Below are positions 1 to 51,085 of a stretch of DNA of 51,085 nt, in pieces (within the stretch, counting starts at the first letter, position 1; every line of letters starts with the position of its first letter). Source of the stretch: Clostridia bacterium. Its GTDB lineage: Bacteria; Bacillota; Clostridia; DUPQ01. Where the stretch lies: positions 1 through 51,085 of the forward strand of contig JAFGQE010000009.1 of the NCBI GenBank assembly GCA_016935835.1. The letters run 5' to 3'. The position numbers were made by a program, and so were the translations under genes. The notes under the pieces were generated by a model, which searched no databases, was not told the DNA's origin, and saw only the letters and a list, made by a program, of their open reading frames with translations.

Positions 1-1539
1 AGGGTAATAAAACCATGGTGCGCGGCGGACGGAAATCCGATTGCAGTCCAGGGGCAGGATTGGTATTACCACAAGCACCACAACAAGCTCCTTATGCATG
101 CGGCTATGAATTTATTCTTCGATGATAAAGATGCGGCGCGATTCGAGCGCAATTGCATTGATATAATGGTAAATAGGCAAAAAAGCACAGGGCGCGGCTG
201 TCTCCTTGAAAAAAATGGCGAGAGGCTGGATGTAACCCCTGGTCTTCAGAGCGCTTTTGAAAATGAATATGGCTCAATCAGAACGGTCATACTCTCTTAT
301 CTGCTTCATTTGCTGAGAGGACCCGGAGTCAATCCGGAAAACCAGGAAGCCCTGATGGAAAAGCTGGAGGGCAATCATATATATCCCTATGGAAAGGTTT
401 ATATCTACAGGACAAAAAATGCGTTTTCTTCATTTGCGGCAAGGTGCAGCATAATGGGACTTACATTGCCGGGCAAAGGAATATGGGACATAACGCCTGA
501 TTTTCAAAGTTATACCGGCATAATCAGGGAAAGCATTCCCGGGAACCCATATTTCAATAACAAGAAAATCAACTGGAACGATATCGGAATTGAACCGGTA
601 AGGGAAAGGACATCTCTTTATGACAAGGGATTTTCAATTATGACCGAGGTTCCGCGCGCCGGGGGTAAAATAATACAGTCTTCTTCATTTACGGCGCTGC
701 CTGACGGCAAGTCGGTATATATTGAGAAAATAAAAGCAATCCACAATGTTCTTCTTGCGTCATATGAAACTGGCAGGATAGGCATCGGTAATGAAAATTT
801 TGAATTCATTCCCAAAATGGCAAAAGGATTCAAGGATGTTTATTTCAACGGGATACCCGAGAGATTCCATGGCGGCTATGAAGGTGAGGATGTAGTCAGG
901 TCTTTCAGTGGAATTGACCGTGTAAATATTGATGACACAATGGGGTACTTGTTATTCGGAAGCTCCGGCGTCGAATACAGGAACATACATAAATATCCCA
1001 AATGGAAGGGACTTGAGGATATTCTGATATTAAATAAAAGGGATTCACATTCATTTAAGGAAAATGAAGAATCCGCTATATTTGCAACAGTATCAATTCC
1101 AAATGCAACAAGCGTTGAAACGGACGAGTGTATGACAAAAACAGCCGTAACATCGGAAGGTAATGCGCACATGGTTATCCGTACAACAGGATACAGGGTT
1201 ACGGTGAATTTTTCGGGCTCCGACGAAGTGATATCGGAGAATCCCGGTTTCAACGGCAGGACACTGCAGATATACCGTGGGATTACATCCGTTAATGGAC
1301 AGACCGCAATCTGTTCTTATAGGACCCCCGGGTTTGGATCTTTCATGGAGACAAGTGTTGCCTTCATCGACTTTAACCATCAGAAGGAGTGGAACCTTGA
1401 AATCATCTGTATGGCGGACGGGGTTTTCTGGATTGAAAATAAGTCCGCGGAAAAGGCAGGGTATGCACTGCATATAGAAAATAGAACAGTGGAGATAACC
1501 CAACCCGGGGGAGGTCTTAAGAAATTTGGGTTTGAATAA
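1..1539 (+). CDS. hypothetical protein, 5'-truncated by window start (possible carbohydrate-active/lyase-like protein)
   Basis: Frame is open from base 1 (RVIKPWCAADGNPIAVQGQDWYYHKHHNKLL...) to the TAA ending at 1539, so the ATG at 94 is probably internal. No family motif recognised with confidence. Confidence 0.6.
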   Translation, partial: RVIKPWCAADGNPIAVQGQDWYYHKHHNKLLMHAAMNLFFDDKDAARFERNCIDIMVNRQKSTGRGCLLEKNGERLDVTPGLQSAFENEYGSIRTVILSYLLHLLRGPGVNPENQEALMEKLEGNHIYPYGKVYIYRTKNAFSSFAARCSIMGLTLPGKGIWDITPDFQSYTGIIRESIPGNPYFNNKKINWNDIGIEPVRERTSLYDKGFSIMTEVPRAGGKIIQSSSFTALPDGKSVYIEKIKAIHNVLLASYETGRIGIGNENFEFIPKMAKGFKDVYFNGIPERFHGGYEGEDVVRSFSGIDRVNIDDTMGYLLFGSSGVEYRNIHKYPKWKGLEDILILNKRDSHSFKENEESAIFATVSIPNATSVETDECMTKTAVTSEGNAHMVIRTTGYRVTVNFSGSDEVISENPGFNGRTLQIYRGITSVNGQTAICSYRTPGFGSFMETSVAFIDFNHQKEWNLEIICMADGVFWIENKSAEKAGYALHIENRTVEITQPGGGLKKFGFE

Positions 1540-1559
1540 TATTGCCCAAAAAGTTTTTC

Positions 1560-1588
1560 TTGCATCATTGTCATTGAAATTGTATAAT
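1560..1588 (+). promoter_or_regulatory. sigma70-type promoter for the trpB-like gene (TTGCAT-17-TATAAT)
   Basis: TTGCAT at 1560-1565, 17 nt spacer, TATAAT at 1583-1588, ~80 nt upstream of the ATG at 1667. Confidence 0.6.
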
Positions 1589-1666
1589 GTCAGCAAGTTC
1601 AGCCGAGGCGGGGCCATGATCCCGATAAGACCGGATTTAGTATAGTTTAGAAGAGGAGAGATCAAG

Positions 1667-3037
1667 ATGAGTAAAAAAGTACCCTACAAAGTTTATTTGG
1701 AAGAAAACGAGCTGCCAAGGCAATGGTACAATATCCAGGCCGATTTGCCGAGCCCGGTGGATCCTTACCTGAATCCGCGGACGCAGGAGCTTGTCGGACC
1801 GGCGGACCTTACGCCTATTTTCCCTATGGGACTGATAATGCAGGAGGTTTCGCAGGAAAGGTACATCGACATACCCGAGGAAGTGTTGGAAAAGTACAGA
1901 TCCTTCAGGGCTACGCCGTTATGCAGGGCGTATGCGCTTGAGAAAAAGCTGGGGACGCCGGCAAAGATATACTACAAGTACGAAGGAGCCACGCCCTCGG
2001 GCAGCCATAAGCTCAACACAGCCATCCCCCAGGTTTATTACAATAAGATTGAAGGCATAAAAAGGCTCGCTACGGAGACAGGCGCAGGCCAGTGGGGTTC
2101 CGCCCTCGCCATAGCAACCCAGATGTTCGGGCTGGAGTGCAAGGTATACATGGTAAGGGTCAGCTATGACCAAAAGCCATACAGAAAGCACCTGATGGAG
2201 ACATTCGGGGCGACTATCGTCGCAAGTCCAAGCATGGATACCAATACCGGCCGGGCGATACTGGCAGAGCACCCCGATTCGCTGGGGAGCCTTGGAATCG
2301 CCATCAGTGAAGCGGTCGAGGATGCAGCCACGCATGATGATACGAACTATGCATTGGGAAGCGTGCTGAACCACGTTATATTGCACCAGACGATAATAGG
2401 CCAGGAGGCAATCAAGCAGTTTGAGAAGATAGACGAGTATCCGGACGTAGTGATAGGATGCTGCGGAGGCGGTTCGAATTACTCGGGCATCGCATTCCCG
2501 TTTGTAAAAGAGAGGCTTGACGGCAAGAAAAAAACAAGGTTCGTAGCGGTTGAACCAACCGCATGCCCCACGCTTACCAAAGGTAAATATACATACGACT
2601 TCGGGGATTCGGCAAAGTTTACGCCGCTGACGATGATGTACACCCTTGGCCACGATTTCATGCCTCCGGGGATACATGCGGGAGGGCTCAGGTATCACGG
2701 TGATTCCGCCCTTTTGAGCAAGCTGGTTAACCTGGGCATAATCGAAGCCAGGGCGGTTCATCAGACGGAGACCTTTGAAGCGGCCGTAACGTTCGCAAGG
2801 GCGGAGGGAATCCTCCCTGCCCCCGAATCGGCCCATGCCATAAGGGCGGCAATCGACGAAGCCCTCGAGTGCAAGGAGACGGGTGAAGAGAGAACGATAT
2901 TGTTCTGTCTCAGCGGCCATGGGCACTTCGACCTGTCGGCCTATGAAGCGTATAATTCCGGCAAGCTCACGGATGTGGATTATACCGATGAAATGCTCGC
3001 GGAAGGGTTCGCCTGCATACCCGAAATCAAAAAATAG
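1667..3037 (+). CDS. trpB2: TrpB-like pyridoxal-phosphate enzyme (TrpB2-type tryptophan synthase beta chain)
   Basis: 456 aa; [15 protein letters not shown] (PLP lysine region), [42 protein letters not shown]-terminal extension typical of TrpB2. Confidence 0.9.
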
Positions 3038-3057
3038 ACTTTTCCCCCTTGATAAAG

Positions 3058-3092
3058 AAAAGGACTGCAATAACAGCGGTCCTTTTCCTTTT
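3058..3092 (+). terminator. Rho-independent-like terminator
   Basis: AAAAGGACTGC-AATAACA-GCGGTCCTTTTCCTTTT just after the trpB-like stop codon. Confidence 0.75.
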
Positions 3093-3315
3093 GTCCGGAT
3101 TATGAGGGGCGGCTTGTTAACAAAAACCCTTCTTCCTGCGGGAAATGCCCGGGAGCGGGACCGCAATATGTTAAAACCGCCTGTCAAGGGTATAAGTTAT
3201 AGGAAGGCGAACGGCGGGTTTCAAAGGACGGATGGATGAAATCAGGTTGGTTCTATGAATCGGAGCACAAAGATATCATATAATAAAAAAAGATAGATGC
3301 AAGGAGAATATTGCA

Positions 3316-5661
3316 ATGCTTAAACTGGTTGACATATCGAAGGATTACAAGACGGGGGACACCGTTACACATGCGCTGACCGATGTTAATCTTGAATTTC
3401 GGACAAATGAATTCGTTTCCATACTGGGACCGTCGGGATGCGGCAAGACGACGCTGCTCAATATAATAGGAGGCCTTGACAAATACCAAAAAGGCGACCT
3501 GCTGCTTGACGACAAGTCCACAAAGGGTTTCAGGGACAACGAATGGGATTCCTACAGGAATGCCACGATCGGGTTTGTTTTTCAAAACTACAACCTGATA
3601 ACCCATCTGTCGGTTTTGGACAATGTTGAGATAGCGTTGACCCTTTCAGGCGTAAGCGCTGCCGATAGAAGAATGCGGGCAAGGGAAGCCCTGATTGAGG
3701 TCGGACTTGAAGACCAGATTAAGAAAAGACCAAATCAGCTTTCGGGGGGACAGATGCAAAGGGTTGCCATCGCCAGGGCGCTCGTCAACCGGCCCAAGAT
3801 TCTTCTGGCTGATGAACCGACAGGGGCAATCGATTCGCACACAAGCATTGTGATACTGGATTTATTGAAGAAAATAAGCAAGGACCGGCTGGTGATAATG
3901 GTTACCCACAACACGGAACTTGCTCAGCAATACAGCGACAGGATAATCAGGCTCCTCGACGGCAGGATTGAGGAGGACAGCAGGACGTATGAAAAGCCCG
4001 ATGAGGTTGTTTTCAAGGAGAAGCTCAGGAATAAAAGGGTTTCAATGTCCTTTGCAACTGCGCTGAAATCAAGTTTCAAGAACCTGGTCAGCAAGAAGAC
4101 AAGAACCATAATAACGGCTGTCGCCGGAAGCATCGGGATCATTGGCATCGCGCTTGTGCTGGCCATTAGCAACGGGATGACGCTGTATGTTGATTCGATG
4201 CAGAGCGATACCCTGGCCGGATTTCCACTTACCGTCAATCCGACTGTAAGCACGACCAATGAAGTGCTGACTGCCCCGAGGGACAGAATGGAGGAAGCCC
4301 GTGGACAGGAAGGGTCTTCCGCGGATTTTCCGACCGCCGAATTGATATATCCGTACGACTCGCGGGCTGACGCCCGGATGCATGAGAATGTTATAACACA
4401 GGGGTATCTTGACTATATTGAAGGCATGGACAGCGACCTGTACAACTCAATTTCATATTCAAGGAAAGTTGCGGTCAACCTGATAGCCGTTACGGACAGC
4501 GGAGGATATGTGAAGGTTGGAACCGGTTCGTCATCGAGCCCGTTCTCAATGTTCAGTTCAAACGGATACTTCAATGAAATTCCAAACAGCCGGATATTCA
4601 TTGAATCGCAGTACGACCTGCTTGGAGATGCAAGCAGGTATCCTGAAAACTATGACGAGGCAGTTCTGATCGTGGACAGGCAGAACAGGCTTGACGTCAG
4701 TTTTCTGAATGAGTTCGGCATTGCGCTGACCGATGAATTCTCTTTCGATGATTTCATGGGAATGGAGCTAGTGGTTGCGGACAACAATGACTATTATAGG
4801 CAAATAGGGCAGGCTTTTGTCGCCGGTACGGATTACGAGGCGATGACCTCCGGTGAAAACGCCATAAAAATAAAGGTTGTGGGAATAATGAGGGTGAAGG
4901 AATCCGCTTCCAGCGAAATTCTGAACACCGGCATAGGGTACACAACCATGCTTACGGACAAAGTTCTTGAGAACGCCTCGGAATCCGACATAGTAAGCGC
5001 CCAAAAGGAAAACCCGGGAATCAATGTCCTGACAGGGCAGCCATTCAATGAGCTTGCGACATACAAGGGAATAATGCAAATAATCGGAGGCGACTCCACT
5101 CCTACGGGGATCCAGATATATCCGGTTTCCTTCGAAACAAAGGATGAAATAAAGGAGTATCTTGATTTATACAACGCGGATGCCGATGAATCTGAAAAAA
5201 TCATTTATACGGATCTGGCGGAAACGATTTCGGGCGCCATATCTTCACTGATAAGTACGATTACTGTCATACTTTCAGCCTTTGCCGCGATTTCACTTTT
5301 GGTATCTTCAATAATGATCGGAATCATAACATATGTCTCGGTTGTGGAGAGAACGAAGGAGATTGGGATATTGAGAAGCATAGGCGCGCGCAAAAAAGAT
5401 ATCAGCAGGGTGTTTATAGCGGAAACGATTATCATCGGGTTCACCGCGGGAGTAATGGGAATAATCGCTACGGGAGTGCTGATTCTGCCGATAAACAAAA
5501 TCATAGAGAGGCTTATAGACGTAGGCGGCTTCTCAAGCCTTCCCTTGCTAAAAGCAGCCGGCCTTATAGCGATCAGCATGGGACTTACATTCGTGGCAGG
5601 GCTGATACCAAGCAGAATCGCGGCGAACAAGGATCCGGTGGTTGCCCTTAGAACAGAATGA
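3316..5661 (+). CDS. ABC transporter, fused ATPase-permease (MacB/LolCDE-like, FtsX domain)
   Basis: Walker A GPSGCGKTTLLNIIGG, signature LSGGQMQRVAIARAL, Walker B ILLADEPTGAID; C-terminal FtsX-like transmembrane segments. Confidence 0.9.
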   Translation: MLKLVDISKDYKTGDTVTHALTDVNLEFRTNEFVSILGPSGCGKTTLLNIIGGLDKYQKGDLLLDDKSTKGFRDNEWDSYRNATIGFVFQNYNLITHLSVLDNVEIALTLSGVSAADRRMRAREALIEVGLEDQIKKRPNQLSGGQMQRVAIARALVNRPKILLADEPTGAIDSHTSIVILDLLKKISKDRLVIMVTHNTELAQQYSDRIIRLLDGRIEEDSRTYEKPDEVVFKEKLRNKRVSMSFATALKSSFKNLVSKKTRTIITAVAGSIGIIGIALVLAISNGMTLYVDSMQSDTLAGFPLTVNPTVSTTNEVLTAPRDRMEEARGQEGSSADFPTAELIYPYDSRADARMHENVITQGYLDYIEGMDSDLYNSISYSRKVAVNLIAVTDSGGYVKVGTGSSSSPFSMFSSNGYFNEIPNSRIFIESQYDLLGDASRYPENYDEAVLIVDRQNRLDVSFLNEFGIALTDEFSFDDFMGMELVVADNNDYYRQIGQAFVAGTDYEAMTSGENAIKIKVVGIMRVKESASSEILNTGIGYTTMLTDKVLENASESDIVSAQKENPGINVLTGQPFNELATYKGIMQIIGGDSTPTGIQIYPVSFETKDEIKEYLDLYNADADESEKIIYTDLAETISGAISSLISTITVILSAFAAISLLVSSIMIGIITYVSVVERTKEIGILRSIGARKKDISRVFIAETIIIGFTAGVMGIIATGVLILPINKIIERLIDVGGFSSLPLLKAAGLIAISMGLTFVAGLIPSRIAANKDPVVALRTE

Positions 5662-5782
5662 TTTTGGCGGTTATATAAAAAGCAGGGCCTCTTTTCGAAA
5701 AAGTCCCGATTAAACCAAAAGCAGGCCTGCAAAGGCAGAAACAAACAAATGTCCTGCAGAGGTTTAAAGCCGGGGCGCAAAG

Positions 5783-6343
5783 CTAGACGGCCTTTTTGAT
5801 TTCAAGGCCTTCCTCATACGGAACAAGAAGGTCGTTGTCATATTTTTCGAGCCACAGCCGTCCTGTTTCCTTGTTGAAGATAACAGGCATGCGGTCGTGG
5901 ATGTGAATCATGTCGCTGCAGGCTGGCGCGGTTATTATGACGGTTCTTCCGGACCGGTCGTATAATCCGGCCATATAAAAGGTCTGAAGATCAGCAGGTT
6001 TTATAAAATACTTCTGCCGGTCGTTCCATTCGAAGAAACCATTCGCGGGCAGAAGGCATCGTCCGGAATCAAGCAGGCCGCTGAACATTCTCTTTTCTCC
6101 GAGGCTTTCACTCCTTGCGTTTATAACGGCCCTTTTTGTTCCGGGAAGCTCAAACCCCCATTTGAACATGCCATAACCGATTTCACTTCCGGATGAATAA
6201 ACGGCGGGAACATCATCGGTGGGAAAGATTTCCTCCCGGCCGATAATGCCCGTGCCGACTTTATACTGCCTTGAGATTTCCTTCAGGATGGCCTTCATTT
6301 CCTGATATTCCTCGCTTGTGAATATTATGTATCTTCCGCACAT
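5783..6343 (-). CDS. SOS response-associated peptidase (HMCES/YedK/SRAP family)
   Basis: Starts MCGRY (catalytic Cys2), NARSES, CLLPANGFFEWN, HDRMPVIF: SRAP family hallmarks. Confidence 0.93.
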   Translation of the reverse strand: MCGRYIIFTSEEYQEMKAILKEISRQYKVGTGIIGREEIFPTDDVPAVYSSGSEIGYGMFKWGFELPGTKRAVINARSESLGEKRMFSGLLDSGRCLLPANGFFEWNDRQKYFIKPADLQTFYMAGLYDRSGRTVIITAPACSDMIHIHDRMPVIFNKETGRLWLEKYDNDLLVPYEEGLEIKKAV

Positions 6344-6344
6344 G

Positions 6345-7592
6345 TCACGCTCCGTTCAATATATTGGGTTTGATCTTTGGATAATCCTTGTGAGTCGTAA
6401 CGGCAACAGGCTTTGCTCCCGAATGAATCACCCTGGCCCTCTGAAGGCAGTCGTCGCCGAACTTGCTTCTTACGGCGTCGATGCATTTGTCAAGTTTTCG
6501 CTGGCGCAGCTCCTCATTTCCGTTCATATCCATCTGGATCGCGCCATCGGCGGTCAATCCAGAAAGCCTGACCGATACGGCCCTTGTCGGAACACCTTTC
6601 CACATCTCATTATACAGCAGCCTTGAAACATTATATATTTCCTTCGTGCTCTGCGTGGGAGAGGAGAGTTTTTGCTGATGCGAACCATGGGTGAAATCCT
6701 TTGTCCGGACGCCCACGGAGATTACGTAAGCGCGCATGCCCGCCGCCCGGAGTCTCTGCGAGGCCATTTCGCAAAGGGAAAGCAGGAACGGATATGCTTC
6801 CATGGGACTTTCCGCATCGGCGGGCATGGTCATTCCATTGCCAATGCCCTTCGGACGGTCTTCATATGGCCTGACGGGGGAATGGTCTATGCCGTTTGCG
6901 TTTGACCAGATCAAAAGCCCGAACAAATTGAAGTGCTTGCGCAAAAGGGCGGGGTCCTCCCGGGCGACATCGCCGATTGTGCGGTAGCCGAGGGAATACA
7001 GCTTTACGCAGGTGCGGAAGCCTATCATGAAAAGATTGTTTACCGGAAGCGGGAAATACTTTTCCAAAAGCTCGCCGTAATACAGTTCATGGGTCTTGTC
7101 GGGCTTTGAAAACCCCGAGGCCGTCTTGGCAAGCAGTTTGGAAGTGGAGACCCCGATATTCACGGTGAAACCAAGCTTTGAGGATATCTCTTCCCTCAGG
7201 CGGTCCGCAAAAGCCGCGGGAGTGTCCTTGAAGCATCCGGTGACATCGGCGAAGCACTCGTCGATGCTGTATCTTTCCACAAGCGGAGTATGTGTGGACA
7301 AAAGATGCACCAGCGCATCCGAACACTTCACGTAAAGATCGTAGTCAGGGGGGGTTATGTTGAGCGAAGGGCACATCCGGCAGGCCTCCATAAGGGACAT
7401 CCCGGTATTTATTCCAAACTTCTTCGCCGGGTATGAGCTCGCCAGCACAATGCCCCGGCGCTTCTCCCTGTCCCCGCCGATTACCGACGGAACCGACCTT
7501 AGGTCGATTTCCCCGCCCTTGGACACCCTGTAGGAAGCCTCCCATGACAAAAAGGCATTATTGCAATCAATGTGAAAAATGATTCTATCCAT
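6345..7592 (-). CDS. dinB: Y-family DNA polymerase (DinB/UmuC-like)
   Basis: MDRIIFHIDCNNAFLSWEA, YSIDECFADVTG, GVSTSKLLAKTASGFSKPD. The ORF track starts at 7661, but the ATG at 7592 follows GAGGTG and lies downstream of the promoter and SOS box. Confidence 0.9.
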   Translation of the reverse strand: MDRIIFHIDCNNAFLSWEASYRVSKGGEIDLRSVPSVIGGDREKRRGIVLASSYPAKKFGINTGMSLMEACRMCPSLNITPPDYDLYVKCSDALVHLLSTHTPLVERYSIDECFADVTGCFKDTPAAFADRLREEISSKLGFTVNIGVSTSKLLAKTASGFSKPDKTHELYYGELLEKYFPLPVNNLFMIGFRTCVKLYSLGYRTIGDVAREDPALLRKHFNLFGLLIWSNANGIDHSPVRPYEDRPKGIGNGMTMPADAESPMEAYPFLLSLCEMASQRLRAAGMRAYVISVGVRTKDFTHGSHQQKLSSPTQSTKEIYNVSRLLYNEMWKGVPTRAVSVRLSGLTADGAIQMDMNGNEELRQRKLDKCIDAVRSKFGDDCLQRARVIHSGAKPVAVTTHKDYPKIKPNILNGA

Positions 7593-7600
7593 ATGCACCT

Positions 7601-7614
7601 CGAACATATGTTCT
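7601..7614 (-). promoter_or_regulatory. LexA/DinR SOS box
   Basis: CGAACATATGTTCT contains the perfect palindrome GAACATATGTTC and matches the Gram-positive SOS box (CGAACnnnnGTTC). Confidence 0.85.
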
Positions 7615-7643
7615 ATTATATCATCTGCTTCAGGCGGATTCAA
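7615..7643 (-). promoter_or_regulatory. Promoter of the SOS operon (TTGAAT-17-TATAAT on the minus strand)
   Basis: Plus strand ATTATA (7615-7620) and ATTCAA (7638-7643) are the reverse complements of TATAAT and TTGAAT, 17 nt apart. Confidence 0.75.
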
Positions 7644-7654
7644 GGCACCCGGCA

Positions 7655-7689
7655 TTATCAAACAGTTGCCTTGGGCAACTGTTTGATAA
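7655..7689. repeat. Dispersed stem-loop repeat, copy 1 (perfect 16 bp arms, 3 nt loop)
   Basis: TTATCAAACAGTTGCC-TTG-GGCAACTGTTTGATAA. Confidence 0.85.
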
Positions 7690-7760
7690 CAAGGGTTGAT
7701 TTTTAAGCAAGGCCCGGGAGTCCGAAGTATAGTATAATTCTTTTATGGACGGGGGTTGCA

Positions 7761-8921
7761 ATGGAAAATATGTCGTCAAGGGAAAGGATGCTTGCGGTCA
7801 TCGGCGGTGAAAAGCCGGATTATGTTCCGTGCAGCATATATTTCAATAACGCACTGAGAATCGAAGGGTATGAACTGGGTACACCCGAGGGCAGGGTCAG
7901 ATGCCAGATGGACCTCGGAACCGAGCCGGTTGTCGATGTTCCTCTTCCGGCGCAAGGTATGCGTGCCGGTGTTTCGTCGAGGACATGGGTAAGCATGATC
8001 GAGGGAGAAAGGCACCCGGTATTGTTCAAGGAGTACTCCACGCCCGAAGGGAAACTCCGGCAGGGTGTTTATCTTACAAAGGACTGGCCGTTCGGCAACG
8101 ATATACCTTTTCCGGGAAACGATCATTGCGCCAGCAATAATTACGAGCCATTGCTCAAGACTTCCGATGATATCCATGCATTTGAATATCTTTGGGAAGA
8201 ACCCGGGGAGGATTGCATTGAAAGCGGTAAGAAAGCCGTGTCCGGGCTGCTTTGGCTTTCAAATAAATACTCGGTGCTGACAAGGGCGACCGTAGGGCAG
8301 GGTCTGGCCGTCGCGATGTTTTGCATGGGCGCGGAAAACATGGTGCTGTTTTCAATGGATTATCCGGAGGCATTCGCAAAAATCGCGGAACTTGAGCACA
8401 GGATGACGATGAAGAAAATTGAGATTGCCGATTATTACGGCATAGACCTGCTTAAGAAATTCGGGGGATATGAACAGACGAACTTCTTCTCGCCATCCGT
8501 TTTTATTGACATTGCGGCGCCTTTGGCCAAAAAGGAAATAATTGAAGCAAAAAGGCGTAAAAAGGCGATGTACTACCGCGTGGTCACCGGTATGAAGCCT
8601 TTGCTTGGGGAGATTGCGGACATCGGATTCGATTGCGTGGAAGGCTTTGAACCGGAACTAAGCGTCTGCACGAACAACGATATCAAGGCGGCCTTTTCAA
8701 AAAAATCAACGGTATGGACAGGGGTCAGCAGTCCCGTCCACCTGGGCGCCGACAGTGAGGAACCTGTAAGAAAAGCGGTCCGGGACGCAATGGAGACATT
8801 TGGAGACGAAGGATTCATACTGGGGGTTACGAACAGCATACGCCCGCACTGGCCGTGGGCGAATACGCTGGCGATGGTGGACGAATGGAAAAAGCTGACA
8901 GGACGAAAGCCGTATTGTTGA
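7761..8921 (+). CDS. Uroporphyrinogen decarboxylase (UroD/MtaA-like) family protein
   Basis: 386 aa; start MENMSSRERMLAVIGGEKPDYVPCSIYF is typical of UroD-like methyltransferase-associated proteins. Confidence 0.75.
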   Translation: MENMSSRERMLAVIGGEKPDYVPCSIYFNNALRIEGYELGTPEGRVRCQMDLGTEPVVDVPLPAQGMRAGVSSRTWVSMIEGERHPVLFKEYSTPEGKLRQGVYLTKDWPFGNDIPFPGNDHCASNNYEPLLKTSDDIHAFEYLWEEPGEDCIESGKKAVSGLLWLSNKYSVLTRATVGQGLAVAMFCMGAENMVLFSMDYPEAFAKIAELEHRMTMKKIEIADYYGIDLLKKFGGYEQTNFFSPSVFIDIAAPLAKKEIIEAKRRKKAMYYRVVTGMKPLLGEIADIGFDCVEGFEPELSVCTNNDIKAAFSKKSTVWTGVSSPVHLGADSEEPVRKAVRDAMETFGDEGFILGVTNSIRPHWPWANTLAMVDEWKKLTGRKPYC

Positions 8922-8946
8922 CAGCTATAATGCTATAATATATATT
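8918..8946 (+). promoter_or_regulatory. Promoter TTGACA-17-TATATT ahead of the ROK gene
   Basis: TTGACA 8918-8923 overlaps the upstream TGA stop; TATATT 8941-8946. Confidence 0.65.
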
Positions 8947-8970
8947 AATTTTGATTTTACGGAGGCAAAA

Positions 8971-9969
8971 ATGAATCTTGTTGGAATAGATATCGGCGGC
9001 ACGAAATGCGCAGTTGTACTTGGGTTGGCAGACAAAGACAACCCGGTTTCGGCGGAGCCCATGATTCTTGATAAAATAAAATTCACAACCGAAGGCGGCC
9101 CCGGTGCAATCATTGACAGATTATGCAGGGAGACTAAAGAAATAATATCAAGGCACGGGCTTTCGAAGGACGATATCGCATGCATAGGGATAAACTGCGG
9201 GGGGCCCATAGACAGCAGGAACGGAATAATACTTTCACCGCCGAATCTCATCGGGTGGGATGATATACACATAGTTGATATTTTTGAGAAAAGGCTGGGA
9301 ATAAGAAGCAAGCTTCAGAATGATGCGAATGCCGGCGCGCTTGCCGAATGGCTTTTCGGAGCCGGCCGCGGCTGCTCCAATGTGATGTTCATAACATTCG
9401 GCACCGGGTTCGGTGCAGGACTCATACTCGACGGGCGCCTTTACAGCGGGACAAACGACATGGCGGGCGAAGTGGGGCATGTCAGGCTTGCGGACCACGG
9501 GCCCGTAGGATTCGGCAAGGAGGGATCATGCGAAGGGTTCTGCAGCGGCGGAGGAATCGTCCAGCTCGCCCGGACCAAGGTCCTTGAGAGATTTCAGATG
9601 GGGGAAAAAGTTTCCTTTTGCAATGGAATCGAAGATATCGGGGGACTTACGGCAAAGATTGTCGGGGACGCCGCCGAAGCCGGCGATGAACTGGCGATGG
9701 AAATATATGCAATCAGCGGAAGATACCTGGGCAAGGCTCTTTCCATATTCATTGATATCCTCAACCCCGAGGTCATAGCGATAGGAAGCATTTTTGCAAG
9801 AAGCACGGGGTTGCTTTGGCCTCATGCCGAAAAAGTGATAAAAGAGGAAGCCCTGACACATGCGCAAAAAGTATGCAGGGTCGTTCCGGCCGGACTCGGG
9901 GAACGGATAGGGGATCTTGAGGCCCTTTCCATAGCGGCTTATGAGATGGCGAAAGGCGGTAAACAATGA
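8971..9969 (+). CDS. ROK family sugar kinase/regulator
   Basis: VGIDIGGTKCAVVLG, FGTGFGAGLILDGRLYSG, AGEVGHVRL and a Cys-rich CEGFCSGGGI segment. Confidence 0.9.
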   Translation: MNLVGIDIGGTKCAVVLGLADKDNPVSAEPMILDKIKFTTEGGPGAIIDRLCRETKEIISRHGLSKDDIACIGINCGGPIDSRNGIILSPPNLIGWDDIHIVDIFEKRLGIRSKLQNDANAGALAEWLFGAGRGCSNVMFITFGTGFGAGLILDGRLYSGTNDMAGEVGHVRLADHGPVGFGKEGSCEGFCSGGGIVQLARTKVLERFQMGEKVSFCNGIEDIGGLTAKIVGDAAEAGDELAMEIYAISGRYLGKALSIFIDILNPEVIAIGSIFARSTGLLWPHAEKVIKEEALTHAQKVCRVVPAGLGERIGDLEALSIAAYEMAKGGKQ

Positions 9970-10595
9970 ACAGCGAAGCAAAAGGAATTCTAGAAAAAAC
10001 ACTGGGGGACAATCCGGCGCTTGCCGCATGTACCGACGATATAAGGAAGGCATTCGAAATACTTGCCGGATGCTATGAAAACGGAGGGATGGCGCTTATC
10101 TGCGGAAACGGGGGAAGCGCAGCCGACAGCGAACACATCGTAGGCGAGCTGATGAAGGGATTCATGAAAAAGCGGCCGCTTCCCGCCGAGCATAAACGCG
10201 TGCTTGGGGATGAAAACCTATATGGTAAAATGCAGGGCGCGCTGCCGGCGATATCGCTTGTAAGCCAGACGTCGATTGCCACGGCTTATTCGAACGATGT
10301 GGCGCCGGACATGGCTTTTGCACAGCAGGTGTATGGATACAGGGGTAAGAACAATGTGCTTATCGGTATAACGACATCCGGGAACTCCAGGAACATTGTG
10401 AATGCGGTCAGGGTCGCGGATGCGTTCGGAATGAAAAGCATCGGGCTTACGGGAAGGGACGGGGGGATGCTTAACGGCTTGTGTTCCGTCGTGATAAAGG
10501 CTCCGGCCGAGGAGACATACAGGGTTCAGGAGTTTCATCTGCCGGTCTACCATGCGCTTTGCGCAATGCTGGAAGCGGAATTTTTTAAAATATAA
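9966..10595 (+). CDS. SIS-domain sugar phosphate isomerase (GmhA/phosphoheptose-isomerase-like)
   Basis: LICGNGGSAADSEHIVGELMKGF, ISLVSQTSIATAYSND, IGITTSGNSRNI; overlaps the ROK stop codon. Confidence 0.85.
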   Translation: MNSEAKGILEKTLGDNPALAACTDDIRKAFEILAGCYENGGMALICGNGGSAADSEHIVGELMKGFMKKRPLPAEHKRVLGDENLYGKMQGALPAISLVSQTSIATAYSNDVAPDMAFAQQVYGYRGKNNVLIGITTSGNSRNIVNAVRVADAFGMKSIGLTGRDGGMLNGLCSVVIKAPAEETYRVQEFHLPVYHALCAMLEAEFFKI

Positions 10596-10614
10596 TATTT
10601 GAAAGGAAGATATC

Positions 10615-11259
10615 ATGAGCAGACAGGAATTGGTAACCAGAATCAAAAGAAAAGGCCTTGTCGCAGTGGTCAGGGCGGAATCGGCTGAAAAGGCGTTTCA
10701 TATTATCGATGCGTGCATAGAAGGCGGGGTGGCCGCGATTGAAATAACATTCACTGTCCCGGGCGCACATAAGATAATAGAGGAACTTGCGTCGCGGTAT
10801 GATAAAAGGGAGATAATCCTCGGGGCGGGCACGGTGCTGGATCCGGAGACGGCGAGGATTGCGATATTGTCCGGGGCGCAATATATCGTAAGTCCGCATT
10901 TCAATCCGGATACGGTAAGGCTGTGCAACAGATACCAGGTGCCCAGCATGCCGGGTGCGATGACCATTAGGGAAATAATCGAGGCGATGGAGGCCGGGGC
11001 GGATATCATCAAGATATTTCCCGGGGAACTCTTCGGACCATCGATCATCAAAGCCGTCAGGGGTCCGCTTCCGCAGGCGCAGATGATGCCAACGGGGGGA
11101 GTGACGGTTGAGAACGCCGGGGAATGGATCAAGGCGGGGGCGGTTGCGGTCGGGGCCGGAAGCAGTTTGACAAAAGGGGCCGGAAACGGGGACTATGCAT
11201 TGATAACAAGGACGGCAAGGGAGTTCATTGCACGAATCAATGAAGCAAGGGGTGAATGA
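10615..11259 (+). CDS. eda: 2-dehydro-3-deoxy-phosphogluconate (KDPG) aldolase
   Basis: [59 protein letters not shown]. Confidence 0.92.
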
Positions 11260-11260
11260 A

Positions 11261-12289
11261 GTGGCGAAGGTAATTACATTAGGTGAAATAATGCTCAGGC
11301 TGAAGGCTCCGGGACGGGAAAAATTCATGCAGAGCCAGCTGTTCGAGGCGACATTCGGAGGCGGCGAGGCCAATGTCGCGGTATCGCTTGCAAATTTCGG
11401 CATGGACGCAGCCTTCGTTACCGTTCTGCCGGACAATGACATCGCAGATGCCTGCATAAGGGAACTGAGGGGATTCGGGGTCGACACCTCGCTCATCAAT
11501 AGAGGTCCGGGGCGCCTTGGCATTTATTATCTCGAGGCCGGTTCGGTTCAGCGTCCTTCCAAGGTTATTTACGACAGGTCCGGTTCTTCAATTTCAATCG
11601 CGGACCCTGGGAGTTTTGACTGGGATACTGTTTTCAAGGATGCGGACTGGTTCCACATCACCGGGATTACACCGGCCATCAGTGCAACCGCGGGACGGCT
11701 TGCCATTGATTCAGTAACGGCCGCCTATGACCAGGGAATAAAAGTATCATGCGATTTTAATTTCAGGAACAAACTTTGGAAATACGGCAGGAAAGCCACC
11801 GAAGTCATGCCTGAAATCGTCAGGCATGTAAACGTGGGGATAGCGAATGAAGAAGACTGCCAGAAAGCACTGGGCATCGGTATTGACGCGGATGTTCACG
11901 GGGGGCGTCTCGACACCGGCAAGTATGAGGATCTTACGAATAGGGTTATGGCCGAATACCCGAACCTTGAGTACATGGCGGTGACTCTCCGTGAAAGCGA
12001 AAACGCAGACATCAACGGCTGGAGGGCATGCCTGAACGACGGTAAACGATTCTATCTTAGTACAAAGTATGAAATGACGCATATCATCGACAGGGTCGGG
12101 GGAGGGGATTCCTTCGCAGGGGGACTGATATACGGCCTGAGGACATATGCAGATCCGGAAGAGGCCCTGGAATTCGCTGTTGCGGCAAGCTGTCTCAAGC
12201 ATACGATTTCGGGCGATTTCAACCGTGTTTCCGTAAAGGATGTGGAAACGCTCATGAAGGGCGACGGATCGGGCCGCGTCCAAAGGTAA
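11261..12289 (+). CDS. kdgK: PfkB-family carbohydrate kinase (2-keto-3-deoxygluconate kinase-like)
   Basis: [47 protein letters not shown] start at 11261 proposed because the ORF-track start at 11228 overlaps eda. Confidence 0.85.
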
Positions 12290-12394
12290 CTGCGGGGAAC
12301 CTGAATGAGTTAAACAATCTCGGGCTGTAGGACACAGGCTGCCTGTTGTCATGAAAAATGGCAACGGGAGCTATGCAAATAAAAGGATGTAATC

Positions 12395-14290
12395 ATGGAA
12401 TTTGAAAAAACACCGATCGATATAAAAAAGACAATAATGCAGGGAATTTGTTATTCTGTTTACAAGGGCGAGAACAGAGTATACGGCGTACTGGCCGAAG
12501 GCGGGTGCGCCACATTCATTGTCATCAGCCTTGACAGGGAAAGGATAATCTTTTCGCAGGATGCACCCGGGGCAACCGGCTCATGGGGCGTAGCCGTCGC
12601 AAGCGACGGAAGGGTATATTTCGGGACATATGTAAATGCCGGGCTTTACCGGTTCGACCCCGAAACGGAGCAACTTGAGACTATTTTCAATAATCTTCCA
12701 AATGCCAAATTCATATTCAGCCTGGATGTCGATTCAAAAAACAATGTCTACGGCGGAACATGGCCGAACTGCGCAGTTTTTAAATACAGCGGCAATGAGG
12801 AAAAAATGGAATTCTATGATGAGAATGTCGTGCCGGGCGAGGATTATGTCAGAATGGTCCTGTATGATGAAAAGAAGGATATCCTTTATGCGAGCATCTC
12901 CGCACATTGCCATCTGATCGAATATAAGCCGGGCGTCGGACCCTTGAGGGACATTCTTCCCGAATCTTACAAGGGCGAGGCGTTTGCCAGGCTCATTGAC
13001 ATATATGACGGGAAGATCATCGTATATATGACCAGGGCAAAAAAAATATTGATATTAGACCTGGACAGCGGGGAACTGCTTCATGAAATTGACGGTCCCG
13101 ACGACAGCGTCGAGCATCCGCCTGCCGGAATTGACCCCCGGAGGCTGCTCTCAGGAACAAGAAACAGCGGAATCATGCTTGATGTTAATGATCTTCGCGT
13201 TTATAACTTCAAAAGCGATGCCGGTGAAACAATCATGGGCCTATGGGCCTATCCTGACGGCGAGTCGATTCTGCTCACGGGATTCGAAGGAACCTTATAT
13301 CTTTATAATGTTCAAAGCGGCATTAAAAAGAAGCTGGATATAGAGGTTCCCAGTAAAAGCATAGAAATAAGACAGCTTCATACTTCCGCGGACGGCAGGA
13401 TTTACGCAAGCGGATATCTCAGGGGAGGAACATATATATTCGACCCCGGAACCGGCACGGGCACGCAGTACGACGGGATCGGGCAGTCGGAGGGAATCAC
13501 ATCATGCAAAAGCAGGATATACTTCGGCAAATACCCGGGCGCTTATGTATATGAGTTCGACTCGAAAAAGGAATGGGACTATCCAAATAATCCCAGGGAG
13601 ATCTTTGAGATGAAGACAGGATACAACCAGGACAGGCCTTTTGCCCTGAAAGCGGCGGGAAACAAACTGTTCGTAGGCACTATTCCCGAATACGGAGACA
13701 TACAGGGTGCGCTTGCGGCTTATGATATGAAAAGCGGAAAGCTGGAGGTGAGGAAGGACTTCTCGGATTCCAGGAGCATTGTATCCCTTGCGGCCGCTGA
13801 CGGGATTCTCTACGGCGGAACCACGGTGTGCGGAGGACTGGGAAGCCGCCCCATGCATGAAAGCGGAACCGTATTTGCCATGGACATTGAAACGGGTGAA
13901 TACTTGTACGAGGTCGTTCCCGTGGAAGGATGCAGGAATGCGGGAGGATTGTGCTTTGCTTATGATGGAAAGCTGCTTGGGTGCGCGGACGGTACTTTTT
14001 TTATTCTTGACCCTAAAACAGGCCGAAAGGAATTTGAAAGGAAGCTGGTCGAATTCAACCGGGACAAGGATTACAAGTGGGAAGTTTCATTCATAAAAAA
14101 GGGATTGAACAAGTTATACTACATTGTGGCTTCAAACACACTTTTTGCCTATGACCATTCAAAAAAAGAATTCAAGGGAATAACCGGCAGGAAGGTCAAT
14201 CTGCTGGAATTCGATTCCCAGGGCAGGCTTTATTGCCAGTATGAGGATAATGTTAGGGAGGTTATCCGGAGCATAAGTCCTGCGGATTGA
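12395..14290 (+). CDS. Beta-propeller (WD40/PQQ/NHL-like) repeat protein
   Basis: Repeated 'VYGGTWPNC..FKYS', 'IYASGYLRGGTYIFDPGTG', 'FILDPKTGRKEFER' blade-like units. Confidence 0.7.
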   Translation: MEFEKTPIDIKKTIMQGICYSVYKGENRVYGVLAEGGCATFIVISLDRERIIFSQDAPGATGSWGVAVASDGRVYFGTYVNAGLYRFDPETEQLETIFNNLPNAKFIFSLDVDSKNNVYGGTWPNCAVFKYSGNEEKMEFYDENVVPGEDYVRMVLYDEKKDILYASISAHCHLIEYKPGVGPLRDILPESYKGEAFARLIDIYDGKIIVYMTRAKKILILDLDSGELLHEIDGPDDSVEHPPAGIDPRRLLSGTRNSGIMLDVNDLRVYNFKSDAGETIMGLWAYPDGESILLTGFEGTLYLYNVQSGIKKKLDIEVPSKSIEIRQLHTSADGRIYASGYLRGGTYIFDPGTGTGTQYDGIGQSEGITSCKSRIYFGKYPGAYVYEFDSKKEWDYPNNPREIFEMKTGYNQDRPFALKAAGNKLFVGTIPEYGDIQGALAAYDMKSGKLEVRKDFSDSRSIVSLAAADGILYGGTTVCGGLGSRPMHESGTVFAMDIETGEYLYEVVPVEGCRNAGGLCFAYDGKLLGCADGTFFILDPKTGRKEFERKLVEFNRDKDYKWEVSFIKKGLNKLYYIVASNTLFAYDHSKKEFKGITGRKVNLLEFDSQGRLYCQYEDNVREVIRSISPAD

Positions 14291-14309
14291 TTTCCCCGGA
14301 GAACCGTGG

Positions 14310-16337
14310 ATGAATGATATAAGCAAATCAAACGGACGGCGTTATCAGACCAATCTGATCAAAAGGATAGAGGATCTCTATAACTTTTTCTTCCTTATGT
14401 ATATATCCAGGCTTTTTTTATTGAATCCGGTTTATGGGGGTGCTTTGTTCACCGCGGGCCTGGTCTGGTTGAATTATCATGTCATTTATGGCAGAAGGTT
14501 CGGATTGCTTGAAAAAGGAGGAAAGATACTTTCCATACTCATTGCTGTGGCTTCCGTCGCGTCCACAGGGTATCTTTTGTTGGTTTATCCCTTTAGATTC
14601 AGGTCCCGGGGAACAGTGTTCATCATGGCGGTTGCGCTGACAATACTCCTTAGGCCCGCGGTTGACAAATTCATAAGAAGCGCGCGCGGGCGCCTGGTTT
14701 CGTACACGGCCATGATACTTATATTGATTCCCTTTCTGGTTTTGTTTGCCGATGAATCGACGCATTTCATAATTCCCGCGGGGCTTCTTGCCGGATGCGT
14801 AATTGCGTATGCAAGGACCCTGATTGACGACGGAACATCGGATGAGCTTCCGGAGCCGGGCTCCGCCAGGGGTGTGAAAATCAATTCATACAGGCTGTAT
14901 GCCAATACGGTGGTGGTGACCACCGCTTCCCTGCAGATTATGATAATGATGTATGTGAGTTACATGAGATATGTGACCAAGCCGGATTTTCTGGGGAACA
15001 TACTGAACACTTATGTCATCACCCTTCTTGCACTGGTAATCGTTATGGCCATTGTAGCCTTTTTGCAAAAAAAGGTCAGGCTGCAGCAATATGAAAAAAC
15101 ACTCATTTTCGTTATTGCGGCCATATGCTGGATAACCGCAATCCTGGATATTTTCAATTCCGGCACGGATCCGGCGAAATTTTCGTCATACATAAGCATA
15201 GTTGTGATCATAATGGGAATATCCTTTGTAATAATGATACTCGCCGCCATGCAGGAGGACTTCAGGGGTATATTTTTCCTTGACCGGAGTCACTCGGAGG
15301 AAAGGACAATGGGCGGCCAGATGAGGCTGCTTGACAGGCAGGCGGGGCTTGTTGCATATTTTACAGTCCTGATGATGCTGACATCGCTTTGCCTTGACCC
15401 CGAGCACCAATCCGGGGAGATCAATGATCCGGGTTTATTCACAGGGCTTGTAAAATTCTATATGCTCGTGGTGCCGGCCATCTTCCTGTTCCTGGGGGTC
15501 CTTTATTCAATAAGGCAGCCTTTATCAAGGAAATACAGCGCCAAACTGCGGAAATTCGTGGAGGGTCTGGGCAGCAATAAAAAAAACCCGGAATTGGAAA
15601 AACAGCTTGTCGATGTGCTTGTCAGGAAGCACAGCAACAGTTTCGGCATCAAGGTCATAGCCTTCATACTGTATCCGTTGCTCAAGCACTCGGTCGAGGG
15701 GGCGGAGAATGTCGAGGGAAGGGATCCGGCGGTATTTGTTTGCAACCACAAGGAAATATACGGACCGGTGGTAACCAACCTATACATGCCGTTCATATGC
15801 CGGCCCTGGATAATAAACGGAATGGTTGAAAGGGACAGGATTTACGATCATCTTATAGATGGCTACAATATGAGGAAGTCAAGGCTTCCGGCGCCGCTGA
15901 AAAAAGCTTATTGCAGATTTCTCACACCGATCATGCACTGGGCGATGAATTCAGTGGAGCCAATCCCGGTTTTCAGGAACGAGGGCAAGGGCATAATAAA
16001 GACCATCAGCCTGACGGTCGAGGCGCTGGAACAGGAGGATAATATATTGCTGTTTCCCGAGGACAACTCCAGGACGGACGGCTACACGGAGAAACCGGGG
16101 GAGTTTTTCACAGGATTTGCGCATATAGGCAAAGCATACCATAAAAAGACAGGCAAGGCGGTCAGATTTTACCCGGTATACGCCGACAGTGAAAAGAGAA
16201 CGCTTTACATTGGAAAGGGAATTGAATATAACAAAAGCAATGCCCCGGTCGACGAAAAAAACAGGATAGTTTCATACCTGAAGAACGCAATGGACCGGAT
16301 GGCAACGGGGGTTCACGAAGCAAAACCCGAGGTTTAA
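14310..16337 (+). CDS. Polytopic membrane protein with C-terminal PlsC-like lysophospholipid acyltransferase domain
   Basis: Multiple hydrophobic segments in the N-terminal two thirds; C-terminus VFVCNHKEIYGPVV ... EPIPVFRNEGKG ... ILLFPEDNSRTDGY ... FYPVYAD. Confidence 0.75.
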   Translation: MNDISKSNGRRYQTNLIKRIEDLYNFFFLMYISRLFLLNPVYGGALFTAGLVWLNYHVIYGRRFGLLEKGGKILSILIAVASVASTGYLLLVYPFRFRSRGTVFIMAVALTILLRPAVDKFIRSARGRLVSYTAMILILIPFLVLFADESTHFIIPAGLLAGCVIAYARTLIDDGTSDELPEPGSARGVKINSYRLYANTVVVTTASLQIMIMMYVSYMRYVTKPDFLGNILNTYVITLLALVIVMAIVAFLQKKVRLQQYEKTLIFVIAAICWITAILDIFNSGTDPAKFSSYISIVVIIMGISFVIMILAAMQEDFRGIFFLDRSHSEERTMGGQMRLLDRQAGLVAYFTVLMMLTSLCLDPEHQSGEINDPGLFTGLVKFYMLVVPAIFLFLGVLYSIRQPLSRKYSAKLRKFVEGLGSNKKNPELEKQLVDVLVRKHSNSFGIKVIAFILYPLLKHSVEGAENVEGRDPAVFVCNHKEIYGPVVTNLYMPFICRPWIINGMVERDRIYDHLIDGYNMRKSRLPAPLKKAYCRFLTPIMHWAMNSVEPIPVFRNEGKGIIKTISLTVEALEQEDNILLFPEDNSRTDGYTEKPGEFFTGFAHIGKAYHKKTGKAVRFYPVYADSEKRTLYIGKGIEYNKSNAPVDEKNRIVSYLKNAMDRMATGVHEAKPEV

Positions 16338-16351
16338 GCTATTTTTAAGCT
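16333..16351 (+). promoter_or_regulatory. Direct repeat TTTAAGCT-ATT-TTTAAGCT (11 bp phase), candidate OmpR/PhoB-family operator
   Basis: Exact 8-mers at 16333-16340 and 16344-16351, immediately upstream of the response regulator gene. Confidence 0.5.
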
Positions 16352-16395
16352 TGATATGATAAAATTTTACTTGAAAAAATGAAAAGAGTTATAGG

Positions 16396-17082
16396 ATGCA
16401 AATAAAAATATTAGTGGTCGATGATGAAAAAGAACTGCGGGATGTAGTCGTAAAGTATCTTGAAAAAGAAGGTTATGCCGCCATTGGTGCGGGCGACGGG
16501 GTAAGCGCGGTCAAGATGTTCCATGACGAAAAGCCCGACTTGATAATCCTCGACCTTATGCTTCCCGACATTCCGGGCGAGAAAGTCTGCTCGGTCGTAA
16601 GGGAAAGCCACGACACGCCGATCATAATGCTGACCTCAAAGAGCAGCGAGGAAGACAGGATAATGGGCCTGGGCCTTGGGGCCGACGATTATGTGGTGAA
16701 GCCTTTCAGCCCTAAGGAGCTGGTCATGAGGGTAAAGGTAATATTGCGCAGGGCCGGCGTAAGCGGAAACCACGACAGGGACCGGGCGCACGACGAACTC
16801 GTCATCGACGAGGATGCTTATGTTGTAAAGCGGAACGGACGCAATATCGAGCTTACGCCGATTGAATTCAAGATACTGGCCGCCATGTCGAAAAACCCCG
16901 GAAGGACATACACAAGGGATCAGTTGATAACATATGCGCTTGGATATGAATATGAGGGAATGAGCAGAACCATAGATTCCCACATCAAGAATATAAGGCA
17001 GAAAATTGAAACCGACCCGGCGCGGCCTGAGTACATAAGGACGGTATTCGGGGTCGGGTATAAATTCAAGGAGAGCAAATGA
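16396..17082 (+). CDS. OmpR-family response regulator
   Basis: Receiver domain ILVVDDEKELRD, LIILDLMLPDIPG, LTSKSSEED, DDYVVKPFSPKEL; winged helix RTIDSHIKNIRQKI, VFGVGYKFKE. Confidence 0.96.
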   Translation: MQIKILVVDDEKELRDVVVKYLEKEGYAAIGAGDGVSAVKMFHDEKPDLIILDLMLPDIPGEKVCSVVRESHDTPIIMLTSKSSEEDRIMGLGLGADDYVVKPFSPKELVMRVKVILRRAGVSGNHDRDRAHDELVIDEDAYVVKRNGRNIELTPIEFKILAAMSKNPGRTYTRDQLITYALGYEYEGMSRTIDSHIKNIRQKIETDPARPEYIRTVFGVGYKFKESK

Positions 17083-18458
17083 CAAGCCTGAACAAACTTT
17101 TCTCAAGGTATTTCATAATAACGATAGCCGTGGTACTGGCCATAATAACCATTGCCTCGAATCTGGGGGCCTCGGTTTTTTTCAAGAATTTCATTGAAAG
17201 AAAAAATGAGGAGGAAAACGGAGGAATCGTGGAATCGGTTCAGGAAATGCTTGACAATAAATCGATATCCGAGACCTCATATCCGTTCTTGCTCGCACTT
17301 ATATCAAGACAGGAGCAGGTCAGGCTTATCCTATATGAAAATGACGAGGTTCTTACGGATACATTCACAGGCGTCCTAAGGCCAATGATGGGGATGGCGG
17401 CAAGGGTGCCGGACAGCACATACCTTCAGCAGGATTCACATGAAGTGGAATATTCCAAATATAATATAGAAGGATACACGCTCTGGATAGGCAGGGCCAA
17501 GAACCCGCTGGTTGATATAATAAATGCGGATTTTATCAAGACGCTGAACACGCTGTATATAATCATGTTCTTCGCGGCCCTGGCAATAGCATCCTTCTCC
17601 GCATATATCCTGTCAAGAAAATTCAACGGGCCGATCATGCAGCTCAAGGACAATGTCAACCACATATCAATGAATCGCTTCCAGAGCCTGAAAAAATGCG
17701 ACACAAAGGCCAGGGAGCTGAAGGAGTTGTCGGAAGACATAGAGAATCTGGCCGTGCAGATGCAAAAGGAAGAGAACATGAGGAGAAGGCTTTCCAACGA
17801 CATCGTTCATGAGCTCAAGACGCCTATAGCCGTTCTTTCAACCAATATCGAGGCTATAATGGATGGGATTTACACGGCGGACGAAGAAAGGATGTCCGTG
17901 CTTCTTGGGCAGATAAACAGAATAACAAGGCTTGTCAACAACCTTTCCGACCTGACGATGCTGGAAACGGAGTACAACGGGATGACAAGGGACAGGGTGG
18001 ACATATCGGAAATACTTGAAAGCCTTCACATGGTATATCTTCCGGCGGCGGCTGACAAGGGGATCAGCCTGGACAAGGATATAGAAAAGGGACTTGTCAT
18101 GGAGGGGAGCGAGGACCGGCTTCTGCAGGTATTCGTCAACCTGTTGTCAAACTCAATCAAATACACCGAAAAAGACGGGCGGATACTTATAAGGGCATAC
18201 TCATCCGACGGCAGCATTGTTTGCGAAGTCTCTGATAATGGCATTGGCATAGATGAAAAGGACAAGCCGTTCATTTTCAATCGTTTTTACAGGGGGGACG
18301 AGTCAAGGAGCAGGGAGACCGGCGGGTCGGGGATAGGACTGGCAATAGTCAGGGCGATTGTTTCAGCCCACGGCGGGGAAATAAAGCTTGACAGTAAAAA
18401 GGGCGAGGGAACGAAGATATCCGTGATATTTAAGAAAATTAATATCAAAAATTCATAA
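17079..18458 (+). CDS. Sensor histidine kinase
   Basis: H-box NDIVHELKTPIAVL, N-box VNLLSNSIKYTE, DNGIGI, FNRFYRGDESRSRETGGSGIGLAI; HAMP-like region and two transmembrane segments. Confidence 0.96.
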   Translation: MTSLNKLFSRYFIITIAVVLAIITIASNLGASVFFKNFIERKNEEENGGIVESVQEMLDNKSISETSYPFLLALISRQEQVRLILYENDEVLTDTFTGVLRPMMGMAARVPDSTYLQQDSHEVEYSKYNIEGYTLWIGRAKNPLVDIINADFIKTLNTLYIIMFFAALAIASFSAYILSRKFNGPIMQLKDNVNHISMNRFQSLKKCDTKARELKELSEDIENLAVQMQKEENMRRRLSNDIVHELKTPIAVLSTNIEAIMDGIYTADEERMSVLLGQINRITRLVNNLSDLTMLETEYNGMTRDRVDISEILESLHMVYLPAAADKGISLDKDIEKGLVMEGSEDRLLQVFVNLLSNSIKYTEKDGRILIRAYSSDGSIVCEVSDNGIGIDEKDKPFIFNRFYRGDESRSRETGGSGIGLAIVRAIVSAHGGEIKLDSKKGEGTKISVIFKKINIKNS

Positions 18459-18515
18459 AATCTCCATATTGCAGGGGTAAGATGTCAATATGTAAGTAAA
18501 AGGAGGTGCAGGCTC

Positions 18516-19196
18516 ATGACTAAAAAAATAATTATAATCATTACCCTTGCGGTTTTGCTTGTCCTTGGGGGAACCCTGGCTTTCGCTGCGGTGGACGAAG
18601 ACGGTCAGCTGGTGAATCCTTTTGAAAGGATTCTTTCGGCAAAGATAGAGGATGGGACGATAACACAGGACGAAGCAAATACCTTTGTCAAGGTGTGGGA
18701 GTCCATGAGGGATGGAATGGAAGGCGCGGCCCCGGGGTTGTTCGGCGCCAGGGGAGGCATGATACGGGACGGGAGGCTGATTGACAGACCTCTTATTGAC
18801 AGGGCGGTCATGGAAGAAATCAAGGATGCGGTCCATGAAAAGGCCGGGGAACTTATCGACGGGCTGGTTTCCGAAGGGGTCATCGACGAAGAAGAGGCTG
18901 ACGATGCATTGAGATTCGGCAGGGCCTTAATATTGCTTGCAAGGGACGCCGATGAGGAGGATGTCGCGGCTATTGAAGCGGCGGTCGCGGAGCTAAGGGA
19001 TTACTTCAAGGGTCTTATTGAGGAAAAGGTAACAGATGGATTCCTGACCCGGGAGCAGGCTGATGCCATTCTGGCCAGGCAGGCTGAAAGAGCCGAGTTT
19101 TTAAAAGGATGCATCAATGAAGGCGGATACATCGGCCGGCTTCCTATGAGAGGACGCCCCGGCGGAGGCGGATTCGAACCGGATGACAGCGACTAG
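18516..19196 (+). CDS. Secreted small protein with repeated helical motifs (DUF2680/YckD-like)
   Basis: Signal-peptide-like MTKKIIIIITLAVLLVLGGTLAFA; repeats KIEDGTITQDEANTFV / LVSEGVIDEEEADDALR / KVTDGFLTREQADAILA. Confidence 0.7.
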   Translation: MTKKIIIIITLAVLLVLGGTLAFAAVDEDGQLVNPFERILSAKIEDGTITQDEANTFVKVWESMRDGMEGAAPGLFGARGGMIRDGRLIDRPLIDRAVMEEIKDAVHEKAGELIDGLVSEGVIDEEEADDALRFGRALILLARDADEEDVAAIEAAVAELRDYFKGLIEEKVTDGFLTREQADAILARQAERAEFLKGCINEGGYIGRLPMRGRPGGGGFEPDDSD

Positions 19197-19225
19197 AAAA
19201 CAGGATATTGACCTATGTTTGGATA

Positions 19226-19249
19226 AAAGCGGCGCAAGCCGCTTTTTTT
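19226..19249 (+). terminator. Rho-independent terminator
   Basis: AAAGCGGC-GCAA-GCCGCTTTTTTT. Confidence 0.9.
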
Positions 19250-19438
19250 AAACTTTTTACCCGGGACCATGGAAACATTGAGGCCGGCATGGGGATACTG
19301 CTTTTTTCATGTATGCCAGGAACAGGGCAGCATGGGTAAGGCAGCGGTGGGAATCATATATTTACCGGAATGCCGATGTGATATTATATATCAGGGCATT
19401 ACTGGAAACGGGGAGTAGATTCATCCGGAGGACACATA

Positions 19439-20473
19439 ATGAAACTTTTTGCAAAACAAACACTAAAGGTTGCGGCGGTTATATGCGGCGCCTTGCTCAT
19501 GTTGTTCGGAGTGTATGAAAGTACCTCGATGTTTTTTGGCAAGGGGATGCCATCAGTTGCCATGTGGTCAGATTCCGATGATCCCGCGTCAATGCAAGCC
19601 GGGAGTCTCGTAAAGAAAGATGGCGAGGATTTCAGGATTCTTCTGTTCTCTGACATACAGCTTGCGGGAAATCCGATTGAAAATGCCATGGCCTTGAAAA
19701 TGGCGGAGGATCTGGCCAGGGATACGAATCCGGATTTTATTATGACGACCGGAGACAATGCCTCCTGGTTTTTATCCGGCATCATGACCAAAACAGTCAT
19801 AAGGAAAATGGAAAGCCTGGATATTCCCTGGGGGGTTGTCCTTGGAAACCATGATTCAGAATGGATCGCCGACAGAAACTGGACCGGAAACAGGTATGAA
19901 CTTGCAAAAAACTCGCTTTTTCAAATGGGACCGGCAAACATCCATGGAGTCGGGAATTATGTTGTCAACATACTTGACGAAAAAGGGATGAGGATCTATT
20001 CGCTCATCATGCTGGACTCGAATGAATACCGGACATATGAGGACGGAAGGGACTATGACTTCATATATTACGACCAGATCAAGTGGTACGAATGGATTGT
20101 AAGCGGTCAGGATGATGTTCCTTCCATGCTGTTCTTCCACATTCCGCTGCCGGAATTCAAGGAAGCCTGGCAAATGTGGGAATCCGGTGAAATTGATGGC
20201 AGCCTGGGGTTTGGGGACAACAGGGAGGACATATTCTGCGCGCCTGTGAACACGGGGCTTTTTGACAAGGCAAAGGAACTTGGAAATACCACACACATCT
20301 TCTGCGGCCACGATCATATAAACAATCTGTCAGTCGAGTTTGATGGAATCAGGCTTACATACGGATTGAAGACAGGACCTTCTTCATATTCCGACAAAGA
20401 CAGGCAGGGAGCCACTCTCATAACAATACTTGACGGTTCCAACGAAGTCACCGTCGGGCATATATATTATTGA
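19439..20473 (+). CDS. Calcineurin-like metallophosphoesterase, membrane-anchored/secreted
   Basis: FRILLFSDIQL, MTTGDNAS, VVLGNHDSE, FFHIPLPEF, FCGHDHINN; N-terminal hydrophobic segment. Confidence 0.88.
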   Translation: MKLFAKQTLKVAAVICGALLMLFGVYESTSMFFGKGMPSVAMWSDSDDPASMQAGSLVKKDGEDFRILLFSDIQLAGNPIENAMALKMAEDLARDTNPDFIMTTGDNASWFLSGIMTKTVIRKMESLDIPWGVVLGNHDSEWIADRNWTGNRYELAKNSLFQMGPANIHGVGNYVVNILDEKGMRIYSLIMLDSNEYRTYEDGRDYDFIYYDQIKWYEWIVSGQDDVPSMLFFHIPLPEFKEAWQMWESGEIDGSLGFGDNREDIFCAPVNTGLFDKAKELGNTTHIFCGHDHINNLSVEFDGIRLTYGLKTGPSSYSDKDRQGATLITILDGSNEVTVGHIYY

Positions 20474-20530
20474 AATTTTGAATATTATTTCGGGAACATT
20501 TCCGCGAACAATAAAAACGTAAATTATATA

Positions 20531-20558
20531 TTGACTTATGTTTTTCGGATGATACAAT
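20531..20558 (+). promoter_or_regulatory. Promoter TTGACT-16-TACAAT of the class II RNR gene
   Basis: TTGACT 20531-20536; TACAAT 20553-20558, overlapping the first NrdR-like box. Confidence 0.6.
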
Positions 20559-20600
20559 ATATTGTACACGACAAGACAAAAAAGCACTATATTTTGTGCT
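20553..20600 (+). promoter_or_regulatory. Tandem NrdR-like boxes
   Basis: TACAATATATTGTA (20553-20566, perfect palindrome) and AGCACTATATTTTGTGCT (20583-20600); centre-to-centre 32 bp, near three helical turns. Confidence 0.75.
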
Positions 20601-20614
20601 TTGAGGAGGAAATT

Positions 20615-22834
20615 ATGATTCTTACGGATAATGCCGTCAAGGTTCTTGAAAAACGATATCTTGCTAAGGACGAGTCAGGGAATGTAATCGAGACGCCTGA
20701 CGGGATGTTCAGAAGGGTTGCCAGGGCGGTGGCTTCCGCGGATGAGGCGTTTTTTAACAAGGAAGAAGTCGAGAAGATTGAAAATGAATTTTATGGCATG
20801 ATCTCATCGCTGGATTTTCTTCCGAATTCCCCTACGCTGATGAATGCCGGCCGTCCCCTGGGACAACTTTCGGCATGTTTTGTGCTTCCCATAGACGACT
20901 CCATGGAAGCCATATTCGAAGCAATAAAGAATTCCGCATTGATACATAAGAGCGGCGGAGGGACGGGATTCAGTTTTTCAAAGATCAGGCCGGCGGGATC
21001 GATGGTCAAGACGACGGGCGGTGTTGCAAGCGGGCCCATCAGCTTCATGAAAGTATTCAATTCCGCAACCGAAGCGGTTAAGCAGGGCGGAACCAGGCGC
21101 GGTGCGAACATGGGCATCCTAAGGGTGGACCACCCTGATATCCGGGCGTTCATTACCTGCAAACAGGATAACAAAGAAATAACGAACTTCAACATAAGTA
21201 TCGGCGTAACGGAAAAATTCATGGAAGCGGTTGAAAATGACACGGAATATGACCTTGTTCATCCTAAGAGCAAAAAAATGGTGAAAAGGGAAAGCGCAAG
21301 GGAGGTATTCGACCTGATTGTTGAAAACGCCTGGAACAACGGCGAGCCAGGAATCATTTTTCTAGACAGGATAAACAGGACGAATACGGTTCCCGGGGCG
21401 GGCGAGATAGAAAGCACAAACCCATGCGGAGAGCAGCCGCTTCTTCCTTACGAATCCTGCAACCTGGGCTCGATCAATCTTATGAATATGCTGAGCGGGG
21501 ACGGGAAGGACTTTGATTATGAAAAAATCAAGCAGACCGTGAAAAAGGCCGTTCATTTCCTTGATAATGTCATAGATGTGAACGTATATCCCCATCCCAT
21601 GATTACGGAAAGAACCAAGGCTACAAGAAAAATAGGACTGGGCGTGATGGGATGGGCCGATAGCCTTTACTCCATGGAGATCCCATACAATTCGCAGGAA
21701 GCCGTGGAACTCGGGCGAAAGCTCATGGCCTTCATAGATTCAGAGTCAAAGAAAGCTTCCATGAACCTGGCTCAGATCAAGGGGGTTTTCCCGTATTACG
21801 ACAAAAGCATATTCAAGGAGCAGGATATACTTATAAGAAATGCCACGACTACCACGATTGCGCCTACGGGAACGCTGAGCATAATTGCCGGGGTTTCAAG
21901 CGGCGTGGAGCCTGTCTTCGCCCTTTCGTTCATAAGGAACGTCATGGACAATGATGAGCTTGTCGAGGTAAACCCGGTTTTTGAAAGGCATATGATGGAA
22001 ACCGGCCGGTATTCGATTGAAATGATGAAGGAGATTGCAGCCGAGGGGACACTTGATGAAATAGAAGGCATATCGGACGACATAAAATCCATATTTGTTT
22101 CCGCCCACGACATATCCCCGGAGTGGCATATAAAAATGCAGGCTGTTTTTCAGGAATATACCGATAACGCGGTATCAAAGACAGTGAACCTGCACAAGGA
22201 AGCAACCAGGGATGACGTAAGGGATGTATTTCTCCAGGCGTACTCGCTGGGGTGCAAGGGCGTAACCCTGTACCGCGACGGCAGCAGGGATCTCCAGGTT
22301 CTGAACATAGGCGGCATAAACAGGGCGGAGACGGCAAAGCTGATGCCAAGGGAGCGTCCCGAGGTAACGACAGGTTTTACACAAAAGGTAAAGATTGGCT
22401 GCGGAAACCTGTATATCACGGTCAATTATGATGAAAACGGCAAGATATGCGAGGTTTTTACCAATACGGGAAAAGCTGGGGGATGCCCTTCGCAATCAGA
22501 GGCGACAAGCAGACTGGTCTCCATTGCGCTCAGAGCAGGAATGGATACCAAGGCAATCGTGGAGCAGCTCAAGGGAATAAGGTGCGCATCAACAATAAGG
22601 CAGAAGGGACTGAAAGTACTGTCGTGCCCGGATGCCATAGGCAGGCTCATTGAGAAAGTGGATAAGATGAACAACGGCGGCAATCCTTCCGCGGTGTTCC
22701 TTGGGGACGGGCCCGTGGAAGTATTTGAAAAACCGGGAACCGTTTATGCTTCGTGCCCTGAATGCGGAAGTCCGCTGGAACATGAAGGCGGATGCGTGGT
22801 ATGCAGGCACTGCGGATATTCCAAATGCGGATGA
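20615..22834 (+). CDS. nrdJ: Adenosylcobalamin-dependent (class II) ribonucleoside-diphosphate reductase
   Basis: SPTLMNAGRPLGQLSACFVLPI, STNPCGEQPLLPYESCNLGSINL, TGTLSIIAGVSSGVEPVFA, C-terminal Cys-rich CPECGSPLEHEGGCVVCRHCGYSKCG. Start set at 20615 (after GAGGAGG) because the ORF-track start lies in the promoter. Confidence 0.95.
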   Translation: MILTDNAVKVLEKRYLAKDESGNVIETPDGMFRRVARAVASADEAFFNKEEVEKIENEFYGMISSLDFLPNSPTLMNAGRPLGQLSACFVLPIDDSMEAIFEAIKNSALIHKSGGGTGFSFSKIRPAGSMVKTTGGVASGPISFMKVFNSATEAVKQGGTRRGANMGILRVDHPDIRAFITCKQDNKEITNFNISIGVTEKFMEAVENDTEYDLVHPKSKKMVKRESAREVFDLIVENAWNNGEPGIIFLDRINRTNTVPGAGEIESTNPCGEQPLLPYESCNLGSINLMNMLSGDGKDFDYEKIKQTVKKAVHFLDNVIDVNVYPHPMITERTKATRKIGLGVMGWADSLYSMEIPYNSQEAVELGRKLMAFIDSESKKASMNLAQIKGVFPYYDKSIFKEQDILIRNATTTTIAPTGTLSIIAGVSSGVEPVFALSFIRNVMDNDELVEVNPVFERHMMETGRYSIEMMKEIAAEGTLDEIEGISDDIKSIFVSAHDISPEWHIKMQAVFQEYTDNAVSKTVNLHKEATRDDVRDVFLQAYSLGCKGVTLYRDGSRDLQVLNIGGINRAETAKLMPRERPEVTTGFTQKVKIGCGNLYITVNYDENGKICEVFTNTGKAGGCPSQSEATSRLVSIALRAGMDTKAIVEQLKGIRCASTIRQKGLKVLSCPDAIGRLIEKVDKMNNGGNPSAVFLGDGPVEVFEKPGTVYASCPECGSPLEHEGGCVVCRHCGYSKCG

Positions 22835-22980
22835 TACAGCCGGGCATTCATTCCAAACCACCGGAATATGTAAAAAGTACACAAAAAGACAGTGGAAAAT
22901 TTATGGAAATAGATATGGAAAGTCCGAGGGTATATGTTATAATAATATAGAATAAAAACAATGAGATTGGGGGATTTCCA

Positions 22981-23316
22981 ATGGCTAAAAAGAAAATAAC
23001 TAAATTCATATTAGCGGTCAAGGATTATGAAAAAACAGTGGAAATGGTAACCGGCGGCAAAAAGAACATGCCCAAGGAAGCCAGCGTGTATGAGGAATTT
23101 TTCAATAATGTCGTTAACAAATGCTCGGATTTTGCGGGATTGAATAAATTCATAAGGGCAAGCAAATTTTCCAAGAAGGACTGCATGCACTATTGGGAAG
23201 GCCTTATGACCCTGAATTATACCCTTGTTATAATATCCTACGACAAGGGAGACGAGAATTTCGTTGAAAATGCCTGCGACAATGAATTGATAAAGTTCAT
23301 TTCCGCAGTCAGATAG
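22981..23316 (+). CDS. Small conserved hypothetical protein (111 aa)
   Basis: ORF preceded by an extended -10 (TGTTATAAT, 22935-22943) and followed by a terminator. Confidence 0.6.
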   Translation: MAKKKITKFILAVKDYEKTVEMVTGGKKNMPKEASVYEEFFNNVVNKCSDFAGLNKFIRASKFSKKDCMHYWEGLMTLNYTLVIISYDKGDENFVENACDNELIKFISAVR

Positions 23317-23329
23317 CAGACCGGCTGAC

Positions 23330-23361
23330 AAAGGGCTTTCCGAAAAGAAAGCTCTTTTTTT
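23330..23361 (+). terminator. Rho-independent terminator
   Basis: AAAGGGCTTTC-CGAAAA-GAAAGCTCTTTTTTT. Confidence 0.85.
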
Positions 23362-23369
23362 ATTTGACT

Positions 23370-24395
23370 ATGAAATATGACATAAGACGAAAAAAAAGAA
23401 TCCCCGACTATAAAAACCTCGAATTGATCCTTGGGGGCAAACCGCCTTCGAGGCCGACTCTTTTCGAGTTTTTTCTTAATGACCCGCTGTATGCGTTCCT
23501 GCTTGAAAAAGCCTCCCTTGAGTATGCAAATGTAAATGAGTACTATTATCTGCGCATGAAGGCATATGAAATAGCGGGATACGATTACATTACTATACTT
23601 GCCTCCGACATGAGGTTCAATACCAATGATGCGCACGGAATCAAGACAAAGTCGCTTAATGACGCCGCCGCCGTCACGGACAGAAAATCATTCGACCGCT
23701 TTTGCTGGCCTGATGCGAAATCATATGATTATTCAAGGCTTGATTATATAGGGGAGAGGCTTCCGCGCGGCATGAGGATAATCCCGTACGGACCGGGCGG
23801 GGTGCTGGAGAACGTTGTTTCAATGATGGGGTACGACAACCTGTGCTTTGCGTTGCATGATGACCCCCGGCTTGTGTGGGATGTCTGTGAAAAGGTGGGA
23901 TCCGCCCTGGCGGATTATTATAGGATTGTTTCCCCCAGGGATGATGTTGCGGCGGTGATTTCAAACGACGACTGGGGATTCAACACGCAGCCCATGATTT
24001 CCGAAGACGATATAAGAAGATATATACTTCCATGGCACCGCGAAATAACCGGCATCATTCATGATGCGGGAAAACCGGCCATACTGCATTCATGCGGGAA
24101 TCTCGAGTTTCTGATGGACGATATAATTGATGCGGGATATGATGCAAAGCATTCTTACGAGGACAATATCATGCCGGTTGAGGAATTCTATGGAAAGTAT
24201 AAAGGCAGGATAGCCGTTCTCGGGGGCATGGACCTTGATTTCATTTGCCGTGCAAAACCTGATGAAATTCATGCCAGGAGCAAGAGGATGGTTGAATCAG
24301 CGGACCGGGGTTACGCCCTTGGCTCGGGAAACAGCATCCCGGAATATGTTCCGTTTGAAAACTACATGGCTATGATTTACGCCGTCTATGAATGA
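23370..24395 (+). CDS. Uroporphyrinogen decarboxylase (UroD-like) family protein, second paralogue
   Basis: 343 aa; IPYGPGGVLENVVSMMGYDNLCFALHDDPRLVWDV, AVISNDDWGFNTQPMIS, PAILHSCGNLEFLMDDII. Confidence 0.8.
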   Translation: MKYDIRRKKRIPDYKNLELILGGKPPSRPTLFEFFLNDPLYAFLLEKASLEYANVNEYYYLRMKAYEIAGYDYITILASDMRFNTNDAHGIKTKSLNDAAAVTDRKSFDRFCWPDAKSYDYSRLDYIGERLPRGMRIIPYGPGGVLENVVSMMGYDNLCFALHDDPRLVWDVCEKVGSALADYYRIVSPRDDVAAVISNDDWGFNTQPMISEDDIRRYILPWHREITGIIHDAGKPAILHSCGNLEFLMDDIIDAGYDAKHSYEDNIMPVEEFYGKYKGRIAVLGGMDLDFICRAKPDEIHARSKRMVESADRGYALGSGNSIPEYVPFENYMAMIYAVYE

Positions 24396-25081
24396 TTTGC
24401 CTTTGATTCTCTATAAAAAGCATTCAGCTTCTTCATGTTGAAGATCCACATGAAAACCACAAAGGGGATAAACACCAAAAGCACTGAAACTTCTGTTGAA
24501 AGTATGAAGTTGAATGTCCCGTGGAGAAGAACCGGATACAGAAGCGATTTGCCATAGTAGCGGCGGCATTCGCCGGGGCTGCATGCAAATTTGGACAAGG
24601 CCAGGTAGTATCCCATGGTTATTGCAAAAAGCATATGGCCGGGGACCGAAAATATGGCCCGGTAAAATGCGACGGACGGGTCCGAGGGAAAGTATCTGAA
24701 AACATAAAGTAAGTTTTCTATGGCTGCAAAGCCAAGCGAAGCAAAGGCACAATAAATTATGCCGTCGAGTTTTTCGTCGAAAGCCGGGTTCCTGTAGGCA
24801 ATCTTTACAACAACAAGACGTTTCATGTACTCTTCGGTCAGGGCGGCCACGATGAAAGCCTGAAAGGCCAATGAGAGAAGACCCGGGAAAATATTCAGGC
24901 GCATCAAAAAGAACTGGATTCCGATTACCGGGACTGAAACCAGGAATCCATACAGGAAAACTTTCCAAAGGAGCCGGGCGGGCTCGCGGTTGTGCCTGTC
25001 CGCCATATAAAGAAAGGCAATCAGGATAACTATTGGTATGAGGGCAAGCGGAATGAGGCTTAAAGTCATATATAACTCCAT
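24386..25081 (-). CDS. PrsW-family intramembrane protease
   Basis: DRHNREPARLL, AALTEEYMKRLVV, DEKLDGIIYCAFASLGFAAIENLLYV, ISVPGHMLFAITMGYYLALSKF. Confidence 0.88.
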   Translation of the reverse strand: MELYMTLSLIPLALIPIVILIAFLYMADRHNREPARLLWKVFLYGFLVSVPVIGIQFFLMRLNIFPGLLSLAFQAFIVAALTEEYMKRLVVVKIAYRNPAFDEKLDGIIYCAFASLGFAAIENLLYVFRYFPSDPSVAFYRAIFSVPGHMLFAITMGYYLALSKFACSPGECRRYYGKSLLYPVLLHGTFNFILSTEVSVLLVFIPFVVFMWIFNMKKLNAFYRESKANHS

Positions 25082-25352
25082 GAGCGGATTTTATATATAG
25101 GGGAAACTGAATAACACGGGATGTCTGACATTCAGCCGCGGAAACAGACCGACGGGCTAAAGATACAAAATGCGGCCATAGGCAAGGCGCATATCCAAGT
25201 TTTTCAGCAAACCCTATAAAAGGATTATACAGCAGGGGCAGGAGGTTGAAAAGCAGGCAGCCCGGTTGGGTTCGGGAGCCAAAGTAATCCATGCTATTGA
25301 AAGAGATTACCATGGATGATAAACTTAAGGCGATAAAAACGGAGGTGGCGCA

Positions 25353-26246
25353 ATGAAGAAAATCAAGGCATCGATAATCGGTCTGGATACAAGTCATTCA
25401 ATACAATTTACGCAACGGGCCCAGGCGCCCGACTGCGATCCGCAGCAGAGGGTCGATGGACTCGAAATAATAAGCTGCATGCGTTTTGAGACGCCTTTCC
25501 AGGACAGGAAAGGGCTCGACGAAAGATCGGCCCAGCTGGAAAAATGGGGGGTGAAGGTCTATGAGGATTTCGACAGGACGGTTGCAGGCGCGGACGCATT
25601 GCTTCTTGAAATAAACGACCCTATCCTGCACCTTGAATATTTTAAAAAAGCAGCGGCACTTGGAAAACCGATATTTTTGGACAAGCCCCTTGCTGACAAT
25701 ATTGAAAATGGCCTGGAAATCGTAAGGATTGCACGGGAAAGCAATATCAGGATGTTTTCAGCATCCTCGCTTCGCTTCATAAAAGATCTTGAGGAAGTTA
25801 CGGACAGAATGGAAGGAATCCAGTGCGCATCGGTTTTTGGTCCGCTCGGACTTGCGGCCGCAGGCGAATCCGTCGTATGGTATGGCGTTCATACTTTTGA
25901 AATGCTTCAGCGACTGATGGGAAGCGGCGCCGTGGAAGTTTCGGTCGTCAAGGACGGCAAGGGAGTCGTGGCGGTGGTCGGATACAACGACGGCAGGCGC
26001 GGGGTCGTTGAACTTGCCGAGGGTGCGTTCGTATATGGCGGATCGGTCAGGAGTGATTCTGACAAAGCCGTGTTCATAGCCGATATGACATATGCATACA
26101 AAGGACTTCTCGATAGAATCGTCGCATTCTTCAATGGCGGGCCTTCACCGGTAAGCCTTGACGCCACACTGGAAATAATGAACATGATAGATGCAACTGT
26201 TAAGGCGATGAAATCGGGAAAAACAGAAAAACTGACCGCTGTATGA
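25353..26246 (+). CDS. Gfo/Idh/MocA-family oxidoreductase
   Basis: ASIIGLDTSHS, GKPIFLDKPLADN and overall Gfo/Idh architecture. Confidence 0.75.
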   Translation: MKKIKASIIGLDTSHSIQFTQRAQAPDCDPQQRVDGLEIISCMRFETPFQDRKGLDERSAQLEKWGVKVYEDFDRTVAGADALLLEINDPILHLEYFKKAAALGKPIFLDKPLADNIENGLEIVRIARESNIRMFSASSLRFIKDLEEVTDRMEGIQCASVFGPLGLAAAGESVVWYGVHTFEMLQRLMGSGAVEVSVVKDGKGVVAVVGYNDGRRGVVELAEGAFVYGGSVRSDSDKAVFIADMTYAYKGLLDRIVAFFNGGPSPVSLDATLEIMNMIDATVKAMKSGKTEKLTAV

Positions 26247-26258
26247 AGTTCTTCCAAA

Positions 26259-26289
26259 AATCAACGGTGCCACTGGCAATCGTTTGATT
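26259..26289. repeat. Degenerate copy of the dispersed stem-loop
   Basis: AATCAACGGTGCC-ACT-GGCAATCGTTTGATT; right arm close to the other copies, left arm shorter by 2 nt. Confidence 0.45.
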
Positions 26290-26346
26290 CAGCGGTAAAA
26301 AAATACATGGACCGGTGAAAAACCGGGGCCACATGGAGGGGAAGCG

Positions 26347-27726
26347 ATGAATGCTGTTAAGAAAGCATATATTATGCCCCATCCTCCTATCATAATCCCG
26401 GATATCGGGAGAGGCAGCGAGAAGGAAGCATTCAGGACGATGGAAGGATGTAATTCGGCTGCTGCAGACATAGCAAGGTTAAATCCCGAAACCATAATAA
26501 TCATAACTCCGCACGGTCCGGTCTTTCGGGATTCGGTCTGCATTAATGCCAACCCCGTTTTAAAGGGTGACTTCGGTGGATTCGGATTCAGGCAGATTGC
26601 GTTTGAGTTTAATAATGACACGGGGCTTTGCTCGGAAATATGCTCAATTATGCAGGCGATGGGGATAATTCCGGTAAGGAACGACAAAAAAAGCCAAAGT
26701 GCCTATGGTATAAATGACAGGATCGACCATGGCGCGCTGGTCCCTTTATATTTTGTCCTTAAATTTCTGAAGGAATTCAAAATAGTTCACATAACCATTG
26801 GAATGCTGAGCCCGAAGGACCTGTACAAGTGCGGAATGGCCATAGAGGCCGCCGTGGAACAAACCGGAAGAAGGGCGTGTGTAATAGCAAGCGCCGATTT
26901 GTCGCACAGGCTGAAAAAAGACGGCCCTTATGGATTGCATCCCGACGGGGCAAGATATGATGATTTTGCGGTTGATGCGATAAAAAACCGGCGGTTCGTT
27001 GATTTTCTTGGAGCTGACGAAGGCCTGAGGGATAATGCCGGGGAATGCGGGCACAGGTCAATCAGCATAATGCTTGGGGTTTTCGAAGGGCGGGAATGCA
27101 GATCTGCGGTCTTTTCATACGAAGGTCCTTTCGGGGTCGGGTATATGACGGCTGTCCTTGAGGACGCGGGGAAAGGAATGAGTGTTCTGGATGAATACAT
27201 GAGAAGGCAAGGAGCTAAAAAGCCCGGGGCGGAATCGCCTTATGTGAGGCTTGCCCGGATGGCAATCGAGGAATTCGTAAGGAACAGAAAGAGAATTCAT
27301 CCTGATAAACCAAGCCAGGTTCAAAGAGGTGTTTTCGTTTCAATTAAAAAATTCGGGATGCTTCGCGGATGCATAGGAACGATTGGCCCTGCAAAGGACT
27401 GCATAGAAAATGAAATCATAGCAAATGCAATCAAAGCCGCATCCGAGGATCCGAGGTTCCCTCCTGTTGAAGAATCAGAGCTGGAGGATTTGTCAATAAG
27501 CGTGGATGTTCTTTCCGAGCCGGAGGAAATAAGCGATAAAAGCATGCTGGATGTAAAGAAATACGGTGTAATTGTTTCAAAAGGATTCAAAAGAGGCCTT
27601 CTTCTTCCGGACATTGACGGAGTCGATACCATCGAAAAGCAGATTGAAATAGCACTTAGAAAAGCGGGAATCGACGGAAGGGATGCGTATAGGATGGAGA
27701 GATTCAAAGTGGAACGCCACACATGA
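26347..27726 (+). CDS. AmmeMemoRadiSam system fused protein (MEMO/class III extradiol dioxygenase-like plus AMMECR1)
   Basis: N-terminus AYIMPHPPIIIPDIGRG ... YGINDRIDHGALVPLYF ... IASADLSHRL; C-terminus YVRLARMAIEEFV ... GVFVSIKKFGMLRGCIGTIGP ... AASEDPRFPPVEESELEDLSISVDVLS. Confidence 0.93.
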   Translation: MNAVKKAYIMPHPPIIIPDIGRGSEKEAFRTMEGCNSAAADIARLNPETIIIITPHGPVFRDSVCINANPVLKGDFGGFGFRQIAFEFNNDTGLCSEICSIMQAMGIIPVRNDKKSQSAYGINDRIDHGALVPLYFVLKFLKEFKIVHITIGMLSPKDLYKCGMAIEAAVEQTGRRACVIASADLSHRLKKDGPYGLHPDGARYDDFAVDAIKNRRFVDFLGADEGLRDNAGECGHRSISIMLGVFEGRECRSAVFSYEGPFGVGYMTAVLEDAGKGMSVLDEYMRRQGAKKPGAESPYVRLARMAIEEFVRNRKRIHPDKPSQVQRGVFVSIKKFGMLRGCIGTIGPAKDCIENEIIANAIKAASEDPRFPPVEESELEDLSISVDVLSEPEEISDKSMLDVKKYGVIVSKGFKRGLLLPDIDGVDTIEKQIEIALRKAGIDGRDAYRMERFKVERHT

Positions 27727-28565
27727 AGGAAGCTGATTTCTACGAAAAAACGGGGAATGGCGCCGTAAAGTGCCTTTTGTGCCCGCACCATTGCATTATA
27801 AGGGATGGCATGAAGGGAATCTGCGGGGTCCGGTGGAATTCAGGCGGCAAACTTTATGCGCTTTCTTATGAAATGATTTCCTCGATTGCGCTTGATCCAA
27901 TGAGAAAGAAGCCTTTGGATTTCTTCATGCCTGACAGCTCAATCCTTTCCGTGGGCTCCTATGGATGCAATTTCAAATGTGATTTTTGCCAGAATTATCA
28001 TATTTCCATGGAAATTCCTTCGCTTGACAGAATTGATGCGGACAGGCTTTGCGAAATAGCCCGGGGAATCAAAGGCAATGCTGGCCTGGCATTTACATAC
28101 AATGAACCATTCATTTGGTATGAATATGTCCTTGAGACATGCATAAAAAACAAAAGGCAGGGACTTTTCAATGTGCTTGTGACAAACGGCTATGTCGAGG
28201 AGAAACCGCTTGAGCATATTCTGCCGCATATAGATGCGATGAACATAGACCTGAAGGCGTTCAGACAGGATTTTTACAAAAAGGTATGCGGCGGAAATCT
28301 CGAATCCGTCAAAAAGACAATAATTCAAAGCGCCGGGGCATGCCACGTTGAAATTACCAACATGTCGGTTCCGGGAATGAATGACTCTGATGAGGAAATG
28401 GAAGAAATGTGCCGTTGGATTGAAGAAGTAGACAGAAACATACCCCTGCATATAATTGCGTTTCGGCCTATGTATAAAATGAAGGACCTTCCGCCACAGG
28501 ATCCAAAAAGAATAAGACGCCTCGGGGAAATCGCTATGAGGCATCTGGACAGGGTTGTGATTTAG
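27723..28565 (+). CDS. amrS: AmmeMemoRadiSam system radical SAM enzyme
   Basis: CLLCPHHCIIRDGMKGICGVR, radical SAM motif CNFKCDFCQNYHIS; overlaps the upstream ORF by 4 nt. Confidence 0.93.
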   Translation: MKEADFYEKTGNGAVKCLLCPHHCIIRDGMKGICGVRWNSGGKLYALSYEMISSIALDPMRKKPLDFFMPDSSILSVGSYGCNFKCDFCQNYHISMEIPSLDRIDADRLCEIARGIKGNAGLAFTYNEPFIWYEYVLETCIKNKRQGLFNVLVTNGYVEEKPLEHILPHIDAMNIDLKAFRQDFYKKVCGGNLESVKKTIIQSAGACHVEITNMSVPGMNDSDEEMEEMCRWIEEVDRNIPLHIIAFRPMYKMKDLPPQDPKRIRRLGEIAMRHLDRVVI

Positions 28566-28651
28566 CAAAGCCGCGTTATCCCTGTACAAACGCAAGACAA
28601 TTGCCAGGCATTTTGTCAGGGCAAATGAGTGCCGGCGCACCCTGTATTTTC

Positions 28652-28680
28652 TTGACATACGGCATTATATAAATTATTAT
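28652..28680 (+). promoter_or_regulatory. Promoter TTGACA-17-TATTAT of the ilvN operon
   Basis: TTGACA 28652-28657; TATTAT 28675-28680. Confidence 0.75.
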
Positions 28681-28742
28681 ATGTAATACTATATATAGAT
28701 GATGGCATCGTATAGGCCAATTTATATTATGGAGGTTCGCTG

Positions 28743-29243
28743 ATGGAGCAAAAACACACATTGTCCGTCCTGGTCGAAAACCATGCGGGCGTACTCTCAC
28801 GGGTTGCGGGACTTTTCAGCCGCAGGGGCTTCAACATCGACAGCCTTGCCGTAGGAGAAACTACAAATCCTGGAATATCAAGGATAACGATTGTTGTAAA
28901 AGGCGATGACTACATCGTCGATCAGGTCAGCAAACAGCTCAACAAGCTTGTCGATGTAATCAAGATCAAGATTTTCAAGGCTTCCGAATATGTCGGAAGG
29001 GAGCTTGTGTTGATAAAAGTCAATGCGCCCGCGGCTTCAAGGGCGGAGGTAATGCAGCTTGTTGATATTTTCAGGGCGAACATTGTCGATGTTTCGACAC
29101 AGACCCTGACAGTCGAGATTTCCGCTGATCAGGAAAAAATCAGTGCGCTTATGTCCCTTCTGGACCATTTCGGCATTCTCGAGGTGGTAAGGACAGGAAT
29201 GATCGCAATAGAGCGCGGAAGCGCCGCGGACCACATATTATAA
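28743..29243 (+). CDS. ilvN: Acetolactate synthase small (regulatory) subunit
   Basis: [49 protein letters not shown] domain. Confidence 0.96.
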
Positions 29244-29256
29244 GGAGGCTATTGAA

Positions 29257-30252
29257 ATGGCGAAGATGTATTATGAAAACGACAGCAATCCGGAAATCCT
29301 TAAGGGCAGGAAGATTGCGATCATTGGATATGGGAGTCAGGGACATGCCCACGCGCTCAACCTGCATGACAGCGGATTTGACGTAGTGGTTGGCCTGAGG
29401 CCGGGTTCACAGGGCAGAAAAAAAGCGGAGGAAGCCGGGCTTATGGTCGCGGATACCGCGGAAGCGGCAAGAATGGGCGATCTGATCATGATGCTTGTCC
29501 CGGACGAAAAGCAGTCGGATATATTCAGGAATGAAATAGAACCAAACCTCAGCGCAGGAAATGTACTGATGTTCGCCCATGGTTTCAATATAACTTTTCA
29601 ACAAATAATAGCACCCGCTTTTACAGACGTCATAATGGTGGCCCCAAAGGGTCCCGGCCATACTGTAAGAAGCCAGTACCAGGAAGGCAAGGGGGTCCCT
29701 TCTCTTATTGCCGTTTACCAGGACGACTCCGGGAAGGCAAGGGATTATGCGCTTGCATATGCATGTGGAATCGGAGCGGGCAGGGCAGGCATACTTGAGA
29801 CTTCTTTCCGCGAGGAAACCGAGACCGACCTGTTCGGCGAGCAGGCTGTTCTTTGCGGGGGAGTGACAGAACTGATGAAAGCCGGATTCGAGACTCTTGT
29901 TGAAGCCGGGTACCAGCCCGAGATAGCATACTTTGAATGCATACACGAAATGAAGCTAATCATAGATCTTATAAATCAAGGCGGATTCGGTTACATGAGA
30001 TATTCGGTCAGTGATACGGCCGAGTACGGCGATTACATAACCGGCAAGAAAATAATAACGGAAGAAACAAGGAAAACAATGAGGAATATCCTTGCAGACA
30101 TACAATCCGGAAGGTTCGCGTCAGACTGGATTGCCGAAAACAAGGCGGGGGGCAGGGCGATGTTCCTGGCAACCCGCAGAAAAGAGTCGGAGCACCAGCT
30201 CGAAACCGTCGGGGCGGAGTTGAGAAAAATGATGAGCTGGCTCAAAAAATAA
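29257..30252 (+). CDS. ilvC: Ketol-acid reductoisomerase
   Basis: [66 protein letters not shown]. Confidence 0.98.
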
Positions 30253-30265
30253 AGGAAAAAGCAAC

Positions 30266-30289
30266 ATACCCGGCGGAACAGCCGGGTAT
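30266..30289 (+). terminator. Intercistronic hairpin between ilvC and leuA (weak terminator/attenuator-like)
   Basis: ATACCCGGC-GGAACA-GCCGGGTAT followed only by TGTTC. Confidence 0.5.
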
Positions 30290-30347
30290 TGTTCAATAAC
30301 GGCGGGAAAATCAGCACAGGATGAATTTCAAACGGGGGATTGCGGAT

Positions 30348-31874
30348 ATGGCGAGAAGAATCAGAATACTTGACACAACACTGAGGGACGGCGAGCAGAC
30401 ACCCGGGGTAAGCCTTAACATCGAGGAAAAAACAGCGATTGCAAGACAGCTTGAGGCGCTGGGGGTTGATGCAATCGAAGCGGGTTTCGCCATAACCTCC
30501 AAAGGGGACCTGGAGGCGGTCAAGGCAGTCGCCCTGGCGATTGAGAAATGCGTGGTCACAAGCCTGGCAAGGGCAGTGAAGAGCGACATTGACGCGGCAT
30601 GGGAGGCGGTAAGGGAAGCCAAAAAACCGGGGATACACACTTTCATTGCAACAAGCGACATCCATATGAAATACAAGCTCAGGATGACCGAGGAGGAAGT
30701 TATTCAAAAAACCTCGGAGATGGTTGCCTATGCGAAAAAATATACGGATTATGTTGAGTTTTCAGCTGAGGATGCAAGCCGGTCCAGAAAAGAGTTCCTT
30801 TATAAAGTTTATGAAGCGGCCATTGAAGCCGGGGCCTTGATGCTCAATGTCCCTGATACGGTCGGATATACTACGCCGGATGAATTCGGAGCGCTGATAA
30901 GGGACATAAAGGCCAATGTCAGGGGGATTGACAAAGTCGGGATAAGCGTCCACTGCCATAACGACCTTGGGCTGGCCGTCGCAAACTCGCTGTCGGCGAT
31001 AATGAACGGGGCAGACCTGGTCGAGTGCACGATCAACGGTATAGGGGAAAGGGCCGGCAATGCGGCGCTGGAGGAAATCGTCATGGCCATGGATACAAGG
31101 AAAGATTTCTATGATATTGAACATGGCATCAACACAATGCAGATCAACAGGACGAGCAACCTTGTAAGTTCGCTTACCGGCATTAACGTACAGCCGAACA
31201 AAGCCATAGTCGGAAAGAACGCATTCGCCCATGAATCAGGTATACATCAGCACGGTGTAATGGCGGAAAAAACGACATATGAGATAATGACGCCTGAATC
31301 AATCGGTCTGAAACACAATGACATGGTGCTCGGAAAACATTCGGGCAGGCATGCATTCGAGGATAAACTGAGGGAAATGGGATATGATCTGGCAAAGGAC
31401 GACCTGAATGATGCCTTTATAAAGTTCAAGGATCTTGCGGACAAGAAAAAGCAGGTTTTATCAGAGGACATAGAGGCGCTTGTGCTGGATAAAATGATGA
31501 GCCCGAATGAAATTTTTGAACTTGACAGCTACCAGATAAACAGCGGGAACAAACTGATTGCAACTGCGACAATGAAATTGAAAAAGGGAAGCGAAACCAT
31601 AACGGAAGCGGCCACGGGAGACGGACCGGTGGATGCGGCCCTCAATGCGGTCGAAAGATGCATCGGATTCCCGATGGAGCTTGATGATTACAAGATAAAG
31701 GCTGTCACCGGGGGAAAGGATGCAATGGGCGAAGTCAATGTGATGGTCAGAAAAGACGGGCGGCGGTTCTCGGGACATGGCGTATCGACGGATATAATCG
31801 AGGCCAGCATCAGGGCTTATCTTAATGCGGCCAACAGGGCTTATTCCTCATCCGCCGCCAAGAACGGTGAATGA
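30348..31874 (+). CDS. leuA: 2-isopropylmalate synthase
   Basis: RILDTTLRDGEQTPGVSL, VHCHNDLGLAVANSL, HESGIHQHGVM, C-terminal LeuA regulatory domain. Start at MARRIRILD preferred to the ORF-track start at 30321. Confidence 0.94.
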   Translation: MARRIRILDTTLRDGEQTPGVSLNIEEKTAIARQLEALGVDAIEAGFAITSKGDLEAVKAVALAIEKCVVTSLARAVKSDIDAAWEAVREAKKPGIHTFIATSDIHMKYKLRMTEEEVIQKTSEMVAYAKKYTDYVEFSAEDASRSRKEFLYKVYEAAIEAGALMLNVPDTVGYTTPDEFGALIRDIKANVRGIDKVGISVHCHNDLGLAVANSLSAIMNGADLVECTINGIGERAGNAALEEIVMAMDTRKDFYDIEHGINTMQINRTSNLVSSLTGINVQPNKAIVGKNAFAHESGIHQHGVMAEKTTYEIMTPESIGLKHNDMVLGKHSGRHAFEDKLREMGYDLAKDDLNDAFIKFKDLADKKKQVLSEDIEALVLDKMMSPNEIFELDSYQINSGNKLIATATMKLKKGSETITEAATGDGPVDAALNAVERCIGFPMELDDYKIKAVTGGKDAMGEVNVMVRKDGRRFSGHGVSTDIIEASIRAYLNAANRAYSSSAAKNGE

Positions 31875-31875
31875 C

Positions 31876-33438
31876 ATGAAAAAGATATTCATCTATGACT
31901 CCACCCTGAGGGATGGCGCCCAGGGCAAGGGAATATCATTTACGGTTAAGGACAAGCTGAAAATTGTCGGGAAACTTGACGAGCTTGGGATAGACTTTAT
32001 AGAAGCCGGCAACCCGGGCTCCAATCCAAAGGACAGTGAATTTTTTACAGAAGTTAAAAAAATAAATCTCCGGCATTCCAAAATAGTGGCTTTTGGCAGC
32101 ACCAGAAGGCCGGGGGTAATGGCGGAGGAGGACGGCAATCTTAAATCGTTGCTGAGTGCCGGCACCGATACCGTGGCGGTGTTTGGAAAAAGCTGGGAAT
32201 TCCAGGCCGTTGAGATATTAAGGACAACCCCGCAGGAAAATCTTGAGATGATCAGGGATTCCATTTCCTTCATGAAGAAGAGCGGAAGGAATGTGATTTT
32301 TGACGCAGAGCATTTTTTTGACGGATACAAGGATAACAGGGAATATGCCATTGCATCCCTGAAAGCAGCGATAGAAGGCGGGGCATATTCAATCTGCCTG
32401 TGTGATACCCGTGGAGGCACGTTTCCCGAGGAAATAAAGGAAATTACCCGTGCCGTGATATCGGCATTCGGAATTGAGACCGGTATCCACTGCCACAATG
32501 ACAACGGGATGGCTGTTGCGGGTTCAATCGCCGCCGTTGACGCCGGGGCGGTCCAGGTACAGGGAACCATGAACGGGCTCGGGGAAAGGTGCGGCAATGC
32601 AAACCTTACAACGATAGTTCCAAACCTTCAGCTCCTTAAGGGATACTCGTGCATATCCGGAGAAAGCCTTGAGCAATGGGCAGGGGCGGCGATGTACATC
32701 AGCGAGGTGTCCAACCTTGCGCTTCCTGACAATGAGCCTTTCGTCGGATCGGCGGCATTCGCACACAAGGGCGGGATGCATACTGATGCAATGGGAAAGA
32801 ATCCCGGGTCATATGAGCTGTTCAACCCTTCAAAAGTGGGCAATACCCGCCGGATACTGATGAGCGAAGTCGCAGGGGGCAGCGCGGTAATGAAGCTGAT
32901 TGGAAAAATAGACCGCACAATAGAAAAGAAAAGCCCCGAGACCAGCCGCATAATGGCCAAACTGAAGGAAATGGAATACGAGGGCTATCAGTACGAGGCC
33001 GCAGAAGCTAGCTTTGAGCTTATAATAAGGAGAATACTGGGACTTTACAAGCCGTCATTCGAGCTGGTTGAGTTCAAGGTGATGGTTAACGAGCCCAGTG
33101 TGAACAACAGGAACTCAACTGCAATGATAAAGATAAGGGTCGGCGAACAGTATGAGATAACCGCGGCGGAAGGCGATGGTCCGGTCGACGCGCTTGACGG
33201 GGCCTTGAGAAAGGCGCTCATCAAATTTTATCCGGGGCTTGAAAAAATAAAGCTGACCGACTACAAGGTGCGTGTCCTGGATTCGGAGCAGGCCGCGGCG
33301 GCAAAGGTGCGAGTGCTCATAGAATCCACGGACGGACTCAAGGAGTGGACTACCATAGGTGTGTCTACCGACATCATCGAGGCAAGCTGGCTGGCGCTTG
33401 TCGATTCAATAGAGTACAGCATGTGCCAGGAAGGCTGA
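31876..33438 (+). CDS. cimA: (R)-citramalate synthase
   Basis: IFIYDSTLRDGAQGKGISFTVKDKLKI, IHCHNDNGMAVAGSIAAV, FAHKGGMHTDAMGKNPGSYE. Confidence 0.92.
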   Translation: MKKIFIYDSTLRDGAQGKGISFTVKDKLKIVGKLDELGIDFIEAGNPGSNPKDSEFFTEVKKINLRHSKIVAFGSTRRPGVMAEEDGNLKSLLSAGTDTVAVFGKSWEFQAVEILRTTPQENLEMIRDSISFMKKSGRNVIFDAEHFFDGYKDNREYAIASLKAAIEGGAYSICLCDTRGGTFPEEIKEITRAVISAFGIETGIHCHNDNGMAVAGSIAAVDAGAVQVQGTMNGLGERCGNANLTTIVPNLQLLKGYSCISGESLEQWAGAAMYISEVSNLALPDNEPFVGSAAFAHKGGMHTDAMGKNPGSYELFNPSKVGNTRRILMSEVAGGSAVMKLIGKIDRTIEKKSPETSRIMAKLKEMEYEGYQYEAAEASFELIIRRILGLYKPSFELVEFKVMVNEPSVNNRNSTAMIKIRVGEQYEITAAEGDGPVDALDGALRKALIKFYPGLEKIKLTDYKVRVLDSEQAAAAKVRVLIESTDGLKEWTTIGVSTDIIEASWLALVDSIEYSMCQEG

Positions 33439-33440
33439 GG

Positions 33441-33701
33441 ATGATTCTTTACGGGAAACTGGTCAAGGGAAATGTTATGCTTAGGGAAGCCAATGCAATA
33501 GCGGCGGATCCTGATATGACATTCCACAAAATGATGGAGACGGCCTTTCTGGAGCTGACCCGCAGCCTTGACATCCCGGTTCCGATCTGGCTGAGGAAAA
33601 ACACGAGGGAGATTGCACGGTACAGGAAAACATACTTCGAGAAGGAACAATTCATCGAGGAAACATATTTCGACAGGTTCATACTTGAAATTGAGGTGTA
33701 G
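33441..33701 (+). CDS. Small conserved hypothetical protein (86 aa), probably translationally coupled to cimA
   Basis: ATG at 33441, two bases after the cimA stop codon; in frame with ORF 33345..33701. Confidence 0.6.
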   Translation: MILYGKLVKGNVMLREANAIAADPDMTFHKMMETAFLELTRSLDIPVPIWLRKNTREIARYRKTYFEKEQFIEETYFDRFILEIEV

Positions 33702-33702
33702 C

Positions 33703-34428
33703 ATGAAAAAAAGAGCATGGCTTATTATATTGGCAATCCCGGCGATATTGCTCCTTGCGGGGTGCAGGCCGAAGCTAAGTACGGACACTTTTGAAACGTT
33801 GGATATTTTTACAAAAAGCAGAACATTCGTATATGACAGGATTGAAAAAGAGGAAACGACGGAAGTCGTATATGAGATAACGGTTGAAGGAAGCATGGTA
33901 AGCACAAGTTGCACCATTGACTTTGATTATGGACGTTTCATATCCGAATCAAGTTTCAACGGCGGGACGCTGGTTCCGGAGACCGCCTTGAAAAGCAACT
34001 CATATAAGCTCGACCCGGAAAAGGATTGGGTTATTAGCGCGGTTTATGGAAATGCTTTGGAAATGACCGCGAAAACTGATGCGGCAACAGAAACAAAGAC
34101 GCTGGATCTCCCGGACAGCTACATCGACAATGAAGCCCTGCTTTTTACCGTAGGGGCCCTTAGCCTCGAGGAAGGATTTGAGAAGGATATCAACATATCC
34201 ATAATCGATGCGGGGGAAATCGTCGCTTTCAGGATATCGAGGATCGGGACGGAAAAAATAGATGTACCCTATGGGAGCATCGAGTGCATAAAGGTTGAAA
34301 TTAAATACCAGGGGCTTGTCATCGGGATGAAGCCCCGCATGTACATCTGGTATACAAATGATGAGAACCGGTTCCCGCTTATGTATGAGAACGATGGAAT
34401 CTTCCTGAAATTAAAGTCGATAATATAG
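33703..34428 (+). CDS. Predicted lipoprotein (DUF3108-like)
   Basis: Signal/lipobox MKKRAWLIILAIPAILLLAGC; ATG at 33703 immediately after the upstream stop codon. Confidence 0.65.
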   Translation: MKKRAWLIILAIPAILLLAGCRPKLSTDTFETLDIFTKSRTFVYDRIEKEETTEVVYEITVEGSMVSTSCTIDFDYGRFISESSFNGGTLVPETALKSNSYKLDPEKDWVISAVYGNALEMTAKTDAATETKTLDLPDSYIDNEALLFTVGALSLEEGFEKDINISIIDAGEIVAFRISRIGTEKIDVPYGSIECIKVEIKYQGLVIGMKPRMYIWYTNDENRFPLMYENDGIFLKLKSII

Positions 34429-34446
34429 AGCGGAACATCAAAATGC

Positions 34447-34481
34447 ACAGTGGCGGAGCCTCCGTGGCCGCCGTTGTTTTT
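34447..34481 (+). terminator. Rho-independent-like terminator
   Basis: ACAGTGGCGG-AGCCTCCGTGG-CCGCCGTTGT followed by TTTT; 10 bp stem with two G-T pairs. Confidence 0.65.
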
Positions 34482-34518
34482 ACGAATATGCAAATCAAAG
34501 AATTTAGCGTGTGATTAT

Positions 34519-34539
34519 TTGTTTAGTCCCGCTAAACAA
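34519..34539. promoter_or_regulatory. Candidate operator, perfect inverted repeat TTGTTTAG-TCCCG-CTAAACAA
   Basis: 8 bp perfect arms abutting the -35 element at 34540; same core as the sites at 50113-50149. Confidence 0.7.
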
Positions 34540-34568
34540 TTGAAACACAAAAGGAAAAACAGTATACT
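34540..34568 (+). promoter_or_regulatory. Promoter TTGAAA-17-TATACT of the Mo-hydroxylase cluster
   Basis: TTGAAA 34540-34545; TATACT 34563-34568; 17 nt spacer. Confidence 0.75.
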
Positions 34569-34584
34569 GAATACAATAACATCA

Positions 34585-34660
34585 CTCGTTGCCCCGCAGG
34601 AACCAGGAACAGGCATTCGGGCGAAGGTTGGCGTCATGCGGGAAAGCCGTTTCCAATGAG
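34585..34660 (+). ncRNA. Predicted structured 5' UTR element (unclassified)
   Basis: Nested stems CTCGTTG(34585-34591)/CAATGAG(34654-34660), CCCGCA(34593-34598)/TGCGGG(34637-34642), AACC(34601-34604)/GGTT(34626-34629); lies between promoter and the SD AGGGAGG. Confidence 0.4.
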
Positions 34661-34671
34661 AGGGAGGCTTT

Positions 34672-35247
34672 ATGAAGTGTGATTCGGTTGTCCTGGCGGC
34701 GGGATATTCAAGCCGTGCGGGAACAGACAAGATGTCGCTGCCCATCGGGGACAAAACCGTTCTCGAAAGGGTAATCGAAACGCTCTATCCTGTTTCGGAC
34801 AGGATTGTCGTAGTGGGCGGTTTCAATTATGATGAGACAAAAAAAATAACTGATAAGTATAAAAAAGCAAGGCTTGTAAAAAACGAAAACTATGAGCTTG
34901 GAATGTTCAGTTCAGTCAAGCGCGGCGTGGCCGAAATGAGTCGCGACTTCTTTCTGATGCCCGGGGATTATCCTGCGGTCAGGACCTCGACCTGCGAAAA
35001 GCTCATGCTGGGGCAGGGGGAGATGGTTGTCCCCGTATATAAAGGGAGGAAAGGGCACCCGGTTCTGATCAGGAAGGAACTGATCGCGGAGATTGAAAAC
35101 GAACCCGTCGACTCCAATCTCAAGGTGTTCAGGGACAGGCATGTCGCCGGATATGTCGAAGTTGATGACGAAGGGATAATCCTTGATGTTGACACGCCGG
35201 AGGACTATGAGCATGTTAAGGGAAAAATCGGGAAGGGGTTGATTTAG
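34672..35247 (+). CDS. mocA: MocA/MobA-like nucleotidyltransferase (molybdenum cofactor cytidylyltransferase-like)
   Basis: VVLAAGYSSRAGTDKMSLPIGDKTVLERVI, LMPGDYPAV, GRKGHPVLI. Confidence 0.85.
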   Translation: MKCDSVVLAAGYSSRAGTDKMSLPIGDKTVLERVIETLYPVSDRIVVVGGFNYDETKKITDKYKKARLVKNENYELGMFSSVKRGVAEMSRDFFLMPGDYPAVRTSTCEKLMLGQGEMVVPVYKGRKGHPVLIRKELIAEIENEPVDSNLKVFRDRHVAGYVEVDDEGIILDVDTPEDYEHVKGKIGKGLI

Positions 35248-36042
35248 TTGAAGATCAGGGAGTATCGCAGGCCGGAAACCATGGAAGAGGCATACGGGAT
35301 TCTTAACGACGGCGGTGAGAACGCCGTTATAGGCGGGGGCGCCTGGATCAGGATGCTCCCGCGGGAACTGGACGCGGCGGTCGACATATCCGGCCTGGGG
35401 CTGGGAACCATAAAAAAGGAAGACGGCCGATATGAAATAGGAAGCATGGTAACCCTGAGACAAGTCGAAATGTTCAAACCGTTCTCGGAATTGTTCAATG
35501 GAATAATTTCCAAAAGCGCAGGTGCGATAATGGGGGTTTCCATAAGGAATATTGCCACGGCCGGGGGAAGCGTTGCCGGCAGGTTCGGTTTCTCTGACCT
35601 TATACCCGCCCTGCTGGCATTGGACACCAGCCTGTTTTTCCATGCGAGGGGCGGGATTTCACTTGAGGACTACATGGAATCGAAGGACGTCGGAAAGGAT
35701 ATATTGACGAAGATAACAATCAAGGACCATGAAGGGCGCGGATGGTTCCATACGATGAAGAATACAAGCCTGGACTTTGCGGTACTTAATGCGGCTGTCT
35801 CAAATTCAGACGGAAGGTGCAGGATCATAGTCGGGGCGCGGCCTTACAAAGCGGTTCCCGCATATGATGCGATGAAGTTCATGGATGAATGCGGCGGGAA
35901 GACGCCTGCGGCGATCAGGGAGGCGGCTTCAATCGCAGCCGGCGAATTGAAATTCGGAGGCAACCAGCGGGGATCCAGGGAATACAGGATTGAATTATGC
36001 AAGACCCTGGTTGAAAGGGGACTGTCCGAGGTGTTTTTATGA
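35248..36042 (+). CDS. Molybdenum hydroxylase FAD-binding subunit, set A
   Basis: YRRPETMEEAYGIL, AVIGGGAWIRM, SIRNIATAGGSVAGR; TTG start directly after the mocA stop codon. Confidence 0.88.
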   Translation: MKIREYRRPETMEEAYGILNDGGENAVIGGGAWIRMLPRELDAAVDISGLGLGTIKKEDGRYEIGSMVTLRQVEMFKPFSELFNGIISKSAGAIMGVSIRNIATAGGSVAGRFGFSDLIPALLALDTSLFFHARGGISLEDYMESKDVGKDILTKITIKDHEGRGWFHTMKNTSLDFAVLNAAVSNSDGRCRIIVGARPYKAVPAYDAMKFMDECGGKTPAAIREAASIAAGELKFGGNQRGSREYRIELCKTLVERGLSEVFL

Positions 36043-36488
36043 AAGTAAGATTTTTGGTAAACGGCGAGAAAAAAACATTTGAAGTAAAACCGGACGAATA
36101 CCTCCTCGACACCCTCAGGAACAACAACTATAAAAGTGTAAGAAGAGGGTGTGAAACCTCGTCATGCGGCATATGCACGGTCCTTATGGATGGAATGCCG
36201 GTGGCTTCATGCAGCCTCCTTACGGCAAAGGCCGAAGGAAGGCATATAACCACGGTAGAGGGAATACAAGAGGACGCCGAACTGCTGGCGGGATTCTTCG
36301 GCAGGGAAGGGGCGGACCAATGCGGATACTGCAATCCCTCGATTGCCCTTGCGTGCTATGCGATGAAGAGGGAGCTTAAGGATCCGACAGACGAGGAAAT
36401 AAAGGCGTATCTTGTCGGGAATCTTTGCCGATGCTCGGGATACTCAGGCCAGCACAGGGCCATAAGGGCATATCTGGAGGTGAAGTGA
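36039..36488 (+). CDS. Molybdenum hydroxylase [2Fe-2S] subunit, set A
   Basis: CETSSCGICTVLMDGMPVASC; GADQCGYCNPSI; LVGNLCRCSGY. Confidence 0.94.
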   Translation: MKVRFLVNGEKKTFEVKPDEYLLDTLRNNNYKSVRRGCETSSCGICTVLMDGMPVASCSLLTAKAEGRHITTVEGIQEDAELLAGFFGREGADQCGYCNPSIALACYAMKRELKDPTDEEIKAYLVGNLCRCSGYSGQHRAIRAYLEVK

Positions 36489-38812
36489 TGAAATATGTGA
36501 ACAAAGGAATCCCATCCGTCGACGGCAGGGGTCTGATGATGGGCAAACCCGCATATACGGACGACCTTGCCGAGCAAGGATCGCTCGTTGTGAAGGTGCT
36601 TAGAAGCCCCCATCCCTTTGCCCGGATAAAAAGCATCGTCACTGACAAGGCGCTTAACCTTGAGGGAGTGGAGTGCGTTCTTACGCACAAGGATTTCGAA
36701 AGGATACCAATCACAAGGGCGGGGCAGGGATATCCCGAGCCATCGCCCCACGATAAGTTCGTACTGGATGATTATGTGAGGCACGTGGGCGATGAAGTCG
36801 CGGCCGTTGCGGCTGTTGACACTGAAACAGCGCTTGCGGCGCTTGACTTGATAGAAGTTGATTATGAAATCCTAGAACCGGTCCTTGATTTTGAAAAAGC
36901 ATTCGGGAATAAAATAGTCATTCATCCTGAGCCCGAAATTCACGAGATGTTCCCGATTGGATTCGACCCGGCGAATAATGTAGCCGCATCATATATGATG
37001 AATGTCGGCGAGATTGAAAAAACACTTCAGGAATGCGATGTTGTCGTCGAATCCAGTTTTTATACGCAGGCGCAGGCCCATGCCATGATGGAACCCCATG
37101 CGGTGAATGCCAGGATTGACTATATGGGCAGGCTGGTGCTGTATTCATCGACGCAGACGCCGTTCCACGTAAGAAGGATCATATCCCAGGCCCTGAAGTA
37201 TCCGCTGAGCAAGATCAGGGTCATAAAGCCCAGGGTGGGAGGAGGTTTCGGCGGAAAGCAGTGTGTTCACGGAGAGCTGCTGGTATCGGCCATAACCCTG
37301 AGAACGGGCAGGCCCGCAAAAATGGCATATACGAGAAAAGAAGTGTTCGAGTCGACATTTTCAAGGCACCCGATGCGAATAAACATAAGGCTGGGGGCAT
37401 CGAAAGAAGGAATATTGAAGGGGATAGACGTTGATGTCCTGTCTGATACGGGAGCTTACGGGGAACATGCGCTGACAGTATTCATGGTTACGGGCTCAAA
37501 GGTTTTTCCGCTTTACAACAAGGTTGAGTCCATAAGATTCGGCGGAAGGGTGGTTTATACGAATCATACTCCTTCAGGCGCGTTCAGGGGGTACGGTGCG
37601 ATCCAGGGCAACTTTGCGCTTGAATCAGCGATTGATATATTGTGCGAAAAACTTGGCGCAGACCCCGTGGAATTCAGGTTGAGGAACATGATAAGGGAAG
37701 GCGAGACATCCCCCATATTCGAAATAATGGGAGAGGGAACCGAAGGAACGGCCATGGTCATGGAGACCTGCAAGCTTGATTATTGCATAAAAAGAGGAAT
37801 GGAGCTGATCGGGTGGAAGGATAAGTATCCCGGGAGTAAAACCGGCGGCGGCAAGGCCAGGGGGGTCGGAATGGCAATCGCTATGCAGGGCTCGGGAATA
37901 CCATACATAGACATGGGGGCGGCGATGATAAAGCTCAATGACGACGGATTTTTCAACCTGCTGGTGGGAGCGACGGAAATCGGACAGGGCAGTGATACGA
38001 TACTTGTACAGATAGCCGCCGAAAGCCTCGGTGTGGAACCGGAGAAAATAATTGTGTATTCGTCCGATTCTGACCTGACGCCGTTTGACGCAGGCGCCTA
38101 TGCGTCCAGTACCACATATGTCTCGGGAAATGCCGTAAAAAAAGCCGCCGACGGGATGAGCCGGATGATAATCGAAGAGGGGGCGAGGATTCTTGGGACT
38201 GCGATAGAAGACACGGTGTTCGACGGTGTCTCAATCATTTCGGGGGATAGATCGATAACCCTCAGGGATCTTTCCAACAAACTTTTTTACAACGAGAACC
38301 AGCGGCAGCTTGTGTCGGCCGAATCTTACGTCGGAACCAAATCGCCTCCTCCGTTCATGGCAGGTTTCGCGGAGGTGGAGGTGGACACCGGCACAGGAAA
38401 AGTCGAAGTCCTGGATTATGCCGCGGTTGTAGACTGCGGAACGACCATTAATCCAAACCTGGCCAGGGGCCAGGTTGAGGGAGCCCTTGTGCAGGGAATC
38501 GGAATGACGCTTTTCGAGGATGTGGTGTATTCAAAAACCGGTTCGCTGATGAGCAACAGCATGATGAATTACAGAATACCAACCCGAAGGGAAATTAACG
38601 GCATGCATGTCGAATTTGCCGAGAGCTACGAAACATCGGGACCATTCGGTGCAAAGTCAGTAGGGGAAATTGGAATTGACACTCCGCCCGCGGCAATAAC
38701 AAACGCGATATACAATGCGGTGGGCGTCAGGGTCAGGTCGCTTCCGGCAACGCCGGAAAAAGTGTTGATGGGCATGCTTGGCAAAGCAGTAAAGGAGAAT
38801 GGCCATGGATAA
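36488..38812 (+). CDS. Molybdenum hydroxylase molybdopterin-binding subunit, set A
   Basis: GKPAYTDDL, RVGGGFGGKQ, GAFRGYGAIQGN, EIGQGSDTILVQIAAE, GAKSVGEIGIDTPPAAITNAI. ATG at 36488 overlaps the upstream TGA. Confidence 0.94.
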   Translation: MKYVNKGIPSVDGRGLMMGKPAYTDDLAEQGSLVVKVLRSPHPFARIKSIVTDKALNLEGVECVLTHKDFERIPITRAGQGYPEPSPHDKFVLDDYVRHVGDEVAAVAAVDTETALAALDLIEVDYEILEPVLDFEKAFGNKIVIHPEPEIHEMFPIGFDPANNVAASYMMNVGEIEKTLQECDVVVESSFYTQAQAHAMMEPHAVNARIDYMGRLVLYSSTQTPFHVRRIISQALKYPLSKIRVIKPRVGGGFGGKQCVHGELLVSAITLRTGRPAKMAYTRKEVFESTFSRHPMRINIRLGASKEGILKGIDVDVLSDTGAYGEHALTVFMVTGSKVFPLYNKVESIRFGGRVVYTNHTPSGAFRGYGAIQGNFALESAIDILCEKLGADPVEFRLRNMIREGETSPIFEIMGEGTEGTAMVMETCKLDYCIKRGMELIGWKDKYPGSKTGGGKARGVGMAIAMQGSGIPYIDMGAAMIKLNDDGFFNLLVGATEIGQGSDTILVQIAAESLGVEPEKIIVYSSDSDLTPFDAGAYASSTTYVSGNAVKKAADGMSRMIIEEGARILGTAIEDTVFDGVSIISGDRSITLRDLSNKLFYNENQRQLVSAESYVGTKSPPPFMAGFAEVEVDTGTGKVEVLDYAAVVDCGTTINPNLARGQVEGALVQGIGMTLFEDVVYSKTGSLMSNSMMNYRIPTRREINGMHVEFAESYETSGPFGAKSVGEIGIDTPPAAITNAIYNAVGVRVRSLPATPEKVLMGMLGKAVKENGHG

Positions 38813-39431
38813 AAAGAGAATTTTAAGAATGGCGGCGATGATAGTTTTTTACGGATCGCTATGGGGAGCCGCCGAGGCGACGCTGGGATACCTTATGCAC
38901 TTCCTGCCGCCGGCAATAGCCGGGATGACGATGTTCCCGATTGCCGTTTTCATTTTAATAAAAGCGGGCAAGGCGACCGGAAGCCGTGCGTCGTTAATAG
39001 CCGTGGGCCTTGTGGCCGCGGGCATAAAGGCCGTGGATTTGCTGATACCCGGGATGATGGTGTTCAAGACGATTAATCCAATGATATCCATAGTACTTGA
39101 ATCACTGGTGGTTGCCGCTGCATACCCGGTTCTGCGCGGTACGTCGGTGTGGGGCAGGATTTTGGCGGGACCCGGGATGAGCATGGGCTGGAGAAGCGGA
39201 TATATCATCTATATGCTTATGCAATATCTTGTTGCCGGAAGCATGACGAAATTCATCTCCACGCCATATCTGTCGTTTGAGTTCATTGTGCTTGGCGGAC
39301 TCGCCGGAGGACTTATTGTATCCGGGGTGTTGATGGCCGAACCAAGGCTGAGGGCGTCAGGCTGGAAATTCAGGCCCGCCTATGCGGTGGCCGTGCTTGC
39401 CGCGGCATTATGCCTGCAATTTTTATTATAG
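38805..39431 (+). CDS. Uncharacterised integral membrane protein embedded in the Mo-hydroxylase operon
   Basis: About 200 aa, several hydrophobic segments; start overlaps the set A Mo-subunit stop codon. Confidence 0.7.
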   Translation: MDKKRILRMAAMIVFYGSLWGAAEATLGYLMHFLPPAIAGMTMFPIAVFILIKAGKATGSRASLIAVGLVAAGIKAVDLLIPGMMVFKTINPMISIVLESLVVAAAYPVLRGTSVWGRILAGPGMSMGWRSGYIIYMLMQYLVAGSMTKFISTPYLSFEFIVLGGLAGGLIVSGVLMAEPRLRASGWKFRPAYAVAVLAAALCLQFLL

Positions 39432-39439
39432 GTGGCAAA

Positions 39440-40261
39440 GTGAAGATATATGAGGAAATCATCAGGCTCCGGAATGCCGGAAAGCCATGCGTGCTGGCAA
39501 CCGTAGTTGAAAAAGCTGGCGACGGACCTGTAGAGGTCGGCAAAAAAATGCTGGTTGCCGCCGAAGGGTTCGCAACAGGCACCGTGGGCGGGGGTGCTTT
39601 GGAGAGGTATGCCAGGGAAAGATGCAGGGACATCCTGGAATCACACGAAAGCCTGATGGAGAAGTACATTTTGAACGAAGGTGAAATCGTCAAGGGGGCC
39701 GGGACGCTGCCGATGGTGTGCGGGGGAACGGTTTCACTGTTTTATGAATACATAGGCCCAAGGGCGCACATATATGTTTTCGGGGCGGGACATGTAGGTC
39801 AGGCAGTTGTAAATATTCTGAGGACGATGAATTATAGCATCACGGTCATCGACGACAGGGAGGATGTCTGCGCGGCATTCGAGGGAGCCGACAGAAAGTT
39901 CAACATGTCCTTTGCGGAATTCATAGACCGGGAAGGAATAAGGGACGGAAGCTTTGTCCTTGTATGCACTCCTTCCCATGAGAATGATTACAACGTGATT
40001 TTTAAAGTCATGGAGCTTGGCCTGAAGCCTGTGTATATCGGCATGTTGTGCTCTCCCGCGAAACTCAGGGATTTTCTGACCCGGCTCAGAGACAGGTTCG
40101 GCGACAACATAAATCTGGCGAATCTGTATTCACCGGTCGGGCTGGATACGGGCGGAGGGTCCCCCTCAGAGATTGCGGTTTCAATAGCCGCTGAAATCCT
40201 TGCGGTCGACTATGGAAAGACGGGTCACAAACATATGAGGTCAACTGAGTATAGATGGTAA
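39440..40261 (+). CDS. xdhC: XdhC/CoxI-family molybdenum hydroxylase maturation protein
   Basis: GTVGGGALERYA, YVFGAGHVGQAVVNILRTMNYSITVIDDRED, DTGGGSPSEIAVSIAAEILAV; GTG start proposed at 39440. Confidence 0.88.
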   Translation: MKIYEEIIRLRNAGKPCVLATVVEKAGDGPVEVGKKMLVAAEGFATGTVGGGALERYARERCRDILESHESLMEKYILNEGEIVKGAGTLPMVCGGTVSLFYEYIGPRAHIYVFGAGHVGQAVVNILRTMNYSITVIDDREDVCAAFEGADRKFNMSFAEFIDREGIRDGSFVLVCTPSHENDYNVIFKVMELGLKPVYIGMLCSPAKLRDFLTRLRDRFGDNINLANLYSPVGLDTGGGSPSEIAVSIAAEILAVDYGKTGHKHMRSTEYRW

Positions 40262-40743
40262 CAATAATCACCGGAGGAATTAATTCGGGAAAAACAACCA
40301 GGCTGATGGATGAGTTTGGCAGATGCGGAAGAGGATGCGGGTTTGCCTCGGTTAAGATCATGGAGAATGGAAAAGTACAGGGGTTTGACATTCTGAACCT
40401 GTCATCCGGGGAACAAAGGCCCCTGGCCAGAAGGTCGGGCGAAACAAAAGCGGGATGGACGGAGTGCTGTTCCATGGGACCATACAGTTTTTCCCTTGAT
40501 GCAGTTAAGGCCGTTGAGGAAAAAATGGAGAACTGCATCAGGGAAGGCGGTTTTACGATTTTCATTGATGAAGCCGGGCAGCTTGAATTGGAAGGAAAGT
40601 GCTTTGATGGAATACTGGAAAAGGTATTTTCAGCGGGAATCGATGTTTATATAACGGTCAGGGACAGGTACCTGAAGGAAATAATTGAAAAATACAAAAT
40701 AGCGGATGCGAGGATCATAAATGTCGGCGGGAGAAAGGCATGA
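40255..40743 (+). CDS. P-loop nucleoside-triphosphatase (THEP1-like)
   Basis: Walker A ITGGINSGKTTRL, FASVKIMENGKVQGFDILNL, FIDEAGQLEL. Confidence 0.75.
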   Translation: MVTIITGGINSGKTTRLMDEFGRCGRGCGFASVKIMENGKVQGFDILNLSSGEQRPLARRSGETKAGWTECCSMGPYSFSLDAVKAVEEKMENCIREGGFTIFIDEAGQLELEGKCFDGILEKVFSAGIDVYITVRDRYLKEIIEKYKIADARIINVGGRKA

Positions 40744-42031
40744 ACTCGGTATAACCGGGGGAAAACTATATATCAACGGGAAATTCACGAAGGCGAACCT
40801 GTATGCGGACGATGGCTTGATAACCGCGATAACTTCGGAAAGCAGAAGTTGCATTCAAAGCCATGATGCAACAGGAAAAAAGGTTATGCCCGGGCTCATA
40901 GATCCGCACGTTCACTTTTCATTGCGTTCAGGCGGGCATGTTTCATGCGATGACTTTCGAAGCGGGTCAGCGGCCGCCGCATTCGGAGGAATCACCACAT
41001 TCATAGATTTCCTGGATCCGGTGTCGACAGCCGGAGAGCTTGATTCCGCGCTTTTGTCCAGAAAAGCGGAAGCGGCGGAAAGCGCGGTGGATTATTCATT
41101 CCATGCGACTGCCGCGAATCCCGCGGGCAACACTGAGGAAATTGCAAATGGGCTAAAAAGGCTCGGAATCAATAGCCTGAAGATCTTCACAACATATTCC
41201 GAATCGGGAAGACGGACGTATGACAGGGAAATAGCCGAGCTTTTGAAATTGTCCGAACTGCACGGATTCGTTCTCATGGTTCATGCCGAGGACGATGATA
41301 TGGTCGGAATTAAACCGCTTCACACGATAAGGGACCTTCCAAAGGCCAGAAGCCAGAAGGCGGAATCATCGCAGGCGCTTAAGCTTGCAGGCATGGTCGT
41401 TGAATTCGGCGGCGGGATCTATATGGTTCATACAAGCAGCGGCAAAACGGTGAGGGCATTGCTAAAAAAACACCGCGGTCTGCTTGGAAATAGGTTTCAT
41501 ATTGAAAGCTGCCCGCATTACTTTGCGCTGGATGATAATGTTTACAGGAAGAAAGACGGGGAACTCTATGCGATGGTCCCGCCCCTCAGGAGCCGCGGCT
41601 CAAGGAAACTGCTGAAAAGACTGGCGCGGCATGTGGAGACAATAGGGACCGACCATTGTCCGTATATGAAAGACGAGAAGAAAAAGACCAGTCTTTTGGA
41701 AATACCCATGGGAATCGGCACAATCGAGAATTCCTTTGCAGTAATGCATGGGATCATCGGCGACCGTGCACTGGACATGATGAGCAGGAGGCCGGCCGAG
41801 ATCTTCGGGCTTTTTCCCAGAAAAGGGATCCTCGCGGTAGGGTCGGATGCGGATATTGTAATATACGATGATTCCGCTAACAGGGAACTGGATGCCGGCC
41901 GCTCCGCGTGCGATTATTCGGTGTACGAAGGATTCAAAACCAACATATGCATAGAAAAAGTTTTTTGCAGGGGAAGGATCGTAGTTGACGAAGGCAGTCT
42001 TATGGAAGGATATGGGACATGTTTGCTCTGA
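40721..42031 (+). CDS. Dihydropyrimidinase/hydantoinase/allantoinase-family amidohydrolase
   Basis: GKKVMPGLIDPHVHFSL, GGITTFIDFLDP, MVHAEDDDMV, MVHTSSGKTVRALL, TIGTDHCPY. Confidence 0.85.
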   Translation: MSAGERHELGITGGKLYINGKFTKANLYADDGLITAITSESRSCIQSHDATGKKVMPGLIDPHVHFSLRSGGHVSCDDFRSGSAAAAFGGITTFIDFLDPVSTAGELDSALLSRKAEAAESAVDYSFHATAANPAGNTEEIANGLKRLGINSLKIFTTYSESGRRTYDREIAELLKLSELHGFVLMVHAEDDDMVGIKPLHTIRDLPKARSQKAESSQALKLAGMVVEFGGGIYMVHTSSGKTVRALLKKHRGLLGNRFHIESCPHYFALDDNVYRKKDGELYAMVPPLRSRGSRKLLKRLARHVETIGTDHCPYMKDEKKKTSLLEIPMGIGTIENSFAVMHGIIGDRALDMMSRRPAEIFGLFPRKGILAVGSDADIVIYDDSANRELDAGRSACDYSVYEGFKTNICIEKVFCRGRIVVDEGSLMEGYGTCLL

Positions 42032-43299
42032 TTAATGCAAGGATATATGATTTTTCGGATTATATGGAAAATGGATATGTCTTGTTCGATGAAAAAATTT
42101 CAAAGACCGGCGGCATGAAGGATTTCGTTGACAAAGGCCACCGGATTATAGATGGAAGCGGATGCCTCGTGATGCCTTCCCTTGCCGTGGCGCACACGCA
42201 TATGTATTCAGCTTTTGCAAGGGGAATGAACATACCTTTTGATCCGAGGAATTTTCAGGATATACTGGAGCAGTTATGGTGGAAGCTTGATGCGCATCTG
42301 GATCATGACGGGATATACCTGAGCGGATTGATATCCGCAGGCGAATATGCATGCAACGGCGTCACTGCAATCATCGACCATCATGCGAGCGGGCTCATCA
42401 GAGGTTCCCTCGCCCTTTTGAAAAAAGCCGTCGCAGAGGCGGGAATCAGGGGAATGTTCTGTTTTGAAACGAGCGACAGGTTCGATGCAGACGCGTGCAT
42501 ATATGAAAACTCGGCGGACGGCGACATGTTCGGGCTGCATGCATCCATGTCGCTTTCGGAGGAAACGCTCCGCAAGGTAAGCAAGGCCATAGGCGGCAAG
42601 CCCATCCATATACATGCGGCTGAAAGTCTGGTTGACCAGGAACACTGCATCAGGCATTACGGGGAAAGGGTGGTCGAAAGACTCGCCCGGCACGGATTGC
42701 TTAAGAAAGGTTCGATCCTGGCGCACTGTGTACATGTAAATGAAAACGAGGCCGCCCTCATGGCATTGAACGGATGCAGCGCGGCGCTCAATGCACAGTC
42801 AAATATGAACAACGCCGTCGGACTAACGGATTACAGGATGCTGAAGAATAGCGGGGTACGCTGCCTGGTCGGAAACGACGGCATGTCCATGGGAATCGCC
42901 GGGGAATGGGTCTCGCTTCTTCTCGCGATGAAGCACAGTTATATGTCACCGACGGCTTTCGGATTGAAGGACCTGATGGATGTCATGGATAACAATTATA
43001 ATTTCATCAACGATGCCATGAATATAAGGATAGGAAGAATCAGGAAGGACTACGATGCCGACATCCTGATGATTCCATACGACCCGCCCACGCCGATGAA
43101 TGAAAGCAACGCATTCGCTCATATTATCCACGGGCTGGCCGGGGGGTTCAAGCCGCGGCATGTATGGTGCGGTGGACGGATGATAGTAATGGATTATAAA
43201 AACACCAATGTTTCCAAAGAAATATATATAGACGCAAGAAAAGCCGCCGGGAGACTATGGAAGAGTATAAATGGAGGCGAAGCCGATGAACAGACTTGA
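42019..43299 (+). CDS. ssnA: SsnA-like aminohydrolase
   Basis: LVMPSLAVAHTHMYSAFARGM, TAIIDHHASGLIRGSL, HIHAAESLVDQEHC, LAHCVHVNENEAALM, VGNDGMSMGI. Confidence 0.83.
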   Translation: MFALINARIYDFSDYMENGYVLFDEKISKTGGMKDFVDKGHRIIDGSGCLVMPSLAVAHTHMYSAFARGMNIPFDPRNFQDILEQLWWKLDAHLDHDGIYLSGLISAGEYACNGVTAIIDHHASGLIRGSLALLKKAVAEAGIRGMFCFETSDRFDADACIYENSADGDMFGLHASMSLSEETLRKVSKAIGGKPIHIHAAESLVDQEHCIRHYGERVVERLARHGLLKKGSILAHCVHVNENEAALMALNGCSAALNAQSNMNNAVGLTDYRMLKNSGVRCLVGNDGMSMGIAGEWVSLLLAMKHSYMSPTAFGLKDLMDVMDNNYNFINDAMNIRIGRIRKDYDADILMIPYDPPTPMNESNAFAHIIHGLAGGFKPRHVWCGGRMIVMDYKNTNVSKEIYIDARKAAGRLWKSINGGEADEQT

Positions 43300-44359
43300 A
43301 ACGAGATTCGACGGTTTGGTGCTTAGGAACCCGTTGATGCCGGCTTCCGGCCCGCTTACGGGGGACCTTGAAAAACTGGTGTTCATGCAAGGTCAGGGAG
43401 TGGGAGCCGTGGTTACAAAGACAATATCGGTAAAGGCCGCCATTGTACCCAGGCCGTGCATATACGGAGGCAGGGACCACGTGATGAATTCCGAACTGTG
43501 GTCGGAATACCCGATGGAAAAATGGACGGATGAGATATTGCCCGGATACATGAAGGAAAAATCCACGCCCCTTATTGTAAGCGCGGGATATTCAAGGGAG
43601 GACATGGAGAAACTGATCCCGGCGCTCGAAGGCTTTGCGGATGCATTCGAAATATCGACGCATTATGTTGGAAAGGACCTTGAGGTAATTTCAAGGACCG
43701 TAAGAACCATCAGGGAAAGCACGGATAAGCCTGTATATATGAAGATCAGTCCGCACATTCCCGACCCGGTGATGTTTGCGCAGGCGGTCAGGGAAGCCGG
43801 GGCAACCGGCGTTGCAGCGATTAATTCGCTGGGGCCGACAATGAACATAGACATCGCGACAAGAACGGTGAATTTCGGAGGGAGCAGCGGGTTTTCCTGG
43901 ACATCCGGTCCTGTCATAAAGAACCTTGCGCTTGCAATCGTGTATAAAATCAAGCAGGCGATGCCGGACTTCACCGTAATCGGAACCGGAGGGATACAAA
44001 GCGCCGATGATATCATTGAGTTTCTTCTCGCCGGGGCCGACGGCGTCCAGATGCTTTCGGGCGCGCTTCTAAAGGGAAAGGGACTGTATTCAAAAATAAT
44101 AGACGATCTGCCGCGGGTTCTTGACAAATACGGATTTGACAGCATAAGCGACACAATACGCGCCCAGCTCGTAATAAAAACCGGGATGAAACCGGTAGTG
44201 CCGGTGCTTGACGAAGAAAAATGCACTCATTGCAGGATTTGTGAGAAGGTATGTCCATACTTTGCAATAGAGTATGAAGGTAAAATAATTTTCGATGAAG
44301 GAAAATGCTTCGGTTGCGGACTTTGCATTTCAAAATGCCCCGCGGACGCATTGTCCTGA
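43286..44359 (+). CDS. PreA-like dihydropyrimidine/dihydroorotate dehydrogenase with C-terminal 2x[4Fe-4S] ferredoxin domain
   Basis: LRNPLMPASGPLTG, VYMKISPHIPD, GTGGIQSADDIIEFLLAGADGVQM, CTHCRICEKVCP and CFGCGLCISKCP. Confidence 0.85.
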   Translation: MNRLETRFDGLVLRNPLMPASGPLTGDLEKLVFMQGQGVGAVVTKTISVKAAIVPRPCIYGGRDHVMNSELWSEYPMEKWTDEILPGYMKEKSTPLIVSAGYSREDMEKLIPALEGFADAFEISTHYVGKDLEVISRTVRTIRESTDKPVYMKISPHIPDPVMFAQAVREAGATGVAAINSLGPTMNIDIATRTVNFGGSSGFSWTSGPVIKNLALAIVYKIKQAMPDFTVIGTGGIQSADDIIEFLLAGADGVQMLSGALLKGKGLYSKIIDDLPRVLDKYGFDSISDTIRAQLVIKTGMKPVVPVLDEEKCTHCRICEKVCPYFAIEYEGKIIFDEGKCFGCGLCISKCPADALS

Positions 44360-44370
44360 AGGGAGGATGC

Positions 44371-46461
44371 ATGTCTGATATAAGCAAATCCATTCCAAAG
44401 TCCGACAGCGCGGGGAAAATAGCCGGCGAAACGATTTATATCGGCGATATGGTACTTGACGATATGCTTCATGCCATGACGCTGAGATCGGTTCATGCCA
44501 AGGCAAGGATAAAAAGCATCCGGCTGCCGGAAATGCCCGAAGGATATTTCATCGTGGATCACCGGGATATTCCCGGGGATAACTGCGTAAACATTATTTT
44601 CGATGACATGCCTGTGTTTGCAGACGGAAAAGTCAATTATATAGGAGAGCCGATACTTCTCGCGGCAGGGCCAAAAAGGAAGAAAGTAAAGGAAATCATC
44701 GATTCGATCGAGGTTGAATATGAGCCGTCGGAGCCTGTCTTCGGGTATTCGAAAAGCGTGGTGCATCATGAATTTGAAAAAGGCGATGCTGCAAGCGTGT
44801 TTTGCAAAGCCGAAAGGATTATCAAAGGTTCATACTCCACGGGTTATCAAGAGCACATATACATGGAGCCGCAGGGGGTCATCGGCCTGTATGAAGACAA
44901 TAAAACAACGGTAATAGGCTCCATGCAATGTCCGTACTACATAAAAAACGCCGTGGTCAGGACACTTGGGACCGGACAGGAAAATGTAAGGGTCATCCAG
45001 GCGGCCACAGGCGGTGCATTCGGCGGGAAGGAAGAGTTTCCCTCTCTCATGGGATGCCAGGCCGCCGTGGCGGCGAACAAGACCGGGAAGCCGATAAAAT
45101 TGATATATGAAAGAACGGAGGATATAGAAACAACGACGAAAAGACATCCTTCGCGAATTGATTTCGAGGCCGCGGCCGGTGAGGACGGGTCAATCGAAGC
45201 ATTGAGGGTCCGGGTATTCCTTGACAGCGGGGCTTACATAGGGCTTTCGGGGGTCGTTCTGCAAAGGGCGATGATTGCGGCGAGCGGGGTCTACACAATA
45301 TCAAACCTGTCCGTATCCGGGGATGTGTACGAGACCAATACGGTGCCCAACGGAGCATTCAGGGGATTCGGGGCTCCGCAGATGTTTTTTGCGATAGAGA
45401 TGTTCATCCATCATTTTGCCATTGAGACGGGGCAGGATCCGCTTGCACTCAGGAAAAGGCATCTTGCATCCATGGGGGACCCGACATCAACGGGCGGCAC
45501 CTTCAGGGATCCGATAATAATGGGGGACATGATTCAAAAGGCAATTGATATGTCGGGGTATGACGAAAAAATCGCCGAATATTCCAAACCGGGCGACCAC
45601 AGAGGCATAGGCATGTCCTGGGTCCTGCACGGATGCGGCTTCACTGGAAGCGGCGAGCAAAAGCACATCAAGGCGGTAGTGCGCCTAAGGAAGGAAAAGG
45701 ACGATATGGTCACGATACTTGCCGCCAATACCGAGATGGGGCAGGGGGCAATGACCACACTTCGAAAGATAGCCGCCGGAGTTCTTGGGATTCCCATAGA
45801 AAAAGTCATCTACAACAATCCGGATACGGACTTGGTTCCGGACTCCGGGCCTACGGTGGCATCAAGAACAGTCATGATAGTAGGAGGACTCATAGCACGG
45901 GCCGCAAGGCAGCTGAAGGAAAAGTGGGTGCCCGGAAAGGAAATACTCGTTGAAGAAAGGTACCGGCAGCCGGATTACATTGAGTGGGACGAGGATAAGC
46001 TCAGGGGAGATGCATATCCGGCATATTCATGGGGCGTCAATGTGGTTGAGGTTGAGGTAAGCCCGGTGACGTACGAGGTTGACCTGAAGGGAATATGGGC
46101 TGTTTATGATATAGGGAAGGCCATTGATGAAAGGATAATAATCGGTCAGGCCGAGGGGGGGCTTTCGCAGGGAATCAGCTATGGAATGACCGAGGTAATG
46201 GAATGCAGGGAAGGAAGGATACAGCAAAGAAACATGACCGACTACATCATCCCCACGGCGGGCGACTGCATACCCATGGAAATCGTCATAATGGACAATC
46301 CTTATCCCCTGGGCCCGTATGGGGCGAAGGGGGCGGGAGAATTGCCACTGGTGGGAGGAGCTCCCGCTGTGGCGCTGGCAATAGAGAATGCGATAGGAAA
46401 AAGGATCGACAGGATACCGGCGACGCCGGAATATATTATGGAGCTTATGGAAAATGGCTGA
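44371..46461 (+). CDS. Molybdenum hydroxylase molybdopterin-binding subunit, set B
   Basis: GGAFGGKEEFPS, GAFRGFGAPQMFF, NTEMGQGAMTTLRKIAAG, GAKGAGELPLVGGAPAVALAIENAIG. Confidence 0.94.
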   Translation: MSDISKSIPKSDSAGKIAGETIYIGDMVLDDMLHAMTLRSVHAKARIKSIRLPEMPEGYFIVDHRDIPGDNCVNIIFDDMPVFADGKVNYIGEPILLAAGPKRKKVKEIIDSIEVEYEPSEPVFGYSKSVVHHEFEKGDAASVFCKAERIIKGSYSTGYQEHIYMEPQGVIGLYEDNKTTVIGSMQCPYYIKNAVVRTLGTGQENVRVIQAATGGAFGGKEEFPSLMGCQAAVAANKTGKPIKLIYERTEDIETTTKRHPSRIDFEAAAGEDGSIEALRVRVFLDSGAYIGLSGVVLQRAMIAASGVYTISNLSVSGDVYETNTVPNGAFRGFGAPQMFFAIEMFIHHFAIETGQDPLALRKRHLASMGDPTSTGGTFRDPIIMGDMIQKAIDMSGYDEKIAEYSKPGDHRGIGMSWVLHGCGFTGSGEQKHIKAVVRLRKEKDDMVTILAANTEMGQGAMTTLRKIAAGVLGIPIEKVIYNNPDTDLVPDSGPTVASRTVMIVGGLIARAARQLKEKWVPGKEILVEERYRQPDYIEWDEDKLRGDAYPAYSWGVNVVEVEVSPVTYEVDLKGIWAVYDIGKAIDERIIIGQAEGGLSQGISYGMTEVMECREGRIQQRNMTDYIIPTAGDCIPMEIVIMDNPYPLGPYGAKGAGELPLVGGAPAVALAIENAIGKRIDRIPATPEYIMELMENG

Positions 46462-46927
46462 AATCAGATTCATTCTAAATGGCGCGGAAACGGTTGTGAA
46501 CGAAGACCCGACGATGAGGCTGCTTGATGTGCTTCGCGACCTCATGGGACTTACCGGGGCAAAGGAAGGCTGTGGCGAAGGCGAATGCGGGGCATGCTCG
46601 GTCCTGGTCGACCATGATATTGTAAACTCGTGCATCATGCCGCTTGGAAATGCGGCGGGCAGGGACATCATGACCATCGAGGAGTTCAGTAAAACGGAAA
46701 GATATAATGTTATCAGCCGGGCTTATGAGGATGCAGGCGCCGTACAATGTGGTTTTTGCATACCCGGCATGATAATCGCCACGGAATCGCTGCTCAACAA
46801 AAACCCGCATCCGTCGGAAATCGAAATACGCGACGGACTCTCTGGCAATCTTTGCCGCTGCACGGGATACAATATGATTGTAAAAGCCATACAGCTTGCG
46901 GCGGAAAGGGGCGATGGATTATGGTGA
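46454..46927 (+). CDS. Molybdenum hydroxylase [2Fe-2S] subunit, set B
   Basis: [42 protein letters not shown]. Confidence 0.95.
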
Positions 46928-47772
46928 GGTCATATATCCCTAAATCATACGGGGAAGCGCTGGATATCCTTTCAAAAGGTGATTTAACCATAATGGCGGG
47001 CGGGACGGACCTTATGGTTAAGAAACGTAACCGCGCGGGGCTTTTGCCTTCTTTTCAAAAGGATGTGCTCTTTTTATCGGGAATAAAGGAATTGTCTTAC
47101 ATTAATAAAGAGAACTCATCGGTTCGCATAGGCTCAATGACAACGCTTGAGGAAATTTTATATTCCAAACAAATACCGTCGCTTCTGAGAGAGGCCGCGG
47201 CCATAATGGCATCGCCGGGAATCAGGCACACGGCGACTCTTGGCGGAAACATTGGCAATGCCTCCCCCGCGGGCGACACGCTTCCGGTTCTTTATCTGTA
47301 TAATGCCATGATAATCATTGAAAGCAAAAGGCAAACGCGGGAGGTTCCGATCGAGGAATTCATAACCGGTCCGGGGAGAACGACGTTCGGCCCGGGCGAG
47401 CTGATCAAGGAAATCGTATTGGAAGAAGCAAAATTCAATGTACTTTATTATAAAAAAATAGGGGGAAGGAAAACGGATGCGATATCAAAGGTATCGTTTG
47501 CCGCAGGGGCATTTGCAAGAAACGGCATTGTTGAGGATATACGCATGGCTTTCGGGGCTGTCTCGCCAAGAGTGGCAAGGGACAGAGGGATTGAAGATTC
47601 AATAAAGGGAACCCCGGCGGCGGGGATTTTGGACCTGGCCGAAGAAATCAGGAATGGTTATGGGAATATCATCAATCCCATTGACGACCAGCGGTCCAAT
47701 GCGAAATACAGAAAGAAATGCTGCATGAATATGATCGACGATTTCCTGGGAAAGGTTTTTGCCGAACAATGA
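46921..47772 (+). CDS. Molybdenum hydroxylase FAD-binding subunit, set B
   Basis: [49 protein letters not shown] at 46921. Confidence 0.92.
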
Positions 47773-47791
47773 AGCATACGGAGGAACAAAA

Positions 47792-48328
47792 GTGATTGGT
47801 GAAAAAATAAGGCGCAGGCGGAACGAAGTGGGAATGAGCATGAAAGTCATGGCTGAAAAGACAGGGTTGACGCCCGGTTTCATCAGCCAGGTCGAAAGGG
47901 ACATTACGGAGCCTTCCATAACATCACTGAGAAAAATAGCGGAGGCGCTGGAAGTTGCCGTCTTCTACTTTTTCACGGAAGAAAAAAGCACGGGGATAGT
48001 CGTCAGAAAAGACCATAGGCAGAGCCGTAAATTCCCTGCATCCCACCTGACATATGAGCTGTTGTCGCCCGACCTCAACCGCCGGATGGAAATGTTCATG
48101 GCGTCCCTGGATCCGGGTGCCCGGACATGTGATGAACCGCTCGCCCACAATGGGGAAGAGGTTACGCATGTCCTGGAAGGCACGATGTGGATCAAGATCG
48201 GTTCGGATGAATATACCCTTAAGGCAGGGGACACGATTTATTATTTTTCCAGCATACCCCATAAAATAGTGAATACGGGAAACGGCATATTGAGATTTAT
48301 TTCAACGATAACGCCGCCGATGTTTTAG
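47792..48328 (+). CDS. XRE-family transcriptional regulator with C-terminal cupin domain
   Basis: HTH: GMSMKVMAEKTGLTPGFISQVERDITEPSITSLRKIAEAL; cupin: EEVTHVLEGTMWIKIGSDEYTLKAGDTIYYFSSIPHKIVN. GTG start at 47792 after GGAGG. Confidence 0.92.
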   Translation: MIGEKIRRRRNEVGMSMKVMAEKTGLTPGFISQVERDITEPSITSLRKIAEALEVAVFYFFTEEKSTGIVVRKDHRQSRKFPASHLTYELLSPDLNRRMEMFMASLDPGARTCDEPLAHNGEEVTHVLEGTMWIKIGSDEYTLKAGDTIYYFSSIPHKIVNTGNGILRFISTITPPMF

Positions 48329-48346
48329 AGTGAGGGAGATTGGAGG

Positions 48347-50062
48347 ATGAATATGAACAGGATTCAATTGGCAAAGGCGGCAAGGGGAGGCATGAAGGCC
48401 GACCTGGTGCTTAAGAATTGCTCGATAATAAATGTTTTCACTGGGAAAATTGAATCCGGGGACATTGCGCTTTATGACGGCTGCATTGCGGGAATAGGCG
48501 AATATAATGGCAAGACGGAAGTTGACATAAAGGGGAAATATGTTTGCCCGGGTTTCATTGACGGTCACGTCCATATCGAATCCTCCATGCTGACTCCGCC
48601 GCAATTTGCAAAATCAGTGATACCAAAGGGAACCACCACGGTAATCGCGGACCCCCATGAAATTGCCAATGTATGCGGGGCGGCCGGAATCGAGTTCATG
48701 CTTGACAGCAGCAAGGGACTTCCGCTTGATGTGTTCATAATGCTTCCCTCGTGCGTACCGTCGACGGAATTTGAAAACTCCGGGGCCGATTTATCAGCGG
48801 ACAGCCTTGCCCCGTTGATGGACAGGGACAGGGTGCTTGGCCTGGGAGAGATGATGAACTACCCGGGGGTGCTCTCGGGGAACAAGAAAGTCTACGAAAA
48901 GCTTGAACTGGCGGGGGGCAGGCGGATAGACGGCCATGCACCGGATATCGGCGGAAAGGAACTGAATGCATACATAGCAGCCGGAATAAAGACTGACCAC
49001 GAATGCACACGTGTGGATGAAATGCTTGAGAAAGTAAGCCGGGGAATGTATGTTCACATACGCGAGGGCTCGGCCACAAGAAATCTCGGGGTGCTTATAA
49101 ATGGCGTGGATAAAAACAATCTGAGAAGACTCATGTTTTGCACGGATGACAAACACCCAAGGGACATAAAAAGGGAAGGCCATATCAATTACAATGTCAG
49201 GTCCGCGGTTGCAGGCGGGATAGACCCGGTTGATGCAATCATCATGGCGACGCTGAACACTGCCGAATGCTATGGCCTTGGGGACAGGGGGGCCGTGGCG
49301 CCCGGGTATATCGCAGACCTTCTCGTCATAGAGAATCTTGAGAATATGGCAGTGGGCAAAGTTTATAAAAAAGGAAAGCTTGTCGCCGAGGACGACATGG
49401 CGCTTTTCGAACCAAAGGCAAGAAAAGACCCGCGGGTCCTTAATACGGTGAAGCTTCCCGAAGACAAGCCTTTGAGGCTTGACCTGAACCTGAAATCCGA
49501 TGTCGTCAAGGTAATACAGATAGTCAAGGATAATGTTGTTACAAAAAAAGTAATAAGAAAAGTAGATACTGTGAAAGGAATATACAAAAATAATGCCAAG
49601 CTGGACATACTCAAGCTTGCGGTAATTGAAAGACACAAAAGAACTGGCAACATAGGCCTGGGCCTGGTGGAGGGATATGGGTTGAAAAACGGGGCGGTGG
49701 GCCTTACCATAGCACATGATTCGCATAATATAATCGTAATAGGGGATAACGATGCGGACATGCTTGCTGCGGTCGAGGAATTGAGGAAATGCGACGGGGG
49801 GATCACCATATGCTCTGGCGGCAAGGTTCTTGAGACCCTGAGACTTGAGGTCGCGGGACTGATGACTGATTCCCCGATAGATGAAGTAGAGGACAAAATA
49901 GATGGAATGACCCGGATCGCCTGGGGAATGGGGGTGAACGGGGGAATTGACCCGTTCATCACGCTTTCATTCCTTGCCCTTCCGGTTATTCCCGAAATCA
50001 AGCTGACGGACCGGGGTTTGTTCGACATAACGACTTTCGGCTTTGTCAGCACCGAAGAATAA
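48347..50062 (+). CDS. ade: Adenine deaminase
   Basis: GKYVCPGFIDGHVHIESSMLTPPQFAKSVIPKGTTTVIADPHEIANVCG, HAPDIGGKELNAYIAAGIKTDHECT, FCTDDKHP. Confidence 0.95.
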   Translation: MNMNRIQLAKAARGGMKADLVLKNCSIINVFTGKIESGDIALYDGCIAGIGEYNGKTEVDIKGKYVCPGFIDGHVHIESSMLTPPQFAKSVIPKGTTTVIADPHEIANVCGAAGIEFMLDSSKGLPLDVFIMLPSCVPSTEFENSGADLSADSLAPLMDRDRVLGLGEMMNYPGVLSGNKKVYEKLELAGGRRIDGHAPDIGGKELNAYIAAGIKTDHECTRVDEMLEKVSRGMYVHIREGSATRNLGVLINGVDKNNLRRLMFCTDDKHPRDIKREGHINYNVRSAVAGGIDPVDAIIMATLNTAECYGLGDRGAVAPGYIADLLVIENLENMAVGKVYKKGKLVAEDDMALFEPKARKDPRVLNTVKLPEDKPLRLDLNLKSDVVKVIQIVKDNVVTKKVIRKVDTVKGIYKNNAKLDILKLAVIERHKRTGNIGLGLVEGYGLKNGAVGLTIAHDSHNIIVIGDNDADMLAAVEELRKCDGGITICSGGKVLETLRLEVAGLMTDSPIDEVEDKIDGMTRIAWGMGVNGGIDPFITLSFLALPVIPEIKLTDRGLFDITTFGFVSTEE

Positions 50063-50095
50063 TCAAACAGTTGCCCTGGGCAATTGTTTGATTAT
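50059..50095. repeat. Dispersed stem-loop repeat, copy 2 (17 bp arms with one G-T, 3 nt loop)
   Basis: ATAATCAAACAGTTGCC-CTG-GGCAATTGTTTGATTAT; includes the ade stop codon. Confidence 0.85.
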
Positions 50096-50116
50096 GCCGG
50101 ATAGTTATGCTAATAT
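50088..50116 (+). promoter_or_regulatory. Candidate promoter TTGATT-17-TAATAT for the threonine-synthase-like gene
   Basis: TTGATT 50088-50093, TAATAT 50111-50116. Confidence 0.5.
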
Positions 50117-50149
50117 TTAGTCAGGCTTAATATGTTTAGTAAAGCTAAA
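50113..50149. promoter_or_regulatory. Two adjacent TTTAG-N5-CTAAA-type operator candidates
   Basis: ATATTTAG-TCAGG-CTTAATAT (50113-50133, one mismatch) and TTTAG-TAAAG-CTAAA (50135-50149). Confidence 0.6.
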
Positions 50150-50162
50150 GGATGGCGCTTAT

Positions 50163-51085
50163 ATGTCCAATGTTTCAGGGTATGAGTGCACTGTATGCGC
50201 AAGGCAATACAGCGCAGGGAATAATCTCCTTACCTGCCCGGTATGCGGCGAGACAGGCATTCTTGAAATAATGTATGACTATTCTTCCCTTGGCCGGGTC
50301 ATGACAAGGAAATTCCTGGAGGGAAACCGGGATTATTCCATGTGGAGATACAAGGCCGCCATTTCCCTGGATCCCGGCGACACGCACAGGCATCTCAGGG
50401 TTGGCTGGACACCGCTTTACAAGTCAAACAGACTTGCGTCCGATCTATGCATCAAGGAACTATATATAAAAGATGAAGGAGTGAATCCGACTGCATCGCT
50501 AAAGGACAGGGCGTCGGCTGTTGCGGCCGCCGGCGCTCTTGCCGAGGGAAATGATACGGTTGCATGCAGTTCGACGGGCAATGCAGCCTCGTCGCTTGCA
50601 GGGAATGCCGCAAGGCTGGGATTGAAGTCCATGATTTTCGTACCGGAACGGGCTCCGCAGGGAAAGCTCGCGCAGCTGCTTGTTTTCGGAGCAAGGGTGA
50701 TTGCGGTCAAGGGGAATTACAGACAGACATTCGAATTATCGTCAAAAGCGATAGAGAAATGGGGATGGTACAACAGAAATGCAGCGATCAATCCGCATCT
50801 GGTCGAAGGAAAGAAAACGGCCGCAATGGAAATCGCGGAGCAGCTCGGTTGGAAGGTCCCCGACTGGGTGGCGGTTTCCGTAGGCGACGGATGTACCATC
50901 GCAGGAGTTTACAAAGGGTTTTTCGATCTGATGAACATAGGTCTGATTGATAGGATCCCAAGGCTCCTGGGCGTCCAGTCCGATGGTTGCAGTCCTTTTG
51001 TAACTGCGCATTTGACTAATAAACCGATGGAACCTGCAAAGGAAAACACAATCGCAGACAGCATATCGGTCGGCATTCCCAGAAA
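50163..51085 (+). CDS. Threonine synthase-like PLP enzyme, 3'-truncated by window end
   Basis: ATG at 50163, frame open to window end: MSNVSGYECTVCARQYSAGNNLLTCPVCGETGILEIMYDY ... VGWTPLYKS ... DEGVNPTASLKDRAS ... CSSTGNAASSLAG. Absent from the ORF track because it has no stop codon in the window. Confidence 0.85.
   Translation, partial: MSNVSGYECTVCARQYSAGNNLLTCPVCGETGILEIMYDYSSLGRVMTRKFLEGNRDYSMWRYKAAISLDPGDTHRHLRVGWTPLYKSNRLASDLCIKELYIKDEGVNPTASLKDRASAVAAAGALAEGNDTVACSSTGNAASSLAGNAARLGLKSMIFVPERAPQGKLAQLLVFGARVIAVKGNYRQTFELSSKAIEKWGWYNRNAAINPHLVEGKKTAAMEIAEQLGWKVPDWVAVSVGDGCTIAGVYKGFFDLMNIGLIDRIPRLLGVQSDGCSPFVTAHLTNKPMEPAKENTIADSISVGIPR

Follow-up and report, generated by a model that had tools for sequence, protein, structure and literature searches.

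A LigB-type domain fused to AMMECR1 and overlapping AmrS: a probable common clostridial form of the AmmeMemoRadiSam module

The AmmeMemoRadiSam (Amr) system is represented in NCBIfam by three models, TIGR04335, TIGR04336 and TIGR04337, for the products of amrA, amrB and amrS, and in the literature searched its function is touched on by annotation mentions alone. The CDD entry cd07951 (ED_3B_N_AMMECR1) presumably describes an extradiol-dioxygenase-B-like N-terminal domain fused to AMMECR1, a domain order that we take to be the one seen in the protein described here. Memo has reportedly been linked by Burroughs and colleagues, in their 2019 article in J Biol Chem, to the modification of nucleotide bases and isoprenoids. 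The article of Burroughs et al. (J Biol Chem 2019) is cited in PMC7694686, and a radical SAM domain of peptide-processing systems has been mentioned as related to that of Memo-Ammecr1 systems (PMC7159879). Human MEMO1 binds iron and copper through H49, H81 and C244, so that C244 is a ligand, and it modulates iron homeostasis, whereas dioxygenase activity was not found (PMC11081632).

The clostridial contig studied here, referred to as the window (the whole analysed stretch of 51,085 nucleotides), carries a two-gene locus with the following features, all on the forward strand:

26335-26341, + strand: likely ribosome-binding site GGAGGGG, read directly in the sequence
26347-27726, + strand: fused LigB/MEMO-like and AMMECR1 protein (AmrB-AmrA fusion), 459 aa, from the open reading frame, NCBIfam, Pfam, relatives and AlphaFold2
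26365-27147, + strand: LigB-type (class III extradiol dioxygenase-like) domain, residues 7-267 (Pfam PF02900, E=1.5e-42; Foldseek)
26380-26382, + strand: His12, putative metal ligand, invariant in 81/81
26512-26514, + strand: His56 of the TPHG motif, putative metal ligand, invariant in 81/81
26896-26907, + strand: D184-H187 (DLSH), putative acid/base residues near the metal, with D184, S186 and H187 invariant in 81/81
27040-27051, + strand: G232-E233-C234-G235, with C234 in 81/81 and position 233 E in 72, Q in 8 and V in 1 (profile alignments)
27244-27717, + strand: AMMECR1 domain, residues 300-457, with the LRGCIGT loop (Pfam PF01871, E=1.4e-43; TIGR04335), R340, C342, G344 and T345 invariant in 81/81
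27723-27726, + strand: ATGA start/stop overlap of 4 nt between the fusion and AmrS genes, read in the sequence
27723-28565, + strand: radical SAM enzyme AmrS, 280 aa (TIGR04337, 255 bits; Radical_SAM PF04055)
27771-27824, + strand: N-terminal Cys4 of AmrS, C17-x2-C20-x3-C24-x9-C34, four Cys invariant in 25/25 and 65/65
27966-27989, + strand: radical SAM CxxxCxxC of AmrS, C82, C86 and C89, invariant in 65/65

The original prediction, of a MEMO-like domain and AMMECR1 in one 459-aa open reading frame that overlaps a radical SAM gene by 4 nt, is exact to the base: the frame starts at ATG and contains the motifs ITPHGP, RIDHGALVPLYF, ASADLSHR and GMLRGCIGTIG, and the following frame carries CNFKCDFC, which fits the CxxxCxxC pattern of the radical SAM superfamily. 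The same ATGA type of overlap recurs in close relatives. An assembly artefact as the source of the fusion is ruled out by the many independent genomes that carry it intact, and no RNA elements were found in the window at Rfam gathering scores. The predicted module identity also held, as all three NCBIfam models scored above their cut-offs: AmmeMemoRadiSam protein A passed with 127 bits (cut-off 99) and AmrS with 255 bits (cut-off 220), and protein B passed marginally with 35 bits (cut-off 26), in a partial match covering 126-237 of 270 positions. The N-terminal half is only marginal to TIGR04336 because it is LigB-type. In the AlphaFold2 model of the fusion, built from a 29-row alignment, there are two well-modelled folded domains (mean pLDDT 92.6, pTM 0.70), and the chain is softer around residues 281-300. 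Truncation of AmrS, which has 280 aa against a model of 349 positions, was considered and rejected, since 260-299 aa is the commonest size class of this protein (46 of 64).

The description of the N-terminal half as "class III extradiol-dioxygenase/MEMO-like" stood in its first part, whereas the likeness to MEMO turned out to be secondary. LigB matches this half over its full length with 146 bits, against 33 bits (E=5e-8) over part of the domain for Memo, and among aligned relatives LigB is matched by 29/29 and Memo by 15/29. A profile search of the PDB recovered TK2203 and dihydroxyphenylacetate and aminophenol dioxygenases, with no match to MEMO1 at E values up to 0.01, and in Foldseek TK2203 (5HEE) came first (E=3.5e-20), followed by aminophenol dioxygenases, with MEMO1 at rank 37 (E=4e-8, 14% identity). 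Thus, the half belongs by fold and family match with the class III extradiol dioxygenases (LigB/PCAD) and lacks the full-length best match to the Memo model that marks the canonical Memo family (PF01875), although the strict H, H, Glu triad of the dioxygenases is not kept throughout the fusion family, in which the Glu position is E in the window protein and Q or V in 9/81.

A different arrangement is seen in Bacteroidota. The Segatella hominis protein WP_218456557.1 has a canonical Memo domain (Pfam Memo, 194 bits; no Pfam match to LigB) fused to AMMECR1 and followed by amrS. Canonical Memo in Segatella and the LigB-type domain in Clostridia occupy the equivalent position, and therefore one slot of the module holds two branches of one superfamily. 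The plasmid-borne Memo-AMMECR1 fusion of Segatella (L139, 4524-5999) has a hydrophobic leader, MRKIVLVVLLTMCMMM, at its start, a hint that in Bacteroidota the protein may be exported or anchored in the membrane. In addition, a few clostridial genomes encode extra canonical Memo proteins (L141, 392-6249; similar in three other loci and possibly in a fourth) that score above the AmmeMemoRadiSam B cut-off, have a lipoprotein-like signal and lack the Cys of the metal motif (DSPPSI). The gene at L141 overlaps by 4 nt a very large gene that is alpha-2-macroglobulin-like in appearance, and these proteins look like a separate, exported Memo system.

Conservation across 81 fusions points to a putative active site. 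H12, H56, D127, D184, S186, H187 and C234 are invariant (81/81), as are R340, C342, G344 and T345 of the RGCIGT motif in the AMMECR1 half, and position 233 is E in 72, Q in 8 and V in 1. In profile alignments E233 lies opposite the Glu of HpaD-type and aminophenol enzymes, and C234 corresponds, via a common CG motif, to the Cys of Segatella Memo; therefore, the GECG motif carries both candidate third ligands. Of these, the Cys alone appears indispensable, and Glu233 would be less essential because Gln or Val replaces it in 9/81. C234 is presumably the counterpart of MEMO1 C244, and D184 and H187 would correspond, by a common motif, to MEMO1 D189 and H192. Judged from sequence and profile alignment, the putative metal site would comprise H12, H56 and C234, apparently as in MEMO1, with the mostly kept Glu233 alongside at the dioxygenase position. 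In AmrS, seven Cys are invariant in 65/65 sequences (C17, C20, C24, C34, C82, C86 and C89), and the first four of these are probably the site of another cluster or of a metal.

The fusion is a widespread and already catalogued architecture. Matches were obtained in 30 of 60 relatives, most with a single open frame spanning the whole fusion. When 196 genomes were sampled evenly across the class, AMMECR1 was detected in 78, nearly always within an open frame of about 430-520 aa, which is the fused size. A scan of named genomes gave at least 593 coding matches, spread over hundreds of genome records; among the matches listed, full-length ones came from many clostridial families, from Pelosinus and from the spirochaete Brucepastera, the last with a stop codon inside the matched stretch. 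Among plasmids, one Segatella record was the only relative, besides weak HpaD matches for the N-terminal half. Frames of fusion size in most AMMECR1-positive genomes, together with the many full-length matches, thus make the fusion ordinary; the idea that it was a local novelty was rejected, as fusion is the rule in the class. The LigB–AMMECR1 fusion with AmrS is a standard gene pair of anaerobes in dozens of bacterial families.

The view that the fusion and the overlapping gene serve one pathway, put forward in the original prediction, is well supported. AmrS was detected in 75 of the 196 genomes, all of them among the 78 with AMMECR1 (Fisher p about 3e-51, uncorrected for kinship), and it adjoins the fusion in 69 of the 77 judgeable loci, which are the best-scoring ones and not independent: it is the next gene downstream in 68 and the next one upstream in the other, typically with an overlap or within tens of bases. 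The strongest support comes from unlinked pairs, since two single-contig genomes keep both genes although roughly 1 Mb or more separates them, whichever way round the circle is measured. The converse, that the halves act independently, finds minor support alone: AmrS is missing at the threshold used from three of the 78 AMMECR1-positive genomes, and in a few genomes a canonical Memo, predicted to be a lipoprotein, occurs separately. Among the controls, Thermotoga maritima, Methanocaldococcus, Methanosarcina and Sulfolobus have both AMMECR1 and AmrS, and Haloferax volcanii has AMMECR1 without AmrS, as is also the case in eukaryotes so far as is known. AmrS is thus not always needed, because these three clostridial genomes and Haloferax volcanii carry AMMECR1 alone. 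Taken together, co-occurrence and adjacency make it very probable that the three domains serve one pathway.

A wider conserved operon was rejected, the fusion and AmrS being the only recurring genes; the next most frequent neighbours are scattered (cdaA/cdaR in 8-10 loci, cwlD in 10 and an FAD protein in 7). The Gfo/Idh and UroD genes beside the module, which had been singled out for comparison across genomes, prove to be family-level context outside the conserved module. Gfo/Idh (PF01408) precedes the module both in the window and in the four genomes examined from two genera, g1 and g2 (L031-L034), accompanied by UroD-family genes in most of these loci, and the order in g2 is Gfo/Idh, UroD, fusion, AmrS, GH116; no relative of the window's Gfo/Idh was found near the module outside the close family. 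Downstream lie genes for branched-chain amino acids that on inspection look ilvN-, ilvC-, leuA- and cimA-like; they recur in the window's genus only and give no general clue to the substrate. Upstream, positions 20531-26246 of the window encode a ribonucleotide reductase with a TSCPD domain, a small conserved protein, a UroD-family protein, a PrsW protease whose gene is divergently oriented, and Gfo/Idh, a block largely kept in genera g1 and g2. In a sister genus (L033, 7496-13069; also L034 and L048, the latter a public copy of the L034 contig), the fusion is separated from Gfo/Idh by a different UroD-family gene, and AmrS is followed nearly without a gap by the gene of a GH116 glycosidase, an arrangement suggestive of a glycoside-catabolism operon into which the module was taken. 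The diadenylate cyclase gene cdaA, usually with cdaR, is found near the module in about ten loci, possibly as old synteny.

The best explanation is that the locus is the common clostridial form of the Amr module, in which the Memo position is taken by a LigB-type domain that is joined to AMMECR1 in one protein and translationally coupled to AmrS; we give it, jointly with the pathway and mechanism that follow, a probability of roughly 0.68. Most likely, the three domains would act in one oxygen-independent, metal-dependent modification pathway, in which AmrS, with a [4Fe-4S] cluster at C82/C86/C89 and its N-terminal Cys4 site, would make a radical on the substrate. The LigB-type domain would hold Fe(II) or a similar ion via H12, H56 and C234, with E233 nearby, and might carry out a companion, non-dioxygenase step with D184/H187 as acid/base, thereby completing or preparing the AmrS reaction, and AMMECR1 may hold or hand over the substrate. 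The domains and invariant residues, like the co-occurrence and the adjacency, are observed directly, and the metal, the chemistry and the order of steps are what we infer here. That the pathway modifies a nucleotide or base, or an isoprenoid, as in the published guess, is possible but rather doubtful.

Other readings concern the N-terminal half and AmrS in turn. LigB is by far the best Pfam match of the N-terminal half, its best structural neighbours include aminophenol and dihydroxyphenylacetate dioxygenases, and most members have at position 233 a Glu that lines up with the iron-ligand Glu, as would suit a genuine O2-using, ring-cleaving extradiol dioxygenase of aromatic catabolism whose association with AMMECR1 and AmrS is incidental. 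However, O2-dependent ring cleavage is unlikely because many carriers are Clostridia, in which the family is concentrated as judged by record titles among the matches listed, and many Clostridia are obligate anaerobes. Moreover, Glu233 is lost in 9/81 members but Cys234 is kept, no aromatic-catabolism genes recur beside the fusion in the loci compared, and every AmrS-positive genome has AMMECR1, all of which makes a true dioxygenase very improbable. In NCBIfam and the PDB alike, AmrS scores next best against glycyl-radical activases (YjjW, PFLA and PFL-AE), and it might accordingly be an activase for a glycyl radical enzyme, like its closest characterised relatives, with the fusion protein assisting. 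This is very improbable. Of the 75 genomes with AmrS, 21 yielded no Gly_radical domain, although several of these 21 are 96% complete or better; genomes with AmrS have such domains less often, if there is any difference, than those lacking it (odds ratio 0.42), and no glycyl radical enzyme recurs beside the module. The window's own genome has one Gly_radical match. Action of AmrS on a substrate is favoured because the domain is undetectable in those 21 genomes and its presence is not enriched.

A further reading, unlikely though less remote than these two, is that the module handles metals: the LigB/Memo domain would carry or sense iron or copper instead of acting as an enzyme, and AmrS and AMMECR1 would serve metal-centre maturation. 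The metal binding of MEMO1, its effect on iron homeostasis and its apparent lack of dioxygenase activity fit such a role, as does the H/H/Cys site, invariant in 81 fusions; yet the invariance extends to D184 and H187, as one would expect if the domain were an enzyme, and no metal transport or storage genes are among the recurring neighbours.

The window itself adds one more example of a known pair, and it sharpens the question of substrate little except through the exchange of LigB for Memo and the GECG site. We suggest, tentatively and with less than even odds, that the domain occupying the Memo slot in Clostridia is of the dioxygenase branch and that its site, combining the dioxygenase Glu and the MEMO Cys, runs an O2-free reaction on the extradiol-dioxygenase scaffold with a radical SAM partner. 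If true, this would be chemistry not described for that fold and would show which activity originally underlay human MEMO1 and AMMECR1. Both are disease-related proteins, and the module ties them to a radical pathway of anaerobes. For reconstitution, the two-gene form found in Clostridia is the simplest one, and LigB-type and canonical Memo domains in one slot, in different phyla and with a common Cys, offer a residue-level test of the role of the site.

In comparison with known systems, the locus shares with the AmmeMemoRadiSam system three passed models, adjacent genes and co-occurrence at the genome level, and differs in having B fused to A, with a B half of LigB type. Human MEMO1 has the superfamily fold of the N-terminal half and apparently the same H, H, Cys metal ligands, but it is distant, is not fused to AMMECR1 and, to our knowledge, has no radical SAM partner. 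The closest solved structures to this half are TK2203 (5HEE) and the aminophenol 1,6-dioxygenases (3VSG, 7TXY); true dioxygenases depend on O2 and an H, H, Glu triad and carry no AMMECR1 domain, whereas in the fusion family the Glu is adjoined by an invariant Cys. The window protein is presumably simply a member of cd07951, from which we know of no difference. Finally, amrB of Segatella hominis likewise encodes a two-domain fusion ending in AMMECR1 with amrS after it, but there the N-terminal half is canonical Memo instead of LigB-type.
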